This document shows, piece by piece, positions 1 to 51,939 of a stretch of DNA of 51,939 nucleotides (positions within the stretch are counted from its first letter, which is position 1; the number at the start of each line of letters is the position of its first letter). The notes beneath the pieces were generated by a model, which ran no database searches, was not told where the DNA came from, and saw only the letters and a program-made list of their open reading frames with translations. A program made the translations under genes and the position numbers. This stretch comes from Sulfurovum sp. (GTDB lineage Bacteria > Campylobacterota > Campylobacteria > Campylobacterales > Sulfurovaceae): NCBI GenBank assembly GCA_026990595.1, contig JALXCZ010000030.1, positions 1 to 51,939 of the forward strand. The letters run 5' to 3'.

Positions 1-143
1 GTAAATTCATCCCTATGCCAAAAGGGGATACCATTATTATGCCTGAATCCAAACTGCTTCTGATCGGTACAGGTGACGGTATACGCCATGCAAAAAAGAT
101 CATCCGTAAAAAGACAAAACCTGAAGAACTTAAATTTGTTTAA
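1..143 (+). CDS. C-terminal end of a TrkA-C/RCK-like domain protein (5' end outside window)
   Basis: The frame that opens at base 3 is read for 46 codons up to the TAA at 141-143. The peptide contains GDTIIMPESKLLLIGTGDG, which resembles the last strands of an RCK_C (TrkA-C) domain, the ligand-binding domain attached to potassium channels and Trk regulators, followed by a basic tail. Only the tail is visible, so the full protein, its length and its membrane part cannot be judged. It could equally be another TrkA-C-containing transporter. The next gene, argJ, is in the same direction about 100 bases downstream. Confidence 0.5.
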   Translation, partial: KFIPMPKGDTIIMPESKLLLIGTGDGIRHAKKIIRKKTKPEELKFV

Positions 144-243
144 TGCCTCAGTTTTCGGAAAGTAAAGACTTTAGTCTCAAAAAATACAAGAGGTGGGACG
201 AAAGTCTGCACTTCCACATAATGCTACAAAAAAGGTTATTTAT

Positions 244-1440
244 ATGTTAAACTATACTATTAAACCATTAGAAAATGGGCTGGAAAATGTGCAAGGATTT
301 TTTTGTGGAGCAACCAATGTAGGTATGCGTCCAGATAAAAGAGAGGGAGATATAGCGTTCATACGCTCCAAAGTACCCTGTGACATCTCAGCGGTCTTTA
401 CATCAAATACCTTTCAGGCTGCACCCATTAAACATTTTCAGAAATATCCCAAGGATTTTAAAACAGACTTTATACTCATCAATGCCAAAAATGCCAATGC
501 CATGACAGGCAAGAAGGGTATTGAAGATATTGAAACTATTTTTGATACACTCTCTTCCAAAATGGAGGTGCATAACCCTGTCATGTCCTCCACTGGAGTG
601 ATCGGGTACCGTCTACCGCTTGAGAAGATCATTTCAGCTTTTGACAAGTTGGATTTCAATGCCAAGAATTCAGACCACGCTGCACGTGCCATTATGACCA
701 CAGACAGCTTTAAAAAAGAGTTGGCATACAAAGTGCAACTGCAAAATGGTGAAAGTTTCAACATTGCTGCCATCTGCAAAGGTGCAGGGATGATAAACCC
801 TGCCATGGCAACCATGCTCTGTTTTATTATCACTGATGCAGATATACCAAAATCCGATATGGATACCCTGCTCCCAAATGCAGCAGAACAGTCATTTAAC
901 CGTATCAGTGTAGATGGAGATACCTCTACCAATGATACAGTGATGCTGTTTGCCAATCAACAAAGTGATGCATATGACAAACATGCTTTCAAAGAAGTGC
1001 TTGAGAAGATCATGTTTGAACTTGCCATGATGATACTGCGTGACGGCGAAGGGGCAAGCAAATTGGTTGCTTTTGAGGTAAGGGGAGCAAAAAACATAGA
1101 GGATGCAAAAAAAGCTTCTACGGCACTCAGCAACTCACTACTTGTTAAAACAGCTCTTTTTGGTGAAGACCCGAATTGGGGACGTATTGCTTCTACCATA
1201 GGGGCAAGCGGTATAGCCTGTAACGAAAGCAAACTCACTATCTATTATGATGATCTACTTATCTATTCTGATGCATTTAGAGAATTAGACAAAGCACGTG
1301 AAGAACAAGCATATAAGATCATGAAACAGGAGAGTTACAAAGTAACATGTGATGTTGGTTTAGGGGATGCTGCCTATACTTCCTATGGTTGTGATCTCAG
1401 TTATGAATATGTAAAGATCAATGCGGAATATAGAACTTGA
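244..1440 (+). CDS. argJ: Glutamate N-acetyltransferase / amino-acid acetyltransferase ArgJ
   Basis: ArgJ moves the acetyl group from N-acetylornithine to glutamate, making the arginine pathway cyclic; bifunctional forms also use acetyl-CoA. The 398-residue length fits the family. The autoproteolysis region KGAGMINPAMATML is present; the precursor is normally cut before the Thr of ATML to give alpha and beta chains, and this Thr becomes the nucleophile. GEDPNWGRI and the DGEGASK motif are also typical. The open frame extends upstream to a GTG at 193, but the ATG at 244 follows an AAGG-type ribosome site and begins where homologues begin, so I chose it. Cytoplasmic. No other arg gene adjoins it here. 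Confidence 0.95.
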   Translation: MLNYTIKPLENGLENVQGFFCGATNVGMRPDKREGDIAFIRSKVPCDISAVFTSNTFQAAPIKHFQKYPKDFKTDFILINAKNANAMTGKKGIEDIETIFDTLSSKMEVHNPVMSSTGVIGYRLPLEKIISAFDKLDFNAKNSDHAARAIMTTDSFKKELAYKVQLQNGESFNIAAICKGAGMINPAMATMLCFIITDADIPKSDMDTLLPNAAEQSFNRISVDGDTSTNDTVMLFANQQSDAYDKHAFKEVLEKIMFELAMMILRDGEGASKLVAFEVRGAKNIEDAKKASTALSNSLLVKTALFGEDPNWGRIASTIGASGIACNESKLTIYYDDLLIYSDAFRELDKAREEQAYKIMKQESYKVTCDVGLGDAAYTSYGCDLSYEYVKINAEYRT

Positions 1441-1507
1441 CACTTTTGACTTTTTTTGACTTTTTTAATATATACTACCATTTAAATTTAATTTCAAAGG
1501 GGAGATA

Positions 1508-2416
1508 ATGATCTCAAAAAATATCAAAAGAAGAGTTACTATACTGCTTGGTATAGCTGTATTAAGTTTTATTATAAACGGTTGTGGTGGCGGAGGAGGA
1601 AGTTCTTCTCCTCAAGCAAGTGCACCTACTGAAAAAGAACAGGCTCCCATTACACAACAAAACAGTAAAACTGTTTCCACTGTTGCAACAGATTCCATTA
1701 AGTTAGGTTTTGGTGCACAAAGAACTTCCGGTGGAGGACTCTTTAAGATCACAGGAGAAACACAAACTGATACTGCTGCTTTAAACTTAATACGAAATAC
1801 CATTAGACTGGATAAGCGGGTTGAAGGATATTGCGAAAAAGGTTTTATTGATGTTACCAATGCCTCATCTACAAGCGGAACCGTTACATTCAGCAACTGT
1901 CAGACAAATAATATGATCTATGACGGTACAGTAATAGTTTCTACTAACAGCAGCCAGACCTCTTTTTCCGCAACTTACAGTGATTTTAAAATTACAGATC
2001 TTACAGATAATGCCTATGTCTATTTTGAAAGTATGAAACTTTCCTTTAAAAAAGATGACTACAGAATCACTGAACTTACAGTTGCAATGGACGGATATGC
2101 AGAAGATAACGGAGAAAGAATTGATTACAGAAACTATAACTTTAATATGAACCTTTCAACAACTGATATGATGCGTATCACAGTAAACGGATACATTAAA
2201 ACAAAATGTTTAGATGGCTGGATCGGTATCAAAACAGACCGTACTATTATTACATCAAACAATGATGCTTGTCCAATAGCAGGAAAGATCATGGTTGACG
2301 GACAAGATTCTTCATTGGAAATGACTTTCAACAGTGATCATAGTATCGATGTTACAGTAGCTGGAGAAACAACCCATTATACTGACTGTAGTGAGCTTGG
2401 ATCTGCCTGTAATTGA
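1508..2416 (+). CDS. Predicted secreted lipoprotein of unknown function
   Basis: A 302-residue protein with a basic N-terminus, a hydrophobic stretch (about residues 10-24) and a lipobox-like INGC, followed by a glycine run and a Ser/Pro/Thr-rich linker. This points to a lipid-anchored envelope protein. The mature part is rich in Thr, Ser, Asn and Asp with alternating hydrophobic residues, suggesting beta structure, and has several Cys (GYCEKG, NCQ, KCLDG, ACP, DCSELGSAC) that could pair as disulfides. A GGGGAG-like ribosome site lies just upstream. I do not recognise a family. It stands alone, with its own terminator directly downstream. Confidence 0.75.
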   Translation: MISKNIKRRVTILLGIAVLSFIINGCGGGGGSSSPQASAPTEKEQAPITQQNSKTVSTVATDSIKLGFGAQRTSGGGLFKITGETQTDTAALNLIRNTIRLDKRVEGYCEKGFIDVTNASSTSGTVTFSNCQTNNMIYDGTVIVSTNSSQTSFSATYSDFKITDLTDNAYVYFESMKLSFKKDDYRITELTVAMDGYAEDNGERIDYRNYNFNMNLSTTDMMRITVNGYIKTKCLDGWIGIKTDRTIITSNNDACPIAGKIMVDGQDSSLEMTFNSDHSIDVTVAGETTHYTDCSELGSACN

Positions 2417-2426
2417 TTGTCTGTCT

Positions 2427-2464
2427 TATGCTTTGTCAGATACATTATTGACAAAGCATATTTT
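2427..2464 (+). terminator. Rho-independent terminator after the lipoprotein gene
   Basis: A perfect 12-bp stem (TATGCTTTGTCA at 2427-2438 with its complement at 2449-2460), a 10-base loop and a following TTTT run sit right after the stop codon at 2416. This is a good intrinsic terminator for the lipoprotein gene. Confidence 0.8.
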
Positions 2465-2521
2465 CAATATTCTCTAACCCCAAAATAGTTACAATAAGAT
2501 ATATCAAAATGAGGAATTAAC

Positions 2522-2746
2522 ATGTTACACGAATATAGAGACGATATCCATGAACTTAAACAAAAAGATGCACACTTTGCAAGAATTTTTGAAAAGCATA
2601 ATGAACTTGACCAAAAAATAGAGCATGCAGAATCAGGTGATGTTCCTATGACCGATATGGAACTTGAAACCCTAAAAAAAGAGAAGCTTCTTTTAAAAGA
2701 TGAAGCCTACAAAATGATCATGGATCATAGAAAATCCAAAGCATAA
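2522..2746 (+). CDS. DUF465 (YdcH-like) small coiled-coil protein
   Basis: A 74-residue, highly charged helical protein. The pattern HEY..DI..LK..DAHFARIFEKHNELDQKI and the tail with LETLKKEKLLLKDE match the DUF465/YdcH family, whose members are about 70 residues long and of unknown function. A GAGGAATTAAC ribosome site precedes the ATG. It is followed by a short UUCG-loop hairpin (2754-2769) and then dbpA in the same direction. No signal peptide or membrane segment is seen, so it is probably cytoplasmic. Confidence 0.85.
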   Translation: MLHEYRDDIHELKQKDAHFARIFEKHNELDQKIEHAESGDVPMTDMELETLKKEKLLLKDEAYKMIMDHRKSKA

Positions 2747-2753
2747 TCATGAC

Positions 2754-2769
2754 GTGAGCTTCGGCTCAC
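2754..2769 (+). terminator. GTGAGC-TTCG-GCTCAC hairpin between the DUF465 gene and dbpA
   Basis: A perfect 6-bp stem closed by a stable UUCG tetraloop directly after the DUF465 stop codon. The U-tract is poor (CTCTCTCCTC follows), so it may be a weak terminator or an mRNA-stabilising hairpin. Confidence 0.4.
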
Positions 2770-2828
2770 AACACTCTCTCCTCTTAACACAAAATATCCT
2801 ATACTTACACAAAAAAGAGACAATAAAT

Positions 2829-4190
2829 ATGGCAGCATTCAATACAATTACCAATATTCCTCAGGCCCTTTTAGATACACTGCAAACACTTGATTTTACC
2901 ACTATGACTGCAATACAGGAAAAAGCAATCAATCCTATACTGGAGAACAAAGATATCTTAGCACAATCCAAAACAGGGTCAGGAAAAACATTGGCCTTTG
3001 GTCTACCCTGTATAATGCGAACTGATACGAACAACTATAGACCTCAATCTATTATTATTACCCCTACCAGAGAATTAGCAGATCAAATTGCTACCCAACT
3101 CAGAAAGGTTGCTTCTTATAAAGCCAATCTCAAAATACTTACACTTTATGGCGGTGTGCCTCTCAGAGCACAGGCAGATTCATTGGCAAAAGGAGCACAT
3201 ATACTCATAGGTACACCTGGGCGGATACAAGATCATTTGGCAAAAGAAACATTAACACTCGAAAGTATTAAAACCCTCATACTGGATGAAGCTGACCGCA
3301 TGCTGGATATGGGTTTTTATGACGAAATAGTCAAAATTGCCTCCAACATGCCAAGAGCTAAGCAAACACTCCTCTTTTCTGCAACATTCCCGGAAAAGAT
3401 AGAAAAACTCTCCATTGCACTCCTCAAACAGCCACTCACCATTAAAGTAGATACGATCCAGGAAACTACAAAGATAGATGAAATTCTTTATGAAACAACA
3501 GATAAATTTAAAACACTTAGTGCACTCATAGGTTCATACAAACCTGAATCACTACTTATCTTCTGCAATACAAAAGCTGAAGTGATCTCACTCACTGACA
3601 GACTCTATAAACAGGGTCATTCTGTAATTGACTTGCATGGCGATCTGGATCAAAGAGAACGTAATGAGTCTGTAATCGTATTTTCCAACGGTTCCAAGCG
3701 TATTATGGTAGCCACTGATGTAGCCTCACGTGGACTTGACATTAAAGACATCTCGCTTGTTATAAACCATGACCTCCCTTTTGATGCAGAAGTCTATACC
3801 CACCGCATAGGACGAACAGGACGTGCCGATGCTGTAGGCATAGCACTCTCCCTTTTTTCACCCAAGGACAGCGATAAATGTGCTTACATACTTCAAAAGG
3901 CTAAAAAAGCTGAACCAAAAGAGTTACGGGTAGATGCAAAGTTTAAAATGGTAAGTGACTATGATACACTTTGCCTTAACGGCGGCAAAAAAACAAAGCT
4001 GCGCAAAGGTGATATTTTAGGTACCCTTTGCAAAGAAATAGGCATCGATAATCACTACATCGGGAAAATTGATATTACCGATACAAAATCCTATATAGCA
4101 CTGCATCATACAGTGATAGATAAAGTATTTAAGGCTTTGAAAAAAGTAAAGATCAAAAAGAAGAAGTATATAGCATGGATATTGGACTAA
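2829..4190 (+). CDS. dbpA: DEAD-box ATP-dependent RNA helicase, DbpA type
   Basis: A 453-residue RNA helicase. The motifs appear in order: Q-motif region (FTTMTAIQEKAINPIL), SKTGSGKT (Walker A), PTREL, GG, TPGR, DEAD, SAT, then the second RecA domain with ATDVASRGLD and HRIGRTGRA. The last ~75 residues (NGGKKTKLRKGDILGTLCKEIGI...SYIALHH) match the DbpA RNA-binding domain, which directs the enzyme to 23S rRNA helix 92 during large-subunit assembly. The open frame begins at 2754, but that part overlaps the upstream hairpin. The ATG at 2829 starts the conserved protein. Its stop overlaps the convergent dedA stop by four bases. Confidence 0.93.
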   Translation: MAAFNTITNIPQALLDTLQTLDFTTMTAIQEKAINPILENKDILAQSKTGSGKTLAFGLPCIMRTDTNNYRPQSIIITPTRELADQIATQLRKVASYKANLKILTLYGGVPLRAQADSLAKGAHILIGTPGRIQDHLAKETLTLESIKTLILDEADRMLDMGFYDEIVKIASNMPRAKQTLLFSATFPEKIEKLSIALLKQPLTIKVDTIQETTKIDEILYETTDKFKTLSALIGSYKPESLLIFCNTKAEVISLTDRLYKQGHSVIDLHGDLDQRERNESVIVFSNGSKRIMVATDVASRGLDIKDISLVINHDLPFDAEVYTHRIGRTGRADAVGIALSLFSPKDSDKCAYILQKAKKAEPKELRVDAKFKMVSDYDTLCLNGGKKTKLRKGDILGTLCKEIGIDNHYIGKIDITDTKSYIALHHTVIDKVFKALKKVKIKKKKYIAWILD

Positions 4191-4801
4191 TCCTCCAGTA
4201 TCTCTTTTCGTCTTCTGTTCCTGACTACATAAAAGATCGTGATTAATATTACACTAATCAGAGCGATCACTGTTGCTGATCGGAGATATTCAGAGATAAG
4301 TGCTTCATTAGAGCCCAGAAGATAGCCTAAAGCTACCAAAACGATCACCCAGATACCTGCACCTAATGCTGAATATAGAGAGAATTTTACTATATTCATA
4401 CGTGCCAGACCTGCCGGAAGTGAGATAAGTTGACGGATACCGGGGATGAGTCTTCCATTAAATGTAGAGAGTTCTCCATGCTTAAAAAAGAAAGTCTCCA
4501 GTTTATCCAAAGTCTCCTTTTTAATAAAAAAATACCTACCATATTTCAAAATAAATTTTCTTCCAAAATGCATCGCCAGATAGTAGTTAAAAAGTGCTCC
4601 AGCCACTGAACCTATGATACCTACAATGACAACTATATAAAGATTCATCTCACCTTTAAATGCAAGATAACCTGCAGGAACCATAATAATTTCACTGGGA
4701 AAAGGGAAAAAAGTACTTTCGAGGAACATAAGAAAAAAGATACCCAAATAGCCCATCGAACCAATGGTATTTAAAAGATATTGGGCTATTTCGTGTATCA
4801 T
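4187..4801 (-). CDS. DedA family integral membrane protein
   Basis: A 204-residue membrane protein of the DedA/SNARE-associated (VTT) family, whose members are linked to lipid flipping, envelope homeostasis and proton-motive force. Family signatures are visible: the FLES..FPFPSE segment near the N-terminus, the G(R)..KYG region, and the F..GR.IPG.RQ..SLPAG motif with the conserved Arg pair. Several hydrophobic segments follow the usual pattern, and the C-terminus is very basic (RNRRRKE). It is the last gene of a minus-strand run acpP-fabF-accA-dedA, 21 bases after accA. Its specific substrate is unknown. Confidence 0.9.
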   Translation of the reverse strand: MIHEIAQYLLNTIGSMGYLGIFFLMFLESTFFPFPSEIIMVPAGYLAFKGEMNLYIVVIVGIIGSVAGALFNYYLAMHFGRKFILKYGRYFFIKKETLDKLETFFFKHGELSTFNGRLIPGIRQLISLPAGLARMNIVKFSLYSALGAGIWVIVLVALGYLLGSNEALISEYLRSATVIALISVILITIFYVVRNRRRKEILED

Positions 4802-4822
4802 GAATTATATTTGATTCTAAAC

Positions 4823-5758
4823 TTATTCGCTAAAAGCACCGACTGCAGTCAATTTTTTATAACGCAGATCAAGCATCTCATCTATTGAAAGCTCTTGTAG
4901 TGCTTTAACACTCTCCAAGAAATATGTTTTTAACACTTCTGCAGCTGTCACCTTATCCCGATGGGCACCGATCAGGGGCTCATCCAGTACATCATCAATA
5001 AGTTTATGTTCTAAAAGATCATTAGGTGTGATCTTAAGGGCTTTGGTTGCAGTCTCCACTTTGGATGGGTCATTCCATAAGATCGCAGAACACCCTTCCG
5101 GAGAGATCACTGCAAAAATAGAATAACGCATCATTGCCAGCTTATCTGATACACCGATAGCAAGTGCACCACCGGAACCACCTTCGCCGATGACCACTGA
5201 AACCATAGGTACTTTGACAGATGAAAATTCAAAAAGGTTTTTGGCAATAGCTTCACTTTGCCCTCTCTCCTCTGCACCAAGCCCTGGATAAGCACCCGGA
5301 GTGTCAATGAGCATCAATACAGGAATATCAAATTTCTCTGCCATTCTTACTGCTCGCAGAGCCTTTCTATAGCCTTCAGGATTAGGCATACCAAAATTTC
5401 TTTTGATCTTATTTTTAACCCCGCGCCCCTTCTGTTCACCGATCACCATGGTTTTTTGACCATCGATCCAACCAATATAACAAAGAATAGCAGGATCATC
5501 ACGAAATGCTCTGTCCCCGTGAATCTCATAGGCATCATCCAAAAGTAGTTTAATATAGTCCAATGCATAAGGTCTGTCAGGATGACGTGCAAGTTGAAGT
5601 TTTTGGTAATCACTCAATGATCCAAAGGTCTTTGCAACCTCTTTTTCCAACTCTTTTTGATACTTTTCAACCGCTTCTAAATTGGCAATGGCATGGGCAG
5701 ATACGATCTCTTCCTGTATCTTCTCAATTTTACTCTCAAAGTCTAAATAGGTTGCCAT
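4823..5758 (-). CDS. accA: Acetyl-CoA carboxylase carboxyltransferase subunit alpha
   Basis: A 311-residue AccA. With AccD it transfers CO2 from carboxybiotin to acetyl-CoA, giving malonyl-CoA for fatty acid synthesis. The N-terminal coiled part ([12 protein letters not shown]) is followed by the crotonase-like core: [28 protein letters not shown], the [13 protein letters not shown] stretch, [14 protein letters not shown], and the oxyanion-hole glycines [12 protein letters not shown]. Length and motifs are standard. It starts nine bases after fabF and is co-directional with acpP, so the group is a fatty-acid operon. Cytoplasmic. Confidence 0.97.
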
Positions 5759-5767
5759 TTTGAATCC

Positions 5768-6985
5768 TTATATTTTCTTAAAGATGACCACACCGTTTGT
5801 TCCGCCAAAACCAAATGAATTACTCATTGCAATATTGATATTTGCTTTCCTTGCCCCCTCAGTCACATAATCAAGGTCACAGTTTTCATCAGGTGTTGTA
5901 TAGTTGATAGTTGGGGGGATCACACCGTCCCTCATTGACATAAGCGAAATGACTGCTTCAATAGCACCAGCAGCACCAAGACAGTGTCCTATCTGACCTT
6001 TTGTAGAACTCACAGGAGGACAGTTCTCTTTTCCTCCAAGCAACTCTTTAATTGCAGCTGTTTCATTTTTGTCATTCACCGGTGTAGAAGTACCATGTGC
6101 ATTGATGTAATCTATCTTGGGTTCACCAGCCATCTGGTAAGCACCTTTCATAGCACGAAGCGGTCCATCCATGGTCGGCGTGGTAATATGGTTTGCATCA
6201 CCGCTCTCACCGAATCCAATAACCTCACCATAAATTGTAGCACCGCGTGCAACAGCATCTTCATAGCTTTCAAGTACCAATGCTCCTGCCCCTTCGCCCA
6301 TGACAAAACCGTCACGATCTGCATCAAATGGTCTGGAAGCTGTTTTAGGATCATCATTTCTCGTAGAGAGTGCTTTCATAGCTGCAAAACCACCTACACC
6401 AACAGGACAGATAGCAGACTCTGCACCCACAACCAACATCTTGTCAGCAGTGCCTACCATAATGGATTTAGCTGCTTCTCCTATGGCATGTGTTCCCGCT
6501 GCACAGGCAGTGACAGAAGCAAGATTCGGCCCTCTGAGTTTTTGATAAATAGAAACAAATCCACCAAGCATATTGACCAGTGAAGAAGGGATGAAAAAAG
6601 GAGAAATTCTTCTTGGCCCTCTGTTTTCACATACAACAGAGTTTTTTTCAATATTCGGTAATCCGCCGATCCCTGATGCGGAAGCCACACCAAATCTGTC
6701 TCTATCCACATCTTCAGGAAGTTTTGCATCTTCTATCGCTTCCGCTGCAGCTTTGAGTCCAAGTTGAATGAATCTGTCTGCTTTTTTTGTCTCTTTAGCA
6801 TCCATGACCGTAAGGGGATCAAAATCCATGATCTCACCTGCGATCTTTGCAGATTGCTTTTCAACATCAAATGACTCTATCACTTTGATACCGCATTTTC
6901 CCTCCAATATAGCAGAAAATGCACTCTCTTTTTCAAGTCCTAAAGAATTGATCATCCCTAAACCTGTCACTACTACTCTTTTCAC
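5768..6985 (-). CDS. fabF: 3-oxoacyl-[acyl-carrier-protein] synthase II (KAS II)
   Basis: A 405-residue beta-ketoacyl-ACP synthase that condenses malonyl-ACP with acyl-ACP in elongation. The Cys-His-His triad is seen in VTACAAGTHAIGEA (nucleophile Cys), NAHGTSTPVND and KGQIGHCLGAAG; the C-terminal SNSFGFGGTNG loop is also typical. It begins VVVTGLGMINSLG as FabF proteins do. It lies between acpP upstream and accA downstream on the same strand. Length and motifs are those of a complete enzyme. Confidence 0.97.
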   Translation of the reverse strand: MKRVVVTGLGMINSLGLEKESAFSAILEGKCGIKVIESFDVEKQSAKIAGEIMDFDPLTVMDAKETKKADRFIQLGLKAAAEAIEDAKLPEDVDRDRFGVASASGIGGLPNIEKNSVVCENRGPRRISPFFIPSSLVNMLGGFVSIYQKLRGPNLASVTACAAGTHAIGEAAKSIMVGTADKMLVVGAESAICPVGVGGFAAMKALSTRNDDPKTASRPFDADRDGFVMGEGAGALVLESYEDAVARGATIYGEVIGFGESGDANHITTPTMDGPLRAMKGAYQMAGEPKIDYINAHGTSTPVNDKNETAAIKELLGGKENCPPVSSTKGQIGHCLGAAGAIEAVISLMSMRDGVIPPTINYTTPDENCDLDYVTEGARKANINIAMSNSFGFGGTNGVVIFKKI

Positions 6986-7078
6986 TGCTTCTCCTATGTC
7001 TGCTTAAATAAGATATATATAAATATTTCGAAAAATAGTTAGATAACTCTTATTCCCCCGAAGGGAAATAAATTCAAT

Positions 7079-7306
7079 TTATACGTTTTCGATAAATTTG
7101 ATCGCGTCAGCTACCGTTGCAATAGCTTCTGCCTGGTCATCAGGAATTTCGATATCGAATTTCTCTTCAAGTGCCATTACCAACTCAACAACATCAAGAC
7201 TGTCCGCCCCAAGATCTTCTACGAATTTAGACTCTTCTTTTACCTCATCCGGGCTCACATTTAGTTGTTCAACAACTACTTCTTTTACATCATCAAATAA
7301 TGCCAT
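7079..7306 (-). CDS. acpP: Acyl carrier protein
   Basis: A 75-residue acidic ACP. The DSLD motif carries the Ser that receives 4'-phosphopantetheine; the surrounding [21 protein letters not shown] is the classical helix II region. A strong AAGGAG ribosome site precedes the ATG. It is first in the acpP-fabF-accA-dedA run; fabF begins 93 bases downstream, after a weak TTCCC/GGGAA hairpin. A TATACT sequence (minus strand, 7341-7346) lies about 35 bases before the start and may be its -10 element. Confidence 0.97.
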
Positions 7307-7484
7307 TGATTACTCCTTAAGTTTGTTAAAAATACGCACAAGTATAACAAAAAAATGATAATAAAGCCTATAATTTTATATGAAATACCTGTTTGTGCTG
7401 TAATAAATCAAATTTTAGTGTAGAAAAAGTGAAAAAGTATTGACTTTCTCACCTTAGCTACGGCTAGGGTTTCAAAAGAGTGCC

Positions 7485-7526
7485 TAACCTAGACAAAAGC
7501 TAGAGATGTTGTGAACGTCTAGGTTA
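7485..7526. other. Stem-loop in the gap between the NosL-like gene and acpP
   Basis: TAACCTAGAC (7485-7494) is exactly complementary to GTCTAGGTTA (7517-7526), with a 22-base loop. The gap 7307-7540 holds no gene. It must contain the end of the long minus-strand accessory transcript and the acpP promoter. The stem has no strong U-run, so its role as a terminator is uncertain. Confidence 0.45.
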
Positions 7527-7540
7527 TTCAGAGGGTTCAA

Positions 7541-8044
7541 TTATTTGCCCAGAAGCTTTTTCTTGATGAAAGGGTCATGCAGGTTTTTACCTTGAAGCAT
7601 CATTATTTTCATCTTATCATAATTGATAAGTCCCTCTTTTTTTACTTCTACTGCTGCAAATCCATACCCCATAGGGTCATGAGCAATACGTGAATACCAT
7701 GCTTTTTTTGCATCTATCCATTGATGGGTATCGAGTGTTTGTGTGACTATTTTTACAACAGGAACTTTATGATTTTCAAGCCAAAGCACTACACAGCCGA
7801 TATCATCAAAAAAATAAGTATCTCCATTTTCTGTAATGATCTGTGCAGCATACTCTAATTTCTCAACATCCATATTACATTCAGAACATTGATACTCTTT
7901 GGGTTTTATTGGCACGATTTGATGTGTTGTGTTTCCTTTATAGACATACCGGGCTCCCTCTTCACTTCCTAATGAGAGAAAAAGTATAACAATAATAGCT
8001 ACGACTATCACAAGTGTTAAAAGATTAATGATTATTTTTTTCAC
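7541..8044 (-). CDS. NosL-like membrane-anchored protein with CxxC-x-Met site
   Basis: A 167-residue protein with an N-terminal hydrophobic anchor (about residues 5-25) and a NosL-like domain: CSECNM (Cys53, Cys56, Met58), the FDDIGC(V)VLWLE segment and HDPMGYGFAAV near the end, all closely paralleling the NosL of this cluster. NosL proteins bind Cu(I) and serve NosZ copper-centre maturation. The frame runs further upstream, but a GTG at 8044 overlaps the preceding stop (GTGA) and has a GGAG site before it, so I start there. It is last in a tightly overlapping minus-strand set with an ABC transporter. A role in copper delivery or export is inference. Confidence 0.75.
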   Translation of the reverse strand: MKKIIINLLTLVIVVAIIVILFLSLGSEEGARYVYKGNTTHQIVPIKPKEYQCSECNMDVEKLEYAAQIITENGDTYFFDDIGCVVLWLENHKVPVVKIVTQTLDTHQWIDAKKAWYSRIAHDPMGYGFAAVEVKKEGLINYDKMKIMMLQGKNLHDPFIKKKLLGK

Positions 8045-9009
8045 AGGAAAACTCCATTTTTTAGATAATAGACTATGACATAACTTCCGCAAAGTATAAC
8101 AAACAGACTGAGCAATAGTAACGAAATTCTCTTTAGAGCTTTGGTTTGTTGGTGAAACACAAACTGCATCAGTGCATTATCAATGGTGAAGAAAATACCA
8201 AAAAGTAAAAGACCCCAAACTGCATAACCTATATAATAGTAGTGATCCTGCAACATACAAAAAGGACATTTATGTGTGGGGAGTTCATAAATATACGTAC
8301 CAAAGAAATAGACCACAGCATAATATGCCACGACACCAAAAAGTAGACTTGCACCGATACTAAGCATTGCCATATTGGAGAGTGTTGCTAAAACAACCAA
8401 AGCAAACAGCAGATAAAACAGTATCAAAAGTTTGGGAATATCCAAACCAAAAGGCAATCCGTTTGCCCCTGCTGTCTGTCCAAAGATAACAGAACAGCAA
8501 CTAACCGGTTTAGTGGTTTCAATATGGGTAAAATAGAGAATATCCAAAAGAAACTCTGCACTCAACAAGAGAAAAATAAGCAGAAAGAACCATGCTTTCA
8601 GTTTCATATAGGGGTAACGCTTTGCTTTGAGGTCTAGCCCGTTGATGTTCAGCCAGAGTCCACTTAAAAAGAGGATCACAATTTTAAGTGCCAACAAAGG
8701 ATTACCATAGGCATTTGCCTTGATGACACCGGCCCCACACATTGCACCGGGAACAAGATCGGAAAGAGCATCAATGGTATAGACAAAATAGGGCAGTAGT
8801 ATCATCTTCAGTACCATAGCAAAAAAGATAATGGTCATCACTAGATAGGAGCGATTTTCAAGGTTAAACTGTTCTGTAGTAAAGTGATCAAAGTTCCACT
8901 TTTTGAGTAATCCAAGTGTGACAAGAAATGCAACAAAAAGCAGTATATAAAGTACTGTCTCGGAAAGCAGATAAACAATGACTGCATTGTTTAGGAGTAT
9001 CTCATTCAT
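8041..9009 (-). CDS. Polytopic membrane protein with CPFC and CC motifs, unknown function
   Basis: A 322-residue protein with roughly eight hydrophobic segments. Cysteines are grouped: MCGAG between the second and third segments, SCCS between the fourth and fifth, and HKCPFCMLQDHYY just before a late segment. Such loop Cys pairs recall DsbB/VKOR-type thiol enzymes or metal relays, but I see no clear family match. It overlaps the ATPase gene upstream and the NosL-like gene downstream by four bases each, so it is almost certainly translated with them. A function in thiol redox or copper transfer across the membrane is inference only. Confidence 0.65.
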   Translation of the reverse strand: MNEILLNNAVIVYLLSETVLYILLFVAFLVTLGLLKKWNFDHFTTEQFNLENRSYLVMTIIFFAMVLKMILLPYFVYTIDALSDLVPGAMCGAGVIKANAYGNPLLALKIVILFLSGLWLNINGLDLKAKRYPYMKLKAWFFLLIFLLLSAEFLLDILYFTHIETTKPVSCCSVIFGQTAGANGLPFGLDIPKLLILFYLLFALVVLATLSNMAMLSIGASLLFGVVAYYAVVYFFGTYIYELPTHKCPFCMLQDHYYYIGYAVWGLLLFGIFFTIDNALMQFVFHQQTKALKRISLLLLSLFVILCGSYVIVYYLKNGVFL

Positions 9010-9695
9010 TCTCGCTGCTCGCTGTTCACTATCTCACCATCTTCCATAGATAATACTTTGCTTACAAAAGAGAGTCCTTCAAACAGAGGATCATGTGTAG
9101 CAACAATGACTGTTTTTCCCATAGCGTGCAAGGATTGGAGTATCTCTATGAATTTCAGTGAATTGGCTCTGTCCAGATTGGCAGTAGGTTCATCACAGAG
9201 AATAAGTTCAGGCTCATGAACAAGTGCTCTGGCAATGGCACAACGCTGTTTTTCTCCACCTGAAAGTGCTTTGACTTCTTGTGATGCTTTGTGTGAAATA
9301 GCTGCAAGTTTCATGCTTTTCTCTGCCATAACAGTGATGGTCTGCATGTCTAATCCAGAATTGATCAAGGGAACAATGACATTCTCTTCTACACTGAGTG
9401 ATTCTAAAAGATTAAAGTGTTGAAAAATAACACCAATCGTTTTAGCACGGTAGGCAGAAGCATGCAGATCAGGTAATTTAGAAATAAGTTCACCCTCTAC
9501 AACAATCTTTCCTGAGCTTGGTTTATCAAGCCCGGCAATCAGTGAAAGAAGTGTTGATTTTCCACTTCCACTTACCCCACTTAAAATAGCTACCTCACCC
9601 TTGTTTATATGCATATCAATAGACTTCAATGCTTCAAACGCCTGAGATGTTCCCTCATTATAAATTTTGCTAACACTGTTTAATTCAACCATCAT
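9006..9695 (-). CDS. ABC transporter ATP-binding protein (LolD/MacB type)
   Basis: A 229-residue ATPase with Walker A SGVSGSGKST, a Q-loop region FQHFNLLESLSVEENV, the signature LSGGEKQRCAIARAL, Walker B LILCDEPT and the switch His in ATHD. The sequence pattern is that of the LolD/FtsE/MacB group, which partners with FtsX-fold permeases and works by mechanotransmission rather than channel transport. It overlaps the permease gene upstream by four bases and the membrane-protein gene downstream by four. The C-terminal residues NSEQRE are encoded by a heptanucleotide-type repeat. Confidence 0.9.
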   Translation of the reverse strand: MMVELNSVSKIYNEGTSQAFEALKSIDMHINKGEVAILSGVSGSGKSTLLSLIAGLDKPSSGKIVVEGELISKLPDLHASAYRAKTIGVIFQHFNLLESLSVEENVIVPLINSGLDMQTITVMAEKSMKLAAISHKASQEVKALSGGEKQRCAIARALVHEPELILCDEPTANLDRANSLKFIEILQSLHAMGKTVIVATHDPLFEGLSFVSKVLSMEDGEIVNSEQRE

Positions 9696-10870
9696 AACAT
9701 CGCCTCTTTAGGTGGTGTCACTGCTATCTTCCATGCTGGTATGAGTACTGCTGCCAGAAAAGGCACGGCATAAAAAAGAAAAATAGAACCAAGGATACCA
9801 AATTTTATCACAGGTACAAAAGTAACATGATTTGCAAGATTGGCACTTCCAAGGAAAATATGATTAAGCAGTGGTGCATCAAGCATAAACACATAGAGGT
9901 ATGCCAAGACTACCCCCAATGTGAAACTTACCAGAACGATTACCAAATTTTCATAAAATTTTAATTTCAGAATATCTTTAATGCTCCATCCTACCGCACG
10001 TAAAATACCTATCTCTTTTCGTTCTGTAGAATAGACCATAGAGTAACGCTGATAAAGAATGAGCATAAATGTCACAATACTTACAAGATAAAGGATCAAA
10101 AAAAGTCCTCCTTTATAGTTGTAAAGATTTTCATACGCTTTTTTCACTGCTTTTTTATCGACTACCCTCACATCATAGAACATGAGATGCAGTTTGGTAA
10201 TAATATTGTCCCACTCTGCATCGTTGGGAACATTAAATGTAATATCTGTTACCTCACTCTCTTTCATACCAAAAATCTCTCGTGCAAGCTCTATAGGCAT
10301 AACAATCATATCATTATCTATGAGTGAAGCTTGATGAGGAAGTGTTTGGACGATATGCACTTTTTTAAATGTTCCCTTGGGTGTTTTAAATGTAAAATTC
10401 TTTTTAAAATAATGTGCCTCAAGAAAATGCTTTACTCCGTTACCTACAAGCATACTGTCTTGGGACAAGAAATTTTTTAAATCTATATTTTTCACCAAAG
10501 CTTGCAATGCCTGAGCATTTTGTTCATCAAAAAAATCAATACCAACCACTAAAAAACTCTTTTGGCGTGGTGTGAAAAAATAGCGTCCATAGACTCTGGA
10601 GGCTACGTGGGTGACACCATTGACCTCAAGTATTTTATCAATCCATGCTACGGGTGTGTTGGCAGGTTTTCCTGCCTGTATGCGAGTCACCGTAAAATCT
10701 CCCTGCTTGTCTAATGTAGAGAGCAGAGAATCTTGCAATGAAGAAGAGAGAAAAAGTACACTGCTTAAAAGAAAAATAATAATGACAGAGATGAGTACTG
10801 CACCCATATGTTTACTTTTTTGTTTAAACAGCAGGAGCGTTAAAAAGTGTAAGAAAGCACTATTTTTCAT
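9692..10870 (-). CDS. ABC transporter permease, MacB/FtsX family
   Basis: About 392 residues: one N-terminal membrane segment, a large periplasmic domain (roughly residues 45-255), then three C-terminal membrane segments. This is the topology of MacB/LolC/LolE permeases. The ERKEIGILRAVGWS segment is the coupling helix region typical of FtsX-fold proteins. An ATG at 10870 with a GGA upstream is preferred over the TTG two codons earlier. It partners with the ATPase just downstream. The cargo is unknown; in this cluster, lipoproteins or copper-loaded periplasmic carriers are possible (inference). Confidence 0.88.
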   Translation of the reverse strand: MKNSAFLHFLTLLLFKQKSKHMGAVLISVIIIFLLSSVLFLSSSLQDSLLSTLDKQGDFTVTRIQAGKPANTPVAWIDKILEVNGVTHVASRVYGRYFFTPRQKSFLVVGIDFFDEQNAQALQALVKNIDLKNFLSQDSMLVGNGVKHFLEAHYFKKNFTFKTPKGTFKKVHIVQTLPHQASLIDNDMIVMPIELAREIFGMKESEVTDITFNVPNDAEWDNIITKLHLMFYDVRVVDKKAVKKAYENLYNYKGGLFLILYLVSIVTFMLILYQRYSMVYSTERKEIGILRAVGWSIKDILKLKFYENLVIVLVSFTLGVVLAYLYVFMLDAPLLNHIFLGSANLANHVTFVPVIKFGILGSIFLFYAVPFLAAVLIPAWKIAVTPPKEAML

Positions 10871-11114
10871 AGACAAAATCCATTCTGTTTATTGGCTGCA
10901 TCTGAGGATATGCAGGGTTTGAAGCTGTTTCATAAAAAAGTATTCTTGGTTCATAATAAGCTACGCTCAAGGAAGGTATAGAAAACTGTGTTAAAGCGGT
11001 TATCTTCTGATTTGCTTCTTGCAATACTTCTCTGTCATAACTAAGATAATGTCCTGCCATAAAAATAACAGACAATACCAGTAGCATTACCAGTGCAAAA
11101 AAAGGCTTGATCAT
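10860..11114 (-). CDS. Small membrane-anchored protein of unknown function
   Basis: An 84-residue protein with one N-terminal hydrophobic segment (about residues 4-23), then a mostly polar part with several Tyr and Pro, likely exposed to the periplasm. I recognise no domain. It is followed with an 11-base overlap by the ABC permease and directly abuts the NosL-like gene upstream, so it belongs to the same operon. It may be an accessory subunit of the transporter; this rests on position alone. Confidence 0.55.
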   Translation of the reverse strand: MIKPFFALVMLLVLSVIFMAGHYLSYDREVLQEANQKITALTQFSIPSLSVAYYEPRILFYETASNPAYPQMQPINRMDFVYEK

Positions 11115-11789
11115 TTACTGTTCTATCCCGTCTAATGCCATAACCATAGCATCGGTAATTTCATTAAATCTTACGATCTTTTTACCATGATGTTCAGTCA
11201 TGAATGTCTGGGCACTTTTTTTATCCTTAAAGGCTATAAGTTCATGTCCCATCGGTCCAAATACATCTGCATCCAACACATAAAATGCTTCTTTTGCAGG
11301 GATCTCATCTATGGTGTAGTAGTCACTGACGATCATCTTGGAAATATGACTGCGGTCATAGGGAAAATCTCCATCAAAGATATAGTATTTCATCATATCT
11401 TTTACACCGTCAAAATAGTACACTTTTCCATCATGTTTCATCATTGCAGCCCATTTTGGATATTTGGAAACGAACATACCGCATACTGGACATTTTGCAT
11501 CATCAGGAACTACTAAATGCTGACTGTTCTCTTTAATGCTTCCCTGCTGTAGATAATAGGCTACTGCTTCCAGTTTGTCAGGAGAGAGATGTTTACAAGA
11601 TCCGGAAGAACGGATCTTTTTTTCAATTGTTTCAATATCACCTGTAACATGAGGAAGCTTACTTTGCTCACACATCACCTTGACAATACGTTCCCCTTTT
11701 TGTGCAAGTTTCATTGCTTTGATAGCATTACTCTCATCTGCAAAAAGAGATACCAGACTCCATAATGCTATAAAAATAATTTTTACCAT
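11115..11789 (-). CDS. NosL-domain protein with an N-terminal two-cysteine mini-domain
   Basis: About 224 residues: a signal peptide (about residues 1-17), a ~50-residue segment with Cys40 and Cys65 ending in CKHLSPDKLEAVAYYL, then a NosL-like domain starting at CPVCGM (Cys100, Cys103, Met105) with YYFDGVKDMMKYY and the VFGPMGHELIAF segment. The mini-domain resembles the C-terminal part of the protein encoded at 11941-12678. A second ATG at 11789 has better spacing to the AAGGG site than the one at 11795. Periplasmic Cu(I) handling is the family-based guess. First gene of the ABC block. Confidence 0.75.
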   Translation of the reverse strand: MVKIIFIALWSLVSLFADESNAIKAMKLAQKGERIVKVMCEQSKLPHVTGDIETIEKKIRSSGSCKHLSPDKLEAVAYYLQQGSIKENSQHLVVPDDAKCPVCGMFVSKYPKWAAMMKHDGKVYYFDGVKDMMKYYIFDGDFPYDRSHISKMIVSDYYTIDEIPAKEAFYVLDADVFGPMGHELIAFKDKKSAQTFMTEHHGKKIVRFNEITDAMVMALDGIEQ

Positions 11790-11806
11790 GTTCATTTCCC
11801 TTGTGG

Positions 11807-11828
11807 GGTGTTGTCACGCGACAACACC
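11807..11828. repeat. GGTGTTGTC-ACGC-GACAACACC palindrome
   Basis: A perfect 9-bp inverted repeat with a four-base loop in the gap 11790-11940 between two NosL-like genes. It belongs to the same family as the palindromes near and inside murD (28959-29358). Here it sits just upstream of the NosL-like gene on the minus strand, so it could affect read-through between the two parts of the cluster. Confidence 0.75.
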
Positions 11829-11862
11829 ATCAATATATAATTTTGTATCTCTTTGAATTATC

Positions 11863-11931
11863 AGTGTTGTAAGGGTACAAATATTAAAATGCAGTGCAAG
11901 CAAAGCACTAAATGCTGAGTCATACAACACT
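11863..11931. other. Nested inverted repeats downstream of the NosL-like gene at 11941
   Basis: AGTGTTGTA (11863-11871) pairs perfectly with TACAACACT (11923-11931). Inside lies a second stem, AGTGC with GCACT, separated by seven bases. The structure follows the stop codon at 11941 on the minus strand. It may be a terminator or attenuator; no clear U-run is present. Confidence 0.5.
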
Positions 11932-11940
11932 CTATGCACA

Positions 11941-12678
11941 TTATCTGTTTTTCAGATACAATCCAACAGCCTGTAATTGTTTGCCGTTCAACCCCTTACA
12001 AAGTTCATTACTTACAATGAATGCTTTTGCTTCAGCAGTAGAAGCAAACTTCTTATCGGTTTTCTGACACATTTTAGCATACATCATTTTCCCTTTTTGA
12101 GCCATCATTGCCTGTTTTTTAGCAATCATCTGACTGTCTTTGGCAAACTCTGCTTTGGCTGCTTTAAGTGCTCCATTAAAGTCTGTCACCTTACCACCGT
12201 TTGCTTTGGCAAAAGCTTCTGCATCTACTTTTTTTGCAAACGCATATTTACTAACAGCTGACATTGTCCCTTTTTTACGACTTCCCACTACGTATATTGC
12301 TTTCTCTACTGGGATGAACTTCAGTGTTGTTACATCTACCACTTTCATTTCTGTAAGCTTGGTACCTTTTTGCAGATCTTCTGCCAAACAGTGAAGAGAA
12401 CAATACTGCTTCACTTTACCATTAATAGTAGCTGCATGATTTGTTTTATAAAACATTGGAAGTGTCATACCACACTCAGGACAAAAGGCTTTTGCTTTTC
12501 CATCTTGCAGGAGTGTCGCTTTTTCTTTAGAAACAGACTGGAACATTTTCATCATTTTCTTAGGCATAGCAGATACCTTCATCGCTCCCCCACATTTTCC
12601 GGGTGCACACTTCATTTCAGCGTGTGAAAAACTTACCATAGTCCCCAATACCAACACAGCCAATAACAGTTTTTTCAT
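11941..12678 (-). CDS. Secreted NosL-like protein with extra cysteines and C-terminal mini-domain
   Basis: A 245-residue protein with a clear signal peptide ending around HAE (residues 19-21). After a Met/Lys-rich stretch with CAPGKC come CPECGM (Cys66, Cys69, Met71) and YCSLHC, giving a Cys-rich NosL-like core. The last 50 residues carry Cys204 and Cys227 and end CKGLNGKQLQAVGLYL, matching the N-terminal mini-domain of the protein at 11115-11789. The Met- and Cys-rich composition suits copper binding (inference). AAGGA precedes the ATG. A perfect 11-bp tandem repeat lies 38-59 bases upstream, so it probably has its own promoter. Confidence 0.75.
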   Translation of the reverse strand: MKKLLLAVLVLGTMVSFSHAEMKCAPGKCGGAMKVSAMPKKMMKMFQSVSKEKATLLQDGKAKAFCPECGMTLPMFYKTNHAATINGKVKQYCSLHCLAEDLQKGTKLTEMKVVDVTTLKFIPVEKAIYVVGSRKKGTMSAVSKYAFAKKVDAEAFAKANGGKVTDFNGALKAAKAEFAKDSQMIAKKQAMMAQKGKMMYAKMCQKTDKKFASTAEAKAFIVSNELCKGLNGKQLQAVGLYLKNR

Positions 12679-12715
12679 TTTGTATCCTTATATTTTTAAT
12701 AATTTATCATAATAC

Positions 12716-12737
12716 ATTAGTGTTAAATTAGTGTTAA
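12716..12737 (-). promoter_or_regulatory. 11-bp tandem repeat TTAACACTAAT x2, possible OmpR/PhoB-type site
   Basis: On the minus strand TTAACACTAAT occurs twice in tandem without a gap, i.e. one helical turn apart, as in binding sites of OmpR/PhoB-type regulators. It lies 38-59 bases before the ATG of the NosL-like gene. A related pair is found next to the nosZ FNR box (23509-23530), and the OmpR-family regulator at 24406-25059 is a candidate to bind both. The link is inference. Confidence 0.5.
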
Positions 12738-12745
12738 GGAATCCT

Positions 12746-13267
12746 CTAATAAAGTCTATGTATCTCTTCAAGCATATTATCTACAGTAATATCATCCCCA
12801 TGGGACTCTAAAAAATCAGTCAAATATTTTTCAGAGGCTTCCATACCTCCCTCTTTCTCTACTTCAACCAGTTTTTTATAAATAGGATCAAGTACATTAG
12901 TCACATGTTTGGAGATCTTTTTTCTTGAAGCTTTGTAACCTGTGGCATGACCATTCTCATCTTTAATGACTTCAAAATCTGTAAACACCCAATAGTATCT
13001 TCCGTCTTTTGCCAGATTTTTAACAGCTGCAACAAAATTATGTCCGTTTTCTATACGATTCCAAAGTATTTTAAAGAGTATTTTAGGCATATCCGGATGG
13101 CGGACAATGCTATGTGGTTGCCCGATCAGTTCCTCTTTGGTATATCTGGAAATTTCTGCAAAATAGTCATTGACATAGGTAATAATCCCCTTAAGATCGG
13201 TATCACTCTCTATATACACATTGTTTTTGAGTTCAATCTCTTCATTCATAGGTTCTGGTCTTTTCAT
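12746..13267 (-). CDS. PAS-domain redox/energy sensor protein (Aer/CetB-like)
   Basis: A 173-residue soluble protein with a single PAS domain. The segments DTDLKGIITYVNDYFAEIS, GQPHSIVRHPDMP and KNLAKDGRYYWV closely follow the N-terminal FAD-binding PAS of Aer, the aerotaxis receptor. No membrane, HAMP or methyl-accepting domain is present, as in Campylobacter CetB, where PAS protein and signalling protein are separate. The remainder is a helical tail. It sits between two NosL-like genes on the same strand, 11 bases after one of them. It may sense respiratory status for taxis or control; partner unknown. Confidence 0.8.
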   Translation of the reverse strand: MKRPEPMNEEIELKNNVYIESDTDLKGIITYVNDYFAEISRYTKEELIGQPHSIVRHPDMPKILFKILWNRIENGHNFVAAVKNLAKDGRYYWVFTDFEVIKDENGHATGYKASRKKISKHVTNVLDPIYKKLVEVEKEGGMEASEKYLTDFLESHGDDITVDNMLEEIHRLY

Positions 13268-13278
13268 TTTTTTTCCTT

Positions 13279-13794
13279 TTACATATCTAGGTAACGTAAT
13301 AAACCTGCTGTAATTTTAGAATATGGCAACAGTTTGGTACCACCATGCTTCATCATAAACAGCTTTGCATTAGTCTCAGACACAAACGGAATGAGGTCAT
13401 CTCCATGAGGCCCTACAACTCTACTTCCAAACACATAAAGCGCTTGTTTGGCATCTGCTTTCTCTCCGGTGAGATAATCTTTTATATAGATCTTATCAAT
13501 AGGTGCTTCAAGAAGATTTCGTTTAAGAAAATAGTCCTGATGTAGATAGACCTGCATCATAGATTTTACTGAAATAAATTCTGCTTTATGTCCATTCTTA
13601 AGCAAGGCATTGGTATGCCATTTTGGATACTTACTTAAAGGGATATCAAACATAGGATCAAGCTTTTGTTGCAATTGTGTGATCTTTCCTGTAAAAGGTT
13701 GGACAGGTTGCACAGGTTTTGCCTTAAAAGGCTTTGGTGTTTCTGCCATTAGCAGAGCACCAAAAGTAATTAATACGATAAATTTTTTCATCAT
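13279..13794 (-). CDS. Secreted NosL paralogue lacking the CxxC motif
   Basis: A 171-residue protein with a signal peptide (about residues 1-17) and a Pro/Lys-rich linker. The core SKYPKWHTNALLKNGHKAEF...VYLHQDYF...KQALYVFGSRVVGPHGDDLIPF lines up with the NosL-like protein at 11115-11789 (SKYPKWAAMMKHDGKVYYF...FGPMGHELIAF). Where that protein has CPVCGM, this one has a Cys-free MFDIPL stretch; the whole protein has no Cys. It therefore cannot bind copper through the usual site and may be structural, regulatory or use Met/His. It lies six bases after nosY. Confidence 0.7.
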   Translation of the reverse strand: MMKKFIVLITFGALLMAETPKPFKAKPVQPVQPFTGKITQLQQKLDPMFDIPLSKYPKWHTNALLKNGHKAEFISVKSMMQVYLHQDYFLKRNLLEAPIDKIYIKDYLTGEKADAKQALYVFGSRVVGPHGDDLIPFVSETNAKLFMMKHGGTKLLPYSKITAGLLRYLDM

Positions 13795-13800
13795 TTTTCC

Positions 13801-14628
13801 TTATAAAAGATCTTTTTTTCTAAAGGCAATATAGCCTATATAAGAGAGTAATAATCCTATCACAATAGGGTAAACAAAGGCATAGACGATCAACCATGTT
13901 GAACCTAGTGTATCAAGAAGATAGTAAGCAACCGGACCAATCACTGTCAACTCAGGGTCAAACAATGAAATTGCTCCGATGCGGAATACCTCTATGGGGT
14001 TGAGCATTGCCAGCGTGATCACAACGTCATCACTTACTCTATTTTGCAGCATCAAGCCCATAAGTGCAATATCGATAAATGCCAACAAAACAATCCAGAC
14101 AACAAATGAAGCCCCTAATGCAATATCAGTTGATTTAAGTATAGTGGAAAGGAAAAATGCCAATCCTAAAAAGACAAAACTTAGAGAAAAAAGGAGTGCT
14201 GAGTAAAGAAATATCATCTTCCATGGAAGTACACCACCTTTAAGCATACCAAATACTACCCCCAGTATCAATGCTAAAAATACTGGTAGAAAAACAGTAG
14301 AAAAACGCCCAAGCATTTTCCCCCAGTAGTAGTCTTTCAAAGAGACAGGAAAAGAGAGCATATACTCTAAGACATTACTCTCTCTGTCTCCCGAGATAGA
14401 TTTTACTGTGGTAATCAATATAAAAATAGGCAAGATAATAATCGTTACCTGTATAAAGATAAGTAGTGTACGGCTAAGCCCCGTAAATCCCATTACCACA
14501 GAGTCTGAAACACCGGTAATAAAAAAGAGTGCCATTAAACCACCAAAGACTACAGAATACACATAAAACCATTTTGAACGTAAAGACTCCTTGACATCCA
14601 AATATGCAATCAATAAAAGATTTTTCAT
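13801..14628 (-). CDS. nosY: NosY, ABC-type permease for NosZ copper-site maturation
   Basis: A 275-residue permease with about six membrane segments of the ABC-2/NosY type (KSISGDRESNVLEYMLSFPVSLKDYYWGKMLGR is a hallmark region). With NosF and NosD it forms the NosDFY complex, which supports CuZ assembly in NosZ. Its ATG overlaps the nosL stop as TAATG, indicating coupled translation. In Wolinella the order is F-Y-L; here it is F-L-Y. Confidence 0.92.
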   Translation of the reverse strand: MKNLLLIAYLDVKESLRSKWFYVYSVVFGGLMALFFITGVSDSVVMGFTGLSRTLLIFIQVTIIILPIFILITTVKSISGDRESNVLEYMLSFPVSLKDYYWGKMLGRFSTVFLPVFLALILGVVFGMLKGGVLPWKMIFLYSALLFSLSFVFLGLAFFLSTILKSTDIALGASFVVWIVLLAFIDIALMGLMLQNRVSDDVVITLAMLNPIEVFRIGAISLFDPELTVIGPVAYYLLDTLGSTWLIVYAFVYPIVIGLLLSYIGYIAFRKKDLL

Positions 14629-15098
14629 TAATACGCCTTCACTTTTGTTGAATTTTCTTTCTCTATCTCTACTATTTTTTTAGCTACATAAGGGTAATCA
14701 AATACCTTATTCCCTTTGGGAAGTGTTGCATCAGAATAGGCTGCAAAACCATAGGCCATAGGCGTAATGGCATCATTTACATATTTTGCTTTTCTAGCAT
14801 CCATCCATACACCTGTTTTGGCATCGGTGATCCAAATAATCGCCTGATCTGCCCAAGGAATTTTCTCTTCTTTTAACCACAGTACTGCACAGCCAAGATC
14901 ATCAAATTTATAATCTTTTCCTGTTTTTGGGTCAATAATCTGTACTGCAAATTTACGCTCACTGATTGCCATTTTGCAGCGTTCACACATATCCCTGTCC
15001 CAGTGCATCTTCTCTACACCACCAATAGGTTTTTTTTCACATCCCGAAAATCCAAAGAGAAGGAGAAGCGTTAAAAAAAGAAAACTAAATCTTTTCAT
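14628..15098 (-). CDS. nosL: NosL, copper chaperone lipoprotein
   Basis: A 156-residue lipoprotein: lipobox FSGC after a hydrophobic signal, then CERCKM (the Cu(I) site), YKFDDLGCAVLWL and PMAYGFAAYS, all typical of NosL. It delivers Cu(I) toward NosZ, probably through NosDFY. ATG at 15098 with AAAGG nine bases upstream is preferred over a TTG two codons earlier. It overlaps the end of nosF by 14 bases and the start of nosY by one. This is the canonical NosL of the five NosL-like proteins here. Confidence 0.93.
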   Translation of the reverse strand: MKRFSFLFLTLLLLFGFSGCEKKPIGGVEKMHWDRDMCERCKMAISERKFAVQIIDPKTGKDYKFDDLGCAVLWLKEEKIPWADQAIIWITDAKTGVWMDARKAKYVNDAITPMAYGFAAYSDATLPKGNKVFDYPYVAKKIVEIEKENSTKVKAY

Positions 15099-15726
15099 CT
15101 TCAACTACCTTTCCCAAATCCATATAGATTTGTCGATTAACCAGACCTTCTATCTCATCTAAACGGTGGGTAATAAAAAGCGTAGAACATGAAGGATCTA
15201 TCTCTGTAAGTAACTCATAGAACTTCTCTCTGCCTTTAGGATCAAGGTTTGCTGTGGGCTCATCGAAAATAAGCAAATTACTTTTTTTAGACAGGGCAAT
15301 AGCAATAAGAAGTTTCTGTTTCATACCGCCTGAAAGTTTAAAGAATGGTTTATTTAACTGATTTTTCAAATCCAAATCCATTCTCTCTGATTCTAAAAAT
15401 ATTTTTTCTCTGGAAATAGCAGAGCTTTTCTCTACAAAAGAAAGCAACTCTTCGATACTCAGCTTTACAGGAGGAGGCAATTGGGGAATAAAACTGATAT
15501 GTTTCAGCACATCTACCCTGTTTTTTATGGGATCCGCTCCATTTACCCGAATCTCTCCACTGTCTATGTGGTAAAATCCAAGTAAAGCACGTACAATAGT
15601 CGTCTTCCCTGCACCATTTGGACCCATCATCGCAATGCGATCACCCTGATTAATCATTAAATTTACATTGTCAAGTACTTTAGTACCCATAAAACTTTTA
15701 GTTACATCTTTTGCAACAGCTAACAT
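15085..15726 (-). CDS. nosF: NosF, ABC transporter ATPase
   Basis: A 213-residue ATPase with Walker A GPNGAGKTT, the signature LSGGMKQKLLIAIAL, Walker B LLIFDEPT and switch His in FITHR. It powers the NosDFY complex for NosZ maturation. It begins directly after the nosH stop and overlaps nosL downstream. Length is short but complete for the group. Confidence 0.93.
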   Translation of the reverse strand: MLAVAKDVTKSFMGTKVLDNVNLMINQGDRIAMMGPNGAGKTTIVRALLGFYHIDSGEIRVNGADPIKNRVDVLKHISFIPQLPPPVKLSIEELLSFVEKSSAISREKIFLESERMDLDLKNQLNKPFFKLSGGMKQKLLIAIALSKKSNLLIFDEPTANLDPKGREKFYELLTEIDPSCSTLFITHRLDEIEGLVNRQIYMDLGKVVEDEKI

Positions 15727-16638
15727 CTATACCAAATCCTTCAATCTAAATTCATAGTTATATGCATCTGTATGACACACATCAAAACATCTACCACACA
15801 TGGTGCAGTCTCCATTAACAACCAACTGTGTCTCTATCCCTTTTTCTGCACGTTCTTTATCATGTTTAGGTTTAATAAATTCAAGTACATGGTCTTCAAA
15901 ACAAGCATTTAGACAGGCACCACAGTGGTCACATTTGTTCATATCCCATTTTACTTTTGTCATACTGACCCAGCCTAGCATATTGTAGGTAGTTCCTACA
16001 GGACAGACATATTTACACCATGCTCTTCTGGAGTAGAATATCTCTATACCAAGCACGACAAAAACCCAAATAAATGCCAAACTCCACCCATATGTAATAG
16101 CTCTGCTTAAATACCCAATAGGGTTTATCACTTCAAAGACAAGATAGCTGTCTATAGCCGCGGCAACAAGGAAAATAATCCAAAAAACAAAACGTATATT
16201 AGGATTAAACTTATGTTCTTTGATGATCTTTCTACGTATAAGTATCTGGTGGATACGTTCTCCTATTTCACTGAGAAAACCATAAGGGCAAACCCAGGAA
16301 CAATAAGCTTTCCCGCCTACAAGAAAATAAAAAACGATCAGCGTTACACTTCCGATGATCACATTAATGTGAAAATGATGTTCCGCTGCGAAGATCTCAA
16401 GTGCCGTAAAAGGATCAATCAGATGGAAGCCGAAAAGTCGTGAACCGTTCAATGTCCCTTCAAGCATCTGTATATCAATATGGAATGAAAGAAAAAAGAG
16501 CAAATTGATAATAAAAATACTCAACCATCTCCATGCTCTTATCGTAAGTCTGAACTTACCCTCTTTGGTTTTGTAGTACAGTGTGCTTAACAAAGAGGCA
16601 TTCACAATCTCCTTGATGCTGCTGTTATATCTATCCAT
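15727..16638 (-). CDS. nosH: NosH, polytopic membrane iron-sulfur protein (NapH-like)
   Basis: A 303-residue protein with about four to five membrane segments, two CxxxCP motifs (CSWVCPYG and CKYVCPVG) and two 4Fe-4S ferredoxin motifs (CDHCGACLNAC and CTMCGRCFDVC) in the C-terminal cytoplasmic part. This is the NapH/NosH fold. With NosG it is proposed to form a menaquinol-oxidising module feeding the cytochromes of the Nos pathway. It follows nosC2 by 16 bases. Confidence 0.92.
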   Translation of the reverse strand: MDRYNSSIKEIVNASLLSTLYYKTKEGKFRLTIRAWRWLSIFIINLLFFLSFHIDIQMLEGTLNGSRLFGFHLIDPFTALEIFAAEHHFHINVIIGSVTLIVFYFLVGGKAYCSWVCPYGFLSEIGERIHQILIRRKIIKEHKFNPNIRFVFWIIFLVAAAIDSYLVFEVINPIGYLSRAITYGWSLAFIWVFVVLGIEIFYSRRAWCKYVCPVGTTYNMLGWVSMTKVKWDMNKCDHCGACLNACFEDHVLEFIKPKHDKERAEKGIETQLVVNGDCTMCGRCFDVCHTDAYNYEFRLKDLV

Positions 16639-16654
16639 CTCTTATCCTTTCAGC

Positions 16655-17185
16655 TTACTGCTGTTGATACGCTTTAAGTTTCTGCTCAAACGATCCTATC
16701 TCATCAGAAAGTGCTTTTAACTGCTCCTCATCCATTTTACTGAGCAATCCATACATAACATAATTTTTTCTCTTTCCAGATTTAAAATCAGTCAATGCCT
16801 GATGTATTTCTCCCGCACTTTTACCAATAAGTTTAGGACCAATAATTCCTCCACCGTTGACGCCGTGACAAGAAGCACACTTTTGTTTATAGAGTGGACT
16901 TACCTTGAAAGCTGCCATATTTCCTGCTTTACTTTTCAGTGCACTGAGTTTGTCATCAAGCTCTTTTTTCTTTTTCGCCTGCTCTTTTTCTACCTCTTCG
17001 TTTGATGCTGTCTCTATTTTCTGCTGTGTTTCCGTCACATCGTTACCCAAATTTACTTTTACCTGTGACTTGGCAATGACTTTATTAATCTCATCAATTT
17101 TATGTACTTCACTGTCTGATTTATAGACTATAAATGCCGCTCCTACCGCTAAAAGTGTTGCTATTGCCGCTAGTATATGTTTCAT
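16655..17185 (-). CDS. nosC2: NosC2, monohaem cytochrome c
   Basis: A 176-residue membrane-anchored cytochrome c: N-terminal hydrophobic segment (about 3-20), a Lys/Glu-rich coiled linker, then the haem motif CASCHG with a Met-containing C-terminal half (MYGLLSKMDEEQLKAL). The partner of NosC1 in Wolinella-type clusters; the two probably pass electrons from NosGH to the cytochrome domain of NosZ. Its ATG overlaps the nosC1 stop (TAATG). Confidence 0.88.
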   Translation of the reverse strand: MKHILAAIATLLAVGAAFIVYKSDSEVHKIDEINKVIAKSQVKVNLGNDVTETQQKIETASNEEVEKEQAKKKKELDDKLSALKSKAGNMAAFKVSPLYKQKCASCHGVNGGGIIGPKLIGKSAGEIHQALTDFKSGKRKNYVMYGLLSKMDEEQLKALSDEIGSFEQKLKAYQQQ

Positions 17186-17760
17186 TATCGTTTACTCCTC
17201 ATCTCTTTAATTTGTCTGTTAAATCTCTCAATCTCTTTGGCGATCGCCTTAAGTCTTTTTTCATCAATACGATTCACTAACTGCTTCATAAGAGGATTTT
17301 TTCTCTTACCTGTTTTAAATTCTTGAATCTGATTAAAAATAAAGGTAGCATTTTTATCTAAAAGTGCAGGACCTACCACACCGTTGGCATAGTCGTCATG
17401 ACATGCTGAACATAGTAGACGATAGTCAGGACTCAGTTGCTGGATCATAAGAGTAATCTGTATACGTTCATAGGGCGATCTAATATCCCTATACGCATCC
17501 AACTTCGTTCTTACTTTGGAGGTGTCGGCATTGTATTGACCCACTTCTTTATCTTTCTCTTTATTATATGAGTAATAGAACTGTCCGCTGTTCTCTTTAC
17601 TTTTTGTCTCTTTTTTCAATGCCTTCACAGCATCTTCTGTTACAACAATCCCACTGGAATTTGCTACTTCGTTTGTCTGTGTTTTTGTTTTTTCATTGCT
17701 ACAACCACTTAACACTAAGAGGGCTGTACCTAACGAAAAGATCATGGATCTTCTAAACAT
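17185..17760 (-). CDS. nosC1: NosC1, monohaem cytochrome c lipoprotein
   Basis: A 191-residue protein with a lipobox LSGC after a hydrophobic signal and one haem motif CSACHD, followed by a C-terminal half similar to NosC2 (GVVGPALL..., KTGKRKNPLMKQL). I start at the ATG at 17760, which has AAGGA seven bases upstream and gives a proper signal peptide; the longer frame lacks this. It overlaps the nosG end by eight bases. Electron carrier in the periplasm. Confidence 0.87.
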   Translation of the reverse strand: MFRRSMIFSLGTALLVLSGCSNEKTKTQTNEVANSSGIVVTEDAVKALKKETKSKENSGQFYYSYNKEKDKEVGQYNADTSKVRTKLDAYRDIRSPYERIQITLMIQQLSPDYRLLCSACHDDYANGVVGPALLDKNATFIFNQIQEFKTGKRKNPLMKQLVNRIDEKRLKAIAKEIERFNRQIKEMRSKR

Positions 17761-18547
17761 GGTTTGTTCCTTTTTTCTTTTCATACACATCGGCATAAGT
17801 TGCATATGGCAGGATTTGTAATACTTTGGTAGGGCAGAGCTCTACACAGGCACCACAGCCAACACAGGCATCTCGTATCTCAGGGAAAAGTCCACCACTT
17901 TTATCAACCATACCAATAGCTTTACTCGGATCAGGGGTAAATGGACAAAGGTCAGCACAAAGATTACAACTTTTACCTTCATGCGTATTCAACTTCTGTA
18001 AAAGTGTCTTTTGTAATCTTACTTTTTCCGTGTCGTTGTCATATATCTCTACTTTTCTGTTCACACGTTCTGATTCAGAGATCACAGCCGTATGATCATA
18101 GATCCTGCCGATCATCTCTTTGGTTACTTTTTTACCCTCCAAGGCAAGACAGGCACTCTCATTGACAACGATCGCCATACCCATATGTACTTTTTCTATA
18201 ACATTTGATTCATGATCAAGTGCTCCTGTAGGACAGGCAAGCACACAAGGAAAAGCTTCACAAAGGTAGCATCCACGTGCCAACGGATCAATATATGCTG
18301 TTCCTACACCTGCTTTACCGTCTATATCTTCCAGCTTAATAGAATCATACGGGCACACTTGTAGACACTGTCCACACTTAATACACATAGTAAGAAATCT
18401 ATCTTCCTCTACAGCACCGGGAGGACGCAGTCGGTTTTCGCCCCGTTTGAAATCTTTGGCTGCCCATATACCGCCTGCAGCAGCAAGACCCAATACACCG
18501 AGCCCTGCTGCCTGCCTCATAAACTGCCGTCTTTTTTTCTCTTGCAT
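17753..18547 (-). CDS. nosG: NosG, periplasmic ferredoxin-type protein (NapG-like)
   Basis: A 264-residue protein with a twin-arginine-like signal (KKRRQFMRQAAGLGVLGLAAAGG), implying folded export by Tat. Four cysteine clusters for 4Fe-4S centres are seen: CIKCGQCLQVCP, CYLCEAFPCVLACP, CNLCADLCP and CVGCGACVELCP. This matches NapG/NosG. With NosH it likely takes electrons from menaquinol. Its ATG overlaps the nosD stop (TAATG). Tat substrates are few in this cluster, and a tatA gene lies at 45811-46032. Confidence 0.93.
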   Translation of the reverse strand: MQEKKRRQFMRQAAGLGVLGLAAAGGIWAAKDFKRGENRLRPPGAVEEDRFLTMCIKCGQCLQVCPYDSIKLEDIDGKAGVGTAYIDPLARGCYLCEAFPCVLACPTGALDHESNVIEKVHMGMAIVVNESACLALEGKKVTKEMIGRIYDHTAVISESERVNRKVEIYDNDTEKVRLQKTLLQKLNTHEGKSCNLCADLCPFTPDPSKAIGMVDKSGGLFPEIRDACVGCGACVELCPTKVLQILPYATYADVYEKKKGTNHV

Positions 18548-19770
18548 TACACCTCTCCTTCATACATTTTAGGATGTTTATCACTTAAAAGCAGTACCGG
18601 CTCAGAAAACGGTGCCAGCTTTGCCAAAAAATTCAATATAGAGATCACAGGCGAGCCGTAAAAGAATTTTATGTTGGGATTAAGTAACCATACTTTGTCT
18701 GCATAGGCAAAATAATTATATGGTCCATCACCTATCCCATCATTGTTTTTATCAAACCCCTCATAATCATCCCAGTAATTTCCGTCAAATTTATTTTCTG
18801 TCACCTTGGTATTGTAGGAATCATTGATCACATTTTCTATATTGCCTTTAAAAATATTATTGACAAATCGGTTATGCAGACTCAAAGAGTGAAAATGTAT
18901 TCCTTCACTGTTATAGATGATCTTGTTGTTCTCTATCACATTGACCGTATCAGGTTCATAAGGCGAACGGTCAATAAACAGCCCTCTGGCACAATAGATG
19001 ATCGTATTATTCTTCAGTACAAAATTACTGGCATCTTTCATCCCTATACCCAATCCTGTGGTTCCCAGAGAATTCTCTATCAAATTCCCCGTGGCAGTTG
19101 TATCTTGGGAATACATAAAAAAAATCCCTACAGAATTATGTTTATATATATTGTTTTTAACAATATTTTTACCTGTATACATAAAATGCAAAGAGTATCT
19201 TCCATATTCACCCAAATTTTTCTCTATCAGATTCCCATGTGAATACCACACCACAAAATCACGTGATTTGTAAAGATGATTACTGCTTAAATGATTGTCA
19301 TTACTATACCATAGACGTACACCATCTCCTCTAAGACCCAGGTCAAAAGGTTTGGATTCAATATAATTTCCAATGATCTCCGATCTGCTTACCTGAGCCA
19401 TATCGATACCAAAAAGACAATCTAAAATTTTACAATGTTTCACTGTGCACTGCTCTACTTTTTTCAATGCTACTCCTGCATCTACACGCTCATGCTCTGC
19501 ACCACTGTGTCTGATAGTTACATTCTCAACTGTTACACGCGAAGCTGTAATGGTAATTACCGTCCCTTTACCATCACCTTCGATGATCGCTTTTTGATCT
19601 TTCCCATCAATGATCAATGGTTTGTCTATCACAATATTACCGTGGTAAACCCCTGCCGGCAACTCCAAACGTGAACCCGCCTTTGCATGATCAATAGCCT
19701 CTTGCAGTACATTGTTTGCACTGAGCAAACTTGACAGTAATAAGAGAGAGACTGTGATCATTTTTACCAT
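18547..19770 (-). CDS. nosD: NosD, periplasmic copper-site maturation protein
   Basis: A 407-residue protein with a signal peptide and a right-handed beta-helix of the NosD/CASH type: repeated N/I/V-rich strands such as IVKNNIYKHNSVGIFF and TVNVIENNKIIYNSEGIHFHS. A C-terminal tail has GNYWDDYEGFD. NosD works with NosF and NosY in assembling the CuZ cluster. It starts one base after the nosB stop. Confidence 0.94.
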   Translation of the reverse strand: MVKMITVSLLLLSSLLSANNVLQEAIDHAKAGSRLELPAGVYHGNIVIDKPLIIDGKDQKAIIEGDGKGTVITITASRVTVENVTIRHSGAEHERVDAGVALKKVEQCTVKHCKILDCLFGIDMAQVSRSEIIGNYIESKPFDLGLRGDGVRLWYSNDNHLSSNHLYKSRDFVVWYSHGNLIEKNLGEYGRYSLHFMYTGKNIVKNNIYKHNSVGIFFMYSQDTTATGNLIENSLGTTGLGIGMKDASNFVLKNNTIIYCARGLFIDRSPYEPDTVNVIENNKIIYNSEGIHFHSLSLHNRFVNNIFKGNIENVINDSYNTKVTENKFDGNYWDDYEGFDKNNDGIGDGPYNYFAYADKVWLLNPNIKFFYGSPVISILNFLAKLAPFSEPVLLLSDKHPKMYEGEV

Positions 19771-19771
19771 T

Positions 19772-20554
19772 TTAGGCTACCTGCTCACTTTTTTGATATT
19801 TGCGTTTTGCCGCTAATGCTAAAATACTTAAAATACTGATCGCTACCAAAAGCCAAAAACCAATACTGGGATAAGAGTGTGTGGTAAACTGTGCCACTTT
19901 TCCGTCTCCAAATACCGTGGGGGTGAACGGCTTTATCTTAAACGCTCCCCATGCATGCATATGATGTCCGAACCAATAGAGCCAATAGGAGTAAAATCCT
20001 ATAAAGATCAAAGGCAATGAGATAGGAATCAACATCAGCAAATTCCATATTCGACCGTCATAAATAAGGAACATTGCAAAGATCCATGCCACAAAGATCA
20101 AAGCATAGGGTGCCAGCATACGAAGGTATGGTGCACCTCTCTCCATAGGATCCATCCCAATGTAGTGATTGATGGTATTCATCTCATGCACGTCTCCACT
20201 AAATCCATCAAAATGGTAAAAGACGGGAATTCCTTCAGGGAATGCATCTTTAGGGTAATTAGGCGCCTCAAGTGAAACGTACCAAATCGGTGCTGTTACC
20301 ACATTCAACTCCATATCATCTGCAAGCATTTTAGCCAAATCATTTGCATCTTCTTTGGGAATGTTCGGAGAAACATATTTTCCTTTTTGAAAGAAATCCC
20401 ATGCTTTTATGGTAAGGGGTGATATTTTCTCCGCTTTCCCCTGTCGTCCCATTTCTACGACATTATGTGTCAGTACCGCAGGTACAACAAACCAATAAAG
20501 CAGTATACCCAGCGCCAGCAGTGCAAATATTTTTGATTTTGCAAGTGAACTCAT
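19772..20554 (-). CDS. nosB: NosB, integral membrane protein of clade II nos clusters
   Basis: A 260-residue protein with an N-terminal membrane segment, a periplasmic domain of about 110 residues, and three further membrane segments near the C-terminus. It lies between nosZ and nosD, the place of nosB in Wolinella succinogenes, and has the GHHMHAWGAF segment with several His. NosB is found with clade II NosZ and its biochemical role is not settled. It begins its own transcription unit: a perfect FNR-type box lies 102 bases upstream. Confidence 0.85.
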   Translation of the reverse strand: MSSLAKSKIFALLALGILLYWFVVPAVLTHNVVEMGRQGKAEKISPLTIKAWDFFQKGKYVSPNIPKEDANDLAKMLADDMELNVVTAPIWYVSLEAPNYPKDAFPEGIPVFYHFDGFSGDVHEMNTINHYIGMDPMERGAPYLRMLAPYALIFVAWIFAMFLIYDGRIWNLLMLIPISLPLIFIGFYSYWLYWFGHHMHAWGAFKIKPFTPTVFGDGKVAQFTTHSYPSIGFWLLVAISILSILALAAKRKYQKSEQVA

Positions 20555-20627
20555 TTTTTATCCTTTCTTCATACATAGTGTAAAAAACGCTTTACGTTCT
20601 TTAAACTATCCATACCATAACTTCTTT

Positions 20628-20669
20628 ATTTTACAGCAAACCCTTTAGTATAACCTTGATAGGCATCAA
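20628..20669 (-). promoter_or_regulatory. nosB promoter with perfect FNR-type box
   Basis: TTGAT-AGGC-ATCAA at 20656-20669 matches the FNR/CRP-family anaerobic consensus exactly. On the minus strand a TAAAAT (20633-20628) lies so that the box centre is 29.5 bases before its first base. This equals the -41.5 spacing of a class II activated promoter, with start near 20621. In Campylobacterota the regulator may be NssR-like or another FNR homologue; it is not in this window. Confidence 0.7.
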
Positions 20670-20708
20670 TTTAAATTATATTTCAAAAAAATAAGATGAA
20701 GTTATAAT

Positions 20709-20744
20709 AAAGATACAGGGGAGATCGACTTCCCTTGTATCTTT
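20709..20744 (-). terminator. Long hairpin after nosZ
   Basis: A 14-bp stem (20709-20722 with 20731-20744, one G-T pair, eight-base loop) starts eight bases past the nosZ stop. On the minus strand it is followed by TTATTATAAC, a modest U-tract. It probably ends or attenuates the nosZ transcript before nosB. Confidence 0.7.
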
Positions 20745-20751
20745 AGTGTTT

Positions 20752-23355
20752 CTAGAAGAGGTTTGCGTTTTCGTCGATCCATTTTAGATATTCAATAATA
20801 TCGTCTGTTTGCTCTTTTGTCATACCCTGGTTAGGCATACGAAGGTTGAAGTAGTTGATCATAGACTTGATATAGTCATCATCATACATTTTTTCAGGAT
20901 GCATGATCCACTGTTCTGCCCACTTCTCACCATTTTCATGTCTCTGAAGTACACCTGTCAAGTCTGGACCGGAACTTACTTTTCCGATAACGTGACATCC
21001 GTTACATCCACCCTCTTTATAGGCTGCTTCACCACGTTTTGCTGCCTCGCTCATAGGCTTAGCTACCTTTTTAACCAAGAGATCTCTTGCTCTGATACCA
21101 ACATCTGCGGTCTTAACCATATACTGCCAGATCATGTTTTCAAAGAGAATTGCCTTATTCAGATCTCCAGCTTTTACAGCCTCATCTGATTTTGCTTTTT
21201 GTGCAGCAATCTTACCATACTGATCAAGTGCATCTTCCACCAATGCTTTAATCGTTGGATACTTTTCATAATGGTTCTCTTTAAGGAACTTCACAACACT
21301 CTGGATGACTTTATCTGTGGCAGCATTCACTGCAACAGTCTGGTCATACTCTTTTTTAAGCTGTTCTGGACTCATTGATGCCATTTTAAGTTTTTTCGCT
21401 GCTGTATACTTCTTGTTAGGGTCTTTAACCAACAGGTAACCCATCATTTCCAAGTGTAGTGCAGAACAGAACTCTGTACAGTAGTAAGGGAATACACCTT
21501 CTCTGTCAGCTTTAAATGTCAAGGCAACTGTTTTACCAGGCTCGAGTGAAGCATGTACATTATATTGATCCACAGTAAATCCGTGTGTCTCATCTTCGGC
21601 TCTTTCAAGGTTAGTCAAATAGAAAGTGACTGTATCGCCTTTATTTACAGTAACGTGTTCCGGGTTAATATGTGATCTAACCATTGTTCCGTAAACATAT
21701 ACATGGTTACCCTTACGAACGATCTTCTCTTGACCACCAAGTGTTTTACCTCTATGAATTTTACCGGTAAACGGATTGGTTCCCATTTTGTATCTTACTT
21801 CATGCTTGATCTTGTCTGCACGGATCGCTACTGCCTGGTGAGGTTCACCTAGAGGGATCGGCATATCATAAAGCAGTTGCATTTTCTTACCGCGAATATC
21901 GATCAACTGGTGGTTTTGCGGGTGTAACGGCCCGATCTCGTTAAATCTGTCAATTGCAAGCTTGTTCAATGCAATGATGTAATCTCCCTGAGGGTCTTCC
22001 GTTTTACCTTCCATACCGCAAAGGTGACCAATGTTGTAGTTAACATTTTGTCTGTCTTCTACTTTACAGGTATGGTAGTTCCATTTTACCACTTGGGAAT
22101 CTACATAAAGTGACGTATAGATTTCACCTTTATCTTTCCAGTTTTTACCAAACTGGTTATGTAATGGTCCAAGTCCCAACTCTGCTTGACAAGACATAGT
22201 TTTTTTCAGATCGAGAATAGGAATACCATACGGGTCTTTCCCTACATACTCTTTATTTTTGATTGCACTTTGAATTTTTGCAAAGTCATATACCGTTGCA
22301 TGCGTATCAAGCTTACCACAAACGACAATATTTTTACCGTCTGGTGATACATCAACACCGTGTGGTGACTTTGGCTCAGGAATAAGGAAGAGACAATCAT
22401 TTTTCACTGCTACATCCATTGGTATAACACGTGCACCATTGATGATCTTCACATTCTTGTCATCTTTGGCAAGTTCAGCCAGCTTTTTCCAGTTGTAAAC
22501 ATGTAAAAAGTCCGTATCGTTTCTTGAACATCCTGCCTCAAATGGCGGAAGTCCTTTTTCGATACCCCCTGTATACATCTCTGAGTTGAATGAGTTGGTG
22601 AATCCCCAACCATAACTCGCCTCTTTACCGGCATCGGAAAGATCCTGCATATATGGAGGCATTTCAATTACAAATGATTTTTTCGGTTCAATTTTCCCTA
22701 TTTCGTGATTAAACTTCCAAACCATTACTCCACCACGATAAGTTTCTTTATATTCATCCATTGGATGATAGTTATTATCAAGTGGTGCAGCATACTGACA
22801 TGCTTCAAGAATATACTCAGAATTTGGCGTAAAGAATGCTCCACCATGATCAGATTTGAATACCGGATTCACCACGATCTGCTTGGTTACCATATCGTTT
22901 AGGTCAATGACTGCAATTCTCGGGTTGGCTTTATCGTTAATGACCAGCCATTTACCATCATATCTACCATTGGTTTCAGATATACCTGGATGGTGTGTGT
23001 CACCCCAGGTGATCGATTTACCGCGAATGTTACCTTCTGCAAGTATCTTCTTGGTATCATCATCATACCCCCACCCTTGCCAAGGCTCCGGTGTAAAGAC
23101 ACCGATATATTTAAGTATTCTCATAGACGGTACACCATAGACCATCATCTGTCCAGACTGTCCGCCCGAACTGAATACCAGATATTTATCACGTCCACCA
23201 CTTGGTGTATAGGTTTTAGCAGCTGCCAACAGGTCAGTCTGTGTTAAACCACGCTCCTTCATCACTTTGTCCAAAGCACTTGCACCAAAAAGTGTCGAGA
23301 CACTTAATGCAGAACCAAGAACAAGAGATGCAAATTTACTGAGTTTGTAATTCAT
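20752..23355 (-). CDS. nosZ: Nitrous oxide reductase NosZ, clade II with C-terminal cytochrome c domain
   Basis: An 867-residue enzyme that reduces N2O to N2 in the periplasm. The signal peptide (about residues 1-26) is Sec-type with no twin arginine, as in clade II. Seven CuZ histidines are seen: 121, 122, 170, 332, 399, 444, 506. The CuA site is His591, Cys626, Cys630, His634, Met637. A C-terminal haem domain has CNGCH (784-788) and a probable axial Met840, as in Wolinella cNosZ. The open frame extends 36 codons upstream, but the ATG at 23355 follows a strong GGAGG site and gives the proper signal peptide. Expected control is by the FNR box at 23491-23504. Confidence 0.97.
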   Translation of the reverse strand: MNYKLSKFASLVLGSALSVSTLFGASALDKVMKERGLTQTDLLAAAKTYTPSGGRDKYLVFSSGGQSGQMMVYGVPSMRILKYIGVFTPEPWQGWGYDDDTKKILAEGNIRGKSITWGDTHHPGISETNGRYDGKWLVINDKANPRIAVIDLNDMVTKQIVVNPVFKSDHGGAFFTPNSEYILEACQYAAPLDNNYHPMDEYKETYRGGVMVWKFNHEIGKIEPKKSFVIEMPPYMQDLSDAGKEASYGWGFTNSFNSEMYTGGIEKGLPPFEAGCSRNDTDFLHVYNWKKLAELAKDDKNVKIINGARVIPMDVAVKNDCLFLIPEPKSPHGVDVSPDGKNIVVCGKLDTHATVYDFAKIQSAIKNKEYVGKDPYGIPILDLKKTMSCQAELGLGPLHNQFGKNWKDKGEIYTSLYVDSQVVKWNYHTCKVEDRQNVNYNIGHLCGMEGKTEDPQGDYIIALNKLAIDRFNEIGPLHPQNHQLIDIRGKKMQLLYDMPIPLGEPHQAVAIRADKIKHEVRYKMGTNPFTGKIHRGKTLGGQEKIVRKGNHVYVYGTMVRSHINPEHVTVNKGDTVTFYLTNLERAEDETHGFTVDQYNVHASLEPGKTVALTFKADREGVFPYYCTEFCSALHLEMMGYLLVKDPNKKYTAAKKLKMASMSPEQLKKEYDQTVAVNAATDKVIQSVVKFLKENHYEKYPTIKALVEDALDQYGKIAAQKAKSDEAVKAGDLNKAILFENMIWQYMVKTADVGIRARDLLVKKVAKPMSEAAKRGEAAYKEGGCNGCHVIGKVSSGPDLTGVLQRHENGEKWAEQWIMHPEKMYDDDYIKSMINYFNLRMPNQGMTKEQTDDIIEYLKWIDENANLF

Positions 23356-23461
23356 TTTTCCTCCTTCAATTACGATATAAACAGATCCAAACTTCTTTGG
23401 ATCAACGCTTATTTGTCCAATAGTTATAAGAAATATTATAACTATCATCAAAACACTCTTC

Positions 23462-23504
23462 ATTATAACTAATCATAATGTTCAATATAATTGATTCAGA
23501 TCAA
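23462..23504 (-). promoter_or_regulatory. nosZ promoter with perfect FNR-type box
   Basis: TTGAT-TCAG-ATCAA at 23491-23504 is a perfect FNR-type palindrome. On the minus strand TATAAT (23467-23462) lies 30.5 bases from the box centre, giving a class II-like arrangement (about -42) and a predicted start near 23455, some 100 bases before the nosZ ATG. Confidence 0.75.
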
Positions 23505-23508
23505 CTAT

Positions 23509-23530
23509 TTAACACTAATTTAACAATTAT
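23509..23530 (+). promoter_or_regulatory. 11-bp imperfect tandem repeat next to the nosZ FNR box
   Basis: TTAACACTAAT followed directly by TTAACAATTAT (two mismatches). The first copy is identical to the repeat unit at 12716-12737. It lies four bases from the FNR box. Orientation relative to the gene is opposite to that at 12716. Possible site for the neighbouring OmpR-family regulator. Confidence 0.4.
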
Positions 23531-23569
23531 AAAAGAAAAAAATGTCAAAACTTGTCAAAATAGGGGAAA

Positions 23570-24409
23570 TTAGTTTTTTATGTTCTTTTTTAAGTCTAAA
23601 AATATAGTAGTGCCACTGTTTTTCTGTGATTGTATTTGAATATCAATATTCTCCTCGTCACAATAGGCTTTTACCAAAGCAAGTCCTATGCCCTCACCCT
23701 CTTTTTTACTGTCTCCCTGATAGTAACGTTCATAGACACGAAGCAGTTGTGTCTCATCCATACCTATTCCTCTATCGGTAATAGTAAGCAGATCATTCTG
23801 TAAGCTAATAGTTACAGGAGAATTTTTAGGAGAATATTTCATGGCATTCATCAGTAGATTATCTATCATTTTCTCAAACCCGATCTTATCTGCTTTAAGT
23901 AGACATTCTTCCATCTTTAGATCAAAACGGTTCCTTCCGAATGCTTCCAGTACCTCTATACGTTCATGTAACAATTTTTTCAAAGAAAAGAGCTCTTTCT
24001 CTACAGGATGTATCTCTTTTTTAATACTGTAAACCAACTCTTTATAGAGTCTTTCAAGCCTTAATGAAGAAGATTCTATGCGCGCTAAGCGTTGCAGATT
24101 TTTTTCATCCTGCAAGCGTTTTTTCAGCATACTGCTGTTGGCCCGTATAGTTGAAAGAGGAATGTTGAGTTCATGCAGTATTTCAGAGCTGAGTTGAGAA
24201 AGGCTCTCATCAAGCTGAACCTTGGGAGCAAGCAGATGCGTAGAGATCACATACCCCCAGCCCGCAGCCAAAAGAAGCACCATAAACCCTGCTATGAGAA
24301 AATTACTCTCCGTAAATCCTTCATTTTCCAAAAACCAGTACAAAAAACTCAAAAGCATTGCCACACTGGTGAAGTAGCCCAATGCAGCTAACAATGTCTT
24401 TTTTTTCAT
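23570..24409 (-). CDS. Sensor histidine kinase
   Basis: A 279-residue kinase with two membrane segments (about residues 6-26 and 38-57) separated by a very short loop of about ten residues, so no sizeable periplasmic sensor domain. H-box SSEILHELNIP (phospho-acceptor His79), N-box NLLMNAMKYSP, G1 DRGIGM and G2 GEGIGLALVK are present. The ATG overlaps the response regulator stop as ATGA, so the two are coupled. The signal is unknown; membrane state or a partner protein is possible. Located directly upstream of nosZ on the same strand. Confidence 0.9.
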   Translation of the reverse strand: MKKKTLLAALGYFTSVAMLLSFLYWFLENEGFTESNFLIAGFMVLLLAAGWGYVISTHLLAPKVQLDESLSQLSSEILHELNIPLSTIRANSSMLKKRLQDEKNLQRLARIESSSLRLERLYKELVYSIKKEIHPVEKELFSLKKLLHERIEVLEAFGRNRFDLKMEECLLKADKIGFEKMIDNLLMNAMKYSPKNSPVTISLQNDLLTITDRGIGMDETQLLRVYERYYQGDSKKEGEGIGLALVKAYCDEENIDIQIQSQKNSGTTIFLDLKKNIKN

Positions 24410-25059
24410 GACACCCACTTGTATCCTATACCTCGAACATTGACAATATTGTCAGGAAAATATTTTTTAAGCTGTGTAACATAGACCCTGAGCGATCCGT
24501 CACTGGCATGCTGCCCTGCCGCCCAAAGTCTGTTTTTAATGATCTCAGAGCTCACTACTTCACCTTTTGCTTCCACAAGCAGTACCAGTAATTCTACTGC
24601 TTTTTGTGTCACTTCCAGTGCTTCATCTTGCAAATAAAGTGTTTTTGCAACTATATCCAGAACATATGCACCTATGTTTACTCTATCTTTTCTTGCTTGT
24701 CGACGTAATAACGCTCCAATTCGAAGTAAAAGTTCATCAAGGTCAATAGGCTTTTTCATGTAATCATCCGCCCCTGTCTCAAAACCTTGTGTCAGAGAAG
24801 CTTTATCTTCTCTGGATGTTAAGAAAATCGTAGGGGTCACATCACCACTCTCTCGAAGTTTTTTCAGTAGGTCAAATCCATTCTCATAAGGAAGGTTCAC
24901 GTCAAACAGATAAAGATCATAGGGGTGTTTATAGCTAAGATCAAGTGCAGAATAAGGATCCAATACAGTATCAACTTCAAACCCCTCTTCCTCTAAAAAA
25001 TCCTGAAGGGTTTCATTAAAAAGCTTGTCATCTTCGAGCAGGAGTATTTTTATAGACAT
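24406..25059 (-). CDS. OmpR/PhoB-family response regulator
   Basis: A 217-residue regulator: receiver domain with the acidic pair Asp10/Asp11, phospho-acceptor Asp53 (YLFDVNLP), Thr in FLTS, Lys in MKKPI; then a winged-helix DNA-binding domain ending GSLRVYVTQLKKYFP...VRGIGYKW. I start at the ATG at 25059; the longer frame runs through an inverted repeat (25073-25136) and adds residues not in the family. Paired with the kinase downstream. Targets unknown; the 11-bp tandem repeats at 12716 and 23509 are candidates. Confidence 0.92.
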   Translation of the reverse strand: MSIKILLLEDDKLFNETLQDFLEEEGFEVDTVLDPYSALDLSYKHPYDLYLFDVNLPYENGFDLLKKLRESGDVTPTIFLTSREDKASLTQGFETGADDYMKKPIDLDELLLRIGALLRRQARKDRVNIGAYVLDIVAKTLYLQDEALEVTQKAVELLVLLVEAKGEVVSSEIIKNRLWAAGQHASDGSLRVYVTQLKKYFPDNIVNVRGIGYKWVS

Positions 25060-25072
25060 ATTTTTCCAATTC

Positions 25073-25136
25073 GTAGGGGTAAATTCCATATTGACCCATG
25101 ATACCAATAAGGGTAGATATGGAATCTGCCCCCTAC
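25073..25136. repeat. Imperfect inverted repeat between fabG and the response regulator
   Basis: GTAGGGGTAAATTCCATAT... (25073-25097) is complementary, with mismatches, to ...ATATGGAATCTGCCCCCTAC (25111-25136), with a 13-base loop. It fills the gap between the fabG stop and the regulator start. Ends resemble the TGTAGG-type inverted repeats at 35166 and 39665. A REP/MITE-like element or terminator. Confidence 0.6.
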
Positions 25137-25140
25137 ACAT

Positions 25141-25884
25141 TTACATCAACATCCCACCATTTACTTTCAATGTTTCACCTGTAATATATGAAGAGTAATC
25201 TGAAAGTAAAAATGCTACAGCATCTGCCACTTCATCAGGCTTTCCAAACCTTCCCATAGGGATCTTTACTGTAAATGCATCTTTTACCTCATCTTTAAGT
25301 ACCTCTGTCATCTCTGTAGCAATAAACCCGGGAGTAATGGTATTGTAACGTATACCGGAGGTTGCTGCCTCTATAGCAAATGATTTTGTCATTGCGATCG
25401 TGCCGCCTTTAGAAGCAGCATAGTTCGTCTGTCCTGCATTACCTGTCTCACCTACGATAGAAGCAATATTTACTACCGAACCAAAACGTTTTTTTCGCAT
25501 TACCTTAAGCGCTTCTCTGCACCCTATGAATGTTGATTTTAAATTCGCATTGATCACATCCATGAACTGCTCTGTTTTCATACGCATCGCCAAACCATCC
25601 TTGGTAATACCTGCATTGTTCACAAGATAAGAGAGCTCACCGTCACATACAATGATCTCTTTGATACCCGCTATAAAAGCTTCTTCATCACTTACATCAA
25701 ATCCGATCACTTCAGCTTTGCCACCCGTTGCCTCGATCGCCTCTTTGACGGCATTTGCCTCTGCTTCACCTGAACGAAAGTTCACCCATACCTTCAATCC
25801 CATAGCTGCCAATCCCTTGGCGATCTGTGCACCGATTCCCCTACTTGCACCTGTAACCAAAACATTATTACCTGTAAATTTCAT
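25141..25884 (-). CDS. fabG: 3-oxoacyl-[acyl-carrier-protein] reductase
   Basis: A 247-residue short-chain dehydrogenase. NADP-binding TGASRGIGAQIA, NNAG, the catalytic Ser (NIASIVG), YAASKGG (Tyr-Lys) and the C-terminal LKVNGGMLM all match FabG, which reduces 3-oxoacyl-ACP in fatty acid elongation. AAAGGG precedes the ATG. It is separate from the acpP-fabF-accA group. Cytoplasmic. Confidence 0.94.
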   Translation of the reverse strand: MKFTGNNVLVTGASRGIGAQIAKGLAAMGLKVWVNFRSGEAEANAVKEAIEATGGKAEVIGFDVSDEEAFIAGIKEIIVCDGELSYLVNNAGITKDGLAMRMKTEQFMDVINANLKSTFIGCREALKVMRKKRFGSVVNIASIVGETGNAGQTNYAASKGGTIAMTKSFAIEAATSGIRYNTITPGFIATEMTEVLKDEVKDAFTVKIPMGRFGKPDEVADAVAFLLSDYSSYITGETLKVNGGMLM

Positions 25885-25934
25885 CTTTACCCTTTAAAAT
25901 ATTTGGAGATATTGTAACACGTGAGAGATTAGAG

Positions 25935-26273
25935 CTAACACTCAAACAACTTATTCTTAATATCCTCAAAGATTTTATAATCATCCGGACTGATCTTATC
26001 AGAATAGATCATATGATTCAGCTGTTCCAAAAGATGAAATTTGGAGAGCCTGTCTTCACAAAGTGCCTGGTTAATAATAGCAACATGGTCGTCAAGATTA
26101 TATTCTTTATTCATCATGGTATGAAGAAACTCTTTTGCTTCCTTTTCCGAACACTCAAAATTCTCTCCCATTATCTCACAAAAAAGCGGTGCTTCTTTCT
26201 CCACATCTCTATGGTCAACTTTAATGATATGAGCCAAAAGCGTGCCAACAGATTCTTTGATCTTTTTTTCCAT
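25935..26273 (-). CDS. Small conserved helical protein, possibly TerB-like
   Basis: A 112-residue all-helical acidic protein. The pattern with a buried acidic motif (EAPLFCEIMGENFECSEKEAKEFLHTMM, then FHLLEQLNHMIYSDKISPDDYKIFEDIKN) resembles the TerB-like fold, but similarity is weak by eye. No signal or membrane segment. A GAGGATAG site precedes the ATG. It stands between fabG and gpmI on the same strand. Function unknown. Confidence 0.6.
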   Translation of the reverse strand: MEKKIKESVGTLLAHIIKVDHRDVEKEAPLFCEIMGENFECSEKEAKEFLHTMMNKEYNLDDHVAIINQALCEDRLSKFHLLEQLNHMIYSDKISPDDYKIFEDIKNKLFEC

Positions 26274-26336
26274 AATTCTATCCTCCTCTAAAAAGGTTTA
26301 ATTTTTATATTACTATGAAAAAGAGATTTAGTCAAA

Positions 26337-27818
26337 TTATACGAGTGGTTCATCCATCTCTTCAGGGATTTCAACTCCCATCAACTTCAATACGGTAGGG
26401 GCAATATTATTCAATCCATAGCCTTCTTTGACCTTTTTTACACCCTCTGCTAGGACAAAACACCATACTTCACCTACTGTATGGTTGGTCAACACATGCC
26501 CCTGGGCATCACACATCTCTTCACAGTTTCCGTGATCTGAAGTCAATACTATATTGTACCTCTGCTCTTTTGCTTTTTCTATGATGAGACCCAATTCTTT
26601 GTCAACAGCACTCACTGCTTTACATGCTGCATCATAATTACCCGTATGCCCTACCATATCACCATTGGCAAAATTCACTACGATGAAATCATATGCCTCA
26701 TCCATTGCCGTTCTTACTGCCTTACCTACCTGAGGCGCAGACATTTCAGGCTTCATATCATACGTCTTGACATCCGGACTTGGGATAAGCACACGACTCT
26801 CACCGATCATCGGCTCTTCTATCCCACCGTTAAAGAAAAATGTCACATGAGCATACTTCTCTGTTTCGGCCGTATGCAGTTGTCTTAATTTTGCCCTGGC
26901 GATCACCTCTGCCAGCGTATTTTTCGGTGCGACTTTAGGGAAAAGCACCGGGTAGGGGAAACTGGCATCATACTGTGTCATAGTAGCAATATGCAGGGGA
27001 ATATAGGTTCGCTCAAACACGGAGAAATCTTTGTCACCCAAAGCGGTTGTGATCTCCCTGACCCTGTCTGAACGGAAATTCGTCATGATCACGGCATCCC
27101 CTTCCTTCATGCCGTCATACCCTTCAAATGCAACAGGTTCTATAAACTCATCTGTCTCATTCTTTGCATAACTCTCTTCTACATACGTTTTAGGATCCAA
27201 GGTTGTCGAAGGTTTGGCTTCTGCAATAGCCCTGTATCCCTTTTCTACTCTCTCCCAGCGATTGTCCCTGTCCATCGTGTAAAAACGTCCACCGATCGTT
27301 GCAATGCACACAGCTTCATCTGTGATCGCTTCTATCTGTTCTATGTAGGTTTTTGCAGAGGTCGGGCTGACATCTCTTCCATCTGTAATGAGATGTAAAA
27401 AGACTTTTTTTCCTCTGGCTTTTGCCAACTTTGCAAGCCCTATAGTATGTTCTATATGAGAATGCACCCCACCGTCACTAAGCAGTCCAACAAGATGTAC
27501 CCGCCCACTTTTTGCCAAGGTATCATTTAAAACCCTGTTTGTTCCCATACTTCCATCTTTCAAAGCCAGCGATATCTTCACCAGATCCTGATACAGAATA
27601 CGTCCGCTTCCTATGGTCATATGCCCTACTTCGGAGTTTCCCATCTGTCCTTCAGGTAATCCGACACTAAGTCCATGCGTAGCGATAAGTGCTTTGGGTG
27701 CAGTTTTCAAAAGTGTGTCATAGGTAGGCTTTTCGGCACCTTCAAAAGCATTACAGCTACCTTGAGGTTTATATCCTATACCGTCAGTAATGATTAAAAT
27801 TGTTTTTTGCATATCCAT
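26337..27818 (-). CDS. gpmI: 2,3-bisphosphoglycerate-independent phosphoglycerate mutase
   Basis: A 493-residue iPGM that interconverts 3- and 2-phosphoglycerate with two Mn ions. Seen are the N-terminal metal-binding TDGIGY, the phosphoserine region [55 protein letters not shown] and [10 protein letters not shown]. The frame extends 20 codons upstream, but these are Lys/Ile-rich and atypical; the ATG at 27818 is preferred. It is divergent from mraY, and the 76-base gap must hold both promoters. Confidence 0.95.
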
Positions 27819-27894
27819 ATTTTTTTTCTTTTTCCTAATATTTATTGAAATAATAGTAAAATAAACTTGCTTAAACATAAAGGAAAAAGAATCT

Positions 27895-28953
27895 ATGTTG
27901 TATCAACTCTCCCAATTTTTAGATATTAATCTATTTGGATATATCTCTGTACGCGCAGGGTTTTCCTTTTTTATTGCATTTATATTCACCCTGCTGATCA
28001 TGCCGAAATATCTGGCATGGGCGATCTCAAAAAAAGCCAATCAACCTATCAGCAAATATGTTCCTGCTCATGAAGGGAAGCGTCATACTCCTACTATGGG
28101 AGGTGCTGTCTTTTTGGTAAGTACCATGATTGCTGCGCTACTGACTGTTGATCTTTCCAACATCTATATCTGGGGAGGGCTCATCACCCTGCTTGGTTTC
28201 GGACTTGTCGGATTTCAGGATGATCTGGGGAAGATCATCTCGGGAGACAATCTTGAAGGGCTGACTCCCCGCGGCAAGATGGGACTTCTAGCTGTTATTG
28301 CAGCTATTGTTGCAGGACTTCTGCTTTATGCCGGTTTCCCTACAGAATTCTATGTCCCTTTCCTTAAAACACCGCTCTTTGATATGGGTTACTTTGCTGT
28401 TCCTTTCTGGGTACTCGTCTTTTTGGCTACTACCAATGCTGTAAACCTCACAGACGGACTTGATGGACTGGCAACCGTTCCCTCAGTTATAGCCCTTTTC
28501 TCTTTAGGTGCCATCATCTATGTAACAGGGCATGCTATTTTCAGCCAGTATCTTCTTGTCCCCAATATTAAAGGAGTAGGTGAAATGACGGTACTGGCTA
28601 CAGCACTGGCAGGAGGGTTGCTTGGCTTCCTCTGGTACAACTGCTATCCTGCAGAAGTCTTCATGGGTGATACAGGAAGCCTTGCCATCGGCGGTTTTCT
28701 GGCATACCTTGCTATTTTGGGTAAAAGTGAAGTCCTTCTTATTCTCATAGGAATCATTTTTGTCATTGAGACCGTCTCGGTTATTTTGCAGGTAGGAAGT
28801 TTTAAACTCCGTGAAAAACGCATCTTCCGTATGGCACCCATCCACCACCACTACGAACTCAAAGGCTGGGCAGAGAATAAGATCATCGTACGTTTCTGGA
28901 TGATCGCCTTTATAGCAAATATACTAGCCTTAATCAGCTTTAAATTCAGATAA
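27895..28953 (+). CDS. mraY: Phospho-N-acetylmuramoyl-pentapeptide transferase
   Basis: A 352-residue polytopic membrane enzyme that makes lipid I from UDP-MurNAc-pentapeptide and undecaprenyl phosphate. Hallmarks: KRHTPTMGG, the D-D motif [32 protein letters not shown] and the [12 protein letters not shown] segment. AAAGGA precedes the start. It is followed by murD, as in other Campylobacterota, with a palindromic repeat between them. Confidence 0.97.
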
Positions 28954-28958
28954 ATGTA

Positions 28959-28986
28959 GGGTGTTGTGCCCTCACAACACCCCTTT
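28959..28986 (+). terminator. GGGTGTTGTG palindrome with T-run after mraY
   Basis: A perfect 10-bp stem (28959-28968 with 28973-28982), loop CCCT, followed by CTTTT. It can act as a terminator after mraY. It also belongs to the GTGTTGTG repeat family that recurs in murD and at 11807. Confidence 0.6.
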
Positions 28987-28995
28987 TAAATTATT

Positions 28996-29015
28996 GTGTT
29001 GTGAGAACACAGCAC
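28996..29015. repeat. Degenerate GTGTTGTG repeat before murD
   Basis: GTGTTGTGAGAACACAGCAC is 17 of 20 identical to the reverse complement of the palindrome core at 28963-28980 extended. It lies directly upstream of the murD ribosome site AAAGGA. Confidence 0.5.
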
Positions 29016-29031
29016 ATTGCAAAGGATTCAT

Positions 29032-30312
29032 ATGAACAAACCCACATTATTCGGATATGGATTAACAACAAAGGCGATCGCCAAAAAACTCGGAGGCGGC
29101 TGCACTTTTTTTGATGACAGATGTGAAAAAACCTATACGGATGAAAACAATAATACCATCAAACCTTCCAGTGAATTTAACCCTGATGAAAGTACTCTTG
29201 AAATCACAACACCAAGCCTGCCACCGAAACACACTCTTATTCAAAAAGCAAAAAATCTTTTAAGTGAATATGACTACTTTTTAGGCAGTGTGTTGTGCCC
29301 TCACAACACCAAAAATATAATACACCATACGCAATCGGTGTTGTCCTCTGACAACACCCTACAAAAAAAACCATTTACAGTTTGGATCTCCGGAACCAAC
29401 GGTAAAACCACCACTACCCAGATGCTCACACACCTTCTTGAAAAAAGAGGGGCTGTAAACGGAGGGAACATTGGTACACCTTTGGCTGACTTAGATGAAA
29501 ATGCACCTATCTGGGTACTGGAAACAAGTTCCTTTACCTTGCATCATACCCATAGTGCTTCACCGAATATCTATCTTTTATTGCCTATTACACCCGATCA
29601 TCTGGACTGGCACGGTACACCAGAACAGTATGAAGCAGACAAGCTTAAACCACTTCTTACTATGAAGGAAGGAGAACTGGCACTCGTACCCAAAGGCTTG
29701 AACCTTCCCAAAACCCATGCCTATGTAGTAGAGTATGACAACAATGATTTTTTATGTGATTATTTTAAGATGGATGCATCAAAGCTCAACTACAAAGGTG
29801 CTTTTTTGCAGGATGCCCTGCTCTCTCTTGCTATTACAAAAGTACTTTTCGATGAGACAGACTATGCGCTGCTCAATACCTTTCAAAGAGATGCCCATAG
29901 GCAGGAAGAGTTCAGCGATGCCAAAGGTCGCCTCTGGGTCAATGACTCCAAAGCGACCAATCTGGATGCTACGATCCAGGCTATAAAAGGCTATGCCCAC
30001 AGACATATTCATCTCATTCTCGGAGGTGATGATAAAGGGGTGGATCTTACACCGCTTTTTAAGGAAATGAAAGGGCTCCTCCTTACACTATATACTATAG
30101 GAGCAAATAACGACAAGCTTTTACAACTTGCCAAAATCTACAAGATAGAGGCTGTAGAAGCAAAAAACATAGAAACTGCTGTCAAGCAGATAGATGCCGC
30201 TCTCTCTTTAAAAAGTGTGGGTTTACTCTCCCCGGCAGCTGCCAGTTTTGACCAGTTCAACTCCTACAAACATAGAGGAGAGACTTTTATAGACTTGGTA
30301 AAAAGCCTGTAA
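29032..30312 (+). CDS. murD: UDP-N-acetylmuramoylalanine--D-glutamate ligase, with in-frame palindromic repeats
   Basis: A 426-residue Mur ligase adding D-Glu to UDP-MurNAc-Ala. The ATP loop SGTNGKTTTTQ, the LETSSF segment, PDHLDWHG, NDSKATN and the C-terminal SPAAASFDQF are typical. ATG at 29032 has AAAGGA just before it. Just before the ATP loop lies a stretch (about residues 86-115) encoded by two GTGTTGT palindromes (29290-29309 and 29337-29358). Here the peptide is Cys/His/Ser/Thr-rich (LCPHNTKN..HHTQSVLSSDNT) and unlike the family, so it looks like an insertion that kept the frame. Confidence 0.93.
   Translation: MNKPTLFGYGLTTKAIAKKLGGGCTFFDDRCEKTYTDENNNTIKPSSEFNPDESTLEITTPSLPPKHTLIQKAKNLLSEYDYFLGSVLCPHNTKNIIHHTQSVLSSDNTLQKKPFTVWISGTNGKTTTTQMLTHLLEKRGAVNGGNIGTPLADLDENAPIWVLETSSFTLHHTHSASPNIYLLLPITPDHLDWHGTPEQYEADKLKPLLTMKEGELALVPKGLNLPKTHAYVVEYDNNDFLCDYFKMDASKLNYKGAFLQDALLSLAITKVLFDETDYALLNTFQRDAHRQEEFSDAKGRLWVNDSKATNLDATIQAIKGYAHRHIHLILGGDDKGVDLTPLFKEMKGLLLTLYTIGANNDKLLQLAKIYKIEAVEAKNIETAVKQIDAALSLKSVGLLSPAAASFDQFNSYKHRGETFIDLVKSL
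29290..29309. repeat. GTGTTGTG palindrome inside murD
   Basis: An 8-bp perfect inverted repeat with loop CCCT, identical over its core to the palindrome after mraY (28961-28980), but here within coding sequence. Confidence 0.75.
29337..29358. repeat. GGTGTTGTC palindrome inside murD
   Basis: A perfect 9-bp inverted repeat with loop CTCT; the arms are identical to those of the palindrome at 11807-11828. It lies 27 bases after the first palindrome in murD. Confidence 0.75.
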
Positions 30313-30344
30313 ATAATAATTTTTTGCAAAAAATCATACAAAAA

Positions 30345-30379
30345 TTTTTAATTTTTAATTTTTAATTGTTAATTCTTAA
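30345..30379. repeat. Heptanucleotide tandem repeat TTTTTAA (five units)
   Basis: Three exact TTTTTAA units are followed by TTGTTAA and TTCTTAA, between murD and tRNA-Phe. It overlaps the region where the -35 element of the tRNA promoter is expected; a TATAAT lies at 30391-30396. Confidence 0.7.
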
Positions 30380-30390
30380 GCTTTAGCCGT

Positions 30391-30396
30391 TATAAT
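30391..30396 (+). promoter_or_regulatory. -10 element for tRNA-Phe
   Basis: A perfect TATAAT 37 bases before the tRNA. A TTGTTA at 30366-30371 is a weak -35 with 19-base spacing. Confidence 0.5.
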
Positions 30397-30432
30397 TCTA
30401 TCCACTAAAACAGATAATTTGTTTTAAGTCAC

Positions 30433-30508
30433 GGCTCCATAGCTCAGTTGGTAGAGCAAAGGATTGAAAATCCTTGTGTCGGCGGTTCGATTCCGTCTGG
30501 CGCCACCA
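30433..30508 (+). tRNA. tRNA-Phe (GAA)
   Basis: A 76-base cloverleaf with encoded CCA: D-stem GCTC/GAGC, anticodon stem AAGGA/TCCTT with loop TTGAAAA (anticodon GAA), T-loop TTCGATT. The acceptor stem GGCTCCA/TGGCGCC has one mismatch (T at position 4 opposite C at 69); all other pairs are sound. Confidence 0.95.
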
Positions 30509-30721
30509 TTCTTTACAACTTTATATAAAAATCCGGAAAATCCCTTAAATAGTTAACAAAAAATTTAAAACTTTGTTTACTTTTCTTAAAAAATACTCTT
30601 TTTTTACACTAAAAACACTGTTTTATGTTATTTAATATAAATTTAAGTATCCCCTAAATACCGTATTTTCGGGCTGTCTGGCTCAATTTATTAATATTTC
30701 GTTAACTTTTCGTTTATTTTA

Positions 30722-30751
30722 TTGACTTTTAGTAAATTTATGTGTTATAAT
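30722..30751 (+). promoter_or_regulatory. Strong sigma70-type promoter of the porin gene
   Basis: TTGACT (30722-30727) and TATAAT (30746-30751) separated by 18 bases, with a strong AAGGAG ribosome site and ATG at 30785. The flanking region 30509-30721 is very AT-rich and holds no gene that I can see. Confidence 0.75.
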
Positions 30752-30784
30752 TCTTTTGTATTCAAAAAAATCAAGGAGATTACA

Positions 30785-32047
30785 ATGAAAAAAACATTAT
30801 TACTTTCAGTAGTAGCGTCAACAATGATTATGGCTGGTGGAGATATTGCTCCAGTTGAGCCAGTAGTAGAGACTCCAGTAGTTGCAGAAGCATCTGGTTG
30901 GGATTTCTCAGGACAAGCGGTAGTATATTACCAAACAAGAGACAATGCTGTAAACGATCTTTTTGATCAAGAAGCTTCAGCAGCAGATGCTGGTCTTCAG
31001 TTAAGAGCAGTAAACAAAGATGTATTTGCAGGTATTGGTGCAGGATTTGAAGTAAACGGACTTTCTACACTTAACCTTGAGAACTCTGTAGTTTCTAACG
31101 TACCACAAGGTGTTGGTAAACCAGGTGATATTGATGATATGACTGATGGTGGTTGGATTTCTCAAGCATACCTAACTTACGGATTTGGTAACACAAGCTT
31201 TAAACTAGGTCGTCAAGAACTTCCAAAAGCTCTTTCTCCATTTGCTTTCTCTGAAGGTTGGAATGTATTTAAAAATACTTTTGATGCAGCCTTGGTTGTA
31301 AATACAGACCTTCCTGATACTACAATTGTATACGCATATGTATATGGTGGTAACCACAATGGTTTTGGTGCAGGAAACGACCTTTCTGACTTCAATAAAT
31401 TTAATGATCATGATGGTATACATATGCTAACTGTTCAAAACAAATCTATTGAAGGTTTGACATTGACAGGTTCTTACTACTATGCTCCTAATCTTGATCA
31501 GGCAAATGGTAATGATGCACACATTCTATGGGGTGATGCAAAATATGCTATCTCTGATTATGCGGTTGCTCTTCAAGGCGGATATATCTTCGGTGATGCT
31601 GTAGATAACCATGAAACAACTTCATTCGGTGCAAAAGTAGGTGGAAACTTCGGTATGTTCGATGCTTCATTGGCTTACTCTTATGTAGGTGACGAAGATA
31701 TGGCAGCAACTGTTACAAACTTCGGTGGTGTAAAAACTCCACTTTATACACAAATGATCCTTAACCAAGGTGTCATCGAAAATGACTCTCAGTACATTAA
31801 AGTAGCTGCAGGCGCTAAAGCACTTGGTGGTAAATTTGGTGTTGCATATGGTCAAAGACTTGCTGCAGACAATAATACACTTGATGATCACAATCCATAT
31901 GAGTTAGATGTGACTTATAAAACTAAAGTATTCAACGACTCTACAACACTATTCGCTGGTTATGTCTTAACAGATGCTGACGATAATGCTGTAAACAACG
32001 GTGATTCTCAAAATATGATCCGTGTATGGGGTAGATATAACTTCTAA
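30785..32047 (+). CDS. Major outer-membrane porin (epsilonproteobacterial Opr/MOMP type)
   Basis: A 420-residue beta-barrel protein: signal peptide about residues 1-17 (ending MIMAGG), a short Pro/Glu/Val linker, then alternating strands such as WDFSGQAVVYYQTRD, SQAYLTYGFGNTSFKLGRQEL and a C-terminal strand ending in Phe (MIRVWGRYNF), the mark of an outer-membrane barrel. The LGRQ..PK..SPF segment is typical of Campylobacterota porins. Strong promoter, AAGGAG site and a UUCG-loop terminator suggest high expression as a single gene. The longer frame start at 30722 falls in the promoter and is rejected. Confidence 0.88.
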   Translation: MKKTLLLSVVASTMIMAGGDIAPVEPVVETPVVAEASGWDFSGQAVVYYQTRDNAVNDLFDQEASAADAGLQLRAVNKDVFAGIGAGFEVNGLSTLNLENSVVSNVPQGVGKPGDIDDMTDGGWISQAYLTYGFGNTSFKLGRQELPKALSPFAFSEGWNVFKNTFDAALVVNTDLPDTTIVYAYVYGGNHNGFGAGNDLSDFNKFNDHDGIHMLTVQNKSIEGLTLTGSYYYAPNLDQANGNDAHILWGDAKYAISDYAVALQGGYIFGDAVDNHETTSFGAKVGGNFGMFDASLAYSYVGDEDMAATVTNFGGVKTPLYTQMILNQGVIENDSQYIKVAAGAKALGGKFGVAYGQRLAADNNTLDDHNPYELDVTYKTKVFNDSTTLFAGYVLTDADDNAVNNGDSQNMIRVWGRYNF

Positions 32048-32078
32048 GAATTCTCTTAAAAGTTTTCTCAAACACTTT

Positions 32079-32117
32079 AGAGTCCAGACTTCGGTCTGGC
32101 TCTAGCTTCTTTTCTTT
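32079..32117 (+). terminator. Terminator of the porin gene
   Basis: AGAG(T)CCAGAC pairs with GTCTGGCTCT around a TTCG tetraloop (one bulged T), followed by CTTCTTTTCTTTTT. A strong intrinsic terminator. Confidence 0.85.
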
Positions 32118-32216
32118 TTACAATCATTTTACATTTTTTCAACATACTCACCTATAAACTCTTTCTTAATTTATGTTATAATATTACCGCACTAAGTAAA
32201 TACATAAAGGGAACCT

Positions 32217-32453
32217 ATGCAACTTACCATTGATGTAGATAAACACTTTATAGAAAATCTCAAAAAAGAATTTCACACAACAAACATTAAAGATGCCCTA
32301 TCGCAACTGCTTGATTTCTATAAACAAAAAAATAAAAATCTGGACAGAGAAATAGAAAACAGAATAGATGCATATAAAAATGGCTCCTTGGAAGTTAATA
32401 CATTTCATGATGGTCTGAATGAAATAAGAGAAAATATATTAAAACAAAAATGA
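32217..32453 (+). CDS. Putative antitoxin of a RelE/ParE-type toxin-antitoxin pair
   Basis: A 78-residue protein with an N-terminal beta/helix segment (MQLTIDVDKHFIENLKKEF) followed by charged helices. This resembles small ribbon-helix-helix-type antitoxins, but no family is certain. AAAGGGAACC precedes the ATG. Its stop overlaps the toxin start by four bases (ATGA), as is common for such pairs. It would bind the toxin and repress the operon. It lies in its own unit between the porin gene and rimO. Confidence 0.65.
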   Translation: MQLTIDVDKHFIENLKKEFHTTNIKDALSQLLDFYKQKNKNLDREIENRIDAYKNGSLEVNTFHDGLNEIRENILKQK

Positions 32454-32734
32454 TTTTAATAAAATCTGTAAGATTCAAAGAAGAACTCCAATCTATAGTA
32501 CTCTTTATCGCTCATGATAACCCAAATAGAGCTTTAGATTTTTTTGATACTCTTATCTCTAAAATAGAGAATATTCCACTCAATCCCTATAGTCACAGAA
32601 AAAGAGACGCATCAAAAGATATTTATACCAGAGAATTAATATTTAAAGGCTATACCATACCTTACTATATTGATACAGAAAAAAATAAAATAATCATACT
32701 TGGTATTTTTAACCAAAATGAATGGGAAAACTAA
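32450..32734 (+). CDS. RelE/ParE-family toxin
   Basis: A 94-residue toxin: FKEELQSIVLFIAHDNPNRALDF at the start, the central NPYSHRK, and RELIFKGYTIPYYIDTEKNKIIILGIF at the end, matching the RelE/ParE fold (helical hairpin plus beta-sheet). RelE types cleave ribosomal mRNA; ParE types poison gyrase; the type cannot be told by eye. Translationally coupled to the antitoxin. rimO begins six bases downstream, perhaps transcribed from the same promoter. Confidence 0.85.
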   Translation: MILIKSVRFKEELQSIVLFIAHDNPNRALDFFDTLISKIENIPLNPYSHRKRDASKDIYTRELIFKGYTIPYYIDTEKNKIIILGIFNQNEWEN

Positions 32735-32739
32735 AAACT

Positions 32740-34059
32740 ATGCAAAAAAAATTACACCTTGTCAGCCTCGGCTGCACCAAAAACCTTGTTGACTCCGAAG
32801 TGATGCTCGGACGCCTTAAAGCGTATGAGATCACCGATGACAACACACAGGCCGATGTAATCATCGTCAATACCTGCGGGTTCATTGATGCCGCCAAAGA
32901 GGAGAGTATCAACACGGTACTTAACCTGCATGAAGAACGTAAAAAGAACTCTGTTCTGGTGATGGCAGGGTGTCTGTCCGAGCGATATAAAGAAGATCTT
33001 CAAAAAGAACTTCCTGAAATCGACATCTTTACAGGCGTGGGCGATTATGAGAAGATTGATGCTCTCATCGCCTCTAAACAGAGTACCTTTTCGCCTGAAG
33101 TCTACCTCGCAACTGAAACAAGCGGCAGAGTCATTACAGGTTCAAACTACCATGCCTATATCAAGATTGCAGAAGGGTGCAACCAGAGCTGCTCTTTCTG
33201 TGCGATTCCAAGCTTTAAGGGAAAACTGCATTCACGTTCTCTTTCTTCCATTGTCAAAGAAGTAGATATGTTGGTCAAGGAGGGTTTTTATGACTTCTCT
33301 TTCATCTCTCAGGACAGTTCAAGCTATGGAAGAGATATGGGACTTCAGGATGGCTTGATCGACCTCATTAAAGCTATAGAAGCTATAGAGGGTGTCAAAA
33401 GTGCCAGAATCTTGTACCTTTACCCCAGTACGACCACATTTGCACTCATCGATACCATTGCGGACTCAAACATTTTCCAAACCTACTATGATATGCCCAT
33501 CCAGCACATCGATGATACCGTGCTTAAAACCATGAAACGCGGCTTTGGAGAAGCAAAAACCATTGAGCTGCTTGAACATATGAAAAGCAAACCCAATGCC
33601 TTTTTACGTACCTCTGTCATTGCAGGACATCCCGGAGAATCAGAGGAGAGTTTTGAAAAACTCTGCTCTTTCATGGAAGAGTTCGGCTTTGACCGTTTCA
33701 ATACTTTCCACTACTCCAACGAAGAGACCACCACTGCTTACGAAATGGAGCAGATCTCCCAGGAGATCATTAACCAAAGAGCAGACATATTAGGAGCTAT
33801 AGCCGATAAGAGTACACAAAAGTCTTTAGAAAATATGCTAGGCAAAACAGTTACATTGGTAATAGACGGCGAAAGTGATGAACACGAATACCTACTAAGT
33901 GCCAGACCACTAAACTGGGCAGTTGATATAGATGGAGAGATACTTGTAAATGATACTTCAGACTTACCTGTAGAATATGGTAAGATATATGAAGCAAAAA
34001 TTACAGAGCTAGTAGGCACCCAACTTTTAGCAACCCTACTAAAACAATGCATGCGATAG
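32740..34059 (+). CDS. rimO: Ribosomal protein S12 methylthiotransferase RimO
   Basis: A 439-residue radical SAM methylthiotransferase modifying the conserved Asp of ribosomal protein S12. The UPF0004 domain starts LHLVSLGCTKNLVDSEVMLG with its three Cys (LGC, NTCGF, AGCLSERY); the radical SAM motif is CNQSCSFCAIPSFKG; a TRAM domain follows (about residues 370-439). I start at the ATG at 32740; an earlier in-frame ATG at 32722 lies within the toxin gene. GC content is a little higher than the toxin pair upstream. Confidence 0.95.
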   Translation: MQKKLHLVSLGCTKNLVDSEVMLGRLKAYEITDDNTQADVIIVNTCGFIDAAKEESINTVLNLHEERKKNSVLVMAGCLSERYKEDLQKELPEIDIFTGVGDYEKIDALIASKQSTFSPEVYLATETSGRVITGSNYHAYIKIAEGCNQSCSFCAIPSFKGKLHSRSLSSIVKEVDMLVKEGFYDFSFISQDSSSYGRDMGLQDGLIDLIKAIEAIEGVKSARILYLYPSTTTFALIDTIADSNIFQTYYDMPIQHIDDTVLKTMKRGFGEAKTIELLEHMKSKPNAFLRTSVIAGHPGESEESFEKLCSFMEEFGFDRFNTFHYSNEETTTAYEMEQISQEIINQRADILGAIADKSTQKSLENMLGKTVTLVIDGESDEHEYLLSARPLNWAVDIDGEILVNDTSDLPVEYGKIYEAKITELVGTQLLATLLKQCMR

Positions 34060-34088
34060 CACATCCATCAATCACGCTTGCGTGCCCT

Positions 34089-34142
34089 GTCTCTCCGAAC
34101 GACCTTGAAAGCAAAGCGATTCGAGAGGAGAGACGATTTTTT
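34089..34142 (+). terminator. Imperfect stem-loop after rimO with T-run
   Basis: GTCTCTCC (34089-34096) pairs with GGAGAGAC (34127-34134), followed by GATTTTTT. The loop is long (30 bases) and can fold further (CCGAA with TTCG). A CACGC-TT-GCGTG mini-hairpin lies just before. Probable terminator of rimO. Confidence 0.45.
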
Positions 34143-34162
34143 GCTTCGTTTTTTCTAAAAAA

Positions 34163-35170
34163 ATGAAGAGAGAAACAACGCCTCAATTGAAGAGAAAGGG
34201 AATCTTGCTAAACATAAATACAGCCCATTTAAAAAATAAAAAAAACCTATTAGCATTCTCAGCAGGAGTAGACTCCTCAGCACTCTTCTTCCTACTTATA
34301 GAAAACAACATCAAATTCGACATCGCCATTGTTGACTATGGCATCAGAGAAGAGAGTAAAAAAGAAGTAGCACATGCCAAAGCACTGGCAAAAGAACATG
34401 AACTCTTTTGTCATACCATTCAAGCACCTAAGTTTGATACGCACTTTGAAAGCAAAGCACGAAAGTTCCGTTATGAGTTCTTTGAATCACTCATCAAAGA
34501 ACATACTTATGATACACTGATCACCGCACATCAGTTCAATGACCAGCTCGAATGGTTTCTCATGCGCCTGACCAAAGGGGCGGGAGTTTCTGAACTTATA
34601 GGGCTGGAACCTGTCACGCAAAGAGAAGGTTATATCTTGATACGCCCGCTTCTTGAATACAGCAAAGATGAACTGCTTGATTATCTGAAAGAGAACGATC
34701 ACCCCTATTTCATCGATGAAAGCAACAGTGATGAAAAGTATGAGAGGAACAAGTTCAGACAACAATTCTCTGACCCTCTTATAAAGGCATATAAAGAAGG
34801 AATCAGACGCAGTTTTGAGTACCTGAGAAAAGACAAAAAGGAACTTGAGAAAGGTTTTGAACTTATTCATACTGAAAAAAAATTGCGTATTATCAAATTG
34901 TACAATCCAAAAACAAAAACAAAAGCGACAGACATCGCACTCAAAAATTCAGGATACCTCCTCTCAGCATCTCAACGTAAAGAGATAGAAAATGAGAATA
35001 GCCTTGTCATAGGTGGAGAGTGGGCAGTGGAATTAGAAAATGATCTGCTTTATATTGCACCCTATGTCACTGCCGATATGCCAAAACCGTTTAAAGAGCA
35101 ATGCAGAATAAAAAAAATTCCCTCGAAAATCAGACCCTACCTATTTAAAGAGAATATAGATATTTTGTAG
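34163..35170 (+). CDS. tilS: tRNA(Ile)-lysidine synthetase
   Basis: A 335-residue PP-loop ATPase that converts C34 of tRNA-Ile(CAU) to lysidine. The P-loop is SAGVDSSAL (normally SGGxDS; here Ala in place of a Gly), followed by VDYGIREESKKEVAHAKALA, TAHQFNDQLEWFLMRLTKGAGVSEL and the R..L..Y.K.EL.DYL segment. The C-terminal part is short, as in other Campylobacterota. Start is uncertain: a TTG at 34205 behind AAAGGG is an alternative. The stop codon lies within a TGTAGGTCGGG repeat. Confidence 0.92.
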   Translation: MKRETTPQLKRKGILLNINTAHLKNKKNLLAFSAGVDSSALFFLLIENNIKFDIAIVDYGIREESKKEVAHAKALAKEHELFCHTIQAPKFDTHFESKARKFRYEFFESLIKEHTYDTLITAHQFNDQLEWFLMRLTKGAGVSELIGLEPVTQREGYILIRPLLEYSKDELLDYLKENDHPYFIDESNSDEKYERNKFRQQFSDPLIKAYKEGIRRSFEYLRKDKKELEKGFELIHTEKKLRIIKLYNPKTKTKATDIALKNSGYLLSASQRKEIENENSLVIGGEWAVELENDLLYIAPYVTADMPKPFKEQCRIKKIPSKIRPYLFKENIDIL

Positions 35171-35266
35171 GTCGGGGTACCCTTACCCAGACAGTACAAA
35201 CCCCATAAACCAATAAAGCTTTTTCTTTATGCATATTATTGTCGGGGTGGGGCATCCCGACCTACA
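35166..35266. repeat. MITE/REP-like element with TGTAGGTCGGG terminal inverted repeats
   Basis: TGTAGGTCGGG (35166-35176) and CCCGACCTACA (35256-35266) are perfect 11-bp inverted ends; pairing continues imperfectly inward (GGGTACCCTTACCC against GGGTGGGGCATCCC). About 100 bases long. Its left end supplies the tilS stop codon. Similar ends occur at 39665-39698. Confidence 0.65.
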
Positions 35267-35281
35267 GCAATTCCTCGTTGC

Positions 35282-36121
35282 TCACTCCTCACTAACTAGA
35301 GGGTGCGCTTTCATATACTCCTGCATCTTCTTCGCACTCCCAAGCTTGGTATAGACCTGTGTGGTTGCCATAGTTGCATGTCCCAAAAGTTCGCTTACAT
35401 CCGCAATGCGTGCCCCGTTGTTAAGCAGGTGGGTAGCAAACGAGTGACGTAACTGGTGGGGGGTGACCTTGATGCCTGAAGCTTTAAAGAGTTTCGTGAT
35501 CTTGTAACGTAGCTGTGCAGCATTCATCGGGCTGTTGCCTTTCTCAAACAGATACTTTTTAGGCATATACTGCTTTTTATAAAGCGTGATCAAACTTTGC
35601 AACTCTTCTAAAAGCGGCAATTCCCGTACTTTGTTCCCTTTACCATGGATCTGGACCCATTCTTCTTTAATATCTGTAAGTTTCAGTCCACTTAACTCAG
35701 AGATACGCAGACCTAACCCATAGAGCACTGAAATAAGCAATTTTTCCTCTAAATTTGCCTTGTCTAGTACTTCTACTATGTAAGCCTCCTCTATAGGCTT
35801 AGGGAGGCTCTGGGGCACTTTAATCGATTCATCTGCTATCAGTTTGACCGGCATTAGACACTGATCTTCCAAATACTTTACAAAAGAGCGTACTGCAGAG
35901 AGTTTTTTAACAATCGTCTTTTTACTGTTTTTGACAATAGCAAAGCGAAAAGGAGTAATATCCAACACCCACTCTCCCTCTTCTTTATAGAAGTTGCTCA
36001 CTTCTACCATCTGACGCAAGGCAACTTCATAGGTTTCAACCGTAGCTTCGGAATATCCACGTACGTCAAAAAGATACTCAAGAAAATCTTCACTATATCT
36101 TTCTAATTCCTCACTCCTCAC
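35282..36121 (-). CDS. Tyrosine recombinase of the Xer type
   Basis: A 279-residue recombinase: N-terminal SAM-like DNA-binding domain (YSEDFLEYLFDVRGYSEATVETY), then the catalytic domain with Arg in YGLGLRISEL, Lys in HGKGNKVR, HQLRHSFATHLLNNG (His-x-x-Arg), LLGHA and the nucleophile Tyr in TQVYTKL. It is the only Xer-like enzyme here and probably resolves chromosome dimers, as XerH or XerC; which one is unclear. The GTG start lies in a TCCTCAC tandem repeat that also offers the ribosome site. The last codons (VSEE) are likewise made of repeat sequence. Confidence 0.88.
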   Translation of the reverse strand: MRSEELERYSEDFLEYLFDVRGYSEATVETYEVALRQMVEVSNFYKEEGEWVLDITPFRFAIVKNSKKTIVKKLSAVRSFVKYLEDQCLMPVKLIADESIKVPQSLPKPIEEAYIVEVLDKANLEEKLLISVLYGLGLRISELSGLKLTDIKEEWVQIHGKGNKVRELPLLEELQSLITLYKKQYMPKKYLFEKGNSPMNAAQLRYKITKLFKASGIKVTPHQLRHSFATHLLNNGARIADVSELLGHATMATTQVYTKLGSAKKMQEYMKAHPLVSEE

Positions 36122-36135
36122 TCCTCACTCCTCAC
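36108..36135. repeat. Heptanucleotide tandem repeat TCCTCAC x4 at the xer start
   Basis: Four exact units span the end of the acyltransferase gene and the start of the recombinase gene (GTGAGGA on the coding strand). Each unit gives a GTG and a GAGGA, so start and ribosome site repeat every seven bases in changing frames. Confidence 0.85.
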
Positions 36136-36752
36136 TCAATAGTGTGTTCCAGCATCTTTTCCAGCAGGTATGCTCGAGCCTCATCAAGTGCCATGCCTTC
36201 AAGAGAAATACTCTGTATATAAAAATCCACTTTTGTAAAAGGTTTGGGGATGACAAATCTGTCCCAACTCTTTAACTGCCAATAATCCTCAGCTTTAAAG
36301 TTCATGATGAAAATAGGAAGCTTGCTCTTCAGTGCGATGCCTATGGCTCCGTCACTCATAGAGTGTCTTGGCCCCTTGGGTCCGTCAGGGGTGATAAGTA
36401 CTTCTTCTCCACGTTTAATACTTTTAAAAGCTTGCATCAACACTTGTTTTGCCCCCTTTCGGGAAGAACCTCTAAGCGGTCTAATATGTAATAAATTTAG
36501 TGTACCAGCAATGAGAGAACCGTCAAAATGAGAAGAAATGATCGCTGAAGCAGGATGTTTTTTATGAATTTTCCTATATGCTTGTGGACTCATGAAAAGT
36601 TCACCGTGCCAACAGACACAGACATGCTGTGCTTCGTCTATAGGTGTAATAAAATGAAATTTTCTGGACGTAGTAAACCAGACGATACGCATGAACACAT
36701 AAACGATGGGCGGAACAACCCTCTGTGCTATTTGCTGTAAAAAGTGCTTCAT
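36132..36752 (-). CDS. DUF374 lysophospholipid acyltransferase-like protein
   Basis: A 206-residue protein of the DUF374 (LPLAT-like) family: CVCWHGELF near residue 45, SSHFDGSLIAG, the RGSSRKGAKQVL segment and ITPDGPKGPRHSMSDGAI. One N-terminal hydrophobic segment probably anchors it at the inner membrane. It may acylate a lipid A or phospholipid precursor; the substrate is not known. It lies between miaB and the recombinase; Helicobacter pylori has a similar neighbour order (HP0268-HP0270). Confidence 0.88.
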   Translation of the reverse strand: MKHFLQQIAQRVVPPIVYVFMRIVWFTTSRKFHFITPIDEAQHVCVCWHGELFMSPQAYRKIHKKHPASAIISSHFDGSLIAGTLNLLHIRPLRGSSRKGAKQVLMQAFKSIKRGEEVLITPDGPKGPRHSMSDGAIGIALKSKLPIFIMNFKAEDYWQLKSWDRFVIPKPFTKVDFYIQSISLEGMALDEARAYLLEKMLEHTIE

Positions 36753-36759
36753 TCTTTAC

Positions 36760-38058
<1,299 letters not shown>

Positions 38059-38073
38059 TTAATTCTCTTTGCT

Positions 38074-38313
38074 TTAGGCAATAATATGTACTTCATAGAT
38101 ATATTCATTATCATCCAATCCATACTTCACTTCGCGCATGTAAACAGAATAGCCCTTTTCTTCAAAATGTTCAATAAGTTCTTTCAACTCTTTATGTGAG
38201 TTATCCTTATCAAAATAAAATATAGATCTGTTTGCTAGTTCATCTTCCAATTTTTTCAACTCTATTGTTTTTGGCTTCGCTTTAAGTGTTGTTCTAGCAA
38301 GTTTTAGTTTCAT
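38074..38313 (-). CDS. HP0268-like small protein
   Basis: A 79-residue protein starting MKLKLARTTLKAK, with RSIFYFDKDNSHKELKELIEHFEEKGYSVYMREV and ending YEVHIIA. From memory this matches HP0268 of Helicobacter pylori, a small alpha/beta protein reported to have nicking nuclease and ribonuclease activity. As in Helicobacter it precedes miaB in the same direction. Activity here is unproven. Confidence 0.75.
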   Translation of the reverse strand: MKLKLARTTLKAKPKTIELKKLEDELANRSIFYFDKDNSHKELKELIEHFEEKGYSVYMREVKYGLDDNEYIYEVHIIA

Positions 38314-38360
38314 CTATATTCCTTTGATTTCTATTCAATAATTGATCTGATTATACTTTA

Positions 38361-38389
38361 TTTTCAGTAAAGGTTTGATTAGCTATAAT
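38361..38389 (+). promoter_or_regulatory. Possible nusA promoter
   Basis: TATAAT (38384-38389) with TTTTCA (38361-38366) at 17 bases spacing, about 110 bases before nusA. The gap 38314-38498 has no recognisable gene; the rimP gene often found before nusA is absent. Confidence 0.4.
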
Positions 38390-38498
38390 GCTAATCTTCA
38401 AAAACACCACCTCATAGATGTACTTAATACTGTTTTGTTACCTCTTGTAGCGGGTATGATTGAATTTTTATCAAAAAGATTTATTAAGGGAAAAATAG

Positions 38499-39662
38499 AT
38501 GGAAAAAATATTAGACATTATAGAAGCTATTGCACATGAAAAAAACATCTCTAAAGAGCATGCGTTGGATGCTTTCAAAGAAGCTTTGATCAATACGGCA
38601 AAAAAACTTACAACATTTACAAGCAATTTTGAAGTACTGATCGACAACGATACAAAAACATATTCTGTCAATAAAGTGATCACTGTTGTTGCTGATAATG
38701 ATGAACAGCTTTTTGTTGAAGTAGGCAAAGAGGATCATAAAGAGAAAATACCTTCCGATGCATTCATACCTCTTTCTGAAGCAAAAGAGTTTGACGATTC
38801 ACTTGAGCTCGGTGACCAACTTAAAGAAGAATTTGTGCTTGAAGATCATGGACGTACCGCTTCTGCAAACCTCTTTAGGGAGCTTGAATACCATATCCAA
38901 AGACGAATAGAACAGGATCTTTTTGAAAAATACAGAGAAAAAGTAGGTTCTGTTATGTTGGGTACTGTTAATCGTGTAGATGCTGATGACAATACCCATG
39001 TAGAGATCGGCGAGCTTAAAGGTATTTTAACGCTTAGAAACCGTATCAAAGGGGAGAAATTTAAACGTGGTGACACTATTAGAGCACTACTGCGTTATGT
39101 CAGTGTTGATCCACAATACGGTCTTTTTCTTGAACTTACGCGCACTTCTCCTAAATTTCTTGAAGCACTGATGGCAAATGAAGTACCTGAAATTGAAGAT
39201 GGTGTCGTTGAAATTATCGGTGCTGCAAGGATCCCCGGTGAAAGAGCAAAAATTGCCCTTAAGACAGAGCAAATGAATGTTGATCCTATCGGTGCAGCCG
39301 TCGGTGTAAAAGGTGTACGTATCAATGCTGTAAGCCAAGAGCTTAACGGTGAAAATATCGACTGTATCGAGTACTCACCTATCCCTGAAGTTTTCATTAC
39401 CAGAGCACTAAGCCCTGCGATCACACAAAGTATTAAAGTAGATGCGGAGGAGAAAAAAGCAGTCATTAACATTACCGGTGACCAAAAAGCGAAAGCTATT
39501 GGTAGAAGCGGTATCAATATCCGCCTTGCATCTATGCTGACAGGTTACACCATAGAACTTAATGAAGTAGAAGGTGTGACAGAAAGACAAACTGAAACTT
39601 CAGAAAGTGGAGAAATGGAGAAAACAAAAGATACAACTGCATTGGCTGATCTGTTTAAATAA
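38499..39662 (+). CDS. nusA: Transcription termination/antitermination factor NusA
   Basis: A 387-residue NusA: N-terminal RNA polymerase-binding domain (1-~125), S1 domain (VGSVMLGTVNRVDADDNTHVEIGELKGIL), then two KH domains (FLEALMANEVPEIEDGVVEI, PIGAAVGVKGVRINAVSQEL; AIGRSGINIRLASMLTGY). It ends with a short acidic tail and lacks the C-terminal acidic repeats of E. coli NusA, which is normal for this group. Cytoplasmic; modulates pausing and termination. Confidence 0.96.
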   Translation: MEKILDIIEAIAHEKNISKEHALDAFKEALINTAKKLTTFTSNFEVLIDNDTKTYSVNKVITVVADNDEQLFVEVGKEDHKEKIPSDAFIPLSEAKEFDDSLELGDQLKEEFVLEDHGRTASANLFRELEYHIQRRIEQDLFEKYREKVGSVMLGTVNRVDADDNTHVEIGELKGILTLRNRIKGEKFKRGDTIRALLRYVSVDPQYGLFLELTRTSPKFLEALMANEVPEIEDGVVEIIGAARIPGERAKIALKTEQMNVDPIGAAVGVKGVRINAVSQELNGENIDCIEYSPIPEVFITRALSPAITQSIKVDAEEKKAVINITGDQKAKAIGRSGINIRLASMLTGYTIELNEVEGVTERQTETSESGEMEKTKDTTALADLFK

Positions 39663-39664
39663 CA

Positions 39665-39698
39665 TACAGGTCGGGATGGTAGCAACTCGACCTTACAG
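39665..39698. repeat. Short GGTCGGG-type inverted repeat between nusA and tpiA
   Basis: TACAGGTCGGG...CTCGACCTTACA forms a stem (AGGTCG at 39668-39673 with CGACCT at 39688-39693) in the convergent gap, overlapping the tpiA stop. Similar in sequence to the ends of the element at 35166-35266. It may serve as a shared terminator. Confidence 0.5.
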
Positions 39699-40382
39699 TA
39701 TCATCTGAGAAAAACTCTCTGCATTCAGTGATGCACTCCCCACTAAAACCCCATCTACCCCGGCGATACTCGCAATTTCCTTAATATTGGCAGGTTTAGC
39801 AGAGCCGCCATAAAGTAATGGTTTACTATTGATAACTTTTTTAAGAGCACGATGCGTAGTAGATATCTCCTCAACTGTAGCACTTCTTCCTGTACCTATC
39901 GCCCAAATAGGCTCATATGCCACAATAAGATTTTCATAATGAATATCTATCCCATTAAACTGTGCTAAAAGATATTTCATCACCGCTTCAAAACCTTTTT
40001 CACGAATCTCTAAAGGTTCACCGATGCAGTAGATGATCTCAAATCCCTGCTCTTGAAAAAAAGCAAATTTGACTGCTACTTTTTCCTGTGTCTCTGCCAT
40101 ATATTCACGTCTTTCACTATGACCGATAAGGATGGTTTTTATATCAAACTCATCTAACTGCTCCAAGCCTATCTCACCGGTATATGCACCATTATATGCC
40201 GGATAGGCATTTTGCACACCTATCGTGAAATCACCCTTATACCTATCCAATGCTGTGGAAGGAGGGAAAATATATACCTTATCATCAGGCTTTTTTACAG
40301 ATAATTTTTCATTTAATGCTTTTATATACGCATATGTACTTTTTCTGGTATGGTTTGTTTTAAAGTTGGCGGCATATATCAT
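39693..40382 (-). CDS. tpiA: Triose-phosphate isomerase
   Basis: A 229-residue TIM, short as in other Campylobacterota. Active-site features: N and K in AANFKTN (Asn-x-Lys), catalytic His in IGHSERR, Glu in AYEPIWAIGTG, and the phosphate-binding YGGSAKPAN and GVLVGSASL. It interconverts DHAP and glyceraldehyde 3-phosphate. Last of the gap-pgk-tpiA operon on the minus strand, 21 bases after pgk. Confidence 0.96.
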   Translation of the reverse strand: MIYAANFKTNHTRKSTYAYIKALNEKLSVKKPDDKVYIFPPSTALDRYKGDFTIGVQNAYPAYNGAYTGEIGLEQLDEFDIKTILIGHSERREYMAETQEKVAVKFAFFQEQGFEIIYCIGEPLEIREKGFEAVMKYLLAQFNGIDIHYENLIVAYEPIWAIGTGRSATVEEISTTHRALKKVINSKPLLYGGSAKPANIKEIASIAGVDGVLVGSASLNAESFSQMIL

Positions 40383-40403
40383 TTTATATCCTTTCAGAAG
40401 CTG

Positions 40404-41597
40404 CTATTTTTCCAATGCTTCAAGACCAGGGAGCTTGATACCTTCAATCAATTTCAGACTCGCACCTCCACCTGTACTGACAAATGTCATCTCATCCACG
40501 TCTCCTGCTCTTTGGGCAACATCAGCAGTATCTCCACCGCCTACAATAGTCGTTGCATGCGTCTCGGCAATATGGTGTGACATCATGATGCTTCCTTTGG
40601 AAAATTTGTCCATTTCATACACACCCATAGGACCGTTCCAGATGATCGTCTGTGCATCATTAAGGACTTCTCGGAAAAGTCTTGAACTTGCAGGTCCCGT
40701 GTCAAGTCCCATCCAATCTTTAGGGATCTCTTGTGACGGAAGATATTTCACTGCCGTATTTTCAGAAAATTCCGGTGCAACAACAAAATCAACAGGCAGA
40801 TAGAACTTCACCCCCAGATCATGCGCTTTTTCCATAATATCTCTTGCTTCATCTATAAGATCATCTTCAACCAGAGATTTACCTATTTCATAACCTTGGG
40901 CTTTGAGGAATGTAAATGCCATACCTCCGCCGATGATCACTTTGTCTACTTTATTGAGAAGATTTGTCAATGCCTGTAATTTTCCTGAGACTTTGGAACC
41001 CCCAACTACAGCAATAAACGGTCTAATAGGGTTTTCAAGTACTTTTCCAAAAAAGTTCACCTCTTTGCTCATCAGAAAACCTGCTGCTTTATGCTCTTTA
41101 TCGAACTGTTCAGCTATAGCATAGATCGAGGCATGCTTTCTGTGGCATGCCCCAAATGCATCATTGACATAGATATCGGCAAAAGAAGCCAATTCTTTTG
41201 CAAAAGCTTCATCATTGCTTGTCTCTCCTGCTTCAAAACGCAAATTCTCCAGTAAAAGTACATCTCCCGCTTGCATTTTTGCTGCCTTTGCCTTTGCATC
41301 AGGTCCAACCACATCTTCTGCCATAAAAAGGTTATTTTTGATCTTTAAAAGTGTTTGAAGTCTTTTGGCAACAGGTTTTAAAGAGTACTTTTCTTCATAT
41401 TTTCCAGGCTCCGGTCTTTCATAATGTGATGCAAGAATGACCTTGCAGTCCCTGTCGATACAATAACGGATCGTAGGCAATGCCGCACGGATACGTCTGT
41501 CATCAGTAATATTACCAAACTCATCTTTAGGAACATTAAAGTCACATCTTATAAATACTCTTTTACCGTCAATATCAATATCTTTGAGTGTTTTCAT
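40404..41597 (-). CDS. pgk: Phosphoglycerate kinase
   Basis: A 397-residue [26 protein letters not shown], the ASHYERP segment, [27 protein letters not shown]-type region [11 protein letters not shown] and the C-terminal [10 protein letters not shown] with STGGGASL. Complete. It lies 15 bases after gap. Cytoplasmic; works in glycolysis or, in an autotroph-like lineage, mainly in gluconeogenesis. Confidence 0.97.
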
Positions 41598-41612
41598 TTT
41601 TACTGCTATCCC

Positions 41613-42611
41613 CTACTGTTTTTTACTGACAAAAACTGCCATATCTACCAAACGACAGGAGTAACCCCACTCATTGTCATACCAGGAAAGTACTTTTACC
41701 ATATTCCCCCCGATCACCTGAATAGTATCTAACGGAACTACTGTACTCTGCTCTTCACCTACGAAATCCTGAGAAACCCTATATTCTTCATCTACACCTA
41801 AAATACCTTTATGTGAGCCTTCACTCGCACGTTTGAATGCTGCTTTTACTTCATCAAGTGTGGTATCTTTAACCAGCGTGACTGTAAGGTCTACCATAGA
41901 AACATCCGGTGTCGGTACCCTGATCGCCTGGCCATTGAGTTTGCCTTCAAGTGAAGGCATTACTTTTGAAATAGCTTTTGCTGCACCTGTAGTTGTCGGT
42001 ACAAGGTTAACTGCTCCTGAACGCCCTTTTCTCGGATCTTTTTTATGCTTTGCATCCAGGATAGGCTGAGATGCGGTATAAGAGTGGATCGTGGTCATCA
42101 GTCCTTTTTCTATACCGAAATTCTCATCAAGTACTTTGGCTATCGGTGCTAAACCATTAGTGGTGCAACTGGCATTGGAGACCACTGCTTCACCTGCATA
42201 TTCGCCCTCATTTGCCCCAAGAACAAAGGTGGCTGTGTCATCTTTAGCAGGGGCAGAAAATACAACTTTTTTAATACCGTTTTCAAGGTAAGGCTGTACA
42301 CTCTCCTTGGTTAAGAATGCTCCTGTACACTCCAAAACGATCTCTGCTCCAGCAGAAGCAAAATCTATCTTATCCAGATCACGTTCAGCAAATTTTTTGG
42401 CTTTTTCGTTACCAATGTGCAAATAGCCGTTCACAACACTTACATCATTTCGTTTTCCATGTACCGAGTCATACTTAAGGTTATATTCAAGCATCTCATC
42501 CGATCCGCTCGCATTTACTGCCACAAGTTCAATGTCATCTCTATCTGCAATGATACGTGCCACACATCTGCCGATTCTTCCAAGTCCGTTGATCGCTACT
42601 TTTACAGCCAT
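41613..42611 (-). CDS. gap: Glyceraldehyde-3-phosphate dehydrogenase, type I
   Basis: A 332-residue GAPDH. NAD-binding INGLGRIGRCVARI; catalytic Cys in SNASCTTNGLAPIAK; His in IHSYTASQ; GRSGAVNLVPTTTGAAKA; C-terminal SWYDNEWGYS. Standard length. First gene of the gap-pgk-tpiA group and divergent from nadD-rsfS across a 61-base gap. Confidence 0.97.
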   Translation of the reverse strand: MAVKVAINGLGRIGRCVARIIADRDDIELVAVNASGSDEMLEYNLKYDSVHGKRNDVSVVNGYLHIGNEKAKKFAERDLDKIDFASAGAEIVLECTGAFLTKESVQPYLENGIKKVVFSAPAKDDTATFVLGANEGEYAGEAVVSNASCTTNGLAPIAKVLDENFGIEKGLMTTIHSYTASQPILDAKHKKDPRKGRSGAVNLVPTTTGAAKAISKVMPSLEGKLNGQAIRVPTPDVSMVDLTVTLVKDTTLDEVKAAFKRASEGSHKGILGVDEEYRVSQDFVGEEQSTVVPLDTIQVIGGNMVKVLSWYDNEWGYSCRLVDMAVFVSKKQ

Positions 42612-42672
42612 AGTTTGCCCTTAGTCATATTATGTTAGAATTGCATAATTTTACAGTAAATGAGGTTAGCAT

Positions 42673-43593
42673 TTGGTTAATCAGTCCAAGCCTACAGCAG
42701 CAATCTTCGGCGGAAGTTTTGACCCTCCACACAGAGGACATCAAAACATTGTTGAAATAGCTATAAAGAATTTGGATATTGACACACTGCTTATTGTACC
42801 GGCCTACTTAAACCCTTTTAAAACATCTTCACTGGCAGATGCAAAACAACGCCTAAAGTGGTGTCACACTCTTTTCGATGACATTCCTGATGTTATGGTG
42901 GATGATTATGAGATAAAAGAGGGCAAAAGTACAACAACTTCACAATCTGTAAAATATTTCAACAGAGTATTTGATGTCAAATATCTCATTATAGGTTCTG
43001 ACAATCTGTCAACATTGACAAAATGGCATGAATTCAAGTGGCTCAACAGTCATATTGTTTGGGTGATCGTCACCAGAAAAGGTCACCCCGTCAAAACCAA
43101 TATGCTTAGAGCGTGGAAAATATTGGAGCTTGATGTTCCGGTAACTTCAACCGATATACGAGAATTAAAAGATCTGACCTATGTTGACAAAAAAATAAAA
43201 AAATCTGTAAAGAAAACAGTTAAAGGACAACCATCAATGACCACTGAAGAGAGAATTGAGAGTATTGTAAAAATACTTGATGAGAAAAAAGCTGAAGAGA
43301 TAGAAGTATTTAATCTGGATGATGCAGACTACATTGCCGACCGTGTCGTCATAGCAAATTCACTGAACTTAAAACATACACAGGCACTTTTTGATCATCT
43401 TAAAGAGGGATTAAAACCACAGGGAGAGATATTTCTTCATTCAGATGTAAGTGATGAGTGGATCGTTGCTGATCTTGGAGATATACTTATCCATATTATG
43501 ATACCTGAATATAGACAGCGATATTCACTGGAAACATTTTTAAGTGAGCTTGTTGAAAATCAACAGAAAAACAAAGAAGCAAAAAACCTCTAA
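42673..43593 (+). CDS. nadD: NadD-RsfS fusion: nicotinate-nucleotide adenylyltransferase plus ribosomal silencing factor
   Basis: A 306-residue open frame joining two usually separate genes. Residues about 1-185 are NadD (FGGSFDPPHRGHQNIV nucleotidyltransferase motif, YLIIGSDNLSTLTKW, TSTDIRE), which makes nicotinate adenine dinucleotide. From about residue 189 begins RsfS/DUF143 (TEERIESIVKILDEKKAEEIEVFNLDD..., SEWIVADLGD-like DEWIVADLGDILIHIM), which binds L14 and blocks subunit joining. No stop lies between. A TTG start follows GAGG. An internal ATG at 43237 has AAAGGA nine bases before it and could give free RsfS. Confidence 0.88.
   Translation: MVNQSKPTAAIFGGSFDPPHRGHQNIVEIAIKNLDIDTLLIVPAYLNPFKTSSLADAKQRLKWCHTLFDDIPDVMVDDYEIKEGKSTTTSQSVKYFNRVFDVKYLIIGSDNLSTLTKWHEFKWLNSHIVWVIVTRKGHPVKTNMLRAWKILELDVPVTSTDIRELKDLTYVDKKIKKSVKKTVKGQPSMTTEERIESIVKILDEKKAEEIEVFNLDDADYIADRVVIANSLNLKHTQALFDHLKEGLKPQGEIFLHSDVSDEWIVADLGDILIHIMIPEYRQRYSLETFLSELVENQQKNKEAKNL
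43222..43239 (+). promoter_or_regulatory. rsfS: Internal ribosome site and ATG for the RsfS part
   Basis: AAAGGA (43222-43227), nine bases, then ATG (43237-43239) in frame, exactly where RsfS homologues begin. Suggests that separate RsfS may be made from within the fused frame. Confidence 0.5.
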
Positions 43594-43919
43594 CCCAGGA
43601 TCCCATGCCTGGATCCGTCGAGAAACTCTAAAAGTAAAAAAAGTCCTATCGTTACTATGGGAGAGAAAATGATCCACCAGAAATACTTCTCTTTCATTAG
43701 ATAGTACATCAATCCACCCCATGCCAATATGAGTAAAATAATATGTGCCATGAAAAGTGGAATAATGGGTCGTGTCACATTCCCTACTACAGCCAGTGAG
43801 ATGATCATCCCGAATGTTGCTAAAGCAATAAAGAGTTTTTTGATATTTTTATTTCTGCTATATTGAAAGAAAATAATTCCAAAAGTAGCAAGTATCGCTA
43901 AAATCATAAGTGCTTTCAC
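43590..43919 (-). CDS. Small four-span membrane protein of unknown function
   Basis: A 109-residue protein with four hydrophobic segments (about residues 3-19, 30-46, 52-72, 79-97), short basic loops and an acidic end. No family recognised. GTG start at 43919 with AGGGG eight bases before. Its stop overlaps the convergent nadD-rsfS stop by four bases. A TAATTTC tandem repeat precedes it; argS ends upstream of that. Confidence 0.6.
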   Translation of the reverse strand: MKALMILAILATFGIIFFQYSRNKNIKKLFIALATFGMIISLAVVGNVTRPIIPLFMAHIILLILAWGGLMYYLMKEKYFWWIIFSPIVTIGLFLLLEFLDGSRHGILG

Positions 43920-43930
43920 AGAACTACCCC

Positions 43931-43971
43931 TAATTTCTAATTTCTAATTTCTAATTTCTAATTTCTAATTT
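43931..43971. repeat. Heptanucleotide tandem repeat TAATTTC (five units plus part)
   Basis: Five exact units and a partial sixth between the argS stop and the start of the small membrane protein. Confidence 0.9.
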
Positions 43972-43973
43972 TA

Positions 43974-45671
43974 TCACAGTCTGTCTACAACTTCAATTCC
44001 AAGTATATCAAGCCCTTGCTTAATAGTTTTGGCTGTTAGGTCAGCTAGTTGCAGACGGCTCATTTTTGTCTTTTCATCCACACCCTCTTTCAAAATAGGG
44101 TTATGCTCGTAAAAACGCATAAAGAGTGTTGCCAAATCATAAAGATAGGCTGTGATCTGGTTTGGTGTAGCATTGTCAGCTGCACTCTCCAGCATATCTT
44201 CAAAACGCAGAAGCATTACGCTCAGGCGATGTTCCAATGCATCACCTATGACAATATCTCCCTTGATCTCTCCATTGAACTTTCTAAAAATACTCTGTAT
44301 TCTTGCATAGGCATACTGCATATAGAGTGATGTATTACCATCAAATGAGAGCATCTTATCCCAATTAAAAATATAGTTCGATTCACGGTTGATGGCAAGA
44401 TCAGCATATTTGACTGCACCGATCCCGATGATCTTCGCAAGTGCTTCTACCTCTTCTTTACTGTAGCCCTCTTTGTCTTTTATGGCACCTTTTGCCTTGA
44501 CAACAGCTTCATCTAGCAAGTCAATAAGCTTTACAGTACCTCCATCACGTGTTTTGAATGGTTTACCGTTTTTATCCATCATCGTACCAAATGCAATATG
44601 CTCCAACTTGACATCTTCAGGTACAAAACCGGACTCTTTTGCCACTTTAAATACCTGTTTAAAATGTCCTCCCTGTCTTGCGTCGACTACGTAAGCAATA
44701 CGTTTTGCCTCCAATACATTAGCTCTATAACGAAGTGCTGCAAGGTCGGTAGTCGCATAGAGGTAACCGCCGTCACCTTTTTGAACGATTACAGGGATCT
44801 CTTCACCTTCAAGAAAAATACATTGTGCGCCATCACTTTTGGTAAGCATGTTTTTTTCAAGCAGTTCTTCTATGACTTCCGGAAGATCTTTGTTGTAAAA
44901 GCTTTCTGCCTTAACATCATCCCGTGTCAACTTGACACAAAGTTTGTCATAGACATCTTCACAGTGTCTTAATGAAATATCGATAAATTTCTGCCAAAGT
45001 TTCAGACAGTGTTCATCCCCGCTTTGTATCTTGACAACATACTCTCTGGCTTTATCTGCAAAAGCCTCATCGGCATCAAAACGTTCTTTGGCATCTTTAT
45101 AGAACTGTTCCAGATCTTTCAGGCTTCCAGAACCGTCTTCATCTGTCTCTTCGAGATAAGCGATCAACATACCAAACTGTGTGCCCCAGTCACCAATATG
45201 GTTTTGGCGTATCACCTCATCTCCTAAAAACGTAAGAAGATTTGCCAATGTATCGCCGATGATCGTTGAACGCAAATGTCCCACATGCATTTGTTTTGCC
45301 ATATTAGGTCCGGAGTAATCTACGACTACTTTAATAGGATTCTCTCTCTTGCTTACACCTAATCTTTCATCATGCAATGCTGATTGCACTTGCTGAGCTA
45401 TCCACAAAGGGTTGATCCAGAGATTAAGAAACCCAGGTCCTGCGATCTGGGCCTTGACAACTATACCTGAGAAATCAAGATTCTCCATGATCATCTCTGC
45501 AATCTGACGCGGATTTTTACCTAAACGCTTTGCCAATGCCATGGCTCCGTTGAACTGATAGTCACCAAATTCCGGTTTCGTTGCTTCAGTAACAGACATA
45601 GGTTCATGCTCTATACCGGCTTTTACAAAAGCATTCTTAATAACATCATTGATTTGTGATTTTAATTTCAT
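43974..45671 (-). CDS. argS: Arginyl-tRNA synthetase
   Basis: A 565-residue class I synthetase. N-terminal Add1 domain (FGDYQFNGAMALAKRLGKNPRQIAE), the HIGH motif as HVGH in MHVGHLRSTIIGD, the long catalytic core (GDWGTQFG, YATTDLAALRYR, FKTRDGG), and a C-terminal DALR anticodon-binding domain (NPILKEG...RLQLADLTAKTIKQGLDILGIE). Complete. tatA lies upstream in the same direction, separated by 139 bases containing a REP-like hairpin. Confidence 0.97.
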   Translation of the reverse strand: MKLKSQINDVIKNAFVKAGIEHEPMSVTEATKPEFGDYQFNGAMALAKRLGKNPRQIAEMIMENLDFSGIVVKAQIAGPGFLNLWINPLWIAQQVQSALHDERLGVSKRENPIKVVVDYSGPNMAKQMHVGHLRSTIIGDTLANLLTFLGDEVIRQNHIGDWGTQFGMLIAYLEETDEDGSGSLKDLEQFYKDAKERFDADEAFADKAREYVVKIQSGDEHCLKLWQKFIDISLRHCEDVYDKLCVKLTRDDVKAESFYNKDLPEVIEELLEKNMLTKSDGAQCIFLEGEEIPVIVQKGDGGYLYATTDLAALRYRANVLEAKRIAYVVDARQGGHFKQVFKVAKESGFVPEDVKLEHIAFGTMMDKNGKPFKTRDGGTVKLIDLLDEAVVKAKGAIKDKEGYSKEEVEALAKIIGIGAVKYADLAINRESNYIFNWDKMLSFDGNTSLYMQYAYARIQSIFRKFNGEIKGDIVIGDALEHRLSVMLLRFEDMLESAADNATPNQITAYLYDLATLFMRFYEHNPILKEGVDEKTKMSRLQLADLTAKTIKQGLDILGIEVVDRL

Positions 45672-45693
45672 AGATTTTCCGTAATATTTTTCT

Positions 45694-45721
45694 CGTTCCC
45701 ATGCTCTGTGTGGGACTGCAT
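45694..45721. repeat. REP-like palindrome CGTTCCCA...TGGGACTGCA
   Basis: CGTTCCCATGCTCTGTGTGGGACTGCA forms a TCCCA/TGGGA stem and resembles the widespread GTTCCCACGCTC-GCGTGGGAA repeat type of proteobacteria. It lies between argS and tatA. Confidence 0.45.
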
Positions 45722-45810
45722 ATACAGTATTTGTGAGTAGGAGGGAGTCTTTAGCATTTACAGCTTAAATATCTATTCCCGTCGAAGATGACAGGAACAT
45801 ATTTTGAAAA

Positions 45811-46032
45811 CTAAGCGTCTTCACTCTTTTTGGCTTCGACCTTTGTTTCCGTTTCTTCTTTTGAAGCGATCTCTTTGGTCTCTTCTTCTGTTTCTTCTTC
45901 TTTCATGGCACCTTTGAACTCTTTTATCCCTTTTCCCATACCTTTGGCAAGTTCAGGGATCTTCTTAGCTCCAAAAAGTAATACAACGATCGCTAATACG
46001 ATCAATAGTTCCGGCATACTTGGCATACCCAT
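45811..46032 (-). CDS. tatA: Sec-independent translocase protein TatA
   Basis: A 73-residue TatA: one N-terminal membrane helix ([23 protein letters not shown], with the FGxxxxP hinge), an amphipathic helix ([15 protein letters not shown]) and a Glu/Lys-rich acidic tail. It forms the pore of the Tat system, which would export NosG (twin-arginine signal) from this window. AGGA precedes the ATG. gmk lies upstream, in the same direction. Confidence 0.93.
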
Positions 46033-46110
46033 AATTCATCCTTTACTTACATCCCAAACGGATATAATTTTAAAATTTTAATAATTATACTTAAAAATGT
46101 TTAACCCAAC

Positions 46111-46731
46111 CTAACCCAGCCACGTTTGAATAAATTTCTCTTCCTCTTCTTTGCTTTGTTTGAGTCTTGCAGCTTTAGCTACGATCACAAATTCTCTAGC
46201 TGAAACTTCTACAGTATCATTAATGATCGTAAAATCATATTCTCCCAACGCGTTTATCTCATTTTTGGCATTTTCAATGCGATTGACGATCACGGATTCA
46301 TCATCTGTGCGTCTTGCACGCAGCCTTTGCTCCAACTCTTTTAACGTAGGCGGTGTAATGAATGCTGACGTGGTAATATCGTTCATTTTGGCACGTACAA
46401 GCCTGTGCCCCTGTACATCAATGTCAAAGATGACCAGTTTACCCTCATTCAGTGCCTCTCTTACAGGTTTGAGAGAGGTACCGTAATAATTACCGTGTAC
46501 TTCAGCATACTCCAAAAAATTTCCTGCTTTTATATCCTCTTCAAAACTCTCTTTGGTCACAAAAAAATAATCTACACCGTTTTGCTCTCCTACTCGTGGT
46601 GCACGTGTGGTTGTTGAAATAGAAAAATAGTATTCCCCTATCTCTGAGGAAGCGGCATTGATAATAGTACTTTTACCTGCACCGCTTGGACCTGAAAGTA
46701 CTAAAATAGCTCCTTTATGTCTGCTCTGCAT
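46111..46731 (-). CDS. gmk: Guanylate kinase
   Basis: A 206-residue kinase phosphorylating GMP to GDP. P-loop LSGPSGAGKST, FSISTTTRAPRVGEQNGVDYFFV (GMP site), EYAEVHGNYYGT, IFDIDVQG and RRTDDESVIVNRIENA lid. Complete length. It starts directly after the degenerate receiver gene (46732), so these two are coupled. Confidence 0.96.
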   Translation of the reverse strand: MQSRHKGAILVLSGPSGAGKSTIINAASSEIGEYYFSISTTTRAPRVGEQNGVDYFFVTKESFEEDIKAGNFLEYAEVHGNYYGTSLKPVREALNEGKLVIFDIDVQGHRLVRAKMNDITTSAFITPPTLKELEQRLRARRTDDESVIVNRIENAKNEINALGEYDFTIINDTVEVSAREFVIVAKAARLKQSKEEEEKFIQTWLG

Positions 46732-47520
46732 CTACTTTTTGCCCTTAAAATCAATTTTAATGGTCACCTCTGCACCTTTGAGAAGCTTTTTTATCTTCTT
46801 GACCTTCATACCTTCTACAGCTGAGAGAAGCGCTTTTTCAAAATTAAAGGTCTCTTCTTTATTTTTTTTAGACTTGTTTTTCTTTTTCTTTTTGGGAGCT
46901 TTGCTACTGAGTGCTTCTACATACTCCTCTTCTGAAACGATTTCCAGACCGTCTGCTTCAAGCTGCTGCTTGATCATTTCTACCTTGCGAGCCTCTATCT
47001 CCTCTTCATCGAGTGCTTCCACACTCGGCACTTCATCCTCTTCTTCCATCTCCAAAAGCGCTTTGATCTTCTCTATCTCACTACTGTCCAGTACATTAGT
47101 ATCATTCACTCTCTCAATATCATCTACATGCTCTTGGGCTGTTTCCTTTTCGGAAGCAAGAGGAAAAATAGAAGGTACATCCACTGCTTTCTCCACACTC
47201 TCACGCTCATCCATACCTTTGAGTACCGCACGTATCTGAGAAGGCAAGAAAGGCTTTTTGATCACCTCATCAAAAAATTCTGATATCTCTTCATTTGCCT
47301 CAGTACCGGACAAAAAGACTTTTTTACGTATCATAAGGTTCTCAAGCACTCTTTTTGTATCTTCATTATAAGATCTGTCATCCACAAAAACAATGGCATA
47401 TCTGTCAAGTGTCACATCATTCACACTTTTCACCTCTTCAAAAACAGTATCTTCTTCACGCATACAAAGAGAAATAAGCCGAGAGACCACAGGGTTGGAA
47501 TTTATGAGTAAAATATTCAT
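46732..47520 (-). CDS. Protein with degenerate receiver-like domain and basic C-terminal region
   Basis: A 262-residue protein. Residues 1-~115 look like a receiver fold: MNILLINSNPVVSRLI, FVDDRS, FLSGTEAN, VIKKPFLPSQI with the conserved Lys-Pro. The acidic pocket is incomplete at the start (INSNP instead of an acidic pair), so phosphorylation is doubtful. An acidic linker follows, then a Lys-rich stretch (PKKKKKNKSKKNK) and a short helical end (ALLSAVEGMKVKKIKKLLKGAEVTIKIDF). ATG at 47520 with GGAG is preferred over the TTG at 47535. Neighbour of gmk; function unknown. Confidence 0.65.
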   Translation of the reverse strand: MNILLINSNPVVSRLISLCMREEDTVFEEVKSVNDVTLDRYAIVFVDDRSYNEDTKRVLENLMIRKKVFLSGTEANEEISEFFDEVIKKPFLPSQIRAVLKGMDERESVEKAVDVPSIFPLASEKETAQEHVDDIERVNDTNVLDSSEIEKIKALLEMEEEDEVPSVEALDEEEIEARKVEMIKQQLEADGLEIVSEEEYVEALSSKAPKKKKKNKSKKNKEETFNFEKALLSAVEGMKVKKIKKLLKGAEVTIKIDFKGKK

Positions 47521-47632
47521 GGCAGAATGCTCCAAAAAGTAATAATACGATTATAGTATAGATTTGGTTAGGGGTTGTTTTTACATAAAAATCTCTTTTT
47601 CTTGATCATATTCAGATTTTGCGTCTTCTTTG

Positions 47633-47741
47633 CGAGGTATACATCAGGTACATTGAGTAAAAATGAATGAAAATAATAAGTGCTTCTCTTTAGTCAAGTG
47701 CAATTTTTACGTGCTTTGAGTGAGGCATACATCAAGTATGT
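47633..47741. repeat. Direct repeat GAGG(T/C)ATACATCA(G/A)GTA in a gene-free gap
   Basis: The gap 47521-47781 (about 260 bases) holds no gene. It contains GAGGTATACATCAGGTAC near 47634 and GAGGCATACATCAAGTAT near 47722, each preceded by CTTTG. Meaning unknown. Confidence 0.4.
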
Positions 47742-47781
47742 CGATCGAAAACGTGTAAAAGTGTGATTGAATAAAAAAAAG

Positions 47782-47858
47782 TGGTACACTCTACAGGATT
47801 CGAACCTGTGACCTTCGGTACCGCAAACCGATGCTCTATCCAGCTGAGCTAAGAGTGC
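47782..47858 (-). tRNA. tRNA-Arg (GCG)
   Basis: A 77-base cloverleaf with encoded CCA on the minus strand: acceptor GCACTCT/AGAGTGT (first pair G-U), D-stem GCTC/GAGC, anticodon stem TCGGT/ACCGA with loop TTGCGGT (anticodon GCG, reading CGC and CGU), T-arm ACAGG-TTCGAAT-CCTGT. GCG is unusual, since most bacteria use ACG changed to ICG. Confidence 0.93.
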
Positions 47859-47908
47859 ACTGTTTTGTAGATGCGATATTTGGTGAGCGAATTGTATCGA
47901 AAAAACCT

Positions 47909-48607
47909 TTATTTTTCAAGTAGTTTCATTGAGCCGAAAAGCTCCAAGGCTTTTTCGTTGCGGATAAAGCTGTGGTTATAGGGATGTTCTATCTCTATAG
48001 ATTCAAATATTTCAAGGGAAAACTGTTTTTTAAGTGCTTTGGCATGGGTACCGAACAAGATGAGTTTTGGTGTATCCTTTTGCAGTTGTTCCAAAAGTGT
48101 CTGCATAAAAGGTTTCCATGCTTTGATATGTCTGGATGAACTCTTTTTATCGGTAAATATGAGTGCTGTATTAAGAAGCAGGACACCATTCTTTTCAAAA
48201 TTTAAACGCAATGCCTCTATGGAGTCAATAAGCGGTGTTTTGTCTACTTGAGCAATGCCCTCCTGGGAAAGGTCTTCTTTAAGATCGCCTCTTGCCACAA
48301 GAGCCATTTTGACAAAGTTACGCAGACTGGTAGCACGGTTGACCTCCTTGCTTAGTCCTGTAGCTGAAAAAAGTCTCTGTACCTTTTCATCAATAAAGGC
48401 ATATCCTCCTGCACTATCAGGACGCGGATAGGGGTCTTGTCCAAAAAGAATATATTTTACTTTTTGTCTGGGGAGTGTTTTAAATGCATTCAGATAACTC
48501 TCTTTTGATGGGAAATAGCCGTTATCTTCTTCCAAAAAGGCACGATATGTATGATCCAAGCTCTCATACGCCTTTGAAAGTACTGCCTTCCAACTGTTAT
48601 GAGGCAC
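47909..48607 (-). CDS. Uracil-DNA glycosylase-like protein (family 1, divergent)
   Basis: About 232 residues. SWKAVLSKAYESL at the start and LFGQDPYPRPDSAGGYAF match the UDG family-1 catalytic region (normally GQDPYHGPGQAHGLAF); GVLLLNTALI and LILFGTHAKALKK also fit. The second motif, normally HPSPLS, is HPYNHSFI. It probably removes uracil from DNA, but the changed motifs leave specificity open. Start uncertain: GTG at 48607 (used here) or TTG at 48634. It overlaps the upstream gene by 11 bases. Confidence 0.75.
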   Translation of the reverse strand: MPHNSWKAVLSKAYESLDHTYRAFLEEDNGYFPSKESYLNAFKTLPRQKVKYILFGQDPYPRPDSAGGYAFIDEKVQRLFSATGLSKEVNRATSLRNFVKMALVARGDLKEDLSQEGIAQVDKTPLIDSIEALRLNFEKNGVLLLNTALIFTDKKSSSRHIKAWKPFMQTLLEQLQKDTPKLILFGTHAKALKKQFSLEIFESIEIEHPYNHSFIRNEKALELFGSMKLLEK

Positions 48608-48926
48608 TTTTCTGCTCTTTTTTAATTTTGTCAAATTTAATGATAAGTTCTATTTTATTAAGAGGAATACCAAGTTTTTCAGAAATACTCTCTCTGCTCT
48701 CTCCTGCTTCAACCAATCCCATTACCTCTTCCTGTGACGAGAGGTTCTCTATAACATCTTTAACGCTCACGCGTGAAGCTTCAAGATTGGAGATGGTGGT
48801 ATCTTTAATCGCCAGTACTTCTTTGAGTATTTTGATCTGATCTGCCAGTTTTCTGTTATTGTTATACAGATAAAGCAAAATAACCGCCAAAATAAAAACC
48901 AGTACCAAAATAATAGTGTATTCCAT
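48597..48926 (-). CDS. Membrane-anchored coiled-coil protein of unknown function
   Basis: A 109-residue protein: one N-terminal membrane helix (about residues 4-21), a coiled-coil stretch (NRKLADQIKILKEVLAIKDTTISNLEAS) and a C-terminal segment resembling a helix-turn-helix (EEVMGLVEAGESRESISEKLGIPLNKIELIIKFDKIK). No family is certain. It begins directly after the UbiA-family gene stop and overlaps the UDG-like gene. Confidence 0.6.
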   Translation of the reverse strand: MEYTIILVLVFILAVILLYLYNNNRKLADQIKILKEVLAIKDTTISNLEASRVSVKDVIENLSSQEEVMGLVEAGESRESISEKLGIPLNKIELIIKFDKIKKEQKSAS

Positions 48927-49817
48927 CTAACTCACCTCTATAATAATTAAAAACAAAAAGACAAAGCCAAGATATCCGTTAACCGTAAAAAAAGCTCTGT
49001 CTATTTTTGTAAAGTCTTTGTTGACAAGGTAGTGTTCATACCCCAACATCCCTGCTGCAAATACCACAGCAATCCATGCCCATATTCCCAAATCTGCACT
49101 AGCAACAAACAAGGTCCAAAACCCTACAGCCAACAGATGAAACACTCTGGCAATATACATTGTCTTGAGTGCACCAAAACGTGAAGGGACAGAGTGAAGG
49201 TTATGTGCCTGGTCAAATGCTATATCCTGCAAAGAATAAAGCAGATCAAACCCTGCTACCCAAAACATGACCCCTATGGCAAGATAGACAGACCAGGCAG
49301 TGATCTCTCCGCTAACTGCCACAACCCCGGCTATGGGAGCCAGACCAAGACTAATGCCCAATATTAGATGTGCCGCAGCAGAGAAACGTTTAAAAAGCGT
49401 ATAGGCACCCAAGACCATAAGGATAGGCACTGCCAATTTAAACGCCAAATCATTGACAAAATAGGCAACTACTATGAATAGCATTGCATTGACAACGATG
49501 AACCCAAGCATCTGTACATCACTTACTCTACCATCTACTGAGGGTCTTCCTTTTGTACGGGGGTTAAGTTTGTCAATATCTCTGTCAAGATAGCGGTTGA
49601 CACCCATGGCAAAGTTACGTGCACTTACAGCTGCCAAGGTACCAAGAAACAAAAGTTTCCAGCCAAACCAGCCTGAACCACTGTTCAAATAGGAAGCTAC
49701 CAACATTGCTATAAAGATGAACGGCAATGAAAATACTGAATGTTTAAACATTACAAGCTCAGCGAAGTCATTCAACTTCTCAATAAAACCTTTTTTCTTT
49801 AACTGCTCACTGCTCAC
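48927..49817 (-). CDS. mqnP: UbiA-family prenyltransferase, probably MqnP (menaquinone, futalosine pathway)
   Basis: A 296-residue membrane enzyme with about eight segments. The first Asp motif NRYLDRDIDKLNPRTKGRP and second motif YSLQDIAFDQAHNLHSVPSRFG place it in the UbiA superfamily. NPRTKGRP resembles MqnP, which prenylates 6-carboxy-1,4-naphthoate; Campylobacterota use this route to menaquinone. It may be called UbiA in databases. GTG start lies in a CTGCTCA tandem repeat, giving MSSEQL. Menaquinone feeds NosGH. Confidence 0.82.
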   Translation of the reverse strand: MSSEQLKKKGFIEKLNDFAELVMFKHSVFSLPFIFIAMLVASYLNSGSGWFGWKLLFLGTLAAVSARNFAMGVNRYLDRDIDKLNPRTKGRPSVDGRVSDVQMLGFIVVNAMLFIVVAYFVNDLAFKLAVPILMVLGAYTLFKRFSAAAHLILGISLGLAPIAGVVAVSGEITAWSVYLAIGVMFWVAGFDLLYSLQDIAFDQAHNLHSVPSRFGALKTMYIARVFHLLAVGFWTLFVASADLGIWAWIAVVFAAGMLGYEHYLVNKDFTKIDRAFFTVNGYLGFVFLFLIIIEVS

Positions 49818-49830
49818 TGCTCACTGCTCA
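49803..49830. repeat. Heptanucleotide tandem repeat CTGCTCA x4 at the mqnP start
   Basis: Four exact units between the pssA stop and the prenyltransferase. On the coding strand this reads GTGAGCA, offering GTG starts at 49831, 49824, 49817 and 49810 in different frames. Confidence 0.88.
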
Positions 49831-49834
49831 CTTT

Positions 49835-50392
49835 CTATGGATGCGGAATTTTAAGTTTAGAGTTCATAGACCATGCAATAATAACTACCAAAAGGGTGAT
49901 CACTGCTACAGAAGTAATAATACTATTACTAAAAAGCAGATAGAGAACCCACAATAAAATAGCGCCAAGGGGTGTAGGTACACCTTCAAAATACTTGGCA
50001 ACTTCTCCTGCATCTACTTTGAGGTTAAACTCTATCAGTCTTCTCAGACCTGCAATAATATAGGCAATGAACACCAAACCAACGATCAACTCTTCCATAC
50101 TGCTTGTCATACCGCTTTTAAGTGCATAAAAGAGTAGAAAAGGAGGCATCACAACAAAGGAAAGAAAGTCGGCAAAACTGTCCAGCTGTATACCGTACTC
50201 AGTAGAAAGATTATATTTACGTGCCAGTTTTCCATCAATAATATCACAGGCACCTGCCATCCATGCCAGAATAATGGCTGTAAAAAAATCACCTTTTACG
50301 ATGAAGTAGATCGCCACTACACCCAATGCTACATTTAAGTATGTTACTAAATTTGCTATATTAAAACGGTTATGCTTGTCAAATAAATTCAT
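49835..50392 (-). CDS. pssA: CDP-diacylglycerol--serine O-phosphatidyltransferase
   Basis: A 185-residue membrane enzyme of the CDP-alcohol phosphatidyltransferase family. The motif D-G-x2-A-R-x8-G-x3-D-x3-D is seen in CDIIDGKLARKYNLSTEYGIQLDSFADF. About six hydrophobic segments. Makes phosphatidylserine, precursor of phosphatidylethanolamine. Assignment as serine type rests on length and similarity; another CDP-alcohol enzyme is possible. It diverges from miaA. Confidence 0.85.
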   Translation of the reverse strand: MNLFDKHNRFNIANLVTYLNVALGVVAIYFIVKGDFFTAIILAWMAGACDIIDGKLARKYNLSTEYGIQLDSFADFLSFVVMPPFLLFYALKSGMTSSMEELIVGLVFIAYIIAGLRRLIEFNLKVDAGEVAKYFEGVPTPLGAILLWVLYLLFSNSIITSVAVITLLVVIIAWSMNSKLKIPHP

Positions 50393-50411
50393 ATCGTATT
50401 TTACACTCTTC

Positions 50412-50432
50412 GTACTTAACCCTTAACACTTA
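50412..50432. repeat. Degenerate heptads CTTAACC-CTTAACA-CTTAGCA before miaA
   Basis: Three related seven-base units in the 64-base divergent gap between pssA and miaA. Same length class as the other heptad repeats in the window. Confidence 0.5.
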
Positions 50433-50456
50433 GCAGTAACTTGTTATGATTGCACT

Positions 50457-51353
50457 ATGGAAGAGATCAAACAATTGGCACTTATCGGTTCTACAGCATC
50501 AGGGAAAAGTTCCCTTGCAATAAAAACTGCTCAACAGATAAATGCACATATACTCTCGTTGGATTCACTCTCTATTTACAAAGAGATTGATATTGTTTCA
50601 GCAAAGCCGACAATAGGAGAGAGAGATGGGATAGTACACTTTGGAATAGATGTCATTTCTCCGAATGAATCGTTTGATGTGACTACATTCATTGCACTCT
50701 ATCTTGATGTCTATCGAAAGTGTCAAAAAGAGCACAAGAATCTCGTCATTGTCGGAGGTACGAGTTTTTATCTTAAAATGCTTTTAGAGGGGGTCAGCAC
50801 ACTACCGACTATCAGTAAAGAAACACAAAAAAAGACAAAAGCACATTTGTTTGACCTCCAAGAAACCTACCAATGGCTCTATGGTCTTGATCCCCTCTAT
50901 ATGTCGAATATAGAGAGCAGTGATATGTACCGCATAGAGAAAGTACTAAATATCTATTTGGAGACAGGGAAAACAGCAACAGAATATTTTAAAATTTATC
51001 CTCCCAAGCCCATAATCTCTACTCCTCTTCCTATTTATCAGATAGAGTGGCAAAGAGATCTTTTACGTCAGCGTATCGCACAACGTACCAAAATCATGCT
51101 CAAGTATGGATTGATAGATGAAATCTGTATGCTGGAAAAAAAATATACACGAGCACCAAACTGCATGAAAGCTATAGGGATCAAAGAGACTTTGGCATAT
51201 CTCGACGGTATCTACTCCAAAGAGATAATGACAGAGAAGATCACTACCAATACCGCACGTCTTGCTAAAAGACAAAGAACATTTAATAACTCTCAGTTTA
51301 ACAATGTTATAAAAGGAAGTGTAGAAACATTGGAGAAACTATTACTTAAGTAG
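50457..51353 (+). CDS. miaA: tRNA dimethylallyltransferase
   Basis: A 298-residue enzyme adding a dimethylallyl group to A37 of tRNAs reading UNN codons; MiaB (36760-38058) then acts on this base. P-loop LIGSTASGKSSLA, the LDSLSIYKEIDI segment, VGGTSFYLKMLLEGV, RIEKVLNIYLETG and TARLAKRQRTF. Complete. A hairpin with TTTATTTT follows (51353-51380). Confidence 0.95.
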   Translation: MEEIKQLALIGSTASGKSSLAIKTAQQINAHILSLDSLSIYKEIDIVSAKPTIGERDGIVHFGIDVISPNESFDVTTFIALYLDVYRKCQKEHKNLVIVGGTSFYLKMLLEGVSTLPTISKETQKKTKAHLFDLQETYQWLYGLDPLYMSNIESSDMYRIEKVLNIYLETGKTATEYFKIYPPKPIISTPLPIYQIEWQRDLLRQRIAQRTKIMLKYGLIDEICMLEKKYTRAPNCMKAIGIKETLAYLDGIYSKEIMTEKITTNTARLAKRQRTFNNSQFNNVIKGSVETLEKLLLK

Positions 51354-51380
51354 GCAACAGTCACCTGCTGCCTTTATTTT
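51353..51380 (+). terminator. Terminator after miaA
   Basis: GGCAACAG (51353-51360) pairs with CTGCTGCC (51365-51372), one mismatch, loop TCAC, followed by TTTATTTT. Confidence 0.65.
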
Positions 51381-51783
51381 AGTATCCGCTTGCGCTGATC
51401 ATATAGTAAAGATAAGAGACGAGTGGCTGCACATAGAATATTGCTCCTATAGTCGCTACTGTTGCTAAACCAATGACTGCCATCAGCGGCTTGGAAAGGT
51501 TATAGTAAACCGTATCTACATCTTTTACAGGATCTTTTAGGAACATATAAACGATCAACTTCAAATAGTAATATGCTGCAATCGCTGAGTTAAGACCCAT
51601 AACAATCGCCAACCAAATATACCCTGAATTCACCGCTGCCTGCATTACATAAATTTTACCCCAAAATACTGAGAATGGAGGAACACCTGCTAGAGAGAGC
51701 ATAAAGAGTCCCATGATCACTGCACCTATAGGCATGATATGGATGAATCCTGCGATAGTATCCTTAAAAGTTCGCAATTTCAA
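51379..51783 (-). pseudogene. nuoN: 5'-truncated nuoN (NADH-quinone oxidoreductase subunit N)
   Basis: The 134-residue frame is the C-terminal third of NuoN, a membrane subunit of complex I: the IMGLFMLSLAGVPPFSVFWGKIYV segment and YYLKLIVYMF are typical, followed by two hydrophobic segments. NuoN is normally about 480 residues; here an in-frame TGA stands just upstream and another reading frame ends 15 bases before. Translation could start at TTG 51783 behind AAGGAG, but such a fragment would lack most proton-channel helices. The upstream part may lie beyond an inserted element outside the window. Confidence 0.65.
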
Positions 51784-51797
51784 ACTCCTTCAATTTA

Positions 51798-51939
51798 TTA
51801 AGCTACACTTTGCAGCAACTCTTCACGCTTAACCATCACCAGTTCCAGCTTTTGTGGTTGAATATAGCTTCTTTCTACCTCCCATTCCTCAGTATATTCC
51901 ATCAGATAAGATGTCAGCAGTCGCAGATAAGCATCTCTA
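51798..51939 (-). mobile_element. C-terminal end of a probable IS256-type transposase (runs off the window)
   Basis: The minus-strand frame entering at the window end runs 46 codons to the TAA at 51798-51800. The peptide has LRLLTSYLMEYTEEWEVER followed by SYIQ, similar to the LxxL...EEW..RRY region that closes IS256-family transposases. Only this tail is visible, so the call is tentative. It abuts the truncated nuoN, which suggests that the insertion disrupted it. No clear inverted repeat is seen in the 15 bases between. Confidence 0.45.

Follow-up and report, generated by a model that had tools for sequence, protein, structure and literature searches.

The nos locus and the module beside it

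The window analysed here is a Sulfurovum sp. contig of 51,939 nucleotides (JALXCZ010000030.1). Its minus strand carries a nos cluster of clade II with the gene order NosZ, B, D, G, C1, C2, H, F, L, Y; the genes considered here come next, and acpP-fabF-accA after them. The nos gene names are based on homology among the compared loci and on what is established for Wolinella-type nos clusters. The preliminary description, made from the sequence of this region, listed five NosL-like proteins on one strand together with a LolD/MacB-like ATPase and permease, a small anchored protein and a membrane protein with cysteine motifs, several of them overlapping by four bases. All of these genes are present as described (Table 1): the five NosL-type reading frames lie on the minus strand, and each has support from profiles or from structure. 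The overlaps are real too, linking permease and ATPase (9692-9695), ATPase and the cysteine-motif membrane protein, here called M322 (9006-9009), and M322 and the last NosL-type gene (8041-8044). A promoter scan returned sites no more numerous than in shuffled sequence.

Table 1. Genes of the nos core and of the adjoining module in the window
Feature	Position	Strand	Characteristics
NosL5	7541..8044	-	membrane-anchored single-domain NosL-type protein, CSECNM site, PM..GF motif; final module gene
M322	8041..9009	-	8-TM protein; invariant M90, C91, C171, C172, H246, C248, C251
ABC ATPase, LolD/FtsE/MacB group	9006..9695	-	profile matches
LolC-like FtsX-family permease	9692..10876	-	profiles and match to LolC 7arh
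Small membrane-anchored protein, 84 aa	10860..11114	-	conserved immediately upstream of the permease
C-terminal half of two-domain NosL protein	11115..11789	-	putative haem-less cytochrome-c-like domain and NosL domain, CPVCGM
N-terminal half of two-domain NosL protein	11941..12678	-	NosL domain with CPECGM and QYCSLHC; two-Cys cytochrome-c-like tail
Single PAS-domain protein	12746..13267	-	between nos core and module
NosLx, NosL-family paralogue without CxM site	13279..13794	-	nos-core gene beside NosY; outside the module
NosY	13801..14628	-	location among the nos genes; homology to other nos clusters
NosL	14628..15098	-	lipoprotein-type N-terminus, CERCKM
NosF	15085..15726	-	homology across compared nos clusters
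NosD	18547..19770	-	homology across compared nos clusters
NosZ, clade II	20752..23355	-	C-terminal haem c motif; start set at conserved Met

The preliminary description had taken the five NosL-type proteins and the transporter as a single system, and this part of it falls. A genome of the same genus (G041) keeps NosL, NosY, NosLx and the PAS gene and has an intact NosZ, but has lost the ABC block together with the NosL proteins of that block. NosL and NosLx are therefore assigned to the nos core, and the genes between 7541 and 12678 are a portable module distinct from it. The ABC block is also found without nos genes at other Campylobacterales loci. A search for plasmid-borne copies of the module found none. 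The parts of the module are the two-domain NosL protein, which is split in Sulfurovum, the small anchored protein, the LolC-like permease, the LolD-like ATPase, M322 and the membrane-anchored NosL5. Their content and order recur far above chance: among 99 loci with enough DNA around the FtsX gene, M322 is present in 97, the ATPase in 92 and a NosL5 orthologue in 78, and a NosL protein lies upstream of FtsX in 73.

NosL-type proteins

The family assignment was expected to hold for all five proteins in a PF05573 search, and it does so directly for three. Both halves of the two-domain protein (C-terminal, E=3.1e-28; N-terminal, E=3.8e-14) and NosLx (E=3.6e-17) score above the curated cut-off of 24 bits in the Pfam profile search, and the true NosL (21.1 bits) and NosL5 (16.8 bits) score below it. 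NosL5 is recovered by profile-profile comparison, in which the profile of its orthologues, two true NosL rows included, matches that of the two-domain NosL protein (probability 96.6%, E=5e-10). Among solved structures, only NosL chains are plausible relatives of the NosL5 profile, and they are also its best matches (E=0.02). These profile matches support the assignment of NosL5 as a NosL-type protein. At the level of structure, the AlphaFold model of the C-terminal half (pLDDT 92) superposes on Shewanella denitrificans NosL 7OG7 with Z 15.4 over 121 residues at 2.2 A.

The CxxCxM site is found in NosL5, in both halves of the two-domain protein and in NosL, and inspection of NosLx shows that it is missing there, all as first described. 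Orthologues of NosLx, all of them adjoining nos genes, likewise have no CxM site, yet the match to the NosL profile is kept in NosLx. Across NosL5 orthologues the methionine of the site (M58) is invariant and its second cysteine and the PM of PM..GF are nearly so; the first cysteine is not invariant.

In most relatives the two halves are fused into a single protein (350-400 residues) in which two NosL domains flank a small domain; the window and its family have the split form. In the orthologue alignment two cysteines of the middle domain are nearly invariant and CxxCH is absent, and in the model of the C-terminal half this domain gives a weak superposition on class I cytochromes c (Z 4-5.3). 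For these two reasons it resembles a cytochrome c domain whose haem has been lost.

The ABC unit and M322

Among solved structures the permease is closest to LolC (7arh, E=2.6e-6, aligned over nearly the full length), and both permease and ATPase are homologous to their LolCDE counterparts over nearly their whole length. They differ from LolCDE in that one permease gene replaces two, in sharing an operon with NosL proteins and M322, and in scoring far below the equivalog models (permease, 51 against 362 bits for the LolC/E model TIGR02212; ATPase, 190 against 308 bits for TIGR02211). The ABC block is also distinct from NosDFY, as had been proposed: it is of the FtsX/LolC type and gives no match to NosD, which sits in the nos core. 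The MacB architecture is likewise absent, the ATPase and permease being separate reading frames with no MacA-type adaptor among the open reading frames of the block by Pfam.

M322 has eight predicted helices (model pLDDT 87), and its invariant residues all fall in loops that the positive-inside rule places in the periplasm. Its cysteine pairs are CPFC and CC. By eye the CPFC resembles the motif of DsbB/VKOR-type oxidoreductases. Searches of Pfam and NCBIfam, however, gave no family, searches of PDB sequences no match, and Foldseek no clear match, with nothing at E<=0.001; VIA-align gave matches up to Z 12.8, but these helical bundles covered residues 1-168 only and were not trusted. Judged by its sequence, M322 is a new family of eight-helix membrane proteins with conserved Cys and His residues.

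Distribution and linkage to copper enzymes

We scored the module by the presence of FtsX or M322 in 200 Campylobacterales genomes, some of them incomplete, and found it in 95. In raw counts that ignore kinship, PF05573 occurs in 93 of these 95 against 23 of the 105 others, NosZ in 59 against 21, and the searched MccA in 17 against 7; 27 carriers have neither of the two enzymes. The module is dispensable for NosZ, since 21 nosZ genomes, several of them complete, are without it. It is also missing from seven genomes that encode a more distant MccA-like protein.

MccA is an octahaem-copper sulfite reductase, and was identified here by its CxxCH motifs, its CX15CH motif and its FKBP, FeS, NrfD and CcsBA neighbours. 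In every genome with mccA and the module on one contig (16/16), the two lie at most 12 kb apart, and nosZ is within 20 kb of the module in 20 of 29 same-contig cases. Three genomes (G197, G207, G250) have one module copy at nosZ and another at mccA. In the permease tree, built by a quick search with SH-aLRT support, the 17 mcc-linked sequences fall in a single group of 19 (support 100). The other two are L171, on a short fragment of a genome that has its MccA on a different contig, and L046, which sits within a nos cluster, as would be expected if mcc- and nos-linked modules yield the same product. The nos-linked permeases are spread across the remaining tree, in part because short contigs hide linkage.

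The preliminary description read the block as a second copper route, and had also considered that the block might prove frequent where nosZ and all other copper enzymes are lacking. COX1 is present in 179 of the 200 genomes and in 93 of the 95 carriers; the only carriers without it are G176 (88% complete) and G213 (79% complete), and no well-completed genome of the 200 carries the module without COX1, so the reading survives this comparison. Cu-oxidase_3, tried as a missing client, was set aside because it occurs in only 54 of the 200 genomes with a distribution unlike that of the module. A role restricted to NosZ is excluded by the mcc linkage and the carriers with neither enzyme. Of the proposed second route, then, copper as the likely cargo stands and specificity for NosZ does not: more than a quarter of carriers have neither enzyme, and each scorable mcc cluster has its own copy.

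Copper receptors next to the module

At eight loci an OprC-like TonB receptor is encoded no more than 212 bp from module genes, and all eight receptors carry GACPNRMD and a later [DE]HPM, an intact form of the CxxxM-HxM copper site of OprC (PMC8610252). In three genomes of the same genus a TonB-like gene and an OprC-type receptor lie directly upstream of nosZ. The window itself has no such receptor; its genome encodes one with ExbB, ExbD and TonB on another contig (C25). The OprC/NosA receptors (PMC8610252) would be copper uptake partners that cover the outer-membrane step only.

A proposed role in copper delivery

Association gives good support for a role of the module in copper handling: it co-occurs with NosL and is linked to nosZ, to mccA and to OprC-type receptors, which makes copper the likely cargo. 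We think it fairly likely that the module is an ATP-driven periplasmic copper hand-off which loads NosL-type carriers and is added to the nos cluster without being specific to NosZ; it probably supplies copper to NosZ and, in relatives, to other copper enzymes. Copper would enter through the OprC-type receptor, encoded here with ExbBD-TonB on another contig, and the secreted two-domain NosL protein would bind Cu(I) at its CxM sites. The LolC/LolD-like unit would then act as an ATP-driven mechanotransmitter and not as a channel, driving docking and release among the two-domain carrier, M322 in the inner membrane and the anchored NosL5. M322 may relay Cu(I) or keep NosL thiols reduced, and the DsbD_2 protein co-encoded in many relatives would fit either. 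The end product would be Cu(I)-loaded NosL, for NosDFY and NosZ here and for MccA or other cuproenzymes in relatives. The analysis shows which genes recur, what they are homologous to, which residues are conserved and what the module is linked to; we infer the copper cargo of the ABC unit, the direction of transfer, the chemistry of M322 and the order of hand-over, and what the unit transmits may be copper, a loaded carrier or mechanical force.

Could the LolC/LolD-like pair instead extract NosL-type lipoproteins from the inner membrane, sending copper-loaded carriers toward the outer membrane? The kinship of the permease to LolC, the high score of the ATPase with LolD, and the lipoprotein-type N-termini of NosL here and of some NosL5 orthologues (L029, L053) would suit such dedicated lipoprotein release. 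However, NosL5 in the window and most of its orthologues have an N-terminal membrane anchor with no lipobox cysteine, the two-domain NosL protein has a Sec-type signal, and the genome has a separate and better LolC/E match on contig C20 (274 bits, also under the TIGR02212 cut-off). Lipid and protein anchors interchange among orthologues, which leads us to favour mechanotransmission and makes lipoprotein release appear unlikely.

A role in haem c or thiol-redox maturation also strikes us as improbable. Here M322 and DsbD_2 would pass electrons and keep the cysteines of NosL or apocytochromes reduced, with the ABC unit aiding cytochrome c assembly. A DsbD_2 gene is coupled to the module in 52 loci, always on the same strand and at most 5 bp from module genes (the best match in the window's own genome is on contig C11), M322 has its two cysteine pairs, and the linked mcc clusters include the cytochrome c synthase CcsBA. 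The linked enzymes, NosZ here and MccA, also carry haem c, and this leaves room for haem or thiol chemistry. The recurrent partners, however, are NosL domains and OprC-type copper receptors, CcsBA is seen only beside mcc-linked copies, and nearly all genomes without NosL also have no module, though most of them have COX1. MacB-like export for copper detoxification is very improbable: the permease and ATPase belong to the same superfamily as MacB, but they are separate proteins, the block has no MacA-type adaptor or TolC-type gene, no copper-efflux genes recur next to the module, and the linkage is instead to a copper importer of the OprC type and to copper enzymes.

Relation to known systems

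The module can be set beside several known systems. NosL is the dedicated copper chaperone for the CuZ centre, acting with NosDFY (PMC7558416), and the module proteins resemble the NosL chaperone (PF05573; 7OG7, 7OSF) in fold and in the CxxCxM site. They differ in being doubled, joined to what look like haem-less cytochrome-c-like domains or anchored in the membrane, and encoded with a LolC-type ABC unit. The NosDFY(L) machinery for NosZ is alike in pairing an ABC unit with NosL in copper handling, whereas the module has a transporter of the FtsX/LolC type with no NosD beta-helix partner, is additional to NosDFY and also occurs in genomes without nosZ. The NosL homologue MccL has reportedly been studied in Wolinella sulfite respiration. 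In Sulfurospirillum multivorans a NosL-family protein rises in pyruvate-adapted cells and was guessed to be a metallocentre chaperone (PMC6242987).

A precedent is a five-gene insertion between nosL and nosY in Sulfurospirillum cavolei, given in 2016 without interpretation (PMC4794192). Its order (hypothetical, ABC permease, ABC ATPase, hypothetical, hypothetical) is that of the module, and ties to NosL domains, mcc clusters or OprC were not drawn there. Apart from it, we found no description of the module in the open-access papers that we searched, where this conserved gene set is unstudied.

The path of copper to NosZ is understood for NosL and NosDFY and not upstream of them. The module, which is widespread and apparently used for both the N2O and the sulfite reductase, would fill part of this gap and give a function to an unannotated membrane protein family. 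NosZ is, to our knowledge, the only biological sink for N2O, and the module would bear on how N2O is reduced in vents and sediments when copper is scarce. More tentatively, it could be a general ATP-driven periplasmic copper-metallation machine in Campylobacterota, built of doubled NosL domains, a LolC-type transporter and M322, with dedicated copies for each cuproenzyme: NosZ, MccA and perhaps cbb3 oxidase. The last is a candidate client of the stand-alone copies solely because nearly all carriers have COX1, and so do most non-carriers. The stand-alone copies share no common cuproenzyme among their neighbours, which are mostly housekeeping or regulatory genes.

MccA-like proteins and the mcc neighbourhood

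A second group of MccA-like proteins, 47-51% identical, occurs in seven genomes (G120, G132, G145, G201, G222, G244 and G255) in which the module and PF05573 proteins are both absent; this group may therefore obtain its copper by another route or use none. In locus L046, the nos cluster houses, between NosF and NosL, a module whose permease belongs to the mcc-linked group; MccA was not detected in that genome. The mcc-linked modules that were inspected (L026, L027, L033, L034, L035 and L048) have a Sel1-repeat protein encoded upstream of their NosL protein. Within the mcc cluster at two of these loci, L034 and L048, an inserted radical-SAM gene separates CcsBA from the Sel1-repeat gene.

Coordinates of the accompanying genes
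Locus	Position	Feature
Window	12746-13267	Protein with a single PAS domain
Window	23570-25140	Histidine kinase and response regulator
L034	4613-5881	Radical-SAM gene, HemN/HemW-like by motif
L048	14655-15923	Radical-SAM gene, HemN/HemW-like by motif
L145 (contig C25)	870-4634	OprC-like copper receptor with ExbB-ExbD-TonB operon

Genes around the nos core and elsewhere in the genome

The PAS gene, placed between nos core and module, is retained within the genus, even in G041, where the module is lost. The two-component pair sits immediately upstream of nosZ; similar pairs are likewise upstream of nosZ in genome G020 (L187) and adjoin the module at L043. The OprC-like receptor, in the window's own genome, has an unbroken CxxxM-HxM site.
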